Assembly (NCBI GenBank): GCA_947178125.1
Contig: CAMWXB010000008.1
Coordinates: 1-64,000, forward strand
Direction of reading: 5' to 3'
Origin: an uncultured Lachnospiraceae bacterium
GTDB taxonomy: Bacteria; Bacillota; Clostridia; Lachnospirales; Lachnospiraceae
DNA length: 64,000 bases
The notes under the pieces are model-generated. The model was not told the DNA's origin. It saw only the letters and a program-made list of their open reading frames with translations, and did not search any database. The translations under genes were made by a program, and so were the position numbers. Shown here piece by piece: positions 1-64,000 of the stretch (position 1 is its first letter; every line of letters begins with the position of its first letter).

Positions 1-9
1 ATATAGAAG

Positions 10-225
10 GTGATTGCTTATATATTGAATGTTGACCGGGAAGATATCTCTATGGTAACAACTTTTATGGATGATCTGGGGGCGGATTCTCTGGATATCT
101 TTCAAATCATTATGGGAATTGAAGAAGAATTTGATATCGAGATTCCGGCTGAAAAAGTGGAACATATAACGACGGTAGAAGAAGCGGTTAATTTAATGAA
201 GAGCGCGATCAAGGCGGCAGAATAG
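10..225 (+). CDS. acpP: acyl carrier protein (N-terminus short or truncated at window edge)
   Basis: DDLGADSLDIFQIIMGIEEEFDIEIP contains the canonical phosphopantetheine DSLD motif; directly upstream of rnc. Confidence 0.85.
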   Translation: MIAYILNVDREDISMVTTFMDDLGADSLDIFQIIMGIEEEFDIEIPAEKVEHITTVEEAVNLMKSAIKAAE

Positions 226-230
226 AAGAA

Positions 231-256
231 AAAACCCTTTCTGAGAAGGGTTTTTT
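231..256 (+). terminator. intrinsic terminator after acpP
   Basis: AAAACCCTTTCTGAGAAGGGTTTTTT hairpin plus T-run. Confidence 0.8.
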
Positions 257-275
257 AGTTTTTGTGGAGGTATCA

Positions 276-962
276 ATGCAGCAAAGACCGTTAGAAGAAT
301 TGGAAAATAAAATCGGTTATCAGTTTCAGGATAAGCTCCTGCTTCGTCAGGCATTGACGCATAGTTCCTTTGCCAATGAGCAGAGGATCAATAAGCAGGA
401 AGATTATGAACGTCTGGAATTTCTGGGAGACGCGGTATTAGAATTAGTATCCAGTGAATTCCTTTTTCAGGAAAACAGACAGATGACAGAGGGACAGCTG
501 ACAAGAACAAGAGCGTCCATCGTATGCGAGCAGGCGCTTGCATATTGCGCAAGAGAGTTTGGACTGGAAGCATATATTCTGCTCGGAAAAGGAGAGGAGC
601 GGACCGGCGGAAGGACGAAGGATTCCATTATTTCAGATGTTATGGAAGCGATCATCGGGGCAATCTATATTGACAGTGGTATACCGCAGGCATCGGCTTT
701 TATTCACCGATTTATTCTTTCCGATCTGGAGCATAAGAAGCTGTTTTATGATGCCAAGACAATTTTGCAGGAATTTGTGCAGCAGAAAAATTCAGGAACG
801 CTTCATTATCAGCTTATTCGGGAGGACGGACCCGACCACGATAAGCTTTTTGTCATAGAAGCCAGAATTGACGAAAAGAAAATCGGTGAAGGAACGGGAA
901 AAACAAAAAAGGCAGCGGAGCAGCAGGCGGCTTATGAAGCGCTTGTTTCTCTGCAGAGATAA
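276..962 (+). CDS. rnc: ribonuclease III
   Basis: ERLEFLGDAVLELVSSEFLF signature and C-terminal dsRBD; GGAGG RBS before ATG 276. Confidence 0.95.
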   Translation: MQQRPLEELENKIGYQFQDKLLLRQALTHSSFANEQRINKQEDYERLEFLGDAVLELVSSEFLFQENRQMTEGQLTRTRASIVCEQALAYCAREFGLEAYILLGKGEERTGGRTKDSIISDVMEAIIGAIYIDSGIPQASAFIHRFILSDLEHKKLFYDAKTILQEFVQQKNSGTLHYQLIREDGPDHDKLFVIEARIDEKKIGEGTGKTKKAAEQQAAYEALVSLQR

Positions 963-976
963 AATGCGGGGTATTT

Positions 977-3900
977 ATGTATTTAAAAAGTATCGAAGTA
1001 CAGGGTTTTAAATCTTTTGCAAATAAAATCACATTCAAATTTCACAACGGGATTACCGGAATCGTTGGGCCGAATGGCAGCGGTAAGAGCAATGTCGCGG
1101 ATGCGGTCAGATGGGTGTTGGGAGAACAGCGCATCAAGCAGCTGCGCGGCGCTTCCATGCAGGACGTTATTTTTTCGGGGACAGAGATGCGTAAGGCGCT
1201 TGGTTCCGCTTACGTTGCAATTACATTGGATAATGCCGATCATCAGCTTTCTATCGATTATGATGAAGTAACGGTATCCAGAAGGCTGTATCGTTCCGGT
1301 GAAAGCGAATATATGATCAATGGCACGATCTGCCGTCTAAAAGACGTCAATGAGCTTTTTTACGATACGGGTATTGGAAAAGAAGGCTATTCCATTATCG
1401 GTCAGGGACAAATTGATAAGATCCTGAGCGGTAAACCGGAGGAGCGCCGGGAACTTTTTGATGAGGCGGCCGGTATCGTAAAATTTAAGCGGAGAAAATA
1501 TGCAGCGCAGAAAAAGCTGGAAGACGAGAAGCAGAACCTTGTCCGTGTCAACGATATTCTCTCGGAACTCGAAAAGCAGACGGGGCCCCTTGAGAAGCAG
1601 TCCGAAAAGGCAAGGATTTATCTGCGGAAAAAGGAAGAATTGAAAACACTGGATGTCAATGTTTTCCTGGTCGAGAATGTCAGTATCAAGGAACAGCTTG
1701 ATGGGGTCGATGAAAAACTGCAGATTGCCGGAGACGATTTAGAGGATACGACGCAGAAATATGAACATATTAAAGAAGAGTATGAGCAGATTGAGAGCAG
1801 AATAGAGCAGTTGGACCAGGCGATTGAGCAGGCGAGGGCAACGTTGACGGATACGGGCGTCATGCGTTCTAAATTAGAAGGCGAAATGAACGTCTTAAAG
1901 GAGAAAATCCATTCCGTACAGGGAAATGAGGAACATCTGCTGACCCGTATCAATACGATCGAAGCTTCCATACAGGAGAAAACGCAGGAGAAAGAAGGCA
2001 TTTCCGAACAGAAAGCGCAAATCGATGAAAAGCTGAAAGTGCTGCAGCAGGCAAGGGAAGAAGCGGGAAAACTGTTAGAAGAAGTACAGGGCCGTATCGA
2101 AGCGTTAAATAATCAGATTGAAAGCGGTAAGAATACCATTATCGAAGCGTTGAATAACAGGGCTACCATCAAGTCCAAGATGGGAAGCTTTGACACGATG
2201 TTAGAGCAGATTCAGATTCGAAAAGCGGAGTTAAATTCCAGGCTGCTGCGGGCCAAATCGGATGAAGCGGCGCATACGGAGACGATTAAAAATCTGGAAG
2301 AAGAATTTGAAAAGATCAATACGGCAATTCAGGAACTGCGCGATAAACAGGAAGTATCGGAAGAGAAACTCGCAGGCATGCGGGAGGAACTGGCCGGAAA
2401 AGACCAGAAGCTTCGCGATACGCAGGTCTTATATCATCAGGAAAAATCGAAACTGGATGCACTCTCCAACCTGACGGAGCGCTATGAAGGCTATGGCGGC
2501 GCGGTCAAGGCTGTCATGGAACAAAAGACGAAGAAAAAGGGAATCATCGGTGTCGTAGCGGATATCATTCAGGCCGAGGCCAAATATGAAACGGCAATCG
2601 AAACGGCGCTTGGCGGCAATATCCAGAATATCGTGACGGAAGATGAAGAGACGGCGAAGAGCATGATCGCCTTTTTGAAGAGCAGCCGTGCAGGCCGTGC
2701 GACTTTCTTACCGCTTACGAGCATTAAAAATCCGCAGGAATTTAAGAATAAGGATGCCCTGAAGGAAAAAGGCGTTATCGGCATGGCGGACGAGCTGGTA
2801 AAAGTCGATCAGAAATACCGGGATGTGGCGAAGTCTCTGCTCGGCAGGATTGTCGTCGTCGATAACATTGATAATGCGGTTAAAATTGCCGGAAAGTTCC
2901 GCCACAGCCTTCGTATGGTAACGATTGAAGGGGAACTGCTCGTTCCGGGCGGAGCCATCAGCGGCGGCGCTTTTAAGAATAACAGCAATCTGCTGGGCCG
3001 CCGGCGTGAAATGGAAGAACTGGAGAAAAAAATCAAACAGTATGTTATGGAAATCGACCGCCTTTTGGAAGATATCGAAGCCACCAAGGCGGCAAGAAAC
3101 AAACTGCGGCTTGAAATAGAAGATATTAAGGGACAGTTACAGCGGAAATTTATCGAACAGAATACAGCAAGGCTGAATGTCAGTCAGGCGAGAGAGCGGA
3201 AAAATGAAGCGGCGGAAGGTTCCGAAGAATTGCAGACGGAAGAGACGGAACTGGAAACACAGATTCGGGAGATTCAGGAAAATAAGAAAGCAATTCTGAA
3301 AGAACTGGAAAACTCCGAAACACTGGAAAAAGATACGGAGACGCGGATTGAAGGTTTTCAGCGCCAGTTGGAAACGGAACGTGCCGAAGAGTCGGTACAG
3401 TCTGCCAAAGTTTCCGAGTGGGATGTGGAAGTCGAGAAAATATTGCAGCAGGCCGAGTTCCACAGACAGAATATCGAACGTATCGCGGGAGAAATTGAGC
3501 GTCATGAGGCAGAACTGAAAGAAGTGCAGGAAAGCTTGCAGGCTGGCCGGGAAGATGTGGAACGGAAGCAGGAGAGCATTCTGGAGATTGAAAAGACGAT
3601 TCTCGCATCCCATACGACCCAGACCGATACGGAATTGCAGTTAAAAGAAGACGTTGCATCCAAGGAAGCGCTGTCGGCGAAGCAGAAGAATTTCTTCAAT
3701 GAGCGGGAAGAATTGTCAAAGCAGATGAATTCGCTCGATAAGGAAGTATATCGTCTGAACAGCCAGAAAGAAAAGCTGGAAAACTCCATCGAATCCCAGA
3801 TCAATTATATGTGGGATGAATACGAGATCACGTTGTCGGATGCCGCATCCATGCGAAACGAGGAGATGGATGACCTGCCCGCCATGAAAAAGGATATTTC

Positions 3901-4537
3901 CAGATTAAAAGATGAAATCCGGAAACTGGGCGACGTCAATGTGAATGCCATCGAGGATTATAAGAACCTGATGGAGCGTTATACATTCTTAAAGACACAG
4001 CATGACGATCTGGTGGAAGCGGAGCAGACCCTGCTCGGCATTATCGAAGAACTGGATACTTCCATGCGGAAACAGTTTAATGAGAAATTTGCGGAAATCA
4101 ACCGGGAATTTGATAAGGTCTTTAAAGAACTGTTCGGCGGCGGAAAAGGTACTCTGGAACTGATAGAAGACGAGGACGTGCTGGAAGCCGGCATTCGGAT
4201 CATTGCACAGCCGCCCGGAAAGAAACTGGTCAATATGATGCAGATGTCCGGTGGAGAAAAGTCGCTGACAGCAATCTGTCTGCTGTTCGCCATCCAGAAT
4301 CTGAAACCTTCGCCTTTCTGTCTGCTGGACGAAATCGAAGCGGCGCTGGATGAAAATAATGTAGGCCGTTTTGCAAAATATTTACATAAGCTGACCAGGA
4401 ATACACAGTTCATTGTTATCACGCACAGGCGCGGAACGATGGAAAAAGCGGACAGACTGTATGGTATCACGATGGAAGAAAAAGGTATTTCGACGTTAGT
4501 CAGCGTAAATTTAATCGATAAGGAATTGGATGATTGA
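977..4537 (+). CDS. smc: chromosome segregation protein SMC
   Basis: GPNGSGKSNVADAVRWVLGEQ Walker A, long coiled coil, hinge, C-terminal MSGGEKSLTA and LLDEIEAALDENN. Confidence 0.97.
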   Translation: MYLKSIEVQGFKSFANKITFKFHNGITGIVGPNGSGKSNVADAVRWVLGEQRIKQLRGASMQDVIFSGTEMRKALGSAYVAITLDNADHQLSIDYDEVTVSRRLYRSGESEYMINGTICRLKDVNELFYDTGIGKEGYSIIGQGQIDKILSGKPEERRELFDEAAGIVKFKRRKYAAQKKLEDEKQNLVRVNDILSELEKQTGPLEKQSEKARIYLRKKEELKTLDVNVFLVENVSIKEQLDGVDEKLQIAGDDLEDTTQKYEHIKEEYEQIESRIEQLDQAIEQARATLTDTGVMRSKLEGEMNVLKEKIHSVQGNEEHLLTRINTIEASIQEKTQEKEGISEQKAQIDEKLKVLQQAREEAGKLLEEVQGRIEALNNQIESGKNTIIEALNNRATIKSKMGSFDTMLEQIQIRKAELNSRLLRAKSDEAAHTETIKNLEEEFEKINTAIQELRDKQEVSEEKLAGMREELAGKDQKLRDTQVLYHQEKSKLDALSNLTERYEGYGGAVKAVMEQKTKKKGIIGVVADIIQAEAKYETAIETALGGNIQNIVTEDEETAKSMIAFLKSSRAGRATFLPLTSIKNPQEFKNKDALKEKGVIGMADELVKVDQKYRDVAKSLLGRIVVVDNIDNAVKIAGKFRHSLRMVTIEGELLVPGGAISGGAFKNNSNLLGRRREMEELEKKIKQYVMEIDRLLEDIEATKAARNKLRLEIEDIKGQLQRKFIEQNTARLNVSQARERKNEAAEGSEELQTEETELETQIREIQENKKAILKELENSETLEKDTETRIEGFQRQLETERAEESVQSAKVSEWDVEVEKILQQAEFHRQNIERIAGEIERHEAELKEVQESLQAGREDVERKQESILEIEKTILASHTTQTDTELQLKEDVASKEALSAKQKNFFNEREELSKQMNSLDKEVYRLNSQKEKLENSIESQINYMWDEYEITLSDAASMRNEEMDDLPAMKKDISRLKDEIRKLGDVNVNAIEDYKNLMERYTFLKTQHDDLVEAEQTLLGIIEELDTSMRKQFNEKFAEINREFDKVFKELFGGGKGTLELIEDEDVLEAGIRIIAQPPGKKLVNMMQMSGGEKSLTAICLLFAIQNLKPSPFCLLDEIEAALDENNVGRFAKYLHKLTRNTQFIVITHRRGTMEKADRLYGITMEEKGISTLVSVNLIDKELDD

Positions 4538-5499
4538 TGAGTGAAGAAAAAAAAGGCTTTTTTGCCAGATTAAAAGAAGGATTGACGAAAACAAGAAATA
4601 ATATCGTTCATGGAATCGATTCCGTGTTCAGCGGTTTTTCCCACATTGATGAGGATTTCTATGAGGAACTGGAAGAGATTCTGATCATGGGCGATATCGG
4701 CGTGAATGCGACAGACGAGATTCTGACGAGGCTGCGGGAGCAGGTAAAGGAGAATCATATTAAGGAACCGGCCGCCTGCAAAGATTATCTGATCCAGAAT
4801 ATCAAAGAGCAGATGCAGGTAGGCGAGACCGCGTATGAATTTGAGCATAAGCAGTCTATCGTGCTCGTGATCGGTGTCAACGGTGTCGGGAAAACGACTT
4901 CTGTCGGGAAACTGGCCGGCAAGCTGAAAGCACAGAACCGAAAAGTTCTGCTTGCTGCGGCGGATACCTTCCGGGCTGCAGCAGGAGAACAACTGACTGA
5001 GTGGGCGCACCGGGCAGGCGTGGAAATCGTCGGCGGCAAAGAGGGGGCAGACCCGGCCAGCGTCATTTACGATGCGGTGGCGGCTGCAAAAGCAAGGAAT
5101 GTCGATGTGCTGTTGTGCGATACGGCAGGCCGCCTGCACAACAAGAAGAATCTGATGGAAGAGTTGAAGAAGATCAACCGAATTATCGACAAGGAATTTC
5201 CGGATGCCCACAGGGAAAATCTCGTTGTTCTGGATGGAACGACGGGACAGAATGCGTTGCAGCAGGCACGGGAGTTCGGAGAAGTGGCGGATTTGACGGG
5301 AATTATCCTGACCAAAATGGACGGAACGGCCAAGGGTGGAATTGCGGTAGCGATTCAAGCCGAGTTGAAAATTCCGGTGAAATATATCGGCGTCGGAGAG
5401 ACGATTGAAGATTTACAGAAATTTGATGCGGAACAGTTCGTAAATGCGTTATTTGACGTGAATCTAAACGATGTCGAAGCGGAAGAACTTGCGGAATAA
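4537..5499 (+). CDS. ftsY: signal recognition particle receptor FtsY
   Basis: NG-domain: GVNGVGKTTSVGKLA, DTAGRLHNKKNLMEEL, TKMDGTAKGG; start overlaps smc stop. Confidence 0.96.
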   Translation: MSEEKKGFFARLKEGLTKTRNNIVHGIDSVFSGFSHIDEDFYEELEEILIMGDIGVNATDEILTRLREQVKENHIKEPAACKDYLIQNIKEQMQVGETAYEFEHKQSIVLVIGVNGVGKTTSVGKLAGKLKAQNRKVLLAAADTFRAAAGEQLTEWAHRAGVEIVGGKEGADPASVIYDAVAAAKARNVDVLLCDTAGRLHNKKNLMEELKKINRIIDKEFPDAHRENLVVLDGTTGQNALQQAREFGEVADLTGIILTKMDGTAKGGIAVAIQAELKIPVKYIGVGETIEDLQKFDAEQFVNALFDVNLNDVEAEELAE

Positions 5500-5517
5500 C
5501 AGGAAAGGGGCAGGAAG

Positions 5518-6732
5518 ATGGAGCTTACGTTGGAGAAATTTGAAGAGGCGTGCGAAGTCGTAAAAAAGGTCACGATGGAGACCAAATTGGTGTACAGCGA
5601 CTATTTCAGCGCACAGACAGGAAACAGGGTATATCTGAAACCGGAAAATATGCAGTTTACAGGAGCCTATAAACTGCGGGGCGCCTATTATAAAATGAGC
5701 ACATTGTCGGAAGAGGAACGGCAGAAGGGGTTGATTACGGCTTCAGCCGGAAATCATGCGCAGGGTGTCGCTTATGCCGCAAAATGCTATCATGTGAAGG
5801 CGACGATTGTTATGCCGACGACGACACCGCTCATTAAGGTCAACAGAACAAAGGGCTATGGCGCGGAAGTGATCCTGTATGGAGACGTCTATGATGAGGC
5901 GTGTACTTATGCGTATCAGCTTGCGGAAGAAAAAGGTTATACGTTCGTACATCCTTTTGATGACCTGGATGTGGCGACGGGTCAGGGCACAATTGCGATG
6001 GAGATTATCAAGGAACTTCCGCTGGTAGATTATATTCTTGTACCAATCGGCGGCGGCGGACTGGCAACGGGCGTTTCGACTCTTGCCAAGTTGTTGAACC
6101 CGAAGATTCAGGTCATCGGGGTGGAGCCGGCGGGCGCGAACTGTATGCAGGCATCCATCAAGGCAGGAAAAGTAACGACTTTAGACAGTGTGAATACGAT
6201 TGCAGACGGTACTGCCGTTAAGACGCCAGGAACAAAGATTTTTCCTTATATCGGCAAGAATCTCGACGATATCATTACGGTGGAAGATGAAGAACTGGTG
6301 GTCGCTTTTCTGGATATGGTCGAGAATCATAAGATGGTCGTGGAAAATTCCGGCCTGTTGACCGTGGCGGCCTTGAAGCATATGGATGTCAAAAATAAGA
6401 AGGTCGTTTCGATTTTAAGCGGCGGAAACATGGATGTGATCACGATGTCATCCGTGGTACAGCAGGGGCTTGTGCTGCGCGACAGAATTTTTTCCGTATC
6501 GGTGCTTCTCCCGGATAAACCGGGCGAATTATCAAGGGTGTCCGATGTTATTGCAAAGCAGAGCGGTAATGTCATTAAGCTGGAACATAACCAGTTCGTG
6601 TCCATCAACAGAAATGCGGCGGTCGAGCTTCGAATCACGATGGAGGCGTATGGTACCGAACATAAGAAGCAGATCATTCAGGCACTGCAGGAAAGCGGGT
6701 ACAAGCCGAAGGTCGTGCGCGCGAGCATCTGA
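5518..6732 (+). CDS. ilvA: threonine ammonia-lyase with C-terminal ACT domain
   Basis: PLP fold: KPENMQFTGAYKLRGA, SAGNHAQGVA, PIGGGGLATG; ACT-like C-terminus. Confidence 0.9.
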   Translation: MELTLEKFEEACEVVKKVTMETKLVYSDYFSAQTGNRVYLKPENMQFTGAYKLRGAYYKMSTLSEEERQKGLITASAGNHAQGVAYAAKCYHVKATIVMPTTTPLIKVNRTKGYGAEVILYGDVYDEACTYAYQLAEEKGYTFVHPFDDLDVATGQGTIAMEIIKELPLVDYILVPIGGGGLATGVSTLAKLLNPKIQVIGVEPAGANCMQASIKAGKVTTLDSVNTIADGTAVKTPGTKIFPYIGKNLDDIITVEDEELVVAFLDMVENHKMVVENSGLLTVAALKHMDVKNKKVVSILSGGNMDVITMSSVVQQGLVLRDRIFSVSVLLPDKPGELSRVSDVIAKQSGNVIKLEHNQFVSINRNAAVELRITMEAYGTEHKKQIIQALQESGYKPKVVRASI

Positions 6733-6842
6733 GTTGAAAAACAGATTTTTCAGCCTGTTGTGAAGCGGTGTAAGAATAGGATACTGGATAATTCATATAC
6801 TAGTTTATATGGATGTACCAGCAGGAAAAAGGGGGAGAGGGG

Positions 6843-7697
6843 ATGAAAAAGAAAATTGTCAGAAATTATGTGATGATCACGCTCATGGCATTGCTCAATG
6901 CGGCGGCAATCAGTCTTTTTATAGACCCTCATGATCTTGCACCGGGCGGCGTGACGGGTATTGCGGTCATTATCAGCAGAGTGCTGTCTGTGGAGACCGG
7001 TACACTGATTTTTGCGCTGAACGTTCCAATCCTGATATTTGCAATTTGGCAGTTCGGCCTTCATTTTGCCGTATCGACTATCTATGCGACTGTGCTCATT
7101 TCTGTTTTTACCAATCTTTTAGCGCCCTTCGGGCCGGCGACGGATGACATCCTGCTGGCAGTACTGGCGGGCGGAGTTCTCTATGCAGTGTCCATTGGCC
7201 TGATCATGAAAGCGGGTGCGACGACAGGCGGTATGGACATTATTGTCAAGTGGCTTCGGGTAAAGCTGCCGTATTTAAAGACAGGAGTGCTTTTTTTCAT
7301 TACAGATGCTATAATCATAAGTGTATCGGGAATTGTGTTCAGGAATCTGGATGTTGCACTATATGCGGGAATCATCGCTGTTGTAAATTCTTTTGTGCTG
7401 GATTTTGTATTATATGGAAAAGATGAGGCGAAATTGCAGTATATCATCAGCGATAAGGCGGATACGATCACGGACAGACTTTTGAAGGAACTGGATATCG
7501 GCGTGACCCAGATAGAGGGGCGCGGGGCATTCAGCAAAAAAGAGAAAAAAGTGCTGATGTGCGTTGTTAAAAAGCCGGTATCGCCGCGGGTAGAGGATAT
7601 CGTGAAAGAAGAAGATGCGGAGGCATTCATGGTCATTACAAGTGCGACAGAGATTTTTGGCGAAGGATATAAGAGTTATTTTGCAGATAGATTTTAA
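6843..7697 (+). CDS. YitT family membrane protein (DUF161/DUF2179)
   Basis: multi-TM plus DUF2179-like C-terminus; GGAGAGG RBS before ATG 6843. Confidence 0.85.
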   Translation: MKKKIVRNYVMITLMALLNAAAISLFIDPHDLAPGGVTGIAVIISRVLSVETGTLIFALNVPILIFAIWQFGLHFAVSTIYATVLISVFTNLLAPFGPATDDILLAVLAGGVLYAVSIGLIMKAGATTGGMDIIVKWLRVKLPYLKTGVLFFITDAIIISVSGIVFRNLDVALYAGIIAVVNSFVLDFVLYGKDEAKLQYIISDKADTITDRLLKELDIGVTQIEGRGAFSKKEKKVLMCVVKKPVSPRVEDIVKEEDAEAFMVITSATEIFGEGYKSYFADRF

Positions 7698-7748
7698 GAT
7701 GAAGAGAGTGCCTGTGGCAGTCGGTGAATATTAGTAAGAGGAGTATGT

Positions 7749-8858
7749 ATGCGGGGAAAAAAGGTACAAATGAAGAGAAAGAGCAGAAAACAGCGGAGAA
7801 ATGAGAATGGGATTTTATTTGGTTCCATTATCCTTTGTATCGTGACGCTGTGTGCGGTCACGATCTGTCTGATCATGGTCTTTCAATATCGTGCTGCGCA
7901 GATAGAGGCGGCAGAGATGAGGGACGAAATCGCAAGGCTTCAGGAGAATTATACGCCGGAAGAAGTGGAAGCGATGATTGCCGGCGAAAAAGAGAATGCG
8001 GCGCTTCAGGCTTCGGAAGAAACCGAGGATGCGATGCTCGACAGGATGAAGGAACTTATGCTTTCCGGAGAGGGGGCGGTCAATATGCTCCGTAAATTTT
8101 TCCCGAATGAAATTGTGCTCGTTGATAACACGCAATACTATTTTTTCCCGATTTCGGACACGCTTGCCAAGCATTCGTATCTGCCGGAAAATTTTATACT
8201 TACGGAAGATGAATTGATCGAATATTATGATAACGGAGAACTTATTTCTCATAAGGGAATCGACGTATCCAGATATCAGGAGAAAATTGACTGGCAGGAA
8301 GTCGCGGAAGACGATGTGGAGTATGCGTTTATCAGACTGGGAATCCGCGGTTATACGGAAGGTGAGATTAAAGAGGACGATACGTTCGAGTATAATATCA
8401 ATGGCGCCTTGGATAATGGAATCGAAGCCGGTGTTTATTTCTTTACGCAGGCAATCAGTGTAGAGGAGGCGGAAGAAGAGGCTCAGTATGTGTTGGATGC
8501 GATTGAGCCCTATGATGTTACCTATCCCGTTGTATTGGATGTAGAAGCTGTAAGCAGTGAAAATGCCAGAACAGCAGAGTTAACGAAGGAAGAAAGAACG
8601 GAATACTGCATTGCCTTTTGCGAGATGATAAGGCAGGCTGGATATACGCCGATGATTTATGGTAATTTAAAGACTTTTATGCTGCTGCTCGATATGGAAC
8701 AGCTGGAAGCATATGATAAATGGTTTGCCTACTATGATACGGAACTTTATTTCCCTTATAATGTCAGGATATGGCAGTATACTGATACCGGAAGTATAGA
8801 AGGCATCGATACGGATGTGGATATCAATATCAGTTTCGGAAATTTTTCCGGTGAATGA
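7749..8858 (+). CDS. membrane-anchored GH25 (lysozyme-like) glycoside hydrolase
   Basis: N-terminal TM; KGIDVSRYQEKIDWQEV...YAFIRLGIRGY...VVLDVEA motifs of GH25. Confidence 0.88.
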   Translation: MRGKKVQMKRKSRKQRRNENGILFGSIILCIVTLCAVTICLIMVFQYRAAQIEAAEMRDEIARLQENYTPEEVEAMIAGEKENAALQASEETEDAMLDRMKELMLSGEGAVNMLRKFFPNEIVLVDNTQYYFFPISDTLAKHSYLPENFILTEDELIEYYDNGELISHKGIDVSRYQEKIDWQEVAEDDVEYAFIRLGIRGYTEGEIKEDDTFEYNINGALDNGIEAGVYFFTQAISVEEAEEEAQYVLDAIEPYDVTYPVVLDVEAVSSENARTAELTKEERTEYCIAFCEMIRQAGYTPMIYGNLKTFMLLLDMEQLEAYDKWFAYYDTELYFPYNVRIWQYTDTGSIEGIDTDVDINISFGNFSGE

Positions 8859-9733
8859 TCATGGATGAGAAAAATTTGGAACAATATGAGAAAACAGGTT
8901 TTTTACTGGAATCTTTCAAATTATTTCATATAAAAGACTGTATCCGTAAGGATTTTCCATTTCACTATCATGATTTCTATAAGATCATTTATTTTGTGGA
9001 CGGAAACGTCAGCTATAAGATAGAAGGGAAGACGTATCGGTTAAAGCCTCATGATTTTGTGCTGGTGGATTATAATGCGATTCATAAGCCGGAAATAGAG
9101 AGCAGTGAGCCTTATGAGCGGTATATCATTTATCTGGCCGAAGAATTCATGAATCATGAGAATAAGCAGGGAGAACGGCTGAAGCGTTGTTTTGAAATGG
9201 CAGGGCAGAGCGGAAACCATGTGTTACATTTTTCGCCGGGCAGCTATGAAGCATTGTTGGACTGTCTGATGCGGATTGAAGAGGAAGAGCATGGGGAACA
9301 GGATTTTTTGCGGGATAAGCTGTTGGAGGCGGCTTTTCTGGAATTTATGGTGTTGTTTAACAGGGCGTGCATTGCCCAGCCGAAAGCCTTTATTACAACT
9401 GCAGTTTATCATGAGAAGATTGTAGATGTGATTTCATATATACAGGCGCATCTGACGGAGAATATCAGCATTGATTTTCTGGCAGAGACTTTCTATATCA
9501 GCAGATACTATCTGATGCGGCAGTTCAAGGAAGCAACGGGATATTCCATCCATCAGTATATCAATGAGAAAAGAATTCTGGAGGCCAAAAGAAGAATCCT
9601 GACCGGCGTGCCGGCTTCAAAAGTCTGCTATGACTGCGGATATTCCGATTATTCTACATTTGCGAGGCGTTTTAAGGAAATCGTAGGCGTAGCGCCTTCT
9701 ATGGTGAAGGAAATACATCCATATTTAACGTAA
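8855..9733 (+). CDS. AraC family transcriptional regulator with cupin N-domain
   Basis: HxH cupin-like N-terminus and C-terminal double HTH (FYISRYYLMRQFKEATGYSIHQYI...GYSDYSTFARRFKE). Confidence 0.9.
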   Translation: MIMDEKNLEQYEKTGFLLESFKLFHIKDCIRKDFPFHYHDFYKIIYFVDGNVSYKIEGKTYRLKPHDFVLVDYNAIHKPEIESSEPYERYIIYLAEEFMNHENKQGERLKRCFEMAGQSGNHVLHFSPGSYEALLDCLMRIEEEEHGEQDFLRDKLLEAAFLEFMVLFNRACIAQPKAFITTAVYHEKIVDVISYIQAHLTENISIDFLAETFYISRYYLMRQFKEATGYSIHQYINEKRILEAKRRILTGVPASKVCYDCGYSDYSTFARRFKEIVGVAPSMVKEIHPYLT

Positions 9734-9849
9734 AAAACAGTTTTCATTTTCCCGCAGATTTGCTACAATATCATTATACGCAGGAGACGGTACGATCTTA
9801 TATTAAAAACTATATAAAGACAGGTGCAGGACACCGGAATGGAGGAAAC

Positions 9850-10518
9850 ATGAGATATTTTTTTGAATCCAAAGTGGAGAAGCGTGACAAGGGATACATA
9901 ATCGATCTTCCCTTTAACGTATGGGAGGTGTGCAAGCAGAGAGATGTGATTCAGGGCGATCTGGTGCTGGATAATAAGATTATTGACTGCGAGCTTCATC
10001 CCAAAGAGAAGGGCAATTATGAAATCTATATTCAGGACGAAGAAGCAGTGAGTGTGGAACTTGGGGTGGCTCATAAGATACTGCTTCATGTCAATGGTTC
10101 CCTGATCCGTATGGACCAGAACAGCCCATACAGCTTCGAGAATCCGGTTCGTAAAATCGACAGTATTGATGTAATTAAACTGCCGGAAGACGGGCTTTGC
10201 GGGCAGGCCTGTGTGGCGATGCTGGCAGGCGTTACGATTGCCGAGGTCATCAGCGTTATGGACTGCCGGGAATGGCAGGCTACGATGGGACGTGTAATTT
10301 CTGCGTTGAATTATTACGGTATTGACCATACGGATATTATCATGTATACGGAAGGACGGGAAACAGTACTGCCGAAATGCGCGATCCTGATGGAGAGAAT
10401 GGGACGTTTCTGCCACTATCTGGTACACTTTGATGGAAAATATTACGATTCCCATGCGGGCATAATGACGGAGTATGATACCAGCAAGCTGTTGGGATAT
10501 TTGGAGATTAAATGCTAG
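9850..10518 (+). CDS. DUF1905-like domain fused to C39-like cysteine peptidase domain
   Basis: N-term IIDLPFNVWEV...GDLVLDNKIIDCELHPKEKGNYEIYI resembles DUF1905; C-term GLCGQACVAMLAG...HYLVHFDGKYYDSHAG resembles papain-like C39. Confidence 0.6.
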   Translation: MRYFFESKVEKRDKGYIIDLPFNVWEVCKQRDVIQGDLVLDNKIIDCELHPKEKGNYEIYIQDEEAVSVELGVAHKILLHVNGSLIRMDQNSPYSFENPVRKIDSIDVIKLPEDGLCGQACVAMLAGVTIAEVISVMDCREWQATMGRVISALNYYGIDHTDIIMYTEGRETVLPKCAILMERMGRFCHYLVHFDGKYYDSHAGIMTEYDTSKLLGYLEIKC

Positions 10519-10649
10519 CGTGAGAAGAACTTCTAGAGCTCACAGCAAAGGCTGTTTCGCTAAGAAGTTCTACGATTTGCCGAAGGCAAATCTTTCTCAC
10601 GCTGGAGAATGCCTAAAAAGCGGCATTCTCCCTGACAAACTTGTTTGTC
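10514..10649 (+). repeat. stop-codon-abutting structured repeat, copy A
   Basis: TAG 10516-10518, then AGCGTGAGAA/TTCTCACGCT closing stem, internal GATTTGCC/GGCAAATC, distal GGAGAATGCC/GGCATTCTCC and GACAAAC/GTTTGTC; shared with 23446-23606 and 23983-24097. Confidence 0.85.
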
Positions 10650-10716
10650 TTGAGATTTTGAGATTCGGCAATGCGGAATCATGGAGGTTAGTGTGAGAAG
10701 ATACACAGGATAGCAA

Positions 10717-10773
10717 TAGGGGACGGTATTTCTGCCTGCAAGCATTGTCAGATGGATATGCCGCCCCTTTTTT
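10717..10773 (+). terminator. terminator-like hairpin upstream of the FHA gene
   Basis: AGGGGACGGTAT ... ATGCCGCCCCTTTTTT imperfect stem plus T-run. Confidence 0.5.
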
Positions 10774-10802
10774 AGAAGAGAGCGGGACATGGGGGAAAAA
10801 GG

Positions 10803-11123
10803 ATGCAGAAGGTACGTTTGATAGGGTGTTATGGAATCTTTGAAGATATGGTGCTGGAAGTGGAGAAGGAAATAACGATAGGCCGTAATGCGGGTCTGTG
10901 CCAGCTGGTCTATCCGGAAACGGCAAGGGGCATCAGCGGGACGCACTGTAAGATAGAGAATACGGACAGCGGCGTGTTTCTGACAGACCTTCATTCGACG
11001 AACGGTACCTTTCTTGCGGACGGAACAAAACTTGCACCGGACAGACCGCTGCCGCTGTTGGACGGACAGGGTTTTTATCTTGGCAGCAGAGAAAATGCGT
11101 TTGATGTTATGATCGGTCAGTAA
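10803..11123 (+). CDS. standalone FHA domain protein
   Basis: ITIGRNAGLCQLVYP...GISGTHCKIE...LHSTNGTFL, FHA core motifs. Confidence 0.85.
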   Translation: MQKVRLIGCYGIFEDMVLEVEKEITIGRNAGLCQLVYPETARGISGTHCKIENTDSGVFLTDLHSTNGTFLADGTKLAPDRPLPLLDGQGFYLGSRENAFDVMIGQ

Positions 11124-11156
11124 GGTTTGAGATGTTCTATTTGACTTTGAGAGAGA

Positions 11157-11195
11157 AAGAGAGGCGGCCTGTGTTTTTTTGCAGCCTCTCTTTTA
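11157..11195 (+). terminator. intrinsic terminator
   Basis: AAAGAGAGGC...GCCTCTCTTTT. Confidence 0.75.
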
Positions 11196-11252
11196 TTAAA
11201 TATATATGCCTGCGGATGGGCGAAAGTGGATTGATCAGAAGGAGTGATTATT

Positions 11253-12689
11253 ATGTATGACGTAATTGTAATTGGAGCGGGCGTATCGGGGGCAGCAGCA
11301 GCCCGTGAGTTATCCCGTTATAAAGCCCGGATATGTGTGATTGAAAAAGAGGAAGATGTCTGCTGTGGTACTTCTAAAGCTAACAGTGCGATCGTGCATG
11401 CCGGTTATGATGCGGCTCCGGGGTCTCTCAAAGCGAAACTGAATGTACGCGGGAATCAGATGATGGGTGAGCTTGCAAAAGATCTGGATTTTTTATTTAA
11501 AAGGAACGGTTCGCTTGTAATCTGTACAGCGGAAGAGGACTTATCTGCTCTGCAGGAACTCTATGAGAGAGGTCAGATAAACGGCGTCAAAGATCTGCGC
11601 ATATTGAGTAGGGAAGAGACACTTACGATGGAGCCGAATGTGACAGATTGTGTGTGTGCTGCTTTGTATGCGCCAACGGCAGGAATCATATGTCCGTTTG
11701 AATTAAATATTGCATTGGCTGAAAATGCGTACACAAATGGGGTGGAATTCAGGTTTGATACGGAAGTAGAAAAAATCGTAAAATCGGAAGAAGGATATGA
11801 ACTGCATACAAACAAGGGGATATTCAGAACGAAATATGTAGTGAATGCAGCCGGAGTATATGCGGATGAACTTCACAACATGGTAAGCGAAAAGAAAATC
11901 CGTATTATGCCGCGGCGGGGGGATTACTGTCTGTTGGATAAGGCGGCAGGGAGTCATGTGGAAAGAACTGTTTTTGCACTGCCAGGAAAATTCGGAAAGG
12001 GAATCCTCGTTACACCTACGGTTCATGGTAATCTTCTGGTCGGACCTACCGCGATTGATGTAGAAGATAAGGAAGGAATAAACACCAGTAGAGAGGGCTT
12101 GGAACAGGTCATGGAAAAAGCCGGACTGAATGTGAAGAATCTTCCAATGAGACAGGTGATCACATCTTTTGCCGGACTGCGGGCGCACGAAGAACAGGGG
12201 GATTTTTTGATAGGGGAAGCAGAAGATGCGAAGGGATTCATTGATTGTGCCGGGATTGAATCACCGGGAATCGCAAGCTGTCCGGCAATCGGGGAAATGG
12301 TGGCGCAGATCATAAGAGACAGAATGGGGTTGGAGGAAAAGGATAACTTTATCTCCACCAGAAAGGGAATCCGAAGGCCGGCTGACCTCAGTAAAGAAGA
12401 GAGGAATGAATTAATCGGAAAAGAGCCCGCCTATGGCAGCATCGTCTGCCGCTGCGAGATGATCACGGAGGGGGAGATTATTGATGCGGTCAGACGGCCG
12501 CTTGGGGCGAAATCTTTGGACGGTATAAAGCGCAGGACAAGGGCAGGAATGGGACGGTGCCAGTCGGGGTTCTGCTCGCCGCGAGTGATGGAAATATTGG
12601 CAAGAGAGCGGGATATGAGTATGTTTGATATCACGAAATCCGGCGGGAAATCGCAGATTGTTGTCGGAATCAATAAGGACGCGTTATGA
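11253..12689 (+). CDS. NAD(P)/FAD-dependent oxidoreductase, GlpA-like (with [2Fe-2S]-binding C-domain)
   Basis: YDVIVIGAGVSGAAAARELSRY Rossmann motif; CRCEMITEGEI...GMGRCQSGFC cysteine motif. Confidence 0.88.
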   Translation: MYDVIVIGAGVSGAAAARELSRYKARICVIEKEEDVCCGTSKANSAIVHAGYDAAPGSLKAKLNVRGNQMMGELAKDLDFLFKRNGSLVICTAEEDLSALQELYERGQINGVKDLRILSREETLTMEPNVTDCVCAALYAPTAGIICPFELNIALAENAYTNGVEFRFDTEVEKIVKSEEGYELHTNKGIFRTKYVVNAAGVYADELHNMVSEKKIRIMPRRGDYCLLDKAAGSHVERTVFALPGKFGKGILVTPTVHGNLLVGPTAIDVEDKEGINTSREGLEQVMEKAGLNVKNLPMRQVITSFAGLRAHEEQGDFLIGEAEDAKGFIDCAGIESPGIASCPAIGEMVAQIIRDRMGLEEKDNFISTRKGIRRPADLSKEERNELIGKEPAYGSIVCRCEMITEGEIIDAVRRPLGAKSLDGIKRRTRAGMGRCQSGFCSPRVMEILARERDMSMFDITKSGGKSQIVVGINKDAL

Positions 12690-12702
12690 GGAGGCGGCGG
12701 AT

Positions 12703-13971
12703 ATGAAACAGTATGATATTGTTATCATCGGCGGCGGCCCGGCCGGTCTGGCGGCGGCGGTTTCTGCAAAGAAGAATGGAATAGACCGTATTTTGATCCT
12801 GGAACGGGATAAGGAACTGGGCGGTATTTTGAACCAGTGTATTCATAATGGTTTCGGGCTTCATACTTTTCAGGAGGAACTGACGGGACCAGAGTATGCC
12901 GACCGCTTTATTGAGCAGGTAAAGGAACTGGATATTGCATATAAATTAAATACAATGGTCATGGATATCAGCCGGGAGAAAGTGGTAACGGCAATGAACC
13001 GGGAAGACGGCCTGTTTGATGTTCAGGCGAAAGCCGTTATTTTGGCGATGGGATGCCGGGAGAGAGCCAGAGGGGCATTGAATATACCGGGATTTCGCCC
13101 GGCTGGCATCTACTCGGCGGGGACGGCACAGCGGCTGGTCAATATGGAAGGCTATATGCCGGGCAGGGAGGTCGTCATTCTCGGTTCCGGTGATATCGGA
13201 CTGATCATGGCAAGAAGAATGACGCTGGAAGGGGCGAAAGTCAAGGTAGTAGCCGAGCTTATGCCCTATTCAGGCGGCCTGAAAAGGAATATCGTGCAGT
13301 GTCTGGACGATTATGGGATTCCATTAAAATTGAGCCATACGGTAATCGATATTAAGGGAAAAGAACGGGTGGAAGGCATTACACTTGCGGAAGTTGACAA
13401 GGGCGGAAAACCTGTTCCGGGAACAGAGGAATTTTATTCCTGTGACACGCTTCTGCTTTCGGTGGGGCTGATACCGGAGAATGAAATTTCTGAGAAAATA
13501 GGTGTGGAAATGAATCGGGCCACTTCAGGACCTAAGGTAAACGAAAGTTTAGAAACAAATATCAAAGGTGTATTTGCCTGCGGTAATGTGCTTCATGTGC
13601 ATGATCTGGTAGATTTCGTATCGGAAGAAGCCGCGGCAGCAGGAAAGAACGCGGCATCCTATGTGAAGAAAGAGCATCCGGAAGAAAGAAACGGGCGGGA
13701 AATCCGGCTGAATCCGGAGAACGGTGTCAGATACACGGTTCCGGTCACGATCAATACCGCGCGCATGGATGATGAACTGACAGTGCGGTTTCGTGTAGAC
13801 GGGGTGTATAAGAATTGTTATGTGAGCGCTTATTTTGACGGGGAAAGGGTGCTCCACAGAAGGCGTCAGGTAGTGGCGCCGGGAGAAATGGAAGAGATGA
13901 AACTGACCAGAGAACAGCTTCTTCAATATCCGGATTTAGAAACGATAACCGTAAAAGTCGAGGAGGAATAA
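12703..13971 (+). CDS. NAD(P)/FAD-dependent oxidoreductase (GlpB/thioredoxin-reductase-like partner)
   Basis: YDIVIIGGGPAGLAAAVSAKK; GCRERARGALNIPG; adjacent to GlpA-like and DUF1667 genes. Confidence 0.85.
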   Translation: MKQYDIVIIGGGPAGLAAAVSAKKNGIDRILILERDKELGGILNQCIHNGFGLHTFQEELTGPEYADRFIEQVKELDIAYKLNTMVMDISREKVVTAMNREDGLFDVQAKAVILAMGCRERARGALNIPGFRPAGIYSAGTAQRLVNMEGYMPGREVVILGSGDIGLIMARRMTLEGAKVKVVAELMPYSGGLKRNIVQCLDDYGIPLKLSHTVIDIKGKERVEGITLAEVDKGGKPVPGTEEFYSCDTLLLSVGLIPENEISEKIGVEMNRATSGPKVNESLETNIKGVFACGNVLHVHDLVDFVSEEAAAAGKNAASYVKKEHPEERNGREIRLNPENGVRYTVPVTINTARMDDELTVRFRVDGVYKNCYVSAYFDGERVLHRRRQVVAPGEMEEMKLTREQLLQYPDLETITVKVEEE

Positions 13972-13973
13972 GG

Positions 13974-14351
13974 ATGGAAGAAAAGAATCTGACCTGTATT
14001 AACTGTCCTATTGGATGTTCCCTTACGGTCGAGATGGAGGGGGAACAGGTAATCAAAGTCAGCGGAAATACCTGTAAGCGCGGAGAAATCTATGCCCGTA
14101 AGGAAGTAACGAATCCGACCAGGATCGTAACATCCACCGTGAAAGTGGTAAACGGACAGTCGGATATGGTATCGGTGAAAACAAAAGAGGATATTCCTAA
14201 GGGGAAGATTTTTGATTGTGTAAGAGCGCTGAAAAATGTGCAGGTGGAAGCACCTGTCCGTATTGGAGATGTGATTGTGAAGAATATTGCAGATACGGGT
14301 GTGGATGTTGTTGTAACAAAGAATGTTGAGGTGTCAAGAAAAAATACTTGA
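13974..14351 (+). CDS. DUF1667 family protein
   Basis: LTCINCPIGCSLTVE...GNTCKRGEIYARKEVTNPTRIVTSTVKV typical DUF1667. Confidence 0.88.
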   Translation: MEEKNLTCINCPIGCSLTVEMEGEQVIKVSGNTCKRGEIYARKEVTNPTRIVTSTVKVVNGQSDMVSVKTKEDIPKGKIFDCVRALKNVQVEAPVRIGDVIVKNIADTGVDVVVTKNVEVSRKNT

Positions 14352-14376
14352 CACCTGTTCCCCAATATAGTAAAAT
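14348..14376 (+). promoter_or_regulatory. sigma-A-type promoter for ylxM-ffh
   Basis: TTGACA-N17-TAAAAT; -35 overlaps the DUF1667 stop codon. Confidence 0.7.
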
Positions 14377-14420
14377 GGCAAAGGTCAGGCAGTAGAAAAT
14401 AATCCGATGGGAGAAGAATC

Positions 14421-14774
14421 ATGGAGAAAATCGTAGAACAGGGTTTGCTGTATGATTTTTATGGAGAATTGCTGACAGAGCACCAGAGACAGATTTATGA
14501 AGGAATCGTATATGAAAACCTTTCCCTGAGTGAAATCGCTGAAGAGCAGGGAATCAGCAGACAGGGCGTGCACGATCTCGTGAAGCGCTGCGACAGGGCA
14601 CTGCTGGGATATGAGAAAAAATTAAAGCTGATTGCCAGATTTATGAAGATCAAAGAACAGATTCAGAAAATAGATGATCTATCCAGAGAATATGAGCGGA
14701 ACGAGGTAAGCGACAAGGCAGAATACTGCAGGAAGCTGCGGCAGCTGTCCGCAGAAATTCTGGAAACATTATAA
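14421..14774 (+). CDS. ylxM: SRP-associated HTH protein YlxM
   Basis: small HTH (LSLSEIAEEQGISRQGVHDLVKR) directly upstream of ffh. Confidence 0.9.
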   Translation: MEKIVEQGLLYDFYGELLTEHQRQIYEGIVYENLSLSEIAEEQGISRQGVHDLVKRCDRALLGYEKKLKLIARFMKIKEQIQKIDDLSREYERNEVSDKAEYCRKLRQLSAEILETL

Positions 14775-14792
14775 GAAAGATTGGAGTCCTAT

Positions 14793-16154
14793 ATGGCATT
14801 TGAAAGTTTAACGGATAAACTGCAGAATGTATTCAAAAATTTGAGAAGTAAAGGCCGTTTAACAGAAGAGGATGTCAAAATTGCTTTAAAAGAAGTTAAA
14901 ATGGCGCTGTTAGAGGCGGATGTCAATTTCAAGGTCGTGAAGCAGTTCGTGAAATCAGTAGAAGAGCGGGCTGTCGGGCAGGATGTTTTAAATGGCCTGA
15001 ATCCCGGACAGATGGTCATCAAGATCGTGAATGAAGAAATGATCAGTCTGATGGGTTCGGATACGACGGAAATTCAGATGCAGCCCGGTAAGGCAATCAC
15101 CGTTATCATGATGTGCGGCCTGCAGGGTGCCGGTAAGACGACGACAACAGCGAAAATAGCAGGAAAGTTAAAACTGAAAGGCAAAAAATCACTGCTTGTT
15201 GCCTGCGATGTATACAGACCGGCAGCCATCAGGCAGCTGCAGATTAACGGAGAGAAACAGCAGGTTGATGTCTTTTCCTTAGGCGAACATCATAAACCCG
15301 TGGATATTGCCAAAGCGGCATTGGAACATGCGAAAAAGGAAGGCCACAACGTGGTGATTCTGGATACCGCAGGCCGGCTTCATATCGATGAAGAAATGAT
15401 GGCAGAACTTCAGGAGATCAAGGCCAATGTAGATGTGCATCAGACGCTTCTCGTTGTGGATGCCATGACCGGTCAGGATGCGGTCAATGTTGCCAAAGAT
15501 TTTGATGAAAAAGTAGGCATTGACGGCGTGATCTTATCTAAGATGGATGGCGATTCCAGAGGCGGTGCCGCATTATCCATTAAGGCGGTGACGGGAAAAC
15601 CGGTCCTGTATGTCGGTATGGGCGAAAAGCTTTCCGACTTGGAACAGTTCTATCCGGACCGTATGGCTAACCGTATTCTGGGCATGGGTGATGTGCTTAC
15701 CCTGATCGAGAAGGCTCAGCAGAATATCGATATTGATGAAGAAAAAGAAAAACAGATGGCGGCCCGGATGAAAAAGGGCAAATTCGATTTTGACGACTAT
15801 CTGGAAAGCATGAAGCAGATGCGGAACATGGGGGGCATTTCCAGCATCTTAGGAATGCTTGGCATGGGAAAACAGATGGGCGATATCGAAGGAATGATCG
15901 ATGAAAAACAGATGAGCAGAATGGAAGCCATCGTTTTGAGCATGACGCCGCAGGAGCGGCAGAATCCCAAGTTGCTCAATCCGAGCAGAAAGCACCGGAT
16001 TGCCAAAGGCGCCGGCGTGGATATCAGCGTGGTGAACAGGTTCATCAAACAATTTGAACAATCCCAGAAAATGATGAAACAGATGCCGGGGATGCTCGGC
16101 GGCGGCAAAAAAGGACGCGGGATGTTCGGCGGTATGGGAAAACTCCCTTTTTAG
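14793..16154 (+). CDS. ffh: signal recognition particle protein Ffh
   Basis: [41 protein letters not shown], Met-rich M domain. Confidence 0.97.
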
Positions 16155-16198
16155 GGCTTTTCAAATATAATATTATTTTTTACAATGGAGGCAGAAAA

Positions 16199-16441
16199 AT
16201 GGCAGTTAAGATCAGATTAAGAAGAATGGGAAAGAAGAAAAATCCTTTTTACAGAATTGTAGTTGCAGATTCCAGATCTCCGAGAGACGGAAGATGTATT
16301 GCTGAAATCGGAACTTATGATCCCAACACAGATCCAAGCACCTATAAGTTGGATGAGGAAGCAGCGAAGAAGTGGATCGCTGACGGTGCACAGCCTACGG
16401 AAGTTGTTAATAAGATTTTCAAGAATGCGGGAATTATTTAA
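16199..16441 (+). CDS. rpsP: 30S ribosomal protein S16
   Basis: [32 protein letters not shown]. Confidence 0.98.
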
Positions 16442-16486
16442 GCATACGAGAGGGAATTGGTTCATTGTACTTCTGGAGGTAAATTT

Positions 16487-16714
16487 ATGAAGGAATTGGT
16501 TGAAGTAATTGCAAAAGCGCTTGTGGATTATCCGGATGAAGTCGTTGTAACACAGAAGGAGGATGGGAAAAATATTACCATAGAACTTCATGTTGCAGCG
16601 TCCGATATGGGTAAGGTCATAGGAAAGCAGGGACGAATTGCCAAAGCAATCCGCTCGGTAGTAAAAGCAGCATCATCCAAAGATAACAAAAGAGTGGATG
16701 TAGAAATTATTTAA
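16487..16714 (+). CDS. khpA: KH domain RNA-binding protein
   Basis: GKVIGKQGRIAKAIRSVVKAA KH GxxG loop; between rpsP and rimM. Confidence 0.93.
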   Translation: MKELVEVIAKALVDYPDEVVVTQKEDGKNITIELHVAASDMGKVIGKQGRIAKAIRSVVKAASSKDNKRVDVEII

Positions 16715-16720
16715 AGTCTG

Positions 16721-16756
16721 ACGGCCTCATGAAGTTTTCGTGAGGCTGTTTTTAAA
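16721..16756 (+). terminator. intrinsic terminator
   Basis: GGCCTCATGAAGTTTTCGTGAGGCTGTTTTT. Confidence 0.7.
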
Positions 16757-16775
16757 GTGTGAGAAGAAAGGTATA

Positions 16776-17294
16776 ATGACAGGCATGATATCAGAATTGC
16801 AGGTTGGTGTGGTCACACAGACACATGGCATCCGGGGAGAAGTCAAGGTTTTTCCGACGACGGATGATGTGAACCGCTTTAAGAAATTAAAAGAGGTCAT
16901 TTTGGAAACGGAAAAGGAGCGTTTGACGCTGACGGTCGAGGGTGTCAAATTTTTTAAACAGTATGTTATCCTGAAATTTAAGGAATATGATTCCATTAAT
17001 GATATAGAGAAATATAAAGGCGCCAGGCTGCTCGTGCCGAGGGAAAAAGCAGTAAAACTGCAAAAGGATGAGTATTTTGTCGCCGATCTGATCGGAATGC
17101 AGGTTGTTACGGAGGACGGAGCGCCTTTTGGAAACCTGAAAAATGTGCTGGGGACTGGAGCGAACGATGTCTATGTCGTGGAAACGGCAGAGGGGAAGGA
17201 AGTTATGCTTCCGGCAATCAAAGAATGTGTTCTGCAGATAGATATGGAAAAAGGAGTCATTACGGTGCACATTATGGATGGATTGCTGGATTAG
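16776..17294 (+). CDS. rimM: ribosome maturation factor RimM
   Basis: LQVGVVTQTHGIRGEVKVFPTTDD; PRC barrel C-term; precedes trmD. Confidence 0.95.
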   Translation: MTGMISELQVGVVTQTHGIRGEVKVFPTTDDVNRFKKLKEVILETEKERLTLTVEGVKFFKQYVILKFKEYDSINDIEKYKGARLLVPREKAVKLQKDEYFVADLIGMQVVTEDGAPFGNLKNVLGTGANDVYVVETAEGKEVMLPAIKECVLQIDMEKGVITVHIMDGLLD

Positions 17295-17416
17295 GACGAA
17301 ATTATTTCCGCGGGCAGCGAGCCAGGCAGCCTGTTTGCAGCGGGGGTTTGACTCGTCTTGCACATAGCGTACGGTGTTCACACGAAAAATCCGCAGGTTG
17401 AGAATGAGGGATTAAG

Positions 17417-18166
17417 ATGTTAGGTTTTCATGTACTGACGCTTTTTCCGGAGATGGTCATGCAGGGGCTGCATACCAGCATACTGGGCAGAGCTGTCGGA
17501 AAGCAATGTATTTCAATAGAAGCTGTTAATATTAGAGACTATACGACGGATAAGCATGGAAAAGTGGATGATTATACTTATGGAGGCGGTGCAGGGATGC
17601 TGATGCAGGCGCAGCCCGTTTATGATGCCTATCTGTCGGTAGCCCGGAAATTGGAAGGAAATCCCAGAGTCATCTATGTAACGCCGCAGGGAAAGACTTT
17701 TCATCAGGAAATGGCAAAAGAACTGGCAAAAGAAGAGGAACTGATTTTTCTCTGCGGACATTATGAAGGAGTCGATGAGCGTGTTCTGGAAGAAATCGTT
17801 ACGGACTATGTCTCTATCGGGGATTATGTACTGACAGGCGGTGAACTTCCGGCAATGGTGATGATCGATGCCATTGCAAGGCTGGTTCCTGGCGTGCTGC
17901 ACAACGATGAGTCGGCGACGACGGAATCCTTTCACAACGATCTGCTGGAGTATCCGCAATATTCCCGTCCGGAGGTCTGGCGGGATAAGAGAGTGCCTGA
18001 GATACTGCTTTCGGGAAATCATGCGAAAGTGGATGAATGGCGGCTGGAGCAGTCCATTGAGCGTACGAAACGGCTGCGGCCGGATTTGTATGAGAAGTGG
18101 GCAGGGCGGAATGTCACAGGAGTGAGCAAAGGAGTGAAACACCAAGGAGTGAAACAGCAAAATTAA
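17417..18166 (+). CDS. trmD: tRNA (guanine-N1)-methyltransferase
   Basis: FHVLTLFPEM, YGGGAGMLMQ, SIGDYVLTGGELPAMVMIDA. Confidence 0.97.
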   Translation: MLGFHVLTLFPEMVMQGLHTSILGRAVGKQCISIEAVNIRDYTTDKHGKVDDYTYGGGAGMLMQAQPVYDAYLSVARKLEGNPRVIYVTPQGKTFHQEMAKELAKEEELIFLCGHYEGVDERVLEEIVTDYVSIGDYVLTGGELPAMVMIDAIARLVPGVLHNDESATTESFHNDLLEYPQYSRPEVWRDKRVPEILLSGNHAKVDEWRLEQSIERTKRLRPDLYEKWAGRNVTGVSKGVKHQGVKQQN

Positions 18167-18169
18167 TAC

Positions 18170-18198
18170 TTGCATTTTCCCCCTCAATATGATAAATT
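18170..18198 (+). promoter_or_regulatory. sigma-A-type promoter for rplS
   Basis: TTGCAT-N17-TAAATT upstream of rplS. Confidence 0.5.
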
Positions 18199-18279
18199 AT
18201 TACTGTTGCGAATAAGATGGTCCTCTGTTACAGAATGTATTAAGAACATCCAGATGATGAAAGGAGCATAGTTATAGAT

Positions 18280-18627
18280 ATGAACGAGATCATTAAAGAA
18301 ATTGAGGCCGCTCAGGTAAAAGAGAAGGTCGATGAATTCAGAGTAGGTGACACGGTTAAAGTCTATGGCAAGATTAAAGAGGGAAACCGTGAGAGAATCC
18401 AGATTTTTGAAGGAACCGTATTAAAGAGACAGGGCGGAAGCAATCGTGAGACTTTTACGGTAAGAAAGATATCAAACGGTATCGGCGTTGAGAAAACATG
18501 GCCTCTCCATTCTCCGAATGTTGAGAAGATTGAAGTAGTAAGAAGAGGTAAGGTAAGACGTGCGAAATTGAACTACCTGAGAGAGCGCGTTGGTAAGAAA
18601 GCAAAAGTAAAAGAGCTGGTAAAATAA
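18280..18627 (+). CDS. rplS: 50S ribosomal protein L19
   Basis: [26 protein letters not shown]. Confidence 0.98.
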
Positions 18628-18638
18628 GAGTGAATGCG

Positions 18639-18676
18639 GACAGTTACCTTGAAGAGATTTAAGGTAGCTGTTTTTG
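18639..18676 (+). terminator. intrinsic terminator after rplS
   Basis: ACAGTTACCTT...AAGGTAGCTGTTTTT. Confidence 0.75.
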
Positions 18677-18732
18677 CACTATCTGAGAATGCACGGTAGA
18701 ATAGTTAAGGTACAGATAGAAGAGGTATTAAA

Positions 18733-19317
18733 TTGGCAAGAAGAAAAGGGCTGCATTTTTATCAGAAAGAAAAGAAAATTAATTCTTCTCTTTTGAAGGA
18801 TATTTTTGAAATGATGATTGGGACCTTTGTCGTTGTTTTTCTGGCAGTTGCGCTGACTTATTTTGTCGGCATGAGAACAAGTGTGATTGGAGATTCCATG
18901 GAGCCGGCTTTGAACAATGGTCAGGAAATTCTGATCAATCGTTTTTTGTATAAGTTATCCTCACCAAAGAGGGGGGATGTTGTTGTTTTTTTGCCGAATG
19001 GGAATCAGAATACACACTATTATGTGAAAAGGATTATTGCCCTGCCAGGGGAAACGATACAGATTATAAACGGAAAGGTTTATATAGACGGAGAGTTACT
19101 GGAAGAAGACGAACGCTATGATAAGATAATCGACCCGGGTATTGCCGGAAATGAGATAACGCTGGCGGGAAATGAATATTTTGTTCTGGGTGATAACCGG
19201 AACAGCAGTGAAGACAGCCGTTCAGGTAATATCGGTCCGATTGAAAAAAACACTATCATAGGCAAAGCATGGTTCCATCTGAAAGACAAAGAAGGAGAAA
19301 TCGGGTTTGTCGAATAG
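18733..19317 (+). CDS. lepB: signal peptidase I (first copy)
   Basis: GDSMEPALNNG (Ser), YYVKRIIALPGE (Lys), GDNRNSSEDSR. Confidence 0.94.
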   Translation: MARRKGLHFYQKEKKINSSLLKDIFEMMIGTFVVVFLAVALTYFVGMRTSVIGDSMEPALNNGQEILINRFLYKLSSPKRGDVVVFLPNGNQNTHYYVKRIIALPGETIQIINGKVYIDGELLEEDERYDKIIDPGIAGNEITLAGNEYFVLGDNRNSSEDSRSGNIGPIEKNTIIGKAWFHLKDKEGEIGFVE

Positions 19318-19341
19318 GAAGAAGAAAGGAGCGTGGAGAGG

Positions 19342-20196
19342 ATGAACTATCAATGGTATCCCGGTCATATGACGAAAGCGAAACGTATGATGCAGGAAAA
19401 TATCAAATTAATTGACTTGGTGATAGAACTTGTGGATGCAAGGATTCCTTTGAGCAGCCGTAACCCGGATATCGATGAACTCGGAAAGAATAAGGCCCGA
19501 TTGATTTTGCTCAATAAAGCCGATCTGGCGGACGATGTCTGTAATAAAGAATGGATTGCTTATTTTAAGAAACGGGGCTTTCATGTGCTGGAAATCAATG
19601 CAAAGTCGGGAAGTGGAATCAAAGGTGTTCAGGGGGCGGTCAGAGAGGCCTGTCGGGAAAAGATTGAAAGGGATAGAAGAAAAGGAATCGTGAACAGACC
19701 GGTACGCGCTATCGTTGTCGGCATTCCCAATGTGGGAAAATCCACTTTTATTAATTCCATAGCGGGTAAGGCATGTACAAAGACCGGAAATAAGCCGGGC
19801 GTTACGAAGGGAAAACAGTGGATTCGTTTGAACAGAGAACTGGAACTGCTGGACACGCCGGGAATTTTGTGGCCGAGATTCGACAATCAGGAGGTTGGAA
19901 GAAATCTTGCCTTTATCGGTTCCATGAACGATGAAATTTTACAAAAGACAGAACTTACAATAGACTTGATAGGTTGTTTGATGATAAACTATAAAAAAGA
20001 ACTTGCAGCGCGTTATCAGTTTCCGGAAGAAGCGGAGACACCGCTTCAAGTCTATGAACATATTTGTGAGAGTAGAAAGTGCTATAAAAAGGGCGGGGAA
20101 ATCGATTATGAGAAAGGCGCCCTGCTTTTATTAGATGATTTCAGGAGCGGGAGAATCGGGAGGATTACATTGGAACGGCCTGAGGAAAGCGCATAA
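19342..20196 (+). CDS. rbgA: ribosome biogenesis GTPase RbgA/YlqF
   Basis: NYQWYPGHMTKAKRMM; circularly permuted GTPase NKADL...GIPNVGKSTFIN. Confidence 0.96.
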   Translation: MNYQWYPGHMTKAKRMMQENIKLIDLVIELVDARIPLSSRNPDIDELGKNKARLILLNKADLADDVCNKEWIAYFKKRGFHVLEINAKSGSGIKGVQGAVREACREKIERDRRKGIVNRPVRAIVVGIPNVGKSTFINSIAGKACTKTGNKPGVTKGKQWIRLNRELELLDTPGILWPRFDNQEVGRNLAFIGSMNDEILQKTELTIDLIGCLMINYKKELAARYQFPEEAETPLQVYEHICESRKCYKKGGEIDYEKGALLLLDDFRSGRIGRITLERPEESA

Positions 20197-20222
20197 ATTG
20201 GCGGAATTGAGGTTATCGGGTG

Positions 20223-20762
20223 ATGAAAAAGGTATTACGGGAAATATTAAGTACCAGTTTGTATCTTTTGGTGGTACTGTGTCTGGTCTATCTGGTCATT
20301 CATTTTGTCGGTCAGAGAACACAGGTGAGCGGAAGCTCCATGGAGCCTAAACTCAGTAATGAAGATAATTTGATTGTGGATAAAATTACCTATCGTTTTA
20401 AGGATCCGGAGCGTTATGATATTATTGTATTTCCCTTTCAATATGAAGACAATACATTCTATATTAAGCGTATTATAGGGCTTCCGGGAGAGACCGTCAG
20501 GATTGACAGGGATGGGAATATTTATATCAATGAGGAAATTCTGGAAGAAGGTTATGGAAAAGAAGTTATGCGGGAGCCGGGAAGGGCATATGAGCCGATC
20601 ACGCTGGGAGACGATGAGTATTTTGTTTTAGGGGATAACCGGAACAACAGTTCCGACAGCAGGGATATATCGGTCGGGAACATAAAAAGGGAAAATATTA
20701 TCGGCCGGGCTTGGCTCAGAATATGGCCGCTCGACAGATTCGGGTTTATTAAACATCGATAA
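20223..20762 (+). CDS. lepB: signal peptidase I (second copy)
   Basis: SGSSMEPKLSNED, FYIKRIIGLPGE, GDNRNNSSDSRD. Confidence 0.94.
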   Translation: MKKVLREILSTSLYLLVVLCLVYLVIHFVGQRTQVSGSSMEPKLSNEDNLIVDKITYRFKDPERYDIIVFPFQYEDNTFYIKRIIGLPGETVRIDRDGNIYINEEILEEGYGKEVMREPGRAYEPITLGDDEYFVLGDNRNNSSDSRDISVGNIKRENIIGRAWLRIWPLDRFGFIKHR

Positions 20763-20766
20763 TAGG

Positions 20767-20834
20767 CCGAGAAAAACACTCGGCCCACCGAGAAAAACAC
20801 TCGGCCCACCGAGAAAAACACTCGGCCCACCGAG
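20767..20834 (+). repeat. 21-bp tandem repeat, 3 full units plus partial
   Basis: (CCGAGAAAAACACTCGGCCCA)x3 + CCGAG; each unit can form a CCGAG/CTCGG hairpin. Confidence 0.95.
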
Positions 20835-20871
20835 AATCAGAGATTTTTGGTCTAATGAGAGGATTGGGACT

Positions 20872-21633
20872 ATGGCAGAATCGATTCGGGAAATCAGGGA
20901 GAAATTACAGGCAGCTGATCATGAAAGGCTGCCTGATTTGTTTCAGCTTTACGGGCAGGATAGCAGAAGCGGCGTCCGGCAGGAAGTGGAAAAGGCAAAA
21001 AAGCGTCTGGCCGCTTATGAAAAAGAAGTGGAACGTATTGAGAAGTTAAAGCGGTATGAGAAAGAATATGCCGCTTACGGGAGCATATGCGGCATCGACG
21101 AAGCAGGAAGAGGGCCGCTTGCAGGACCGGTCGTGGCAGGCGCCGTTATTTTGCCTCAAAATTGTGACATTTTATATATCAATGATTCTAAGAAACTATC
21201 CGAAAAAAAAAGAGAAGAGCTTTATGACATCATTATGGAAAAAGCGGAAGCGGTAGGAATCGGCTACAGTACACCGGAGCGTATCGACGAAATTAATATT
21301 TTGCAGGCGACTTACGAAGCGATGCGGGAAGCGATTTCCAAGTTGTCCGTTTCGCCGGATTTGTTATTGAATGATGCCGTTACCATACCGGAAGTATCCA
21401 TAAAGCAGGTGCCGATCATCAAAGGGGATGCCAAAAGCATTTCTATCGGTGCGGCGAGTATAATCGCAAAGGTGACGAGGGACCGGCTGATGGTACAGTA
21501 TGACAGTATTTTTCCGGAATATGGATTTGCTTCCAATAAGGGGTATGGTGCGCAGGTACATATTGAGGCTCTGAAAAAATACGGACCATGTCCGATTCAC
21601 AGAAAAACTTTTATTACACATTTTGTTTCATAA
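20872..21633 (+). CDS. rnhB: ribonuclease HII
   Basis: GIDEAGRGPLAGPVVAGAVIL, NDSKKLSEKKRE. Confidence 0.97.
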   Translation: MAESIREIREKLQAADHERLPDLFQLYGQDSRSGVRQEVEKAKKRLAAYEKEVERIEKLKRYEKEYAAYGSICGIDEAGRGPLAGPVVAGAVILPQNCDILYINDSKKLSEKKREELYDIIMEKAEAVGIGYSTPERIDEINILQATYEAMREAISKLSVSPDLLLNDAVTIPEVSIKQVPIIKGDAKSISIGAASIIAKVTRDRLMVQYDSIFPEYGFASNKGYGAQVHIEALKKYGPCPIHRKTFITHFVS

Positions 21634-21647
21634 GTGGGAGGCCAGCA

Positions 21648-23450
21648 TTGAACTTAGGGAATATTTTTCAGTCGAAAAATCCGGATATCAAGCAGACGAA
21701 TTTATCGGGGACAGCCGGAACTGTTTCCGCCGGGGAAAGAAATTACCGTGCACAGAGTGAAATAAGGAATATGGTGCCGGGACAGACGATTCAGGGCGAA
21801 GTGGTCGGAAAAGAAGGCAATTCGGTGCAGATTGCGTTAGACGAAGAGACAGTCTTGACGGCCAGGCTGGAGCGGGATTTGAATATTGCGCTGGGGCAGG
21901 TCATGAGTTTTGAAGTAAAAACGAACAGTGGTTCACAGCTTTTTCTTGCGCCGCTGTATGCCAATATGGCCAATCAGGCGACGATTTTAAAAGCTTTATC
22001 GGCAGCCGGATTGCCCGAGAGCGCGAATAATATTCGGATGGTCTCGAATATGATGCAGGAGGGGATGCCCATCGACAGAGATTCGCTCGCCTATGTGAGC
22101 AGGCAGTTGATGGATTTCCCGAACGCGGATCCGGCTTCTGTCATACAGATGATTCGTCTGGGACTTCCTGTTTCGGAAATCAACATCGAGCAGTTCGAAG
22201 CATATAAAAATTATGAGCATCAGATTTTGCAAAGTGCGGAACAGATTATGGAAGAGATTCCGCAGACTTTTCAGGAGCTGCTTGCAGAAGGAAAGGATGC
22301 GGAGGCGGTTTCCTTTTATGAGCAGATCATAAAGGCTTTTATCGGCACGGAAGGCGCGGAGGGTCAGACGGAAGCTGGAACACAGGCAGGAGCGGCGGCA
22401 AACGCTGACAATGCTATGGGGGGAAGTGCCGGAGAAATTTTGGCGGAGACGTTAGCGAAAACTGCATCGGATGGCCTGGCGGAATCCGGGAACGTGCAGG
22501 ATGGTGCGGAGATTTTGAAGGGAGCGCATGCAGAGGCGGAAGGGAAAATGCAGGAAGCCTTGCTGGAAACCGGAAATCAGGAGAACGCTGTGCAGAAGGC
22601 GGACCAGGAAGCATCGACTCAGGCGGAATTGTCGCCCAAAGCATGGCAGAGGCTCGGCGAGATGTTTCAGAAACTTGGAGCGGATGAGGCTTTGTCAAAA
22701 CAGATCGGAAATGGCAGTCTTTCTCCCAAAGCAGTTCTTACACAACTTCATAATCTGCTCGCAGGGAATCCTCATACGATACGGGAGGACTTTCAGGAAG
22801 ATGTCAAAATGCTTTTTGGAAGCAGAGCCTTCCGGAACTTGCTGGAAGCAGGTATGAAAAATGACTGGCTGATCAGACCTGAGGATGTGGCGGATAAAGA
22901 AAAGGTAGAACAGCTCTATGAGAGAATCAGGGAGCAGACTGCCAGAATGGAAGAGGCTTTTCATATGGCGGGGAAAGCGGACAGCGCCGGTGCGAAGAGC
23001 GTTCAGAATCTGCAGAACAATGTGGACTTTATGAATCAGATGAACCACCTTTTTACCTATATACAGCTTCCGCTGAAAATGACGGGAAACGAGGCGCATG
23101 GAGATTTATATGTTTATACGAACAAGAAGAGTCTTGCGAAAAAAGACGGAAATGTCAGCGCGCTTCTGCATCTTGATATGGAACATCTTGGTCCGTTGGA
23201 CGTATATGTTACCATGCAGCAGAATCTGAATAAGGTCAGTACAAGTTTTACCGTCAAAGATGAAGAGGCACTCAATTTGATCGCTGAGCATATTCATGTC
23301 CTGAATGAGCGTCTGGAGAAGCGGGGGTATTCCATGAAGGCGAATTTTCAGATAAAAGAAGACGGCGCGACAAATATGATGCAGGAAATCCTTGATCAGA
23401 ATAAAAATATTTCCGTACTGAGCAAGACATCGTTTGACATGCGCGCATAG
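21648..23450 (+). CDS. FliK/flagellar hook-length-like protein (YlqG position)
   Basis: located rnhB-(this)-FlhB-like as in the Bacillus rnhB-ylqG-ylqH cluster; C-terminal LHLDMEHLGPLDVYVTMQQNLNKVSTSF resembles Flg_hook; TTG start with GTGGGAGG RBS. Confidence 0.65.
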   Translation: MNLGNIFQSKNPDIKQTNLSGTAGTVSAGERNYRAQSEIRNMVPGQTIQGEVVGKEGNSVQIALDEETVLTARLERDLNIALGQVMSFEVKTNSGSQLFLAPLYANMANQATILKALSAAGLPESANNIRMVSNMMQEGMPIDRDSLAYVSRQLMDFPNADPASVIQMIRLGLPVSEINIEQFEAYKNYEHQILQSAEQIMEEIPQTFQELLAEGKDAEAVSFYEQIIKAFIGTEGAEGQTEAGTQAGAAANADNAMGGSAGEILAETLAKTASDGLAESGNVQDGAEILKGAHAEAEGKMQEALLETGNQENAVQKADQEASTQAELSPKAWQRLGEMFQKLGADEALSKQIGNGSLSPKAVLTQLHNLLAGNPHTIREDFQEDVKMLFGSRAFRNLLEAGMKNDWLIRPEDVADKEKVEQLYERIREQTARMEEAFHMAGKADSAGAKSVQNLQNNVDFMNQMNHLFTYIQLPLKMTGNEAHGDLYVYTNKKSLAKKDGNVSALLHLDMEHLGPLDVYVTMQQNLNKVSTSFTVKDEEALNLIAEHIHVLNERLEKRGYSMKANFQIKEDGATNMMQEILDQNKNISVLSKTSFDMRA

Positions 23451-23606
23451 TGTGAGAAGAACTTCTAATCGCTCGCAGCAAGTGCATGCTTAAGTTTCAC
23501 CTGAAGGTGAAACGTGAAGAAGCTCTACGATTTGCCAAAGGCAAATCTTTCTCACACTGGAGAATGCCTGAAATGCGGCATTCTCCCTGACAGACTTGTT
23601 TGTTGT
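23446..23606 (+). repeat. stop-codon-abutting structured repeat, copy B
   Basis: TAG 23448-23450; AGTGTGAGAA/TTCTCACACT; extra GTTTCACCT/AGGTGAAAC arm; GATTTGCC/GGCAAATC; GGAGAATGCC/GGCATTCTCC. Confidence 0.85.
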
Positions 23607-23696
23607 AAGCTTTTGCTTGTCATGGGCTTTTGGGTTTCATACAAGAATCGTTTTGCAGGGTTTTGGCGGAAAATGGGGAATGCAGGAGGGGATTGG

Positions 23697-23987
23697 ATGC
23701 AAAAAGAAAAGGAGAACAAACTGAAACAGGCGATCGCGCTGGAGTTTGACCCGTCGGATGAGGCGCCGCGCGTCATTGCTTCCGGAAGGGGGGCGCTGGC
23801 GGAAAGAATCATCGAGAAGGCAAAAGAGGCGGATGTTCCGGTGCATCGGGATGATAAGCTGGCGGATACGCTTTCCAGACTGGATATCGGAGAGATGATT
23901 CCGCCGGAACTTTATGAAGTCGTGGCGGAAATTCTTGTTTTCGTAGATTCCATGGATAAGATCAAGGCGAAACTGGGTAGAGCATAG
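23697..23987 (+). CDS. FlhB C-terminal-domain-like protein (YlqH family)
   Basis: ALEFDPSDEAPRVIASGRGALAERIIEKAKEADVPVHRDDKLADTLSRLDIGEMIPPELYEVVAEIL resembles cytoplasmic FlhB. Confidence 0.88.
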   Translation: MQKEKENKLKQAIALEFDPSDEAPRVIASGRGALAERIIEKAKEADVPVHRDDKLADTLSRLDIGEMIPPELYEVVAEILVFVDSMDKIKAKLGRA

Positions 23988-24097
23988 CGCGAAGAGAAGT
24001 TCTAAAACTTGCGCCAGAGCGCGCTTTGTGAAGAAATTCTACGATTCGCAGTGCGAACTTTCTTCGCGCGGCAGAATGTCCTGACGGCCATTCTGCA
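23983..24097 (+). repeat. stop-codon-abutting structured repeat, copy C
   Basis: TAG 23985-23987; GCGCGAAGA/TCTTCGCGC; TTCGCA/TGCGAA; GCAGAATG(T)CC/GG(C)CATTCTGC. Confidence 0.8.
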
Positions 24098-24119
24098 TAG
24101 GTAATTGAGGGTGGTCAGG

Positions 24120-24473
24120 TTGAATAGAAGAAAAATCGGCGACGCACAGGAGGAGTTGGCCTGTCAGTATCTCATGAAACAGGGCGTCCGGCTCGTGGAG
24201 CGAAATTTCCGGTGCAGGCAGGGTGAGATTGATATCATCGGGTATGAGAAGGAATATCTTATATTTTTTGAAGTAAAATACAGAAAAGATGATTCCAGAG
24301 GAAACGCGGCGGAAGCAGTCGGATTTGGGAAGCAGCGGAAGATATGCAGGGTATCCGATTATTACAGGATGATACATGGATGCCCCTCGGATACGTCGGT
24401 CCGCTTTGATGTCATTGCGATTGACGGCGGCAGGATTGAATGGATTCGAAATGCCTTTGATTATATAGGTTGA
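24120..24473 (+). CDS. yraN: YraN family endonuclease-like protein (UPF0102)
   Basis: RRKIGDAQEELACQYLMKQGVRLVERNFRCRQGEIDIIGYEKEYLIFFEVKYR. Confidence 0.93.
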   Translation: MNRRKIGDAQEELACQYLMKQGVRLVERNFRCRQGEIDIIGYEKEYLIFFEVKYRKDDSRGNAAEAVGFGKQRKICRVSDYYRMIHGCPSDTSVRFDVIAIDGGRIEWIRNAFDYIG

Positions 24474-24550
24474 AAAACAGAGGGTTTTTAACTGCGAATT
24501 TACATAGGAAGGATGCAGATATTGCAGGCTGAGAAAGCAGGAGGATAGAC

Positions 24551-25411
24551 ATGGAGAAAATTAAAAGGAAGCCGGACAGGCGGCAAATGAAACAGAACAG
24601 GCAGGGGGCTGCAGAATATCTGACATTTCCGCTTTTGGAAGAGACGGGACTCGTCAGACACCTTTTTTCGACCAGACTGGGCGGCGTGAGCGATGGTATT
24701 TTTTCGTCCATGAATCTCAGTTACACGAGGGGCGATGAAAAAGCGGCGGTAGATGAAAACTATCGAAGGATTGCGGGGATGCTCGGATGTGAACCTGAGG
24801 ATATCGTCTGTTCCGACCAGACCCATACGACCAATATCCGGGTGGTAGAGGAGAAAGACAAGGGAAAGGGAATCATTCATCAGAAGGACTATACGGATAT
24901 CGACGGATTGATCACCAATGTACCCGGTATCGTTCTCGCAACTTTTTATGCGGATTGTGTGCCGCTTTTTTTTATTGATACGGAGAAAAAGGCGGTAGGT
25001 CTGTCCCATTCGGGCTGGCGGGGGACGGTTGGAAGGATGGGACAGCGTACGATAGAGGCGATGCAGAAGGCGTACGGAACGAGGCCGGAGGATGTGGTCG
25101 CGGCAATCGGACCGTCCATTTGTCAGGACTGTTATGAAGTCAGCGAGGATGTGGCGGATGCTTTTTATCGGGAATTTCATGGACCGGGGCAGGGAGAAGC
25201 GATTCTTCTTTCGAAGGGAAACGGAAAGTATCAGCTTAACTTGTGGCGGGCGAATCAGATTGTATTGGAGGAGGCGGGAGTTTGGCCTGAAAAAATACAG
25301 GTGACGGATATCTGTACCTGTTGTAATCCGGCTTATCTTTTTTCCCACCGGGCAAGTCAGGGAAAACGTGGAAATTTAGGGGCATTTTTAGGGCTTCTTC
25401 CGGAGAATTAA
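24551..25411 (+). CDS. pgeF: multicopper-oxidase-like laccase domain protein / purine nucleoside phosphorylase YfiH
   Basis: CSDQTHTTNIRVV, TFYADCVPLFF, HSGWRGTVGRM, AIGPSICQDCYEV. Confidence 0.93.
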   Translation: MEKIKRKPDRRQMKQNRQGAAEYLTFPLLEETGLVRHLFSTRLGGVSDGIFSSMNLSYTRGDEKAAVDENYRRIAGMLGCEPEDIVCSDQTHTTNIRVVEEKDKGKGIIHQKDYTDIDGLITNVPGIVLATFYADCVPLFFIDTEKKAVGLSHSGWRGTVGRMGQRTIEAMQKAYGTRPEDVVAAIGPSICQDCYEVSEDVADAFYREFHGPGQGEAILLSKGNGKYQLNLWRANQIVLEEAGVWPEKIQVTDICTCCNPAYLFSHRASQGKRGNLGAFLGLLPEN

Positions 25412-25539
25412 GAAAATATTAAATAAATTCCCACGAATTCCTTTCATTTTTTATGTTTCAATAGAGATAACCCAAAGTCAGTTGTTCAAAGGAGACGGCT
25501 GACACGACAAAAGAGAGGTAGAAAGGTACGGATATAAAG

Positions 25540-26232
25540 ATGGCGAATATTCTTGTATGTGATGACGATAAGGAAATTGTAGATGCGATAGAAATCTATC
25601 TTCTGCAGGAAGGCTATCAGATTTTCAAGGCATATGACGGCGAGCAGGCGATCAAGGTTCTGAAGCAGACGACGATCCATCTGCTCATCATGGATGTGAT
25701 GATGCCCAGACTCGACGGCATTCATGCAACTTTGAAGATAAGGGAATATTCCAGCATTCCGATCATTATTCTTTCTGCCAAATCGGAAGACAGCGACAAA
25801 ATTCTGGGGCTGAATATCGGAGCCGATGACTATGTGACGAAGCCTTTTAACCCGTTAGAACTGGTAGCAAGGGTGAAGTCCAATTTGAGGCGGTATACGA
25901 TGCTCGGCAATCTTAATACGGAAAATAATGCGCTGTTTCAGGTAGGCGGCCTCTGTATGAATGACGATACGAAGGAAGTCACTGTAGATGGTGAAAACGT
26001 CAAGCTGACACCGATTGAATATAATATTCTGCTTCTTCTCGTCAAGAACTGCGGCAGGGTCTTTTCCATCGACCAGATTTATGAAAGTATCTGGAACGAA
26101 GAGGCGATCGGTGCGGATAATACGGTGGCGGTCCATATCAGACATATCCGGGAGAAGATTGAGATCAATCCCAAAGATCCGCGTTACCTGAAAGTCGTAT
26201 GGGGAGTCGGTTATAAGATTGAGAAACAATAA
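25540..26232 (+). CDS. OmpR/PhoB-family response regulator
   Basis: ILVCDDDKEIVDAIEIYL, MDVMMPRLDGI, winged-helix C-term VWGVGYKIE. Confidence 0.95.
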   Translation: MANILVCDDDKEIVDAIEIYLLQEGYQIFKAYDGEQAIKVLKQTTIHLLIMDVMMPRLDGIHATLKIREYSSIPIIILSAKSEDSDKILGLNIGADDYVTKPFNPLELVARVKSNLRRYTMLGNLNTENNALFQVGGLCMNDDTKEVTVDGENVKLTPIEYNILLLLVKNCGRVFSIDQIYESIWNEEAIGADNTVAVHIRHIREKIEINPKDPRYLKVVWGVGYKIEKQ

Positions 26233-26260
26233 AAGTGAACGGACTGAAGGGAAGGATCAT

Positions 26261-28867
26261 ATGAAAAGAAGGAAAAAGAAGACCGGCAGAAGTGGCAGGG
26301 CCGTTCTGCAGGTGCTGCAGCATCTTCTACTCGTGACGGCAGTCGTTGCAGGTCTCATTGTGACAACAGGCTCTACGGTAGTTATCCAGGGGCTGCATGG
26401 CAGTGAGAATTATAATCTCCATGCTTCGGATAAAGAGGAAGCTTATGAAGAATCGGAACTGTTCAATAAAATTTATGGCAGGGCAGTAATGGATATCATA
26501 CGGTTCGGCGTTATTCGGAGCCAGTTGGAGACAGACGGCGAGTTTGACGGCATGAAGGTGATTGATGTGACGGCATATAACTGTCGGGATACGGGGATGC
26601 CGGAGCAATATGTAACGGCGAGATACTATCTGGAAGATTTGCTGAAATGGCAGAGTTATGGGATGGAATATGAACTCACCGATATGACAGTGGCGCAAAT
26701 GAAAGAATTTTTAAGCAGCCGGACGACGTTGACGATTTTGGACCCGGAGAGTAAATATTATAATACATCCGATGCCAATTATATGAAGTCAGACATCGGC
26801 AGTTATACTTTTGTGGATGACGTATCCGCTAACATGCTGCCATCGAATGGCTGGGATGAATGGTATGACGAAGATGAAATTCTTCAGTTGAATGTATTGG
26901 TGAACCGTTACAAAACGGTAGACGGGAAAAATATCGAAGAATACACGGCGGATCCTGAAAGCTATGCAGGGCTCTGCGAAAATGTGTCAGTGGCGATGCA
27001 GAGCCTTGCTTATAATTATAATGAATATCTGACCTACCAGGAATATTATGACAGTGCAAACACGAATCTCCGTTACTGTATCGAGAAAACAGTCGGCGAT
27101 CATACGGAATATTTTACGAATCTGGAAGATCTGATCACATTGGAGGAATTGCGGGAAGAAGTAAAAGATACGAATATGGCGGATTTCTTTGAAAAGCGCT
27201 TTGATGGGAAATTTTCCGGAAGTAAAAGCAAATATTTGTATTACAGCCCTTCTGAGATGATTTATGAAAGCAATTCTGCAATTCAGGAAAAAACGATACG
27301 GAGTATTGTACGGGAATATGATTATGCCTATCCTGAAAGCATCCGTATCTGGGTCGGCGTGGATTCTTCCTATCCGGTCGGCGATGCTTTTACACAGGGG
27401 AGAGCCGGTTTCCAGAATTATCTTCCTTACTTCTGGCAGTGGGTCACACTCGCTGTTGTGTCAATCGCATTGTATTTTGTACTGTTGATTTATCTGACAG
27501 GTGCATCGGGCAAAGAGAAGGATGAAGAAGGAAATGTTTATATTGCATTAAGCAGATTTGACAGCATACCGACTGAGGCGGCGCTGATACTGGGAATTAT
27601 GACGGCAGCGGCTATCGTTCTGGCGGCGTTGGCAGCGAACTGGTTCCTGGTAAGTTATGAAACGATTTATACGGTCTGGTTCAAGGTGGCGGCAGGCGTT
27701 ACCGTATTACTCCTCGATATTCTGTTCTGTTTCTTCTATTACAGCCTGGTCAGAAGAATCCGGGCGGGGATTCTTTGGAAGAACAGTTGTTTAAAGAAAA
27801 TTATTCGTAAATGTTCCCAGCTGTTTCTGGAGATATATGATAATGGAAATATTGTTGTCAGGACCTGGGGACCGTATATCGCATTTCTTGCTTTCAATCT
27901 GCTGATGATCATGTTAGGGCTTTTTACGAGCGTACCGGCGATTCTGGGAGTGCTGATTGCGTTTGTGGTCGATATGCTTGTCGGTGGTCTGTTGTATCTT
28001 GACGTGAAAGAACGACAGAATATTGTATCGGGCATTGAAAAAATTGCGGAAGGGAACTTTTCTTATCAGCTCAGTCAGGAAAATCTGCATGGGGATAATC
28101 TTGTGCTTGCCAAATCAGTGAACAGCATCGGAAACGGCATTAAAAATGCGGTAGAGATCAGTATGAAGGATGAACGCATGAAGGCGGATCTGATCACAAA
28201 TGTTTCCCATGATATCAAGACACCGCTGACTTCTATTATCAATTATGTGGATTTGATCAAACGGGAGCAGGTGGATAATGAGCGGGTGCGGAATTATATT
28301 CAGGTCCTGGACGAGAAATCACAACGGTTAAAGCAGTTGACCGACGATCTGGTAGAGGCTAGTAAGATATCTTCCGGCAATATCAACTTACATTTTGAGA
28401 AGATTAATGTGACCGAATTGTTAAATCAGACGATTGGGGAGTTTTCGGAGAAGTTCGACCAGAAGAACCTGACGATCGTTATGAATGTCAATACATCCGG
28501 GGCGGTCATCGAAGCGGACAGCAGAAGCATCTGGCGCGTTATGGAAAACCTGTTCAATAATATCTATAAATATGCGCTGGAGGGAACGAGAGTCTATATC
28601 GCGGTGAACAGCCTGACCGGAGATGGAGGGCAGAAGCAGGAACTGATAGAAATATCCATTAAAAATATTTCTGAAAAAGAGTTGAACTGCAATCCGGAAG
28701 AACTGACGGAACGCTTTATCAGAGGGGATGAATCCCGAACGACCGAAGGAAGCGGGCTCGGCTTATCCATCGCCAAGAATCTGACGGAGGCACAGCACGG
28801 TACTTTTGAAATTCTGCTGGATGGCGATCTGTTCAAGGTGATACTGACGTTTCCTATGATAGTATGA
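26261..28867 (+). CDS. sensor histidine kinase with large extracytoplasmic and multi-TM region
   Basis: DLITNVSHDIKTPLTSIINYVDLIK H-box; N box ENLFNNIYKYA; GSGLGLSIAK; adjacent response regulator. Confidence 0.94.
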   Translation: MKRRKKKTGRSGRAVLQVLQHLLLVTAVVAGLIVTTGSTVVIQGLHGSENYNLHASDKEEAYEESELFNKIYGRAVMDIIRFGVIRSQLETDGEFDGMKVIDVTAYNCRDTGMPEQYVTARYYLEDLLKWQSYGMEYELTDMTVAQMKEFLSSRTTLTILDPESKYYNTSDANYMKSDIGSYTFVDDVSANMLPSNGWDEWYDEDEILQLNVLVNRYKTVDGKNIEEYTADPESYAGLCENVSVAMQSLAYNYNEYLTYQEYYDSANTNLRYCIEKTVGDHTEYFTNLEDLITLEELREEVKDTNMADFFEKRFDGKFSGSKSKYLYYSPSEMIYESNSAIQEKTIRSIVREYDYAYPESIRIWVGVDSSYPVGDAFTQGRAGFQNYLPYFWQWVTLAVVSIALYFVLLIYLTGASGKEKDEEGNVYIALSRFDSIPTEAALILGIMTAAAIVLAALAANWFLVSYETIYTVWFKVAAGVTVLLLDILFCFFYYSLVRRIRAGILWKNSCLKKIIRKCSQLFLEIYDNGNIVVRTWGPYIAFLAFNLLMIMLGLFTSVPAILGVLIAFVVDMLVGGLLYLDVKERQNIVSGIEKIAEGNFSYQLSQENLHGDNLVLAKSVNSIGNGIKNAVEISMKDERMKADLITNVSHDIKTPLTSIINYVDLIKREQVDNERVRNYIQVLDEKSQRLKQLTDDLVEASKISSGNINLHFEKINVTELLNQTIGEFSEKFDQKNLTIVMNVNTSGAVIEADSRSIWRVMENLFNNIYKYALEGTRVYIAVNSLTGDGGQKQELIEISIKNISEKELNCNPEELTERFIRGDESRTTEGSGLGLSIAKNLTEAQHGTFEILLDGDLFKVILTFPMIV

Positions 28868-28880
28868 GATGCGGGCTTAT

Positions 28881-29095
28881 AAATGCAAGGTGATGGTTCA
28901 GCCGCCGGGCAGTGCGGTGTATGGTTCCTGCGAAGGCCCTTGAAAAGCGCCGGTGCTTAGCGAGGTTCTTTACGAGCTTAGCATCCGCTGCTGCTTTTCG
29001 CGGAGCGGAAGCGTGCCTTCAAAGGAACCATACACCGCACTGCCCGGCGGTTGTACTATTAAGATGCAGGGGTTTAGACAGCCCTTGCATTTTTT
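28881..29095 (+). repeat. long palindromic structured element, copy 1
   Basis: 28-bp perfect arms 28902-28929 / 29023-29050 enclosing conserved core; outer AAATGCAAGG/CCTTGCATTT plus T-run. Confidence 0.9.
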
Positions 29096-29140
29096 ATGGA
29101 GAAATTATATCATACATATGATAAAGGAGTGCAGTATGCC

Positions 29141-30325
29141 ATGAAGAACAAATACCAGAAGACGATTTATGCCTGTTTTATCGGTTACATCGTACAGGCG
29201 ATCATCAATAATTTCGTACCGCTTTTATTTTTGACATTTCAGGACAGTTATGGGATTCCGCTGTCGAAGATCACGCTGCTCGTGACCTTCAACTTCGGGC
29301 TTCAGCTGTTGGTGGACCTCGCATCCGTAGGGTTTGTGGATAAGATTGGTTACAGGGCATCGATGGTCATTGCCCATGTTCTCAGCGCGGCCGGGTTATT
29401 TTTGCTCGCCGTCCTGCCGGAACTGCTGCCGGACCCTTTCATGGGGATTTTTCTGGCTGTTGTCATTTATGCGGTAGGCGGAGGGCTTTTGGAGGTGCTG
29501 GTAAGCCCTGTGGTGGAAGCATGTCCATCGGAGCATAAAGAACAGACGATGAGCCTGCTGCATTCTTTTTACTGTTGGGGACATGTGGGCGTGGTACTGG
29601 TATCCACTGCGTTCTTTCGGCTTTTCGGCATTGGGAACTGGAAGATTCTTGCCTGTATCTGGGCGCTCGTGCCGCTTTGTAATATGATAGCGTTCACGAG
29701 AGTGCCGATTGCTTCTTTACTGGAAGATGGGGAAAAAGGATTTACGATAAAAGAACTGGCAAAACAGAAAATATTCTGGGTATTCATGCTCATGATGCTT
29801 TGCGCCGGAGCCAGTGAGCAGGCGGTGAGTCAGTGGGCTTCGACGTTTGCGGAAAGAGGTCTGGGCGTCAGCAAGACATTGGGAGATCTGGCGGGGCCGA
29901 TGGCTTTTGCCGTTCTGATGGGAACTTCCAGGGCGTTTTACGGAAAATACGGGGAAAAGATAAATCTGGACCATTTTATGGCAGGAAGCAGTATTCTCTG
30001 CATGGCGGCTTATCTGTGTATTTCCCTCATACCGAGTCCCGTATTCGGGCTTGTGGGCTGTGCGGTCTGCGGCTTGTCGGTGGGCATTATGTGGCCGGGA
30101 ACTTTCAGCAAGGCGGCGGCCGATATCCCGCGGGGCGGCACGGCGTTATTTGCCATGATGGCGCTTGCCGGGGATATGGGCTGCTCCGGCGGGCCGACAC
30201 TGGTCGGCATGATTTCCAGTCAGTTTAATGATGATTTGAAAAAAGGGATTCTGGCAGCGGTCATCTTTCCGCTGTTGCTGCTTGTAGGGATTTTGATGAG
30301 CAGGTCATCCGCAAAGAATAAATAG
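29141..30325 (+). CDS. MFS transporter
   Basis: 12-TM-like hydrophobic profile, MFS-type loops. Confidence 0.85.
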   Translation: MKNKYQKTIYACFIGYIVQAIINNFVPLLFLTFQDSYGIPLSKITLLVTFNFGLQLLVDLASVGFVDKIGYRASMVIAHVLSAAGLFLLAVLPELLPDPFMGIFLAVVIYAVGGGLLEVLVSPVVEACPSEHKEQTMSLLHSFYCWGHVGVVLVSTAFFRLFGIGNWKILACIWALVPLCNMIAFTRVPIASLLEDGEKGFTIKELAKQKIFWVFMLMMLCAGASEQAVSQWASTFAERGLGVSKTLGDLAGPMAFAVLMGTSRAFYGKYGEKINLDHFMAGSSILCMAAYLCISLIPSPVFGLVGCAVCGLSVGIMWPGTFSKAAADIPRGGTALFAMMALAGDMGCSGGPTLVGMISSQFNDDLKKGILAAVIFPLLLLVGILMSRSSAKNK

Positions 30326-30347
30326 GCGAACGGGTACTATTATGGAG

Positions 30348-30376
30348 TTGACAACCCCGGAAAGCTGGCATAAACT
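30348..30376 (+). promoter_or_regulatory. sigma-A-type promoter for feoAB
   Basis: TTGACA-N17-TAAACT; predicted start just before the hairpin at 30383. Confidence 0.65.
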
Positions 30377-30382
30377 ATCATA

Positions 30383-30468
30383 GGGAATGAAGATGTTCTA
30401 AGGCAGCAAAGAACGCAGCCTAAGAACATCTATGTCATTCCCGGCAGAATGGCTGTTTGCCATTCTGC
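30383..30468 (+). promoter_or_regulatory. structured feoAB leader (hairpin pair related to the stop-codon repeat family)
   Basis: GGGAATGA...TGTCATTCCC enclosing GATGTTCTAAGGC/GCCTAAGAACATC; then GCAGAATGGC/GCCATTCTGC. Confidence 0.7.
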
Positions 30469-30498
30469 GTGAATAAGCAGCAAATGAGGAGAGAATTT

Positions 30499-30720
30499 AT
30501 GACTTTGGATCAGGTTGCGGTGGGACAGGAAGTTACGATCATACAGGTGGGTGGAGAAGGAGAACTGCGCTGCCGTTTTCTGGATATGGGTCTGATTCCC
30601 AGAACAAAAGTGAAAATTCGGAAAATGGCGCCGATGGGCGATCCGATTGAAATACAGCTGCGCGGCTATGAACTGACAATCCGCAAGGAGGATGCGCAGA
30701 AAATAGAAGTGAAACAATAA
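30499..30720 (+). CDS. feoA: ferrous iron transport protein A
   Basis: FeoA SH3-like fold: CRFLDMGLIPRTKVKIRKMAPMGDPIEIQLRGYELTIRKEDA. Confidence 0.94.
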   Translation: MTLDQVAVGQEVTIIQVGGEGELRCRFLDMGLIPRTKVKIRKMAPMGDPIEIQLRGYELTIRKEDAQKIEVKQ

Positions 30721-30744
30721 TTTCTTACGTTTGGAGAAACAGAT

Positions 30745-32748
30745 ATGATATACGCATTGGTAGGAAATCAGAACTGCGGCAAGACGACATTATTTAATCA
30801 GCTGACCGGCTCGAACCAGCATGTGGGCAATTTCCCGGGGGTTACGGTAGACCAGAAAGTCGGTACGATCCAGGGTGAAAAAGGGGACGCGGTCGTCGAT
30901 CTGCCGGGTATATATTCGCTCAGGCCATACAGCAATGAAGAAATCGTCACGAGAGATTTTATTTTAAATGAAAGACCGGACGGTATCATCAATATTGTGG
31001 ATGCCACGAATATCGAAAGAAATCTTTATCTGACCTTACAGCTTCTGGAAATGCACATCCCGATGGTGCTCGCGCTCAATATGATGGATGAGGTGCGTGG
31101 AAACGGCGGCACGATTGAACTCGATAAGATGGAAGAGCAGCTCGGTATTCCGGTCATCGCAATCAGTGCGATCAAAAATGAAGGGCTGGAAGATCTGACA
31201 CGGGCGATCAGAGAAGTATCGGGAAGGCGTCTTTACCCGAAAGTGACGGATTTCTGCGAAAAAGGGCCTGTGCATCGGTGCATTCATGCGGTCAGCCATC
31301 AGGTGGAAGACCATGCGGAACTCATCGATATGTCTCCGCGTTTTGCAGCGAGCAAGATTGTGGAAGGCGATAAAGATATTATCGAGCGTCTGAAACTGTC
31401 TCAGAATGAACTTGAGTTGATGGAACACAGTATTCTGGAGATGGAAGAGGATAACGGCATGGACCGGAACGCTTCTCTTGCGGATATGCGTTATGCTTTT
31501 ATTGAAAAGGTATGTGAAAGCGCGGTCATCAAATGTCAGGAAAGCCGGGAACATAAAAGAAGCGTCAGAATTGATACGATACTCACCGGGAAATATTTTG
31601 CAGTGCCTGCATTTCTCGTTATTATGCTGCTGATTTTCTGGCTGACCTTTGGTGTGATCGGTCAGGGACTGAGCGACTTGTTGAGCATGGGCATCGATAT
31701 GCTTTCATCCTGGGTGGAAAAGATGCTGATGGCCTATGGCATCAATCCGGTGGTAGAGAGTCTTGTTATCGACGGTATCTTTGCCGGGGTAGGAAGCGTA
31801 CTGAGTTTTCTTCCGATTATCGTAGTGCTTTTTTTCTTCCTGTCCATTCTGGAAGATTCCGGTTATATGGCAAGAATAGCATTTGTTATGGATAGACCGC
31901 TCAGGAAGATCGGATTATCCGGCAAGAGCTTTGTTTCCATGCTGATCGGTTTCGGATGCAGCGTACCGGCTGTTATGTCCAGCAGAACGCTTTCTTCGGA
32001 ACGGGATAAAAAGATGACCATCATGCTGATACCTTTTATCAGCTGTTCGGCTAAAATACCGATATATGCGCTGTTTACGGCTGCTTTCTTTCCCGAACAT
32101 CCGGTGCTTGTAATGATGGGCCTTTATGTGCTCGGAATTTTAGTCGGTCTGCTCGTGGCCGTTGTTTTGAACCATACGGCTTTTAAAGGAAATTCCATGC
32201 CGTTTATGATGGAACTCCCCAATTATCGTTTTCCGTCGGCAAAGAGTGTTTTGCTCCTGATGTGGGACAAGGCGAAAGACTTTTTGCAGAGAGCGTTTAC
32301 CGTCATTTTCCTTGCGACGATGATTATCTGGTTCTTACAGACTTTTGACAGCCGTCTGAATGTGGTGTCGGACAGCAAAGACAGCCTGCTTGCCCTGGTA
32401 GGCCAGTATATTGCGCCGTTGTTCGGGCCCCTTGGATTTAACGACTGGCGTGTGGCGACCTCTCTGATCAGTGGCTTTACGGCCAAAGAGGCGGTGGTCA
32501 GTACGCTGAGCGTTCTGACAGGAACGACGATGAGCAATTTGAGCGATACGCTTGGAACGATATTTACGCCGGTTTCGGCAATCAGTTTTTTGGTGTTTAC
32601 GCTGCTTTATACACCATGTGTTGCGGCAGTAGCGACGATCAAGCGGGAAATGGCCTCGTCCTGGAAAGCATTCTGTATCGTATTGATGCAGTGTGGTGTT
32701 GCATGGCTCGTTTCCTGTATTATATATCAGGTGTTATGTTTGATTTGA
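30745..32748 (+). CDS. feoB: ferrous iron transport protein B
   Basis: GNQNCGKTTLFNQLTGSNQHVGNFPGVTVD; Gate motifs; polytopic C-terminal half. Confidence 0.97.
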   Translation: MIYALVGNQNCGKTTLFNQLTGSNQHVGNFPGVTVDQKVGTIQGEKGDAVVDLPGIYSLRPYSNEEIVTRDFILNERPDGIINIVDATNIERNLYLTLQLLEMHIPMVLALNMMDEVRGNGGTIELDKMEEQLGIPVIAISAIKNEGLEDLTRAIREVSGRRLYPKVTDFCEKGPVHRCIHAVSHQVEDHAELIDMSPRFAASKIVEGDKDIIERLKLSQNELELMEHSILEMEEDNGMDRNASLADMRYAFIEKVCESAVIKCQESREHKRSVRIDTILTGKYFAVPAFLVIMLLIFWLTFGVIGQGLSDLLSMGIDMLSSWVEKMLMAYGINPVVESLVIDGIFAGVGSVLSFLPIIVVLFFFLSILEDSGYMARIAFVMDRPLRKIGLSGKSFVSMLIGFGCSVPAVMSSRTLSSERDKKMTIMLIPFISCSAKIPIYALFTAAFFPEHPVLVMMGLYVLGILVGLLVAVVLNHTAFKGNSMPFMMELPNYRFPSAKSVLLLMWDKAKDFLQRAFTVIFLATMIIWFLQTFDSRLNVVSDSKDSLLALVGQYIAPLFGPLGFNDWRVATSLISGFTAKEAVVSTLSVLTGTTMSNLSDTLGTIFTPVSAISFLVFTLLYTPCVAAVATIKREMASSWKAFCIVLMQCGVAWLVSCIIYQVLCLI

Positions 32749-32855
32749 GTTTAAAGTGATTACATATTTGGAACCATACAGAGAAAGCCTCATAAACTAT
32801 TTACAACAATATGCTCAGGGTATTTGTTCAATGATTGGCAGTTTGAAGGAAAGGT

Positions 32856-33644
32856 ATGGTTATCGATATGGATATTTTTATCGGACTTATGATTCCGTTT
32901 TTCGGGACTTTTGCAGGTGCGGCCTGTGTTCTTTTTATGAGAAATGCGCTGAATAAGCAGGTGGAAAAGGTACTGCTCGGTTTTGCATCGGGCGTGATGG
33001 TCGCGGCTTCCGTATGGTCGCTTCTTCTGCCGGCTATCGATATGTCCGCCGGATACGGAAAGTTTGCATTTGTTCCGGCTGCGGTAGGCTTTTCAGCCGG
33101 CATCGCTTTTCTATACGGACTGGATAAATTGATTCCCCATTTGCATCTCGGGGGCAGGAAGCCGGAGGGAATCAAAAGCAGTCTGACAAAGACGACGATG
33201 TTGGCTTTAGCGGTCACACTGCATAACATTCCGGAAGGGATGGCAGTAGGTGTCGTTTTTGCAGGAGTTCTGTCGGGCAATCAGGAAATAACGATGGCAG
33301 GAGCCTATACGCTTGCCGTGGGAATTGCTATTCAGAATTTTCCGGAAGGCGCCATTATATCCATGCCGATGAAAAGCAATGGAAGCAGGAAGGGAAGAGC
33401 TTTTGCCTATGGTGCACTGTCAGGCGCTGTGGAACCGGCGGCAGCATTTATCACAATTTTAATAACTGGTGTTATAGAAAAGGCACTGCCGTTTTTGCTG
33501 GCGTTTGCGGCGGGAGCAATGCTGTTCGTTGTTGTGGAAGAACTGATACCGGAGGCTTCTGCAGATGGGGATTCGGACGGCGCTACACTGGGATTCGCGG
33601 CGGGATTTCTGATTATGATGATCCTGGATGTTACGTTGGGCTAG
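32856..33644 (+). CDS. ZIP family metal transporter
   Basis: VTLHNIPEGMAVGV and AIGIAIQNFPEGAIIS-type TM4/TM5 motifs. Confidence 0.93.
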   Translation: MVIDMDIFIGLMIPFFGTFAGAACVLFMRNALNKQVEKVLLGFASGVMVAASVWSLLLPAIDMSAGYGKFAFVPAAVGFSAGIAFLYGLDKLIPHLHLGGRKPEGIKSSLTKTTMLALAVTLHNIPEGMAVGVVFAGVLSGNQEITMAGAYTLAVGIAIQNFPEGAIISMPMKSNGSRKGRAFAYGALSGAVEPAAAFITILITGVIEKALPFLLAFAAGAMLFVVVEELIPEASADGDSDGATLGFAAGFLIMMILDVTLG

Positions 33645-33686
33645 GCTGAAAACTTAATTTTCAGCCGCGGGTCTGCAAAGGCAGAC
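33644..33686 (+). repeat. twin intergenic hairpins abutting a stop codon
   Basis: GGCTGAAAA/TTTTCAGCC begins on the last base of TAG 33642-33644; then GTCTGC-AAAG-GCAGAC. Confidence 0.75.
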
Positions 33687-33711
33687 TTGTAGACTGTGGA
33701 AGGAGTTACAG

Positions 33712-33948
33712 ATGAAAACTTACAAACTGGATTTAAATTCGATTGAGCGGGTCAAGGGATTTGTATCCGCAATCAGTAACATGGAGGGGTACTTTGATCT
33801 GGTCTCTGGCAGATATGTTGTCGATGCCAAGTCGATCATGGGAATTTTTTCGATGGATTTATCGGAGAACGTCGAACTGCGGATTCTGGAAACAAATGAA
33901 AAGATATCCGAAATTGAAAAGGCGGTCGCTCCCTATTTGATATCCTGA
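33712..33948 (+). CDS. HPr-like protein lacking the active-site histidine region
   Basis: VVDAKSIMGIFSMDLSE matches HPr Ser46 region; no GLHARPA motif. Confidence 0.75.
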   Translation: MKTYKLDLNSIERVKGFVSAISNMEGYFDLVSGRYVVDAKSIMGIFSMDLSENVELRILETNEKISEIEKAVAPYLIS

Positions 33949-33987
33949 ATCAGGAAAAGAACGGAACGGGAAAGAAGTACAAAGGTT

Positions 33988-35127
33988 ATGAAATTACTGC
34001 ATCTGGCTGATCTGCATCTTGGAAAGAGAGTCCATGAATTTTCCATGCTGGAGGACCAGCGTTATATTTTAAAACAAATACTTGAGATCATGGAGACGGA
34101 GCAGGCGGACGGCGTACTGGTCGCCGGCGATATTTATGATAAAACGGTTCCGTCCGCAGAGGCGGTGCAGCTGCTCGATGATTTTCTGACGAATATTGCA
34201 GGAAGAAAGATTCCTGTTTTTTTAATCAGCGGAAATCATGATTCTGCAGAGAGAATTTCCTTTGGTGCGAAACTTTTTGCAAAGAGCGGCGTTTATTTCG
34301 CATCCGGTTATCAGGGGAAGACGGAAGTCGTGACGTTAGAAGATGATTATGGAAAAGTGAACATTTATCTGCTTCCTTTTGTCAGACCGGTTTATGTGAG
34401 GCAGGCATTTCCGGAACTGGCGGAAAGAATTGTTTCTTATCAGGATGCCATGCAGACCGTTATGGGGCATATCGACCTGAACAGAGAATGCAGAAATGTG
34501 CTGGTGGCGCATCAGTTCGTGACAGGCGCGGTGCGGTGTGAATCGGAAGAAATTCAGGTGGGCGGACTGGACAATGTGGAAGCTTCCTTATTTGCGGACT
34601 TTGACTATGTGGCACTCGGTCATATTCATGGGCCGCAGTGGATTTTGCGGGAGACTATGCGTTATGCCGGAACGCCTTTAAAATATTCTTTTTCGGAGGT
34701 CTGCCATCAGAAGGCCGTAACGGTGATAGAACTGCGCGCTAAAGGAGATGTGGAGATCAGAAAAATACCGCTCAGGCCGCTTCATGATATGCGGAAGATA
34801 AGGGGAAGTTATGAAGAATTAACAAAGCGCAGTGTTTATGAAAATACGAGTGTTGAAGATTATGTACAGATTACATTGACCGATGAAGAGGATATTTTCG
34901 ATGCTGTCGGAAAGCTGCGGGTTATTTATCCCAATCTGATGAAAATAGAGTATGATAACCGCCGGACCGGGAAGACGGTGGAAGCAGCGGTGGCAGAAAA
35001 TGTGGAAAGAACACCGTTGGAATATACGAAAGCGTTGTTTTCAATGCAGAATGAAAGAGCGATGTCCTTAAAGCAGGAGAAGTATCTTGTGAATCTGATC
35101 GAAGAGGTATGGGGGGATGGACTATGA
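33988..35127 (+). CDS. sbcD: exonuclease SbcCD subunit D
   Basis: LHLADLHLGKRV, VAGDIYDKTVPS, ISGNHDSAERISFG. Confidence 0.95.
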   Translation: MKLLHLADLHLGKRVHEFSMLEDQRYILKQILEIMETEQADGVLVAGDIYDKTVPSAEAVQLLDDFLTNIAGRKIPVFLISGNHDSAERISFGAKLFAKSGVYFASGYQGKTEVVTLEDDYGKVNIYLLPFVRPVYVRQAFPELAERIVSYQDAMQTVMGHIDLNRECRNVLVAHQFVTGAVRCESEEIQVGGLDNVEASLFADFDYVALGHIHGPQWILRETMRYAGTPLKYSFSEVCHQKAVTVIELRAKGDVEIRKIPLRPLHDMRKIRGSYEELTKRSVYENTSVEDYVQITLTDEEDIFDAVGKLRVIYPNLMKIEYDNRRTGKTVEAAVAENVERTPLEYTKALFSMQNERAMSLKQEKYLVNLIEEVWGDGL

Positions 35128-37442
35128 GACCGCTTATACTGACTTTATCAGCTTTTGGGCCTTATGCCGGAGAGGAAACGATAGATTTTACGAGGCTTGG
35201 AACGAAAGGACTTTATTTAATAACAGGTGATACGGGTGCGGGTAAGACAACGATCTTCGATGCCATTGTGTTCGCGCTGTATGGAGAAGCGAGCGGAGAA
35301 GCGCGGGGAGCGGATATGCTGCGCTCCAAATATGCTGCTGCGGATATGCCGACCTATGTCCGTATGCGGTTTGCTTATCGCGGGGGAGAATATCAGATTA
35401 CGAGAAATCCGGAATACAGGCGGCCATCCAAAAAAGGAGAGGGCTATACGGCCAACAAAGCAGATGCTGAACTGGTCTGTCCGGATGGGCGTATCGTGAC
35501 GAAGAACCGTGAAGTGACGAAGGCGGTGACGGAACTGCTCGGGCTTGATAAAAATCAGTTCACGCAGATTGCGATGATTGCGCAGGGCGATTTTCTGAGG
35601 CTTCTCTACGCCAAAACAGAGGACAGGAGCAAAATTTTCAGGGAAATTTTTCATACGAAGGCCTATCAGATATTGCAGGAGCGCTTAAAAACGGAGGCCG
35701 GGGCTTTGCGTCAGGAATATGAAGCATTGGAAAAGAGTATTGACCAGTATCTGGAAGGGATTCTCTGTGAAGATGCAGATTTTGCGGCCAGAATGGACAG
35801 TGTACGGCAGAATCGGAAGGCGATTCCGACAGAGGATATCGTGACACTGATTCGGGAGCGGATTGCTGCGGATGAGGCACAGCTCGGCCTGCTGCAGAAG
35901 CGGCTCGATACATACGAAAAAGAACTGGAGCAGGTCAATCAGGTCATCGGCAGAGTAAATGAGCGGAAGAAACGCCGGAAAGAACTGGAGGATGTGAAGA
36001 AACAGCTTTTGCATATCGTGCCGTCTCTTACGTTAATGCAGGAGCAGTATGGCGAAAAACAGCGGGCTTTTCAACTGTTTGAGGAAGAGCGGGCACAGTT
36101 GGAGAAAGTATATCAGGATTCTCTCGATATGCTGGAAAAAAAGGAAGCGCTGGAAGAGATGCGGCTTCAGGTGGAAAAGCTGCGGGTGGACGCAGCGGCG
36201 GGCGAAAAAGCATACGGACAGGCAGCGCTTTTGCACAGACGGGCGAAAGAGGCCTATGATGAAATGGAGCGGCAGTATCTGGATGAACAGGCAGGAGTTC
36301 TTGCGCTGCACCTGGAAGAAGGAGAACCCTGTCCGGTCTGTGGTTCGCTGACGCATCCGATGCCGGCGAAGCATAAGGAAGGTGCGCCTTCCAAGGAAGC
36401 GGTGGATAGGGCCAAAAAGGAAGCGGAAACGGCAAACGCCAGACTGCATAAGGCGAGCGAGGACGCGGGCGCTTTAAAGGGCAGGATGGAGAGCGCGGTG
36501 GAGCAGTACCGGGTAATGCTGGAGACGGAAACTGAACAGGAGGAAGAATCCCTTCGTTTCACGGGAAAGGAAGAAGCTGAAAAAGTGCTGCAGGAAAAGG
36601 CACGGGAAAGCCTGCGGCGAAAGAAGGAACTTGCCGGAATAGAAGCCGCATGCCGGGAGCGGGAGAAAGAATGCCAGCGGTGCCAGAATATGAAAGAGAT
36701 GCTGGAAAAACAGCTTGAGGAGGGTGTCGAAACTGTCCCGGAGGAACTGGAAGAAAAGAGACGTACACTGTCGGAGGAGAAGCAGCTTGCCCTGAAAGAA
36801 CAGCGGGAACTGCACCGGTGTGTGCAGACCAATGCCGGAATCGTACAGGATATTGAAAAGAGAAGCCGGAAACTGAGAGCCGTGGAAGAAAAGTGGAGCC
36901 TGATCGGGGAATTGGCGGGAACTTTTAACGGTAATGTGGCCGGAAAAGATAAAATTATGTTAGAAACATATGTGCAGATGACCTATTTTGACAGAATGAT
37001 CGGCCGGGCCAATACGAGATTTATGATGATGTCCGGCGGACAGTACGAACTAAAACGGGCCGGAGCACAGAATATGAAAAGCCAGAGCGGATTAGAACTG
37101 GATGTCGTGGATCATTATAATGGTACAGTAAGGAGCATTAAGACATTATCCGGCGGAGAGGCTTTTCTTGCTTCTCTGTCTATGGCGCTTGGACTTTCGG
37201 ATGAAATTCAGTCTACGGCCGGCGGCATTGCACTGGATACAATGTTTGTGGATGAAGGTTTTGGTTATCTGGATGAAGAAGCGTTGGCACAGGCAATCCG
37301 CACCTTACAGGGGCTGGCCGAGGGAAATCGGCTGGTAGGCATTATATCCCATGTCGGAAGCCTGAAAGAAAAGATTGAAAAACAGATTGTTGTTACCAAA
37401 GAAAAAAGCGGCGGAAGCAGGACTGTCATTTCAGAAATGTAG
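35124..37442 (+). CDS. sbcC: exonuclease SbcCD subunit C
   Basis: GDTGAGKTTIFDAIVFALYGEASG, CPVCGSLTHP zinc hook, LSGGEAFLASLSMALGLSD. Confidence 0.96.
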   Translation: MRPLILTLSAFGPYAGEETIDFTRLGTKGLYLITGDTGAGKTTIFDAIVFALYGEASGEARGADMLRSKYAAADMPTYVRMRFAYRGGEYQITRNPEYRRPSKKGEGYTANKADAELVCPDGRIVTKNREVTKAVTELLGLDKNQFTQIAMIAQGDFLRLLYAKTEDRSKIFREIFHTKAYQILQERLKTEAGALRQEYEALEKSIDQYLEGILCEDADFAARMDSVRQNRKAIPTEDIVTLIRERIAADEAQLGLLQKRLDTYEKELEQVNQVIGRVNERKKRRKELEDVKKQLLHIVPSLTLMQEQYGEKQRAFQLFEEERAQLEKVYQDSLDMLEKKEALEEMRLQVEKLRVDAAAGEKAYGQAALLHRRAKEAYDEMERQYLDEQAGVLALHLEEGEPCPVCGSLTHPMPAKHKEGAPSKEAVDRAKKEAETANARLHKASEDAGALKGRMESAVEQYRVMLETETEQEEESLRFTGKEEAEKVLQEKARESLRRKKELAGIEAACREREKECQRCQNMKEMLEKQLEEGVETVPEELEEKRRTLSEEKQLALKEQRELHRCVQTNAGIVQDIEKRSRKLRAVEEKWSLIGELAGTFNGNVAGKDKIMLETYVQMTYFDRMIGRANTRFMMMSGGQYELKRAGAQNMKSQSGLELDVVDHYNGTVRSIKTLSGGEAFLASLSMALGLSDEIQSTAGGIALDTMFVDEGFGYLDEEALAQAIRTLQGLAEGNRLVGIISHVGSLKEKIEKQIVVTKEKSGGSRTVISEM

Positions 37443-37462
37443 AATAGAATGGAGCGTTGCAG

Positions 37463-38335
37463 ATGGAAAAGAAAATTGCGATGAGGGTATCCTTTGTCAG
37501 TATTGTGGTCAATTTGGGATTGTCGCTGTTGAAACTGGCGGCAGGTATCGTGGCATCTTCAGGAGCCATGATTTCCGATGCCGTGCATTCTGCTTCGGAT
37601 GTATTCAGCACGATCATTGTGATGATCGGAGTTCAGATTTCAAGTAAGAAGTCGGATGCAGATCATCAATATGGCCATGAGAGGTTAGAGTGTGTGGCTT
37701 CCATCGTATTAGCGGTGGTCTTGTGCATTACCGGATGCGGAATCGGATATCGCGGACTGCAGACTGTTTTGAACGGACGATATGAAGAACTCGCTATACC
37801 GGGAAGGCTGGCGCTCTTTGTAGCAGCGCTTTCCATTGTCATCAAAGAATGGATGTTCTGGTATACGAGAGCGGCGGCGAAAAAAATCAATTCCGGTGCC
37901 CTGATGGCGGATGCCTGGCACCATCGTTCGGATTCACTTTCCTCTGTGGGTGCATTGATCGGTATTTTTGGTTCTCGTTTGGGGTATCCTGTTTTAGATA
38001 GCGTAGCAAGTGTTATTATCAGTGCTTTTATCGTAAAGGCCGCTTATGACATTTTTAAAGACGCCGTTGATAAGATGGTGGATAAGGCCTGCGATGATGA
38101 GACGATTCAGGAAATGCGCCGGATGATAGCCGCCCAGGAAGGAGTATTGGGCATTGACCTTCTGCGGACCCGGCTATTTGGCAACCGGATCTATGTCGAT
38201 ATTGAGATTGCTGCGGATGGCAGCCGTACACTGAATGAGACGCATGCTGTGGCGGAATGTGTGCATCATAAGATGGAGCAGACCTTTCCGAATGTGAAGC
38301 ATTGTATGGTGCATGTGAATCCATACCGGGGATAG
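37463..38335 (+). CDS. cation diffusion facilitator family transporter
   Basis: ISDAVHSASDVFSTIIV and ADAWHHRSDSLSS CDF motifs. Confidence 0.95.
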   Translation: MEKKIAMRVSFVSIVVNLGLSLLKLAAGIVASSGAMISDAVHSASDVFSTIIVMIGVQISSKKSDADHQYGHERLECVASIVLAVVLCITGCGIGYRGLQTVLNGRYEELAIPGRLALFVAALSIVIKEWMFWYTRAAAKKINSGALMADAWHHRSDSLSSVGALIGIFGSRLGYPVLDSVASVIISAFIVKAAYDIFKDAVDKMVDKACDDETIQEMRRMIAAQEGVLGIDLLRTRLFGNRIYVDIEIAADGSRTLNETHAVAECVHHKMEQTFPNVKHCMVHVNPYRG

Positions 38336-38384
38336 GGGACCCGGCTGATGTCAGGCCCCGTAGATAAAGTTTCCGGTCATGTGT

Positions 38385-38413
38385 TTGCGAAAAGTGTTTT
38401 ATTGTGCTATATT
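38385..38413 (+). promoter_or_regulatory. sigma-A-type promoter for cls-like gene
   Basis: TTGCGA-N17-TATATT. Confidence 0.5.
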
Positions 38414-38462
38414 ATTTAGAGAGTTCGGGGGGACAGACTGAAAAAGGTATGGTTATATTCCT

Positions 38463-39992
38463 ATGAGAAAAATATCGCATTTGGTTTTGAACAGGGTATT
38501 TATAACGGGTGTAATTGTTTTGCTTCAGGTCTTTTTCTTTATCCTGGAGCTTTTCCAATGGGCGAATCATTATGTAGAGATTGCATTTGCGTTAAGGGCG
38601 CTCAGTCTTCTGATTGTTTTTTATCTTATCTTGAAACCGAACAATCCCGCCGTAAAACTGGCATGGATCGTGCCTATCCTGGTCTTTCCCCTGTTCGGTG
38701 GAATTTCATACCTTGCATTTGGACATGTTGTCATTTCCCGGAAGCTTCGGAACAGTATGCGGAAGACGGAAGAACTGACCAAAAGGAATATGCCGGAGAA
38801 TCAGGATATTTTGGAGAAAATAAAGAAAGAAAATCTGTCCGTTGCCAATTTGTGCGGATATCTGAAACACTATTCCGGCACAGCGGTATGGGAAAATACG
38901 AATACGACCTATTATGCGGACGGGCTTCCTTATTGGGAACAGTTGTTAGAGGACCTTGAGAGGGCAGAGCGCTTCATTTTTCTGGAATATTTTATATTGG
39001 GTGAAGGCACGATGTGGGATGCAGTCTTACAGATTCTGGAAAAGAAAGCAAAACAGGGCATCGAAGTCAGACTGATCTATGATGATTTCGGGAGCGTTCT
39101 GAAACTGCCCAAGCATTATGAGCAGTTCATTGAGCAGAAGGGCATAAAGTGTGTCGCGTTCAATAAACTGGTTCCGCTCATGGCGATCATACTGAACAAC
39201 AGAGATCACCGGAAAATTGTCGTGATCGATGGAAAGGTCGGTTATACCGGCGGTATCAATCTGGCGGATGAATATATCAATTATAAGACACTGTATGGTT
39301 ATTGGAAGGATGCGGGAATCCGTCTGGAAGGAGAAGCGGTCTGGAATTTTACGGTGATGTTCCTGCAGATGTGGAACATTTCTCGTGATACAGATGAAGA
39401 TTACAGTCGTTATCGGCACTGTTTTACGGAAAAAATATCGGGGAGTGGATATGTGCAGCCTTATGGTGATACGCCTTTCGATAATGAAACAGTGGGTGAA
39501 AATGTGTATCTGAACATGATCGGTTATGCCAGACGATATTTCTATGCGTTCACACCTTACCTGATTACAGATAACGAGATGTGTACGGCGTTAAAGCTGG
39601 CAGCCAAACGAGGGGTGGACGTACGGCTGGTCACGCCGGGCATTCCGGATAAAAAGATGGCGTACTGGCTGACACAGTCCAGTTACCAGAATCTGCTTGA
39701 GGCGGGCGTGAAAATTTATCAGTATACGCCCGGTTTTATTCATTCCAAATGTGTTTTGTGCGATGATGAAATAGCGGCAGTCGGAACCATTAATTTCGAT
39801 TACAGAAGCTTTTATCATCATTTTGAGTGTGGTGTTTTTCTGTACCGGGCCGGTGCAGTCTCAGAACTGAAAAATGATATGGAGAATACTTTTGCGGAAT
39901 CGGAGGAAATCACGCTGGAATGGTGTCGGAAAAAGTTTATGAAGATGAACGTGATCGGACCGTTTCTGAAACTGTTCTCGCCCTTGTTCTGA
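38463..39992 (+). CDS. cls: cardiolipin synthase
   Basis: two HKD motifs (DHRKIVVIDGKVGYTGGINLADEY; HSKCVLCDDEIAAVGTINFDYRS). Confidence 0.95.
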   Translation: MRKISHLVLNRVFITGVIVLLQVFFFILELFQWANHYVEIAFALRALSLLIVFYLILKPNNPAVKLAWIVPILVFPLFGGISYLAFGHVVISRKLRNSMRKTEELTKRNMPENQDILEKIKKENLSVANLCGYLKHYSGTAVWENTNTTYYADGLPYWEQLLEDLERAERFIFLEYFILGEGTMWDAVLQILEKKAKQGIEVRLIYDDFGSVLKLPKHYEQFIEQKGIKCVAFNKLVPLMAIILNNRDHRKIVVIDGKVGYTGGINLADEYINYKTLYGYWKDAGIRLEGEAVWNFTVMFLQMWNISRDTDEDYSRYRHCFTEKISGSGYVQPYGDTPFDNETVGENVYLNMIGYARRYFYAFTPYLITDNEMCTALKLAAKRGVDVRLVTPGIPDKKMAYWLTQSSYQNLLEAGVKIYQYTPGFIHSKCVLCDDEIAAVGTINFDYRSFYHHFECGVFLYRAGAVSELKNDMENTFAESEEITLEWCRKKFMKMNVIGPFLKLFSPLF

Positions 39993-40017
39993 TGGAAATA
40001 GAAAGAGAGTGTGTTTT

Positions 40018-40743
40018 ATGTTACGTTTTGTGCAGGTGATCGTCCGCAATCTTCCGAGAATCTATATGATTCCGAAGATGGCGTATATGGCAAAACATCC
40101 CGAAAAATATACGGAAGAGAAGTGTTATGAATATGCAAGGCTGGCAGTCAGAAGGATGACGCGGGCCGGGCATATCAGGACGCAGGGATATGGCATGGAA
40201 AATCTTCCAAAAGAGGGCGGTTATGTCATGTTTCCGAATCATCAGGGAAAATATGATGCACTTGGGATTGTTTATACGCACAAAAAGCCCTGTACCATCG
40301 TCATTGACGATGCCAAGTCACATATGATCCTGACATCCCAGTTCATCGATATGATACATGGGAAACGGCTGATCAAGGATGATGTGCGCCAGTCAGTCAA
40401 ACTGATGCAGGAAATATCGAAGGAAGTTGCAGCCGGCAGAAGATACATTATTTTTCCGGAAGGCGGTTACTATCACAATCATAATAACGTATGTGATTTT
40501 AAACCGGGATGCTTTAAAAGCGCCATTCGGGCGAAAGCGCCCATCGTGCCGGTCGTTTTAATCGATTCCTATAAAGTATTCGAAGAATGGAGTCTTAGAA
40601 AAGTGACGACGCAGGTTCATTATCTTCCGCCTTTTCTCTATGAAGAGTATAAAGGCATGACGACGCAGGAAGTAGCCGATGTCGTGCATAGGCGGATCAA
40701 AAAATATATCGCGGAAGTGCTGGGAAGACCCGTTAAAGAATGA
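40018..40743 (+). CDS. plsC: 1-acyl-sn-glycerol-3-phosphate acyltransferase
   Basis: FPNHQGKYDALG (NHxxxxD) and FPEGGYY motifs. Confidence 0.9.
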   Translation: MLRFVQVIVRNLPRIYMIPKMAYMAKHPEKYTEEKCYEYARLAVRRMTRAGHIRTQGYGMENLPKEGGYVMFPNHQGKYDALGIVYTHKKPCTIVIDDAKSHMILTSQFIDMIHGKRLIKDDVRQSVKLMQEISKEVAAGRRYIIFPEGGYYHNHNNVCDFKPGCFKSAIRAKAPIVPVVLIDSYKVFEEWSLRKVTTQVHYLPPFLYEEYKGMTTQEVADVVHRRIKKYIAEVLGRPVKE

Positions 40744-41971
40744 TGAGCTGCTTTTGATACTCGTTTTGGAAATCCTGATGAAATTTGTGACAGATAGACA
40801 GTGCATAAATATGACTGGCCTGAATATCCTGCTCTAACATTTTCTGACCGTTTGCCGATGTGATGCGGTATCCGGCATCGGCCAGTTTGGTCAGGAGCGG
40901 AACGGAGGTATTTGTTTTCATCGCGGATAAAAGTGGAGCGGCCTCTTTCCGAAAGCCCAGAATCCTCGCATAGTACACATAATCTTCCGTACAGTAAGTA
41001 TTCATATCTGCCTGATAAATATTTAACAGGATATGCAGCAGACTGCGGGAGACCTTTGTATAAGTGATGTTCTTCGTCTTTAATTGTTGGCAGAAAGAAT
41101 GATAGTCCGTATAAGCGGGCAGAAATTTCTGCAGCCTGTCGGAAAAACAATCGTCAATATCGAAATAGATGCTGAAATCTTTGGCGGTTTCCTGAATCAG
41201 CTTGCAGCCGAGCGGGAGAGAAAAATCTTCCGGAAGGATTGGAAAATTCTTTTGATAATGACAACTCATCACCTCATATACGGCCGGCGGAACCTGTTTT
41301 TTTATGGAATGGATTTCTTTTCCGGCCGCAAGATTTTCCCGAATGGCCAGTGCAGAACTGTAGGGATTGTCCAGACATTTGTCATGATAACCTGCACCCA
41401 TGCGGGATACCGTATAAGGCCGGATGCTGCTGTTTCGCTTTTTCAGTGCCTTTAAATATTCCAGTCCCAGAATGTTATTTGGATGTTTCAGGAGAGGGAG
41501 CTCAGGCATAAGCTGAGGGAAGCGCGCACAGAGTGCGTTGTTTCTCGCCTGCGGGTAGGAGATACCTTCCTTTACCCCGCTTTTTAATGCAGCTTTGAAC
41601 GTTTCATCTTCCGTCAGAAGTGCATCGGTCAGATTTGATAAACGTTCGATATCCCCGCATTCGCTGCCAAAGCACAGGCAATCGATGACGCCGAGTCTGT
41701 CGAGCAGGGCAGCGGCGCCGGAAGCAAAGTATTCTGCACTGGCTGTGGCATAGTGGACAGGGAGTTCAATGACGACATCCACGCCGCATAAAAGAGCAGC
41801 CTTCACGCGAAGCGATTTTTCCATAACAGCTGGTTGGCCGCGCTGTGCGAAATTTCCGCTCATCACGGCAACGACGTGGTCTGCGCCCGTCAGTTCCCTA
41901 GCTTTTGCAATCTGATAGGCGTGTCCGTTATGAAAAGGATTATATTCTGCAATAATACCGACAGTTTTCAT
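40733..41971 (-). CDS. tmcAL: tRNA(Met) cytidine acetate ligase-like nucleotidyltransferase
   Basis: VGIIAEYNPFHNGHAYQIAKARELTGADHVVAVMSGNFAQRGQPA. Confidence 0.93.
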   Translation of the reverse strand: MKTVGIIAEYNPFHNGHAYQIAKARELTGADHVVAVMSGNFAQRGQPAVMEKSLRVKAALLCGVDVVIELPVHYATASAEYFASGAAALLDRLGVIDCLCFGSECGDIERLSNLTDALLTEDETFKAALKSGVKEGISYPQARNNALCARFPQLMPELPLLKHPNNILGLEYLKALKKRNSSIRPYTVSRMGAGYHDKCLDNPYSSALAIRENLAAGKEIHSIKKQVPPAVYEVMSCHYQKNFPILPEDFSLPLGCKLIQETAKDFSIYFDIDDCFSDRLQKFLPAYTDYHSFCQQLKTKNITYTKVSRSLLHILLNIYQADMNTYCTEDYVYYARILGFRKEAAPLLSAMKTNTSVPLLTKLADAGYRITSANGQKMLEQDIQASHIYALSICHKFHQDFQNEYQKQLIIL

Positions 41972-42087
41972 TAGAAAAAGGTCCTTTCACAGGAGAAAAA
42001 GGTTTGCTCCGCAAATTGTAGAAGCTTTTTTACACTGGTATATCCAGTATATCATGAAAAACATGAAAAACAAATGAAAAATAGTAG

Positions 42088-42115
42088 TTGACTCACATCC
42101 AGAATGTGGTATAAT
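42088..42115 (+). promoter_or_regulatory. rpsU promoter
   Basis: TTGACT-N16-TATAAT; spacer contains CACATccagaATGTG. Confidence 0.75.
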
Positions 42116-42209
42116 TTATGTTGTGTATAGATACACAATGCACGTTTGTGCGCAAATAACCCAATCAGTCATGTTACTAGTTAGGGACTGAAGGGAGGTC
42201 AGGTGTGGA

Positions 42210-42386
42210 ATGTCGAACGTAATTGTAAAAGAGAACGAGACTTTAGACAGCGCATTGCGCCGTTTTAAAAGAAGTTGTGCGAAAGCAGGGATTCAGCAGG
42301 AAATTCGTAAGAGAGAGCATTACGAGAAGCCCAGCGTAAGACGCAAGAAGAAGTCCGAAGCAGCAAGAAAACGTAAATACAACTAA
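42210..42386 (+). CDS. rpsU: 30S ribosomal protein S21 (58 aa; absent from supplied ORF track)
   Basis: [58 protein letters not shown]. Confidence 0.97.
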
Positions 42387-42400
42387 TGTTTATGTAGAAC

Positions 42401-42427
42401 AAATCCCTGATGATGTCAGGGATTTTG
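42401..42427 (+). terminator. terminator after rpsU
   Basis: AAATCCCTGATGATGTCAGGGATTTTGTT. Confidence 0.75.
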
Positions 42428-42519
42428 TTATGTCCGGATTTTTTGCGGTATTCTTTTTGCATACATTTTCATTTTTCCTAATATTTATAGTATAGAGGAA
42501 TATGCGGGAGAGATGAATA

Positions 42520-43701
42520 TTGAAAAAAGGAAAAAGACGAATCATAAGTCTGTTTCTGATACTGAGTATCAGTATCCATATGGGCCTTTATGCAGTGCCC
42601 ATGACAGTTCATGCAGCGCCGGAAGTGTCTACGCCTTCTTATATTGTTATGGAAGCGTCCACCGGCCAGGTCATTTGTGAGCAGGATGCGGACACGAGAA
42701 GGAGTCCGGCCAGTATTACGAAGATCATGACGCTGCTGATCATATTTGAGCATTTGAAGAGTGGAAGAATCCGGCTGGAGGATATGGTGACGACGAGTGC
42801 GTATGCCAAATCCATGGGCGGTTCGCAGGTTTTTCTGGAGGAAGGGGAAAGCCAGACGCTGGATACGATGATAAAATGTATCGCGGTAGCATCCGGGAAT
42901 GATGCAAGTGTGGCAGTGGCGGAATACATAGCAGGAAGTGAGGGCGAATTTGTCAAACTGATGAATGAAAAGGCGGATGCCCTGGGACTGCAGAATACTC
43001 ATTTTGAGGATTGCTGCGGCTTGACAGATTCCGACGACCATTACACTTCGGCAAAAGATGTTGCAATCATGTCCAGAGAACTGATTACGAAATACCCTGA
43101 AGTACTGCAGTATACCGGTATCTGGATGGAAGATATCGAACATCATACGGCGCAGGGGACTTCCACCTTTACACTGTCAAGCACCAATAAACTGCTGAAG
43201 CAGTATGAGTGGACGACAGGCTTAAAAACGGGCTCAACTTCCAAAGCGTTATACTGCCTGTCGGCAACGGCGAATAAGGATGGCATGGAACTGATCGCGG
43301 TCGTAATGGCAGCGCCCGACCCGAAGGCGAGATTTGCGGACGCCATGTCGCTGTTAAGTTACGGTTACAGCGTCAGCCAGATGTACACGGATGAGAATAA
43401 GGACGCGCTGCCGGTCCAGAAGGTGGAGGGCGGTGTAGATGAACAGGTCAATCTTACCTATGCGGAACCTTTTCATTATCTGGATACAGCTGGCAATAAC
43501 CTGAATGATATCGAGAAGGAGATCAGTCTGCCGGAGGTCATCAAAGCGCCTGTCACAGAAGGGGATGCCATTGGAGAGGCCGTATATAAACTGAACGGAA
43601 ACCGTATCGGAAGCGTATCCATTCTGGCCGCGAAAACGGTTGAAAAGGCGGAGTATCTGGATTATCTGTATAGGGTCTGGCTGAAGTTCCTTGTCTTCTG
43701 A
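42520..43701 (+). CDS. dacF: D-alanyl-D-alanine carboxypeptidase (DacF-like)
   Basis: RRSPASITKIMTLL (SxxK), ASGNDASVAVAE (SxN-like), KTGSTS (KTG). Confidence 0.92.
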   Translation: MKKGKRRIISLFLILSISIHMGLYAVPMTVHAAPEVSTPSYIVMEASTGQVICEQDADTRRSPASITKIMTLLIIFEHLKSGRIRLEDMVTTSAYAKSMGGSQVFLEEGESQTLDTMIKCIAVASGNDASVAVAEYIAGSEGEFVKLMNEKADALGLQNTHFEDCCGLTDSDDHYTSAKDVAIMSRELITKYPEVLQYTGIWMEDIEHHTAQGTSTFTLSSTNKLLKQYEWTTGLKTGSTSKALYCLSATANKDGMELIAVVMAAPDPKARFADAMSLLSYGYSVSQMYTDENKDALPVQKVEGGVDEQVNLTYAEPFHYLDTAGNNLNDIEKEISLPEVIKAPVTEGDAIGEAVYKLNGNRIGSVSILAAKTVEKAEYLDYLYRVWLKFLVF

Positions 43702-43713
43702 CCTTGGCGCTTG

Positions 43714-43938
43714 AACCGCCCATCGGGCCCCGTCTGCCGCCAGCGTGTCTCCTGCAGGACAGCGCATAGTTCCCGCGAAGGCCCTTGAAAACCGCTGGTA
43801 CTTAGTGAAAAAGGCGCTTTGCGGCTTTTGAACTTAGTACCGCTGCTGGTTTTTGCGGAGCGGAAGCGTGCCTTCAAGGGAACTATGCGCTGTCCTGCAG
43901 GAGACACGCTGGCGGCAGACGGGTCCGATGGGCGGTTT
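43714..43938 (+). repeat. long palindromic structured element, copy 2
   Basis: about 61-nt near-perfect arms 43714-43774 / 43878-43938 around conserved core. Confidence 0.92.
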
Positions 43939-44010
43939 AAATCTTGGGATTGCGGTTTTAACATGATTTATGATATACTTTATGAGTTGCGTTAAACAGG
44001 CTTTATCGAG

Positions 44011-44892
44011 ATGGAGAACGGAATGCTTCCTATGTTGTTGACTGTTGTAGTCATTCTTATCTGCTTTTTTTTGCTCGTCATGTATTATGACTGTAACCGG
44101 TTCGTGACGGTAGAATACGAAATTGAATCGCCCAAAATAACAAAGGAATATACTTTTGCGCTGTTATCCGACCTGCACAATAAATCTTTTGGAGAGCAGA
44201 ACGGGAGATTAATTGCGAAAATAGAAGAACTGGCTCCGGATGCTGTTCTGGTAGCGGGAGATATGCTGACCGCCATTGAAAAGAAGAAAAAACATCAGGT
44301 GGCGATAGATCTGATGCAAAAGCTTGGGGAGCGTTATCCTGTTTATTACGGCATGGGCAATCATGAGCATCGTATCGGCGTCGAACCGGGAGAACTCAGA
44401 AATCTGTATGAAACTTATATGGAAAGTCTGCATCAGTCAGGAATTGAACCGCTGATCAATGAAAAGGTCGATCTGCCGTCCGCGAACATCAATATCTGCG
44501 GTCTGCAGATAGACAGATGCTATTATCGGAAATTTTCCAGATGTCCGATGGCGGTGAGCTATCTGCAGGATATGCTGGGGGCGCCGCAGAAAGATAAATT
44601 TCAGATCCTGATCGCTCATAATCCGGAATATTTTGAAGAATATGCGGAGTGGGGGGCAGACTTAGTCGTTTCGGGGCATATGCACGGCGGGCTGATGCGG
44701 CTGCCATGCCTTGGAGGTGTCATATCTCCGAGGCTGACGCTTTTTCCGCATTATGACGGCGGAAGATTTGAGAAAGACGGCTCCGTTATGATCTTGAGCA
44801 GAGGGCTCGGAACACATACGCTGCCGATACGGATATTTAATCCGGGAGAACTGCCGGTCATTCATTTGAGTCCGGCGCATGGCAAGCAATAG
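44011..44892 (+). CDS. membrane-anchored metallophosphoesterase (YkuE-like)
   Basis: LLSDLHNKSFG, VAGDMLT, GMGNHEHR, VVSGHMHGG. Confidence 0.92.
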   Translation: MENGMLPMLLTVVVILICFFLLVMYYDCNRFVTVEYEIESPKITKEYTFALLSDLHNKSFGEQNGRLIAKIEELAPDAVLVAGDMLTAIEKKKKHQVAIDLMQKLGERYPVYYGMGNHEHRIGVEPGELRNLYETYMESLHQSGIEPLINEKVDLPSANINICGLQIDRCYYRKFSRCPMAVSYLQDMLGAPQKDKFQILIAHNPEYFEEYAEWGADLVVSGHMHGGLMRLPCLGGVISPRLTLFPHYDGGRFEKDGSVMILSRGLGTHTLPIRIFNPGELPVIHLSPAHGKQ

Positions 44893-44909
44893 AAAAAGGT
44901 GGACAGGTT

Positions 44910-45659
44910 ATGGCAATTCCCGTAAAGCTGGAGGTCTTTGAAGGGCCTTTGGATTTGTTATTACATTTGATCGACAAAAATAAAGTGGATATTTATGATA
45001 TTCCAATCGTGGAGATCACGGAACAGTATCTGGATTATATCAAACAGATGGAGACGGAAGATATGAACGTCATGAGCGAATTTCTCGTCATGGCGGCTAC
45101 ACTGATCGATATCAAGTGCAGGATGTTATTGCCGAAAGAAGTCAATGAGGAAGGCGAAGAAGAGGATCCGAGGGCGGAACTGGTCGAAAAACTGCTGGAA
45201 TATAAGATGTGCAAATATATGTCCTATGAATTGAAGGACAGAATGGTCACTGCGGAAAGAAGTCTCTACAAAAAGCCGACGCTTCCCAAAGAAATCAGAG
45301 AATATAAACAGCCTGTGAACTATGAAGAGCTGATTGGTGACATGACCCTTGCCAAACTGCATGAAATCTTCAAATTCATGTTAAAGCGGCAGGAGGACAA
45401 GATCGACCCCGTCAGGAGTACGTTCGGAAAAATCGAAAAAGACGAGATCGATATGGATATTAAGACCGTTTACATAGAAGATTATCTGAGAAGCCATAAA
45501 AAATTCAGTTTTCGGAAACTTTTGGAGAAGCAGAACAGTAAAATGGAAGTGATCGTCACTTTTTTGGTAATTCTGGAACTGATGAAGGTAGGAAAGATCG
45601 CAATCGAACAGGAAGATATTTTCAGCGATATCGTCATTACATCCAGGGAGGCGGTCTGA
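44910..45659 (+). CDS. scpA: segregation and condensation protein A
   Basis: FEGPLDLLLHLIDKNKVDIYDIPI. Confidence 0.96.
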   Translation: MAIPVKLEVFEGPLDLLLHLIDKNKVDIYDIPIVEITEQYLDYIKQMETEDMNVMSEFLVMAATLIDIKCRMLLPKEVNEEGEEEDPRAELVEKLLEYKMCKYMSYELKDRMVTAERSLYKKPTLPKEIREYKQPVNYEELIGDMTLAKLHEIFKFMLKRQEDKIDPVRSTFGKIEKDEIDMDIKTVYIEDYLRSHKKFSFRKLLEKQNSKMEVIVTFLVILELMKVGKIAIEQEDIFSDIVITSREAV

Positions 45660-45693
45660 AAAGGGCGGAAAACGGACAGGTTGAGAGAAAGGC

Positions 45694-46281
45694 ATGATTA
45701 TTGGAATGGAGAGACAGAAAGCAAAAGCGGTTTTGGAAGCGGTTCTATTTACGATGGGCGAGTCGGTGGAGATAGACAGACTGGCCGAGGTAATCGAAGA
45801 GGATAAAGAGGCGACAAAAGCAATGCTGGACGAAATGGCCGAGGAATATCGGAAGGAAGGGCGTGGCATTGAACTGACGACATTGGAAAATGCAGTACAG
45901 CTTTGTACAAAAGGAGAGTTTTACGAATATCTTGTCAAGATAGCAACGACACCTAAAAAATTCGTACTGACGGATACCTTATTGGAGACGCTGTCGATCA
46001 TCGCCTATAAGCAGCCTATTACGAGGCTGGAAATTGAAAAGGTGCGCGGTGTCAGCTGTGACCATGCGGTCAACAGACTGCTGGAATTTGACCTGATCAC
46101 GGAGGTGGGCAGACTGGATGCGCCCGGCCGGCCGCTGTTGTTCGGAACGACAGAACAGTTCCTTAGAAGTTTTGGCGTCAAATCGCTGGAGGATTTGCCG
46201 GAACTGAATCCGGTCCAGATTGAAGAATTTAAGTTACAGGCGGAATCGGAAATCGAACAGCAGCTACAGCTGGATATCTGA
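45694..46281 (+). CDS. scpB: segregation and condensation protein B
   Basis: ETLSIIAYKQPITRLEIEKVRGVSCDHAVNRLLE. Confidence 0.96.
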   Translation: MIIGMERQKAKAVLEAVLFTMGESVEIDRLAEVIEEDKEATKAMLDEMAEEYRKEGRGIELTTLENAVQLCTKGEFYEYLVKIATTPKKFVLTDTLLETLSIIAYKQPITRLEIEKVRGVSCDHAVNRLLEFDLITEVGRLDAPGRPLLFGTTEQFLRSFGVKSLEDLPELNPVQIEEFKLQAESEIEQQLQLDI

Positions 46282-46297
46282 TGTAAATGGAGTTTGG

Positions 46298-46324
46298 GCG
46301 CAGGCTGCAGAGCCTGCGCTTTTT
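46298..46324 (+). terminator. intrinsic terminator after scpB
   Basis: GCGCAGGCTGCAGAGCCTGCGCTTTTT. Confidence 0.85.
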
Positions 46325-46402
46325 GATGTATTGCATTTGTGGATAACGCATATATATTAACGATGAAGAAGGGGTTCAGGTTAATATATGTGCGTTTTTA
46401 TT

Positions 46403-47719
46403 ATGAATGATCAGAAGCAGTGGCAGAACAGGAAAGGGATGTGGTGCAGAAAACTCTGTATGTACGCTGCGCTTGCGGCGGCGCTCTTTTTTGGCGGGAT
46501 GTCCGCAGTCACGACGGACGCAGAAACTGTGGAATGGAAAGCAGCGGATACGAATGCTGTGGATGCGAAGGAAACAGGAAAGGAAGCGGTGCAGCTCCAG
46601 CTCTATGCGCAGGCGGCGGTTTTGATGGATGCCGATTCCGGGCGTGTCCTGTATGGGAAGAACGAAAACGAGGTGCTGCCCATGGCGAGCACGACAAAGA
46701 TCATGACCTGTATTCTGGCGCTGGAATACGGAAATCCGGATGATATTGTGGAAGTCTCGGCCTATGCGGCGAGCATGCCGAAAGTCAAACTGTATATGCA
46801 GGAAGGGGAAAAGTACCGCCTGGAAGATCTGCTTTATTCACTGATGCTGGAATCCCATAATGATTCTGCGGTGGCGATTGCGGAGGCAGTCGGCGGAAGT
46901 GTGGAAGGATTTGCGGCGATGATGAATCAGAAAGCGAGAGATATCGGGTGTTATGATACTTGTTTCATTACGCCAAATGGATTGGATGCGGTGGTGAACG
47001 ATACCGGTCAGATACATTCTACGACGGCGGAAGACCTTGCAAGAATTATGGCATACTGCGTCATGGATTCTCCGGCCAGGGAGCAGTTTCTTGAGATTAC
47101 CCAGACGAGGGAATATCATTTCTGCGATGAAAGCGGAAACAGAACTTTTGCTTGCAGCAATCATAACAGCTTTTTAAGCATGATGGATGAAGCCATTTCA
47201 GGGAAAACCGGTTTTACGAATAAGGCCGGATACTGTTATGTAGGCGCGGTAGAGAGCGAGGGACGGACTTTTACCGTGGCGCTGCTTGCCTGTGGCTGGC
47301 CGAATCATAAGACTTATAAATGGAGCGATATGAAAATGCTCACAGCCTATGGCATGGAACGCTATGAATACCGGGATATTTATGAGGAGAAGCAGTTTTC
47401 GGCCATTCCCGTTACAGACGGTATTGCCGGAGAGGAGGCGACGCCTTATGAGAGTGCCAGCGTGGAAGTGGCTTTGGCGCAGCCGGATGAAAAAAGTCTG
47501 CCCTGGCTGCTCAGTGAGGACGACGTGGTAGAAGTAAAAGTAGAACTTGCGCCGCAGCTAAGTGCGCCCGTATATGCAGGAGAGGAAGCAGGAAAGGTAT
47601 CCTATTATCTGAATCAGGAACTGATTCAGGAATATCCAATCCTTACAACAGAAGAGGTAGAACGGACTAACTACCTGTGGGTGCTGCGTTATGTTCTGGG
47701 GCTTTTTCTGCCTGTTTGA
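46403..47719 (+). CDS. D-alanyl-D-alanine carboxypeptidase (second)
   Basis: MASTTKIMTCILAL, ESHNDSAVAIAE, SGKTGFT. Confidence 0.92.
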   Translation: MNDQKQWQNRKGMWCRKLCMYAALAAALFFGGMSAVTTDAETVEWKAADTNAVDAKETGKEAVQLQLYAQAAVLMDADSGRVLYGKNENEVLPMASTTKIMTCILALEYGNPDDIVEVSAYAASMPKVKLYMQEGEKYRLEDLLYSLMLESHNDSAVAIAEAVGGSVEGFAAMMNQKARDIGCYDTCFITPNGLDAVVNDTGQIHSTTAEDLARIMAYCVMDSPAREQFLEITQTREYHFCDESGNRTFACSNHNSFLSMMDEAISGKTGFTNKAGYCYVGAVESEGRTFTVALLACGWPNHKTYKWSDMKMLTAYGMERYEYRDIYEEKQFSAIPVTDGIAGEEATPYESASVEVALAQPDEKSLPWLLSEDDVVEVKVELAPQLSAPVYAGEEAGKVSYYLNQELIQEYPILTTEEVERTNYLWVLRYVLGLFLPV

Positions 47720-47889
47720 ATTTTGGGTTAAATTCCTGCATATTTTTGAATTTTTATCTGGTCGTTTTGCATAATTTATGTTACACTGTTGAGTGTGCGT
47801 TATTGACGCGCCTTGTGAGCTGCTTTTTTGCAGCCGCGGGATAAAATGTTTTTATTATTTTTAAAAAGATAAATGGAGGGCTGAAAAAA

Positions 47890-49317
47890 ATGGGTACTAC
47901 TTCTCAAGCGAGTCAAAGAATCAATGCTTTGCTCGATGAAAACAGTTTCGTTGAGATCGGTGCGTTTGTTACGGCAAGAGCAACGGATTTCAATCTGAAA
48001 CAGACAGAAACTCCTTCTGACGGTGTGATTACCGGCTATGGAGTAATTGACGGCAATCTTGTGTATGTATACAGCCAGGACGCTTCCGTGCTGAACGGAA
48101 CGGTCGGCGAAATGCATGCGAAGAAGATTGCGAACCTCTATGACCTGGCAATGAAGATGGGAGCGCCTGTCATCGGGCTGTTGGATTCTGCAGGTCTGAG
48201 ATTACAGGAAGCAACGGATGCGTTGAATGGTTTCGGTGAGATTTATCTGAAACAGTCACTGGCTTCCGGTGTGATTCCGCAGATTACAGCAGTTTTTGGA
48301 ACCTGCGGCGGCGGACTTGCCGTTGTTCCAGGACTGACGGATTTTACTTTTATGGAAGCGGACAAAGCGAAGTTGTTCGTAAATTCTCCGAATGCGTTGG
48401 AAGGAAATACCATTGCAAAATGTGATACGAGTTCAGCGGTATTCCAGAGCGAAGAAACGGGTAACGTGGATGTTGTTGCCGATGAGGCTTCCATCCTTGC
48501 GCAGATCAGACAGCTGGTTTCCATGCTTCCTGCCAACAATGAAGATGCTGCATGGGATGACTGCACGGATGACTTGAACAGAGTATGCCCGGAACTCGCA
48601 AATTGCGTGGGAGATACTTCTATCGCATTGTCCCAGATCGCGGATAACAATCTTTTTGTAGAAGTTAAGCAGAACTATGCAAAAGACATGGTCGCTGGTT
48701 TCATGAAACTGAACGGCGCAACGGTAGGCGCTGTCGCAAATCGTACAGAGGTTTATAATGAGGAAGGCGAAGTGACGGAGAAGTTTGACGCGGCTTTATC
48801 CGTAAGCGGTGCGGAGAAAGCAGCTGAATTTATCAATTTCTGTGACGCTTTTGAGATTCCCGTTCTGTCCCTTACGAATGTGAAGGGCTTTGCGGCGACC
48901 AAATGTGCTGAGAAGAAGATGGCAAAGGCCGTTGCAAAACTTACATATGCGTTCGCAAATGCGACCGTACCTAAGGTAAACGTTGTGATCGGCAAGGCAT
49001 ATGGCAGCGCTTATGTGGCGATGAACTCCAAAGCGATCGGTGCGGATATTACAATGGCATGGCCGGATGCTGAAATCGGTACGATGGATGCACAGCTTGC
49101 TGCGAAAATTATCTGCGATGGACAAGGTTCCGACGCAATCGATGCCTGCGCAAAAGAGTATGCGGCTTTGCAGAACAATGTAACGAGCGCGGCAAAGAGA
49201 GGATATGTAGACCAGATCGTAGAGCCTGCCGATACAAGAAAATATGTCATCGGCGCTTTTGAAATGCTGGCTGCAAAGAGCGAAGGCCGTCCGGAGAAAA
49301 AACACGGTACAGTTTAG
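47890..49317 (+). CDS. acyl-CoA carboxylase/decarboxylase carboxyltransferase subunit (MmdA-like)
   Basis: crotonase-type CT fold: VIGLLDSAGLRLQEATDALNGFGEIY, FGTCGGGLAVVPGLTDF, GKAYGSAYVAMNSKAIGADITMAWPDAEIG. Confidence 0.85.
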   Translation: MGTTSQASQRINALLDENSFVEIGAFVTARATDFNLKQTETPSDGVITGYGVIDGNLVYVYSQDASVLNGTVGEMHAKKIANLYDLAMKMGAPVIGLLDSAGLRLQEATDALNGFGEIYLKQSLASGVIPQITAVFGTCGGGLAVVPGLTDFTFMEADKAKLFVNSPNALEGNTIAKCDTSSAVFQSEETGNVDVVADEASILAQIRQLVSMLPANNEDAAWDDCTDDLNRVCPELANCVGDTSIALSQIADNNLFVEVKQNYAKDMVAGFMKLNGATVGAVANRTEVYNEEGEVTEKFDAALSVSGAEKAAEFINFCDAFEIPVLSLTNVKGFAATKCAEKKMAKAVAKLTYAFANATVPKVNVVIGKAYGSAYVAMNSKAIGADITMAWPDAEIGTMDAQLAAKIICDGQGSDAIDACAKEYAALQNNVTSAAKRGYVDQIVEPADTRKYVIGAFEMLAAKSEGRPEKKHGTV

Positions 49318-49334
49318 AAAGGATGATACTTAAT

Positions 49335-50057
49335 ATGAAAAAACTATTAGCAATATTAGGTATGATTACCTGTATGGTCGGTCTGGCTGCTTGCGGCACC
49401 GCAGAAAACACTACACCGCTCACCGCGGAAGAAGAGCAGATGATTGCGTTCTATTCACAGAACGTTGATGCGATTCAGCGCATTTGCGAAGCGGGTGCGA
49501 TAGAGGAAAATGCGGACAATGATGTCATTTATAACGGTCTGCTGAGTTTCAACAGCGCAATGACAGATATAGGTAGTTACCTGGGCACAAATGGCGGTGT
49601 AATTGAATACAGCGATGACAGCGATGATTATATCGTCAGAATTAATGTAAACGGTTCTGACCATAATGCCGTTGTAGAACTGGTAGTAACAATGGAAACG
49701 GGAACAGCTCAGTTTACGAGTATTGCAACCAATGTGGAATATTCATTCGGGGAAAAAATGGAGAAAGCGGCATTGAATACCCTGCTCGGCATGGGAACCG
49801 TATTCGTTGTTCTGATTCTGATCAGCCTGATCATTTCTCTGTTCAGCTTTATTCCGAAGCTTTTTGCCAAGAAGAAAGAGCCGGAAAAAGTTCAGCCGGA
49901 GAAGAACGATGTGGTTGCCCAGATCAGTGAAAAAGAGGAATTAAACGACGACCTCGAACTGGTAGCTGTTATTTCTGCAGCGATTGCCGCTTATGAAGGT
50001 TCCGGTTCCACAGATGGTTTTGTTGTAAGATCTATTAGAAAATCATACAAAAAGTAA
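49335..50057 (+). CDS. lipoprotein-type OadG-like (gamma/delta) subunit
   Basis: lipobox MVGLAACG, then soluble domain, then TM LLGMGTVFVVLILISLIISLFSFIPKLF as in OadG; operon position. Confidence 0.75.
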   Translation: MKKLLAILGMITCMVGLAACGTAENTTPLTAEEEQMIAFYSQNVDAIQRICEAGAIEENADNDVIYNGLLSFNSAMTDIGSYLGTNGGVIEYSDDSDDYIVRINVNGSDHNAVVELVVTMETGTAQFTSIATNVEYSFGEKMEKAALNTLLGMGTVFVVLILISLIISLFSFIPKLFAKKKEPEKVQPEKNDVVAQISEKEELNDDLELVAVISAAIAAYEGSGSTDGFVVRSIRKSYKK

Positions 50058-50090
50058 AGGGCGGAAGCCTGGCAGTAATTAGTGAGGATA

Positions 50091-50162
50091 GATTGAAAAA
50101 TAAATCATTAATTTTTCAATCACAGATTTGTGCCGGCGCTGTTAGCGTTTTGGCAGCAAATG
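50091..50162 (+). repeat. intergenic hairpins between OadG-like and biotin-carrier genes
   Basis: GATTGAAAAAT/ATTTTTCAATC then TTTGTGCC..CGCT/AGCG..GGCAGCAAA. Confidence 0.65.
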
Positions 50163-50197
50163 TCGCAGGATGAGAGAGAAAGGAAGGTTTTATAAAA

Positions 50198-50569
50198 ATG
50201 AAAAATTATACAATTACCGTAAACGGAAGCGTATATGACGTAGTAGTAGAAGAGGGTGCAACGAGCGGCGCAGTTGCAGCGGCTCCGGCAGCTCCCAAGG
50301 CAGCGCCGAAAGCTGCCCCTAAAGCAGCAGCTCCCGCAGCAGGCGGTGCGGCTGGCAGCGTAAAGATTGAAGCGGGTGCGGCCGGCAAAGTATTCAAATT
50401 AGAGGCAAGTGTAGGTCAGGCGGTGAAGAAAGGTGATGCTGTTGTAATCCTTGAAGCTATGAAGATGGAGATTCCTGTTGTTGCTCCTCAGGATGGTACC
50501 GTTGCAAGCATTGATGTAGCTGTTGGCGACCCGGTAGAGGCAGGCGCATTACTCGCAACTTTGAACTAA
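50198..50569 (+). CDS. biotin carboxyl carrier protein
   Basis: VVILEAMKMEIPVVAPQDGTV biotinylation motif; Ala/Pro-rich linker. Confidence 0.96.
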   Translation: MKNYTITVNGSVYDVVVEEGATSGAVAAAPAAPKAAPKAAPKAAAPAAGGAAGSVKIEAGAAGKVFKLEASVGQAVKKGDAVVILEAMKMEIPVVAPQDGTVASIDVAVGDPVEAGALLATLN

Positions 50570-50602
50570 GTGTTGGTATAAATTACTTCAGGAGGTAAAA
50601 AC

Positions 50603-51751
50603 ATGGCTTACATAGCAAATACGCTATCCAATCTGCTTCATCAGACAGCCTTCTTTAATCTGACTTGGGGAAACTATCTGATGATCGTGGTAGCGCTGGT
50701 ATTTCTATTTCTGGCTATTCGATTTGAGTTTGAACCGCTTCTTCTGGTTCCGATAGCCTTTGGTATGCTGCTTGTTAATATCTATCCGGATATTATGGCC
50801 GAGTACGGCGAAGGCGGTATGGGCGGCGGCTTACTGTACTACTTCTATAAACTGGATGAATGGGCAATCTTACCGTCGCTGATCTTCATGGGCGTCGGTG
50901 CGATGACGGACTTCGGTCCTCTGATTGCTAATCCGAAGAGCTTTCTGCTCGGTGCGGCAGCGCAGTTTGGTATTTTCGGAGCATACTTTCTGGCAATTTT
51001 TCTTGGATTCAATGATAAGGCAGCGGCGGCGATTTCCATTATCGGTGGTGCAGACGGCCCGACATCCATTTTCCTTGCCGGAAAGCTGCAGCAGACAACA
51101 CTGCTCGGCCCGATCGCGGTAGCGGCATATTCCTATATGTCTCTTGTACCGATCATTCAGCCGCCCATTATGAAACTTTTGACAACAAAGAAGGAAAGAC
51201 AGATCAAAATGGCACAGCTTCGACCTGTTACCAAGCTGGAGAAGATTTTGTTCCCGATCGTTGTTACTATCGTTGTTTCTCTGATTCTTCCGACAACAGC
51301 GCCCCTTGTTGGTATGCTGATGCTCGGTAATCTGTTCAGGGAATCCGGCGTTGTAAGACAGTTGACGGATACAGCTTCCAACGCGCTGATGTATATTGTT
51401 GTTATCATTCTTGGTACTTCCGTAGGTGCGACAACGAGTGCAGAGGCTTTCCTGAATATGGATACAATAAAAATTGTAATTCTCGGTCTCGCTGCTTTCT
51501 GTGTCGGTACCGCGGCAGGTATATTGTTCGGCAAGTTGATGTGTCTCATTACGAAGGGCGCGGTCAATCCGCTGATTGGTTCTGCAGGCGTATCCGCCGT
51601 TCCGATGGCGGCCAGAGTTTCCCAGAAGGTAGGAGCAGAAGAAGATCCTACGAACTTCCTGCTCATGCACGCTATGGGACCTAACGTAGCAGGTGTTATT
51701 GGTACTGCGGTAGCGGCCGGAACCTTTATGGCAGTATTCGGTGTCTTCTAA
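50603..51751 (+). CDS. oadB: Na+-pumping decarboxylase beta subunit
   Basis: polytopic; [58 protein letters not shown]. Confidence 0.95.
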
Positions 51752-51800
51752 GGCGGGAAGAACTTCTGCAAGCCCGGAAGAATGGCGGAGCCATTCTTCC
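51752..51800 (+). repeat. short relative of the stop-codon repeat family, copy E
   Basis: immediately after TAA 51749-51751: GGCGGGAAGAACTTCT...; GGAAGAATGGC/GCCATTCTTCC. Confidence 0.6.
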
Positions 51801-51848
51801 AAAAGGCTTAGAAATAGATGATAGATATTATTGAAGGAGGAAATAGAA

Positions 51849-53276
51849 ATGGCAGAACAGGCTAAAAAACCGATTGGAATCATGGAAACCATTCTGCGTG
51901 ATGCACATCAGTCTCTGATTGCTACGAGAATGCCTACCGAGATGATGCTTCCAATCGTAGAGAAAATGGATAAAGTTGGTTATCATGCGGTAGAATGCTG
52001 GGGCGGCGCGACCTTTGATGCATCCCTGCGTTTCCTGAAAGAAGACCCGTGGGACAGATTAAGAAAATTAAGGGACGGTTTTAAAAATACCAAACTGCAG
52101 ATGCTCTTCAGAGGTCAGAACATTTTGGGATACAGACCTTATGCGGACGACGTAGTGGACAGCTTCGTAGAGAAGTCCATTGCAAATGGTATTGATATCA
52201 TCCGTATTTTTGACTGCCTGAACGATTTGAGAAACTTGCAGGAAGCAGTTAATGCGACCAACAAGGTGAAGGCAAGAGAAGGCAGAGGACATGCGCAGGT
52301 CGCACTTTCCTATACCCTGGGCGATGCTTATACAATGGAATACTGGATGGATATGGCGAAGAAAATTGAAGAGATGGGCGCTGACTCTATCTGTATCAAG
52401 GATATGGCAGGTCTGCTCGTTCCTTATAAGGCTTCCGAAATGATTTCAGCGATGAAGTCAGCGACAAAGCTTCCGATTCAGCTTCATACACACTATACAT
52501 CCGGTGTTGCAGGCATGACTTATCTGAAAGCGGTAGAAGCGGGTGTAGATGTTATCGATTGTGCGATTTCACCTTTTGCTATGGGAACGTCACAGCCGGC
52601 AACGGAAGTTATGGTTGAGACCTTCAAAGGAACTCCTTATGATACGGGATATGATCAGAATCTGCTTGCAGAAATCGCGGATTATTTCAGACCTTACAGA
52701 GACGAGTGTCTTGCGAGCGGTCTGCTGAATCCGAAGGTTATGGGCGTTGATATCAAGACATTGCTGTATCAGGTTCCGGGTGGTATGCTTTCCAACATGG
52801 TAAGCCAGTTGAAAGAGCAGAATGCGGAAGATAAGTATTATGACGTGCTGCGTGAGATTCCGCAGGTAAGAAAAGACCTGGGTGAACCGCCGCTCGTTAC
52901 ACCGTCTTCTCAGATCGTAGGTACACAGGCTGTATTTAACGTACTGATGGGCGAAAGATATAAGATGGCAACGAAAGAGACCAAAGCGGTTCTCCGTGGT
53001 GAATACGGCCAGACCGTTAAACCGATGAATCAGGAAATCATCGACAAGGTCATTCCGGGAGAAAAGAGAATCACCTGTCGTCCGGCCGACCTGCTTGAGA
53101 ATGAGATGGATAAGCTGGAAGCGGAGATGAAGGAATGGAAACAGCAGGATGAGGATGTATTGTCCTATGCGCTCTTCCCGCAGGTAGCGACCGATTTCTT
53201 CAAATATCGTCAGGCTCAGCAGGAAAAAGTTGATATGACACAGGCTGATACCAAAAATAACGCATATCCGGTCTGA
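51849..53276 (+). CDS. oadA: oxaloacetate decarboxylase alpha / carboxyltransferase 5S-type subunit (no biotin domain)
   Basis: IMETILRDAHQSLIATRMPTEMMLPI; ECWGGATFDASLRFLKEDPWDRLR. Confidence 0.94.
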   Translation: MAEQAKKPIGIMETILRDAHQSLIATRMPTEMMLPIVEKMDKVGYHAVECWGGATFDASLRFLKEDPWDRLRKLRDGFKNTKLQMLFRGQNILGYRPYADDVVDSFVEKSIANGIDIIRIFDCLNDLRNLQEAVNATNKVKAREGRGHAQVALSYTLGDAYTMEYWMDMAKKIEEMGADSICIKDMAGLLVPYKASEMISAMKSATKLPIQLHTHYTSGVAGMTYLKAVEAGVDVIDCAISPFAMGTSQPATEVMVETFKGTPYDTGYDQNLLAEIADYFRPYRDECLASGLLNPKVMGVDIKTLLYQVPGGMLSNMVSQLKEQNAEDKYYDVLREIPQVRKDLGEPPLVTPSSQIVGTQAVFNVLMGERYKMATKETKAVLRGEYGQTVKPMNQEIIDKVIPGEKRITCRPADLLENEMDKLEAEMKEWKQQDEDVLSYALFPQVATDFFKYRQAQQEKVDMTQADTKNNAYPV

Positions 53277-53331
53277 ATACGTTAGCATTCAAATAAAGGT
53301 TCTGCTTTGCAGAACTTCCATAGAATAGAAA

Positions 53332-53366
53332 AAAAGTGTCTCTGGCAAAATGCAGGGACACTTTTA
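53332..53366 (+). terminator. terminator at end of decarboxylase operon
   Basis: AAAAGTGTCTCTGGCAAAATGCAGGGACACTTTT. Confidence 0.75.
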
Positions 53367-53403
53367 AAATGAAACAATAAAGTAAAACTATATTGATGTG
53401 TTA

Positions 53404-53432
53404 TTGACTAATATAGTTTTATCGTTTATAAT
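53404..53432 (+). promoter_or_regulatory. sigma-A-type promoter for MCP gene
   Basis: TTGACT-N17-TATAAT. Confidence 0.7.
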
Positions 53433-53632
53433 ATAGTGCAATCAGATAAAAATGGCAGAAGATGCCGGTCATCATAGTTTATATAACTTATTCTTCTTAT
53501 ATAGATCATTCTATGTTACCATATTATTGTGAAGCCATAGAATATGTGATGTGGAGACCGTTTTCGGGTCAAGTCTGACGTATCGCATTATATGGAATTG
53601 ATTTTTATGGTTAATAATATGGAGGGGCGGTA

Positions 53633-55351
53633 ATGAGAGATAAGTTGAATAAGTATCGGATTAGGGAACGGTTGGAGCGTGCGTTTACGATTGCATCCGG
53701 CATTCCCGCATTGGCCGCGGTAGTGGCTTTGGTCACGATTATTGTAGTTGCAGTGGTTTATACCGGTGCGTTGCGGGATTATGGCTTTGCACAAGGTGAT
53801 GTGGGCAAGGCTATGACATATTTTGCCGAGACAAGATCGGCTCTGCGTGGTGTTATCGGCTATGACGAGATGAGCGCAATTGAGGATATGCTGGCATCTC
53901 ATGATGAAAATGTAAGGCTTTTTGAACAGAGTTTTGCTGAATTGGAAGCTGTCATGGTATCGGATGAGAATAAGGCGATTTATCATGAGCTTTCTGCCGA
54001 ACTGGCAGATTATTGGATACTTGAAAATGAAATACTGACATTGGGTACAACGACAGACAGAGCAATTGCCACGGAAGCGCAGAACAGGGCAATGAACGAG
54101 TTGATGCCGTTGTTTGATGAAATATACGAAGAACTGACAAAGATCATGGATGTTAAGGTTGAGCGGGGAAACAGTATTTCCGCAACGATGACGGTCGTAT
54201 GTATCGGTCTGATTGCCGTAATTGCTGTGATCATTGTTGCATCGGTGATATTATCAATCCGTTTGGGAAGAAATATTGCGGACGGCATCTCACGGCCGAT
54301 GAAATTGCTTGGCGGCAGGCTGGAAGGTTTCGCAAAGGGTGATCTTTTCAGTCCGTTCCCGACAGTGGATACGAAAGATGAGGTCGCAGATATGATCAAG
54401 GCTGCGACCGATATGGCAGAAGCGCTTGATTTTATCATTGCGGATATGGAATACACTTTGGGAAGGATGGCAGATTCTGATTATACCGTAAGATCGCGGG
54501 ACGGTTCACGGTATATAGGAGATTTTAAACAGTTGTTCGATTCTTCTAAAAAGTTGAGAGACTGTATGGTCGATACATTGCAGTTTATCGGAGATTCTTC
54601 CGTACAGGTTACGGCTGGCTCAGATAATCTGGCTGAAACATCACAGAGCCTTGCAGAAGGCGCTACGGAACAGGCAAGTGCGGTTGAAGAACTTCAGGCA
54701 ACAATCACAACGATTGCCGAGGCGGCAGAGCAGGCGGCGGCCAATGCCGAAGATGCTTATCAACAATCGCAGGAATATGCAGACCTGGCGGATAACAGCA
54801 GTTCGGATATTAAAGCAATGGTAGAGGCAATGGAACGGATTAATGAAGCCTCAGAGAAAATTGGAAATATTATTTCGGAAATTGAGAGTATTGCGTCCCA
54901 GACAAATCTGCTTTCCTTGAACGCTTCTATTGAAGCGGCAAGAGCGGGAGAAGCAGGAAGAGGATTTTCCGTTGTGGCTGATCAGATCAGGCAGCTTGCG
55001 GAGCAGAGCAGTAAATCAGCAGTGGATACCAGAACATTGATAGAAGGCGCTATGCAGGAGGTTGAAAACGGTAATAAGGTAGCAGAGCGTGCGGTAGCTT
55101 CTATTGGGATAGTCGTAGAAGGTATCAGAAAGGTTGCAGCTTCTTCCAGGGAATTGAGCACTGTTTCCAAAAGTCAGGCGGAAACGATGAAAGAAGCTGA
55201 GGAAGGAATCAATCAGATTTCGGATGTTATTCAAACGAATGCGGCAGTTGCGCAGGAGTCTTCTGCAACCAGCCAGGAGTTGTCCGCTTCAGCAGCTTCA
55301 TTGGATGCTTTGATTGCCAAATTTGAACTGCCACCGGCAAAAAGGGGTTAA
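53633..55351 (+). CDS. methyl-accepting chemotaxis protein
   Basis: two TMs, HAMP, signalling hairpin IESIASQTNLLSLNASIEAARAGEAGRGFSVVADQIRQLAEQS. Confidence 0.96.
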   Translation: MRDKLNKYRIRERLERAFTIASGIPALAAVVALVTIIVVAVVYTGALRDYGFAQGDVGKAMTYFAETRSALRGVIGYDEMSAIEDMLASHDENVRLFEQSFAELEAVMVSDENKAIYHELSAELADYWILENEILTLGTTTDRAIATEAQNRAMNELMPLFDEIYEELTKIMDVKVERGNSISATMTVVCIGLIAVIAVIIVASVILSIRLGRNIADGISRPMKLLGGRLEGFAKGDLFSPFPTVDTKDEVADMIKAATDMAEALDFIIADMEYTLGRMADSDYTVRSRDGSRYIGDFKQLFDSSKKLRDCMVDTLQFIGDSSVQVTAGSDNLAETSQSLAEGATEQASAVEELQATITTIAEAAEQAAANAEDAYQQSQEYADLADNSSSDIKAMVEAMERINEASEKIGNIISEIESIASQTNLLSLNASIEAARAGEAGRGFSVVADQIRQLAEQSSKSAVDTRTLIEGAMQEVENGNKVAERAVASIGIVVEGIRKVAASSRELSTVSKSQAETMKEAEEGINQISDVIQTNAAVAQESSATSQELSASAASLDALIAKFELPPAKRG

Positions 55352-55470
55352 ACAGGTAGAAGCGAACCTCCGAATCAGGGATGATCCGGGGGTTTTTCTG
55401 TATATGATATGCGTGGAATATATTTTTATAAAAAATGCAAAAATGTTCGGAAACGGTTATGTTTTTGCTA

Positions 55471-55511
55471 TTGACTTGGGTAACATAATATATTATAATA
55501 ACATATGTTAT
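55471..55511 (+). promoter_or_regulatory. tetR promoter with overlapping palindromic operator candidate
   Basis: TTGACT-N17-TATAAT (55471-55499) overlapping perfect palindrome ATAACATATGTTAT (55498-55511). Confidence 0.7.
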
Positions 55512-55545
55512 AAAAATATTTTTACATAGGGGTGAGAATTGCGGT

Positions 55546-56100
55546 ATGGCAAGAAAAGAAACGATCACGAGAACGGATATTTTGAATGCGGCATTTGAAA
55601 TGACGATGGAAGAGGGATTTGACCGCGTTACGGCAAGAACTCTTGCAGCAAAAGCCGGATGTTCTACGCAGCCCATATTCAGAGTGTACAAGAACATGGA
55701 AGAACTGGGAGCGGAGTTGTTTGAGCGGGTAGTCGCGTATTTCGACGAATATTATGAGAAATTTCCGAAGAAAAGCGATACGCCTTTTGTCAATCTCGGA
55801 TTTGCTTATATTAAATTTGCACAGGATTATTCCAAGCTGTTCAAGTTGTTATTCGATTCGGAAAATAAGTATGGAAAGAGTCTGTATGATATTTTGAACG
55901 GGAAGGGCGGTTCCGTTGTCAAAGAAGTGAATCATGCAAGATTTGCCGGATGTAACAATCCGAGTGTTATGTTTATGAAGATGTGGATATTTATTCATGG
56001 TGCAGCCTGTATGTCATTGACTGGAGATTATGATTTGAATGAGGAGGAGACCGTTGTACTTTTGGAAGAATCTTATCAAGCTTTCCAGAAAACGCTTTAA
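55546..56100 (+). CDS. TetR/AcrR family transcriptional regulator
   Basis: N-terminal HTH ILNAAFEMTMEEGFDRVTARTLAAKAGCSTQPIFRVYKNMEEL. Confidence 0.93.
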   Translation: MARKETITRTDILNAAFEMTMEEGFDRVTARTLAAKAGCSTQPIFRVYKNMEELGAELFERVVAYFDEYYEKFPKKSDTPFVNLGFAYIKFAQDYSKLFKLLFDSENKYGKSLYDILNGKGGSVVKEVNHARFAGCNNPSVMFMKMWIFIHGAACMSLTGDYDLNEEETVVLLEESYQAFQKTL

Positions 56101-56170
56101 TGGCAGGGGAAAGGGCAGGAAAAGACAGGAAAAGGCAGGAAATGTCAGGAAAGGACATCGGGTGGCTTCG

Positions 56171-57106
56171 ATGGAGAATCGTTACGATATCATTACCAGG
56201 ATCAATCAGTATTATGGAAAAATGAGCAAAGGGCAGAAGACGATTGCGAATTTCATCTATGACCATTATGATCAGGCTGTTTTCATGACGGCGGCGAAAC
56301 TGGGCGATACGGTTGGTGTCAGCGAGTCTACTGTCGTACGATTTGCATCCTATGTCGGTTACAGCGGATACCCGGAATTTCAGAAGGATTTGGAAGAGTG
56401 GGTACAGAATAAAATCAATTCCGTTCAGAAAATCGATGCAAAGTACGGAAGGAGCACGCAGTCGGAGATACTGACTTCTGTGCTGAATGCCGATATCGAA
56501 AAAATAACGGATACAATTGATAATCTCGATCCGGCGGCTTTCGAAACGGCGGTCAGCATTATTCTTGAAGCCAAAAATATTTATATCATGGGCATTCGCA
56601 GCTGTGCGCCATTAGCGGATTTTCTGCATTTTTACCTGAATATGATCCGCGGAAATGTGATCTTGCTCAGATCGACGAGCGTATCGGAGACTTTTGAACA
56701 GATGATCCGGATTGATGAGAAGGACGCGATGATCGGTATCAGCTTTCCGCGCTATTCCATGCGTACATTGAAGGCAATGGAGTTCGCTAATGACAGGAAC
56801 GCCAAGGTGATCGCGATCACTGATACAGTACATTCCCCGATGAACCTGTATTCTTCCTGCAATCTTTTAGCAAGAAGTGATATGGTCTCCATCGTGGATT
56901 CTCTCGTAGCGCCCCTTAGTCTGATCAATGCGCTCGTAGTTGCCATGTGCTTAAAGCGGCCTGCGGATGTAACGAAGAATCTGAAAGAATTGGAAAGCGC
57001 CTGGAATAATTATCAGGTCTATCTGAACGATGAAATCAACTTTATTGATGAAGACTCAATGTTGAATTATCCATTGCGCGATCCTTCAAAGGAAGAAGAA
57101 GCATGA
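56171..57106 (+). CDS. MurR/RpiR family transcriptional regulator with SIS domain
   Basis: GQKTIANFIYDHYDQAVFMTAAKLGDTVGVSESTVVRFA; SIS-type IYIMGIRSC...MIGISFPRYS. Confidence 0.92.
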   Translation: MENRYDIITRINQYYGKMSKGQKTIANFIYDHYDQAVFMTAAKLGDTVGVSESTVVRFASYVGYSGYPEFQKDLEEWVQNKINSVQKIDAKYGRSTQSEILTSVLNADIEKITDTIDNLDPAAFETAVSIILEAKNIYIMGIRSCAPLADFLHFYLNMIRGNVILLRSTSVSETFEQMIRIDEKDAMIGISFPRYSMRTLKAMEFANDRNAKVIAITDTVHSPMNLYSSCNLLARSDMVSIVDSLVAPLSLINALVVAMCLKRPADVTKNLKELESAWNNYQVYLNDEINFIDEDSMLNYPLRDPSKEEEA

Positions 57107-58413
57107 GCAGAGTTATTGTAGCTGGCGGCGGCGCCGCCGGAATGATGGCCGCCCTCAGTGCGGCAGAACAGGGGCATCATGTGCTTTTGCTGGAACAGAA
57201 TGAAAAGCTTGGGAAAAAGCTTTTTATTACGGGTAAAGGCAGATGCAATGTGACCAATGCCTGTGAGATGGACAAGCTGTTTGAAAATGTGATTACCAAT
57301 CCAAAATTTTTGTACAGTGCTTTTTATAGATTTGACAATAGAAAAATGATGGCTTTATTGGAGGAAGCGGGATGCCCGTTGAAGACAGAAAGAGGAGAGC
57401 GGGTCTTTCCCGCTTCTGACCATTCTTCAGACATTATCGCGGCCATGCAGCGTCTTTTGAAGAAAAACGGCGTGGAAGTCCGTCTGCATACGAAGGTGCA
57501 GAGGATTTTGACAGAAGCGTTTCAGCGAGAACAGCTTGCGGCGGAGAAATTCTCTGCAGAGCCGTCTGCGAAGACAAAGGCGGTAAAAGAGATGCTGCCT
57601 GTGCGTGTCAGCGGCGTCTGTCTTTCCGATGGAACAAAAGAGGAAGCGGATGCGGTCATCCTGGCTACAGGTGGGATTTCCTATCCTTCTACGGGCTCGA
57701 CAGGAGACGGTTATCGGATGGCCGAAGAGGTAGGCCATACAAGAAAGAACTGCATACCGGCGCTCGTGCCGTTGACGATTTCGGAAGAATGGTGCAGTTC
57801 TCTTCAGGGATTGGCTTTGAAAAATGTCAGGCTGACAATGTTCGAGGGAGTAAAAAAGCGGTATGAAGGGTTTGGAGAGATGCTTTTTACGCATTTCGGA
57901 GTGAGCGGGCCGCTCGTGTTGAGTGCCAGCAGCTTTTACGGGAAATGTAAGAAAAAAGAAGAGGTTTTTCTGGAATTGGATTTAAAGCCGGCGCTGTCGG
58001 ATGAACAGCTGGATAAAAGGCTTCTGCGGGATTTTGAAGAAAATCAAAATAAGCAGTTCAAGAATGCCTTAAACGGTTTGTTTCCGGGCAGGCTCATACC
58101 GGTCATGATAGGACTGTCCGGTATTATGCCGGAGAAAAAGATACATGAGATTACGAGAGAAGAGAGAAAAAAACTTCTGGAACTGACGAAGCATTTGAAG
58201 CTTCATGTAACGGGCACAAGAGGATTGTCTGAAGCGGTCATAACGCAGGGCGGAATTTCTGTCAGGGAAGTAAATCCTTCCACGATGGAATCCAAACTCG
58301 TAAAAGATCTGTATTTTGCCGGAGAGATGTTAGATGTGGATGCGCTGACAGGCGGTTTTAATCTGCAGATCGCATGGTCAACAGGACATCTTGCGGGTGT
58401 CAGCATAGATTGA
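57103..58413 (+). CDS. HI0933/YhiN-family NAD(P)/FAD-dependent oxidoreductase
   Basis: VAGGGAAGMMAALSAAEQG, KLFITGKGRCNVTNA, GGFNLQIAWSTGHLAG. Confidence 0.95.
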   Translation: MSRVIVAGGGAAGMMAALSAAEQGHHVLLLEQNEKLGKKLFITGKGRCNVTNACEMDKLFENVITNPKFLYSAFYRFDNRKMMALLEEAGCPLKTERGERVFPASDHSSDIIAAMQRLLKKNGVEVRLHTKVQRILTEAFQREQLAAEKFSAEPSAKTKAVKEMLPVRVSGVCLSDGTKEEADAVILATGGISYPSTGSTGDGYRMAEEVGHTRKNCIPALVPLTISEEWCSSLQGLALKNVRLTMFEGVKKRYEGFGEMLFTHFGVSGPLVLSASSFYGKCKKKEEVFLELDLKPALSDEQLDKRLLRDFEENQNKQFKNALNGLFPGRLIPVMIGLSGIMPEKKIHEITREERKKLLELTKHLKLHVTGTRGLSEAVITQGGISVREVNPSTMESKLVKDLYFAGEMLDVDALTGGFNLQIAWSTGHLAGVSID

Positions 58414-58417
58414 ATGT

Positions 58418-58437
58418 CTGCGGCCTAAAGGCCGCAG
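58418..58437 (+). repeat. perfect intergenic hairpin just after stop codon
   Basis: CTGCGGCC-TAAA-GGCCGCAG. Confidence 0.6.
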
Positions 58438-58451
58438 GTCGAGAGAAAGGT

Positions 58452-59132
58452 ATGGTTATCAGTATGGGATATAATATTGCAATAGACGGACCTGCAGGCG
58501 CGGGAAAAAGCACGATCGCCAAAAGGGCTGCAAAAGCGCTTGGCTTTATTTATGTGGATACCGGGGCGATGTATCGTGCAATGGGAATCTTTTTGATGCG
58601 CGAAGGCGTAGATATGGCGGATGCGGCAGCCATCAGTGCAAAGTGCAGAGAGGCGGACATTACAATCCGTTATGAGAACGGCGAGCAGGTCGTTTATCTG
58701 AACGGAGAGAATGTGAACGGTGTCATTCGGAGCGAGCAGGCGGGAACCATGGCATCCCTGACGAGCCAGAATCCCGATGTCCGTAAAAAACTCGTGGAGT
58801 TACAGCAGAAGCTGGCCGCGGATGCGGATGTGGTAATGGACGGAAGGGATATCGGAACCTGTGTTCTTCCGAATGCCCAGGTGAAGGTCTATCTGACAGC
58901 TGGCAGCAAGGTGCGGGCGATGCGCCGGTACAACGAACTGACGGCTAAAGGGGAAGCCTGCGATATCGATATCATCGAAAAGGATATCATCGAACGGGAC
59001 CATCAGGATATGACGCGGGAGATTTCGCCGCTGCGGCAGGCGGAGGATGCCGTTTTGATCGATTCTTCTGATATGACGATAGAGGAAGTCGCAGCGCAGA
59101 TCATCGCGCTGGCAAAGAAGCAGGCAGATTAG
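58452..59132 (+). CDS. cmk: cytidylate kinase
   Basis: IAIDGPAGAGKSTIAKRAAKALGFIYVDTGAMYRA; MDGRDIGTCVLPNA. Confidence 0.96.
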   Translation: MVISMGYNIAIDGPAGAGKSTIAKRAAKALGFIYVDTGAMYRAMGIFLMREGVDMADAAAISAKCREADITIRYENGEQVVYLNGENVNGVIRSEQAGTMASLTSQNPDVRKKLVELQQKLAADADVVMDGRDIGTCVLPNAQVKVYLTAGSKVRAMRRYNELTAKGEACDIDIIEKDIIERDHQDMTREISPLRQAEDAVLIDSSDMTIEEVAAQIIALAKKQAD

Positions 59133-59148
59133 GATTGGAGATTTGTGC

Positions 59149-59997
59149 ATGGAAGTCATTTTAGCTGAAAAGGCGGGATTCTGTTTTGGCGTAAAGCGTG
59201 CTGTGGAGACAGTATACGAACAGGCAGGGACGGATGGGAAAATTTATACATACGGCCCGATTATCCATAATGAAGAAGTCGTAAAGGATTTGGAAAAAAA
59301 AGGGGTTCATGCCATTGCATCGGAGGCGGAACTGGAAACAATAGTGGAAGGGACGGTCGTAATACGTTCCCATGGCGTGTCGGAAGCTATTTGTGAGAAA
59401 ATAGAAAGACAGGGGCTGCGCTGTGTGGACGCTACCTGTCCTTTTGTGAAAAGAATTCATGATATCGTGAGCAAAGAGAGTGCGGCAGGACGTCAGATTG
59501 TCGTGATCGGCAATGCCGGGCATCCGGAAGTTGAAGGAATTCTCGGCTGGTGCAGGACGCCTGCAATCGTGATAGAATCGCTGGAAGAGGCTGAAAAATT
59601 CCGGTATGAAGGGGAAAAAGAACTGTGCATTGTGTCACAGACGACATATAACTACAATAAATTTCAAGATATAGTTGAAATTTTTGAACAAAAAGGTTAC
59701 AATGTTATTGTTGTGAATACTATATGTAACGCAACGGAAGTAAGACAGACCGAAGCAAAGAAGATAGCATCTCAGGTTGATGTGATGATAGTAATAGGTG
59801 GGAATCATAGTTCCAATACGCAGAAATTATATGAAATCTGTAAGAAGGAGTGTGAGAACACATATTTTATACAGACATTGGATGACTTGTATTTAGAGTT
59901 ACCTGAATCTGTCCGGCTGGTAGGTATTACAGCAGGGGCCTCTACCCCGAACAATATTATTGAGGAGGTTCAAAATTATGTCAGAATTAACTTTTGA
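59149..59997 (+). CDS. ispH: 4-hydroxy-3-methylbut-2-enyl diphosphate reductase
   Basis: EVILAEKAGFCFGVKRAVE, VDATCPFVKRIH, GGNHSSNTQKLYEIC, TAGASTPNNIIEEV. Confidence 0.97.
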   Translation: MEVILAEKAGFCFGVKRAVETVYEQAGTDGKIYTYGPIIHNEEVVKDLEKKGVHAIASEAELETIVEGTVVIRSHGVSEAICEKIERQGLRCVDATCPFVKRIHDIVSKESAAGRQIVVIGNAGHPEVEGILGWCRTPAIVIESLEEAEKFRYEGEKELCIVSQTTYNYNKFQDIVEIFEQKGYNVIVVNTICNATEVRQTEAKKIASQVDVMIVIGGNHSSNTQKLYEICKKECENTYFIQTLDDLYLELPESVRLVGITAGASTPNNIIEEVQNYVRINF

Positions 59998-61111
59998 ACA
60001 AATGTTAGAAGAGTCTTTAAAGACAATACACACAGGGGAGGTTGTTGAAGGTACAGTCATTGATGTTAAGCCGGAAGAGATTGTTCTCAATATCGGATAT
60101 AAATCAGATGGTATCCTGACAAGAAACGAATATACAAATGAACCAAATGTAGATTTGACGACCGTAGTAAAACCCGGTGACACAATGGAAGTAAAGGTAT
60201 TGAAGGTAAATGACGGAGAAGGACAAGTCCTTCTTACTTATAAACGTCTTGCCGCAGACAGAGGTAATAAGAGGATTGAAGAGGCATATAATAATAAAGA
60301 AGTGCTGACGGCGAAAGTCGTTCAGGTACTTGACGGGGGCTTAAGCGTCGTTGTTGAGGAAGTCAGAATCTTCATTCCGGCAAGCCTCGTATCAGACAGT
60401 TATGAGAAGGACCTGACCAAATATGCCGGACAGGAAATTCAGTTTGTGATCAGCGAATACAACCCGAAGAGAAGACGTTACATTGGTGACCGTAAGCAGC
60501 TGCTTCTGGCTGAGAAAGCGGAACTGCAGAAGAAATTATTCGAAAGTATCAAAGAAGGCGATACAGTCGAAGGCGTTGTGAAGAATGTTACGGACTTTGG
60601 TGCATTTATCGATTTGGGCGGCGCTGACGGACTGCTTCATATTTCCGAGATGTCATGGGGAAGAGTGGAGAATCCTAAGAAAGTATTCAAGGTAGGCGAT
60701 AAATTGAAAGTTCTGATTAAAGAGATTTCCGGAACGAAAGTTGCGCTCAGCCTGAAATTTGAAGATGCCAATCCCTGGAAGGATGCGGCTGAGAAATATG
60801 CAGCTGGCAATGTTGTGACAGGAAGAGTTGCCAGAATGACGGATTTTGGCGCATTCATTGAATTGGAATCCGGTATTGATGCGCTGCTTCATGTATCTCA
60901 GATTTCCAAAGATCATATCGACAAGCCGTCGGATGTTCTGAAAGTGGGAGAGGAAGTAACTGCCAAAGTAGTTGATTTCAATGAGAATGATAAGAAAATC
61001 AGTCTGAGCATCAAGGCGATGCTCGCGCCGGAACCGAAGGCGGCAGAGGAAGAGGATGCCGATGTCGTGTCCGTAGATATTGACTCCGTTATCGCAAATG
61101 AAAACGAGTAA
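59978..61111 (+). CDS. rpsA: 30S ribosomal protein S1 (four S1 repeats)
   Basis: repeated S1 motifs GDTVEGVVKNVTDFGAFIDLGGADGLLHISEMSW, GNVVTGRVARMTDFGAFIELESGIDALLHVSQIS. Confidence 0.95.
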   Translation: MSELTFEQMLEESLKTIHTGEVVEGTVIDVKPEEIVLNIGYKSDGILTRNEYTNEPNVDLTTVVKPGDTMEVKVLKVNDGEGQVLLTYKRLAADRGNKRIEEAYNNKEVLTAKVVQVLDGGLSVVVEEVRIFIPASLVSDSYEKDLTKYAGQEIQFVISEYNPKRRRYIGDRKQLLLAEKAELQKKLFESIKEGDTVEGVVKNVTDFGAFIDLGGADGLLHISEMSWGRVENPKKVFKVGDKLKVLIKEISGTKVALSLKFEDANPWKDAAEKYAAGNVVTGRVARMTDFGAFIELESGIDALLHVSQISKDHIDKPSDVLKVGEEVTAKVVDFNENDKKISLSIKAMLAPEPKAAEEEDADVVSVDIDSVIANENE

Positions 61112-61166
61112 GGGAAGGTTTTCCTAAAAGCATTTTCTAAAATAAGTAAGAGAGTGGGAATCGCAT

Positions 61167-61943
61167 ATGGCATATGATTATGAATACTTCAAAAAAGCGG
61201 TTTTGGACTTGACCAAAATTGATTTGGACGCTTATAAAGAAAAACAGATGAAGCGTCGTATTGATACTTTGATTGCCAAGAACAAAATTACCGGATATGA
61301 GAATTATGTTGCGGCGCTCAAAAAAGATAATCGGATGTTCGAGGAGTTCGTTAATTATCTGACGATTAATGTTTCGGAATTTTATCGAAATCCGGATCAG
61401 TGGCAGATTATGGACAGAGAGATCATTCCCGAATTGATTCGGAAATTTGGGAAGAATCTGAAAATCTGGAGTGCAGCTTGTTCCACCGGTGATGAACCTT
61501 ATTCTCTTGTTATGGCATTTTCAAGGCATCTGCCCTTGAACCAGATTAAGATATTTGCGACGGATTTGGACAAGCAGGTCATTGCCAAGGCCAAGACGGG
61601 ATTATATGTCGAGAAGAGTATTGCCAGCGTGCCCGATGATTTTAAGAAGAAATATTTTACGAAGATTGGGCCCTCTTATCAGATTTCAAACGAAATTAAG
61701 TCGAGAGTAGAGTTTAAGGAGCATAACCTGTTAAAAGATACTTATCCGACGGATTGTCATTTAATCGTTTGCCGTAATGTTCTGATTTATTTTACGGAAG
61801 AGGCGAAAGACGAGGTATTCCGTAAGTTCCAGAAGTGCCTGAAACCGGGTGGTTTTCTGTTCATCGGAAGTACGGAGCAGATTATTAATCATAAGGAAAT
61901 TGGTTTTGAACGTAGAAATTCTTTCTTCTATGAGAAACCCTGA
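61167..61943 (+). CDS. cheR: chemotaxis protein methyltransferase CheR
   Basis: NVSEFYRNPDQW, WSAACSTGDEPYSLVM, LIVCRNVLIYFTEE, GGFLFIGSTEQI. Confidence 0.95.
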   Translation: MAYDYEYFKKAVLDLTKIDLDAYKEKQMKRRIDTLIAKNKITGYENYVAALKKDNRMFEEFVNYLTINVSEFYRNPDQWQIMDREIIPELIRKFGKNLKIWSAACSTGDEPYSLVMAFSRHLPLNQIKIFATDLDKQVIAKAKTGLYVEKSIASVPDDFKKKYFTKIGPSYQISNEIKSRVEFKEHNLLKDTYPTDCHLIVCRNVLIYFTEEAKDEVFRKFQKCLKPGGFLFIGSTEQIINHKEIGFERRNSFFYEKP

Positions 61944-61968
61944 AAATTGTAAAAGAGCATAAAGAAAG

Positions 61969-61993
61969 CGCAGGTTTGTAAACCTGCGTTTTT
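61969..61993 (+). terminator. terminator after cheR
   Basis: CGCAGGTTTGTAAACCTGCGTTTTT. Confidence 0.85.
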
Positions 61994-62022
61994 CGTTTAC
62001 ATAAAGATGTTTATTACCTCGT

Positions 62023-62065
62023 AGCAGGGAGGAATTTCTCATTTTATGAGAAATTCCTCCCTGCT
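62023..62065. repeat. perfect 20-bp inverted repeat with 3-nt loop
   Basis: AGCAGGGAGGAATTTCTCAT-TTT-ATGAGAAATTCCTCCCTGCT between convergent genes. Confidence 0.95.
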
Positions 62066-62086
62066 CGATCATAGAATGAAGGCGGA

Positions 62087-63199
62087 CTATCGCCCGGCCA
62101 TTTTGCCAAGAAGATAACCGGCATATGCGGAGAACAGCTCCCGGTCTTTTTTGCGTTCTTCAGTCAGTTCAAAGAATAATTCTTTACTCTTGTAATCCCG
62201 TTTGAAAAAGGGTTCTACCTGTACATCCCACTGTGGCAGATAGGTAGAGAATTTCCGGGTATAGCAGGTAGCGGCTGTGGCCTGTACGCGGTATGTTCTG
62301 TCAACAAAGGAAGAAACGGATTTGTGAATGGCAGTATCTTCCGCCGGCAGATAATAGTAATCTTTATAGTTAGAATAAAAATATTTCAGTTCTTCTTCAT
62401 ACACAGGCACTTTCAAGAGGCCTTCGTTCTCCTCGCCGCTAAAGCAGCATCCGTTAGAAACAGCAGAAATCGGACGGGGAAGCGCATGCGGGAAGGATAG
62501 CTTCATTAAGAGCATATGCCGTTCTTTTCCCTCGCTGTCCGGAAAGGAAGCAGCCTGGACTTTTTTGACTTTTATTTCTCCGTTGAAAAGGTCATGGTAG
62601 GCGAGCAGTGGAACGAGCTGCAGCATGCCCTCCATGTCATCGCTGTTATGCAGAATCAGCAGTTTGTAGAGATATTCCGTGGAATTTTTCACATAAGTAT
62701 GATAAATATTGATCAGCTGACCGCCGTTATATTTATCTTTCCTGCCGATGCCGAGAAAGGTCTCCAGCGTTTTCTGCTTACAGTTCGGCGTATTTAAGAA
62801 AAACTTATAAGGCGAAATTCTCCGGTATAAGTCAATTCCTTCGAAGGAGTCAAAATTGTATGGAAGCTCATATTGGCCGCATTTCTGTAATAAATAGGGC
62901 AGGTCAAAGTTGTTGCCGTTAAAATGAATCAGGTGTGTATAAGAAGATGCAAAAGCAAAAAAAGCCTCTAAAACATCCCTTTCTTCTTCATAATAATCAG
63001 CGAACCATTGTTTGATATACCAGTTCTCACCGCTGTAATAGGCGGCTCCAATCAGATAAAGGCTGGAATTTTGGGCCGTAAAGCCGGTCGTCTCAATGTC
63101 GATAAAAAGAATTTTTGTAAGCGGGGCGAGCAGTTCCAGCGGATAATTTACAGTAAAATTTTCCAATTTCTTTTTTTCAATACGCATACGCATCAACAT
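62087..63199 (-). CDS. YprB-like RNase H-fold 3'-5' exonuclease domain protein
   Basis: ILFIDIETTGFTAQNSSLYLIGAAYY (DEDD Exo I) ... HFNGNNFDLPYL. Confidence 0.9.
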   Translation of the reverse strand: MLMRMRIEKKKLENFTVNYPLELLAPLTKILFIDIETTGFTAQNSSLYLIGAAYYSGENWYIKQWFADYYEEERDVLEAFFAFASSYTHLIHFNGNNFDLPYLLQKCGQYELPYNFDSFEGIDLYRRISPYKFFLNTPNCKQKTLETFLGIGRKDKYNGGQLINIYHTYVKNSTEYLYKLLILHNSDDMEGMLQLVPLLAYHDLFNGEIKVKKVQAASFPDSEGKERHMLLMKLSFPHALPRPISAVSNGCCFSGEENEGLLKVPVYEEELKYFYSNYKDYYYLPAEDTAIHKSVSSFVDRTYRVQATAATCYTRKFSTYLPQWDVQVEPFFKRDYKSKELFFELTEERKKDRELFSAYAGYLLGKMAGR

Positions 63200-63327
63200 C
63201 CATTCATTTTATATATTTCTATAAGAACTTATCATACCATATTTTTGTGATATCTATATAAATAATATCATATTTTTTGAATTAGCAGTAGTATTTTCCG
63301 TCGAAAAATAGTATATTTACTATGTGG

Positions 63328-63503
63328 GTTTTACAGTTCATAGGACACCCGGCCGGAGCATCGTTCTCTTTGGAGGCACGCTTTCGCTCCGCGAGAAATG
63401 CAGCAGACGCTAGGCTCGAAAGAACCTCGCCAAACGCTGGCATTTCTCAAGGGCCTCCGCCAGAGAACGATGCTCCGGCCGGGTGCCCCATGAGCTGTAA
63501 AAC
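63328..63503 (-). repeat. long palindromic structured element, copy 3 (inverted orientation)
   Basis: about 42-nt arms 63328-63369 / 63462-63503; core matches copies 1 and 2 on the reverse complement. Confidence 0.9.
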
Positions 63504-63571
63504 GCAAGGGTTTTGCAAATGAGAATCGGTTCGTGTTCGCATTTGAGAATATAAGGAAAGAGGGGCAGCGA

Positions 63572-64000
63572 ATGGCAAAATTAACATTTTCGGGTGGGAT
63601 TCATCCGTATGATGGAAAAGATATTTCCAAAGATAAACCGATGAAAGAAGTGTTGCCTAAGGGCGATCTGGTCTATCCCTTATCGCAGCATATCGGTGCA
63701 CCGGCAAAAGCAATCGTGGCGAAGGGCGACCATGTACTGACCGGGCAGAAAATCGCGGAAGCGGGGGCTTTTGTATCAGCACCCATCTATGCGACGGTAT
63801 CCGGGACGGTAAAAGCGATCGAGCCGCACCGAGTTGTGACCGGAGACAATGTGATGAGCATTGTCATTGAGAATGACGGATTGTATGAAGAAGTGGAGTA
63901 TCCGGCCGTAAAGCCGCTTGATGAAATGAGCAAAGGGGAAATTGTTGAACGGATAAAGGAAGCGGGAGTCGTGGGAATGGGCGGCGCAGGTTTTCCGACT
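63572..64000 (+). CDS. rnfC: electron transport complex subunit RnfC (5' part, runs off window)
   Basis: MAKLTFSGGIHPYDGKDISKDKPMKEVLPKGDLVYPLSQHIGAPAKAIVAKGDHVLTGQKI...GVVGMGGAGFPT. Confidence 0.95.
   Translation, partial: MAKLTFSGGIHPYDGKDISKDKPMKEVLPKGDLVYPLSQHIGAPAKAIVAKGDHVLTGQKIAEAGAFVSAPIYATVSGTVKAIEPHRVVTGDNVMSIVIENDGLYEEVEYPAVKPLDEMSKGEIVERIKEAGVVGMGGAGFPT

Follow-up and report, generated by a model that had tools for sequence, protein, structure and literature searches.

A probable MITE-like family of hairpin elements with a covarying core in Lachnospiraceae genomes

The bcr1-type repeats of the Bacillus cereus group are, like the present elements, short and dispersed, and combine a predicted structure with mobility; their hosts are unrelated to the bacteria considered here. 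Several bacterial MITEs have been characterized, including Correia/NEMIS, ERIC, RUP and QMITE (reviewed in PMC10969869). The hairpins reported here resemble them in being short, non-coding and intergenic, with terminal inverted repeats, target duplications, high copy number and a stable stem-loop, but differ in having a covarying core of ~100 nt that is common to lineages with different ends and duplication lengths, and in flipping in place. To our knowledge, no MITE with such a core across different ends and with in-place flips has been described. IS66 elements generate 8-bp duplications (PMC3281130), which copies of our family in genome G111 also show, together with GTTAC-type ends common to one IS66-type element there; unlike IS66-family elements, the hairpins encode no transposase, and a sister lineage in the same genus as our locus has other ends and 9-bp duplications. 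REPs measure 20-40 bp (PMC3733652). REP/BIME palindromes with RAYT transposases are, like our elements, palindromic extragenic repeats of high copy number, whereas the latter mostly span 165-250 bp between their outer arm ends and have terminal repeats and exact duplications.

Our starting point was a window of 64,000 nucleotides, the whole stretch of DNA analysed, in which an earlier sequence-only reading had described three copies of a palindromic element with a shared layout and compensating pairings. Inspection of the window located all three hairpins with these arms, stems, pairings and the GC-GRAA-GC motif (Table 1), and the motif GCGGAGCGRAAGCGTGCCT has three mismatch-free matches against 0.02 expected. 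The arms are longer than had been proposed, with 67 of 72 arm columns complementary in copy 2. Compared with dinucleotide-shuffled sequence, the folding energy predicted for copy 1, -102.3 kcal/mol, corresponds to z = -10.9, and covariance model R1 matches the cores of copy 1 (G000:C8:28917-29035, E 4.5e-40) and copy 2 (43762-43890, E 1.4e-43). Copies 1 and 2 lie directly 3' of a gene and in its sense; copy 3, as we read the sequence, is flanked by divergent genes. Beside copy 1, AAATGCAAGG on its 5' side (28883-28893) is complementary to CCTTGCATTT in a terminator-like hairpin on its 3' side (29079-29095), and pairing between them may extend past the element ends.

Table 1. Positions of the element copies in the window, and copies elsewhere that represent structural variants.
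Feature	Position or copies	Strand	Remark
Copy 1, 5' arm	28899..28929	+	
Copy 1, conserved core	28932..29020	+	P2 GAAGGC 28932-28937 with GCCTTC 29015-29020, around the long covarying hairpin
Copy 1, GC-GGAA-GC mini-hairpin	29005..29012	+	GNRA loop
Copy 1, 3' arm	29023..29053	+	
Copy 2, 5' arm	43711..43774	+	
Copy 2, conserved core	43777..43875	+	P2 GAAGGC 43777-43782 with GCCTTC 43870-43875
Copy 2, GC-GGAA-GC mini-hairpin	43860..43867	+	
Copy 2, 3' arm	43878..43941	+	
Copy 2, insertion site	43702..43949	+	gene-1 stop to GGGATTGCGG; a few to 36 nt instead in relatives
Copy 3, 5' arm	63462..63506	-	
Copy 3, conserved core	63372..63458	-	P2 GGAGGC 63458-63453 with GCCTCC 63377-63372
Copy 3, GC-GAAA-GC mini-hairpin	63380..63387	-	
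Copy 3, 3' arm	63325..63369	-	
Copies with AATAGAAAATTTACTTCGTAAATTATCTAT insertion	L009, L014, L016, L017, L020, L027, L042, L048		own genome
Copies with ACTACTGAAAGTAGT-type hairpin	L001, L029, L044, L050, L065, L068		own genome
Related subfamily	L053, L055, L058		own genome, GCGCAGCG
Related subfamily	L338, L350		G329, GTAGCG

The family proved far larger than three copies. Within the genome that contains the window (4.14 Mb in 131 contigs), the core pattern with up to three mismatches has 77 matches and a reversed-pattern control has none; several copies lie at the ends of contigs, where a repeat that breaks assemblies would be expected. For genome searches we built a covariance model from 37 aligned copies, which matched 35 of the 37 genus genomes sampled. 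Copy number ranges from 0 to more than 130 between species within one genus, and two sister species carry 133 and 129 copies. Across the bacterial family, 102 of 249 sampled genera (about two fifths) were positive, while all 30 positives in an order-wide sample of 295 genomes came from this same family and sampled genomes of the order's other families gave zero matches. An exact-motif scan of all genomes returned mostly chance matches in GC-rich genomes and one clear match (L148). We rejected carriage by phages or plasmids: the phage and plasmid collections searched held no match, viral contigs with the first core motif gave weak model scores only, and those with the second gave no covariance model match. 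Rfam 15 contains no family that matches at gathering score, in agreement with the earlier failure to recognize a named RNA class. We did not find the family described in the literature covered, which excludes most subscription titles, and it is apparently undescribed.

The copies retrieved share a general layout in which the ~100-nt core is flanked by arms about 35-70 nt long; these pair almost perfectly within each copy and differ in sequence from copy to copy. Within the core, P2 (GRAGGC/GCCTYC) surrounds a long hairpin. A 2-nt bulge, a T.T mismatch and tandem G.A appositions mark this hairpin, and after it comes a GC-GNRA-GC mini-hairpin whose loop reads GAAA, GGAA, GCAA, GAGA or GGGA depending on the copy. 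In the window's genome, eight copies, in two divergent subfamilies, have a ~31-nt hairpin, AATAGAAAATTTACTTCGTAAATTATCTAT, inserted into the long core stem on its 3' side, and about six have an extra small hairpin of the ACTACTGAAAGTAGT type inside that stem. A handful of the 77 matches form a related subfamily in which GCGCAGCG replaces GCGGAGCG; the subfamily, found in G329 with GTAGCG as its core motif, has ends of TTGTRCA.AATA type, and one member, L055, has an 11-bp direct repeat at the element ends. In another genus (genome G156), copies L431 and L439 share an element of about 340-400 bp, outside of which inverted repeats run on for tens of copy-specific bases near terminator-like hairpins, as if the palindromes had grown outward. 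Outer palindromes are copy-specific in genus g120.

The suggestion that these are mobile hairpins was borne out by comparison with relatives. At the copy-2 locus, much of the genus keeps gene 1, encoding a D-Ala-D-Ala carboxypeptidase-like protein, in synteny with gene 2, and at the orthologous sites of a dozen relatives the whole hairpin and both arms are missing, with a few to 36 nt between the end of gene 1 and the conserved region 5' of gene 2. Because these empty sites contain neither arm, derivation of the arms from target DNA and insertion into a terminator were rejected for copy 2. The pentamer CTTGG occurs on either side of the copy (43703-43707 and 43943-43947) and may, weakly, represent a decayed target duplication; beyond it, no duplication is visible at the three window copies, and their terminal repeats have diverged. 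The segment at 43946-44010, GGGATTGCGGTTTT..ATGATATACTTTATRAGTT, lies 5' of the gene at 44011, is kept genus-wide and has a promoter-like appearance.

Exact duplications were evident in relatives. Genomes G017 and G329, which are 95% identical at the copy-2 locus, show insertion polymorphism (one copy of G017 is missing from G329), and their elements, which make up the CACGG-ended lineage, have terminal inverted repeats CACGGAAATCAATTTTCAGTCAGC. In these two genomes, 39 copies with both ends CACGGAAATCAATTTTCAG are bordered by an exact 9-bp duplication, with a mean flank identity at 9 bp of 0.664 compared to 0.275 for shuffled flanks (maximum 0.339) and other lengths near background. Elements of G111, from another genus, have GTTAC-type terminal repeats GTTACTTTTCATGGGGTGGGG and a duplication of exactly 8 bp (flank identity 0.53 versus 0.27), and the same ends bound a 2.3-kb element encoding an IS66-type transposase, which lacks a duplication of its own and is the sole element joining such a transposase to these ends. 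In the window's genome a duplication is visible in only a few copies, one of them an 8-bp duplication beside GTAAC ends, and elsewhere in the genus an IS66-like element carries ends that resemble them. The links to IS66 rest on few examples. From the different ends and the 8- versus 9-bp duplications, the ends that border this one core appear to belong to at least two transposition systems, and the 8-bp and 9-bp lineages would be moved by different enzymes. No mobilizing enzyme was found for the 9-bp lineage, and a search of unpaired CACGG ends in G329 for full-length transposons yielded only more copies of the element, fragments, and copies at contig ends. At L376:1834-2625 in G329, two copies of the element flank a YhgA-like (Transposase_31) gene; it was not supported as the mobilizer, as the repeats beside it come from two separate copies, one cut by an assembly gap and the other deleted for its core. 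YhgA-like genes may be common neighbors of the elements. Membership among MITEs is well supported in the relatives, and the window copies would belong there by homology and by the empty sites at copy 2.

Resident copies also change once inserted. G329 and G017 share 21 orthologous copies whose flanks are clear, of which 16 keep the same direction and 5 are inverted in place. The usual internal loop of GCG against TTG has become symmetric, in both directions, in about seven copies of the window's genome, and double compensated changes at paired sites, double transversions included, exceed a rough independence estimate. Divergence was 6.7% in the arms, 5.4% in intergenic DNA, 5.2% in coding sequence and 3.8% in the core, the last falling to 3.5% when one inverted pair is left out (p = 0.0004 against intergenic DNA); constraint on the core of resident copies is thus modest and leaves room for some function. 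Template switching by DNA polymerase between inverted repeats homogenizes arms and inverts spacers (PMC8604942), although the inversions in that study are far shorter than the elements here, and it has been proposed to maintain hairpins (PMC8794818). We consider template switching the simplest joint account of the flips and the loop symmetry, while the flips could also arise through recombination between arms or transposase action. Since template switching can explain both observations, covariation in the arms is insecure as proof of selection on RNA.

Covariation in the family is very strong. In a sequence-only alignment of 37 copies, two-sided changes occur at 28 of 39 pairs, 95.9% of pairing cells are paired (79.7% shuffled, 36-49% slid) and the covariation score is 0.483 compared to 0.173. 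At one Y-R pair every copy fits, with C-G in 20 and U-A in 17. An alignment of 43 matches from other genera, fitted to the covariance model, has a score of 0.742 versus 0.214. The covariation exceeds column-wise expectation, as a structured RNA would show, but arm homogenization could yield the same signal. Asymmetric core features (the 2-nt bulge, T.T mismatch, tandem G.A and GNRA loop) persist in ten sampled genera. The ratio of G.T to A.C appositions was 61:24 in the family alignments, well below the 30:1 of an FMN riboswitch control from related genomes, which suggests that pairing is not mainly selected on one RNA strand; the counts are small, and in the core alone, at 25:10, some G.T preference remains. 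The sequence-only reading was therefore too quick to take covariation as proof of a selected fold: a core that evolves more slowly than its surroundings and keeps its GNRA loop speaks for the claim, while the arms, with their two-way loop erasure, flips and weak G.T preference, look homogenized by mutation.

Taken together, these results make it likely that the hairpins form an undescribed MITE-like family with a folded core, mobilized in trans, whose arms are remade by template switching and whose core is selected for mobility or persistence. Copies insert into intergenic DNA, and relatives show exact target-site duplications; the transposases would act in trans on the terminal repeats and, for the GTTAC-ended lineages, would be of IS66 type. 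Once a copy is in place, template switching by the polymerase from one arm to the other would keep the arms complementary as their sequence drifts and would sometimes invert the element interior. In the form of folded DNA or RNA, the core is probably selected for the element's own mobility or persistence and not for fixed host regulation; the strict GNRA loop and the slow divergence of the core allow for an RNA function as well. A more specific version, plausible to us though short of probable, is that a single conserved structured module, under selection as folded DNA or RNA, was adopted by unrelated ends (at least the 8-bp IS66-type and the 9-bp system) and spread through one bacterial family as a selfish core, its carrier interchangeable and its covariation partly a product of template switching and not of selection on RNA.

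The elements might instead be host-beneficial structured RNAs, acting in processing, stability or as sRNAs, that spread by transposition and are now selected locus by locus, with covariation mainly reflecting RNA folding. Strong covariation, the exact GNRA-loop rule, the slow core and a slight sense excess (48 sense to 32 antisense among copies in tandem with genes) fit this account, which we nonetheless find unlikely given the modest constraint per copy, the in-place flips, the G.T to A.C ratio and the range in copy number within one genus. The sense excess is not significant (binomial p = 0.09) and we rejected it as a sign of mRNA function; by the same rough ORF-based call, many copies are flanked by gene pairs that diverge or converge. 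These placements make a host cis-regulatory role unlikely, and across the family we found neither a fixed position nor a significant orientation to genes, either of which would mark a riboswitch or leader, leaving the structured-RNA half of the earlier claim without the expected gene context. A leader or terminator acting in cis beside particular genes is accordingly the least probable of the readings weighed here, a very remote prospect: it suits copies 1 and 2, each directly 3' of a gene and in its sense, but not copy 3 between divergent genes, the inconsistent placement and orientation family-wide or the lack of any Rfam match.

At the other extreme, template switching in a quasi-palindromic transposon could by itself account for all covariation, in core and arms, without any structure being selected. 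The double changes, loop symmetry and flips of the arms fit such a documented mechanism (PMC8604942, PMC8794818), but homogenization would erase the asymmetric core features that ten sampled genera have kept, and we regard this as quite improbable.

The family is a very abundant mobile one, present in about 40% of sampled genera of its bacterial family. Compensatory changes are normally taken as proof of a selected RNA structure, and the family puts this assumption to a natural test: the arm homogenization and flips seen here suggest that replication alone can create covariation. With hundreds of insertions that have orthologs, the process by which replication makes covariation becomes measurable. 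If the core is the selected unit, the family would contain a structured module able to persist while the machinery that transposes it is exchanged.
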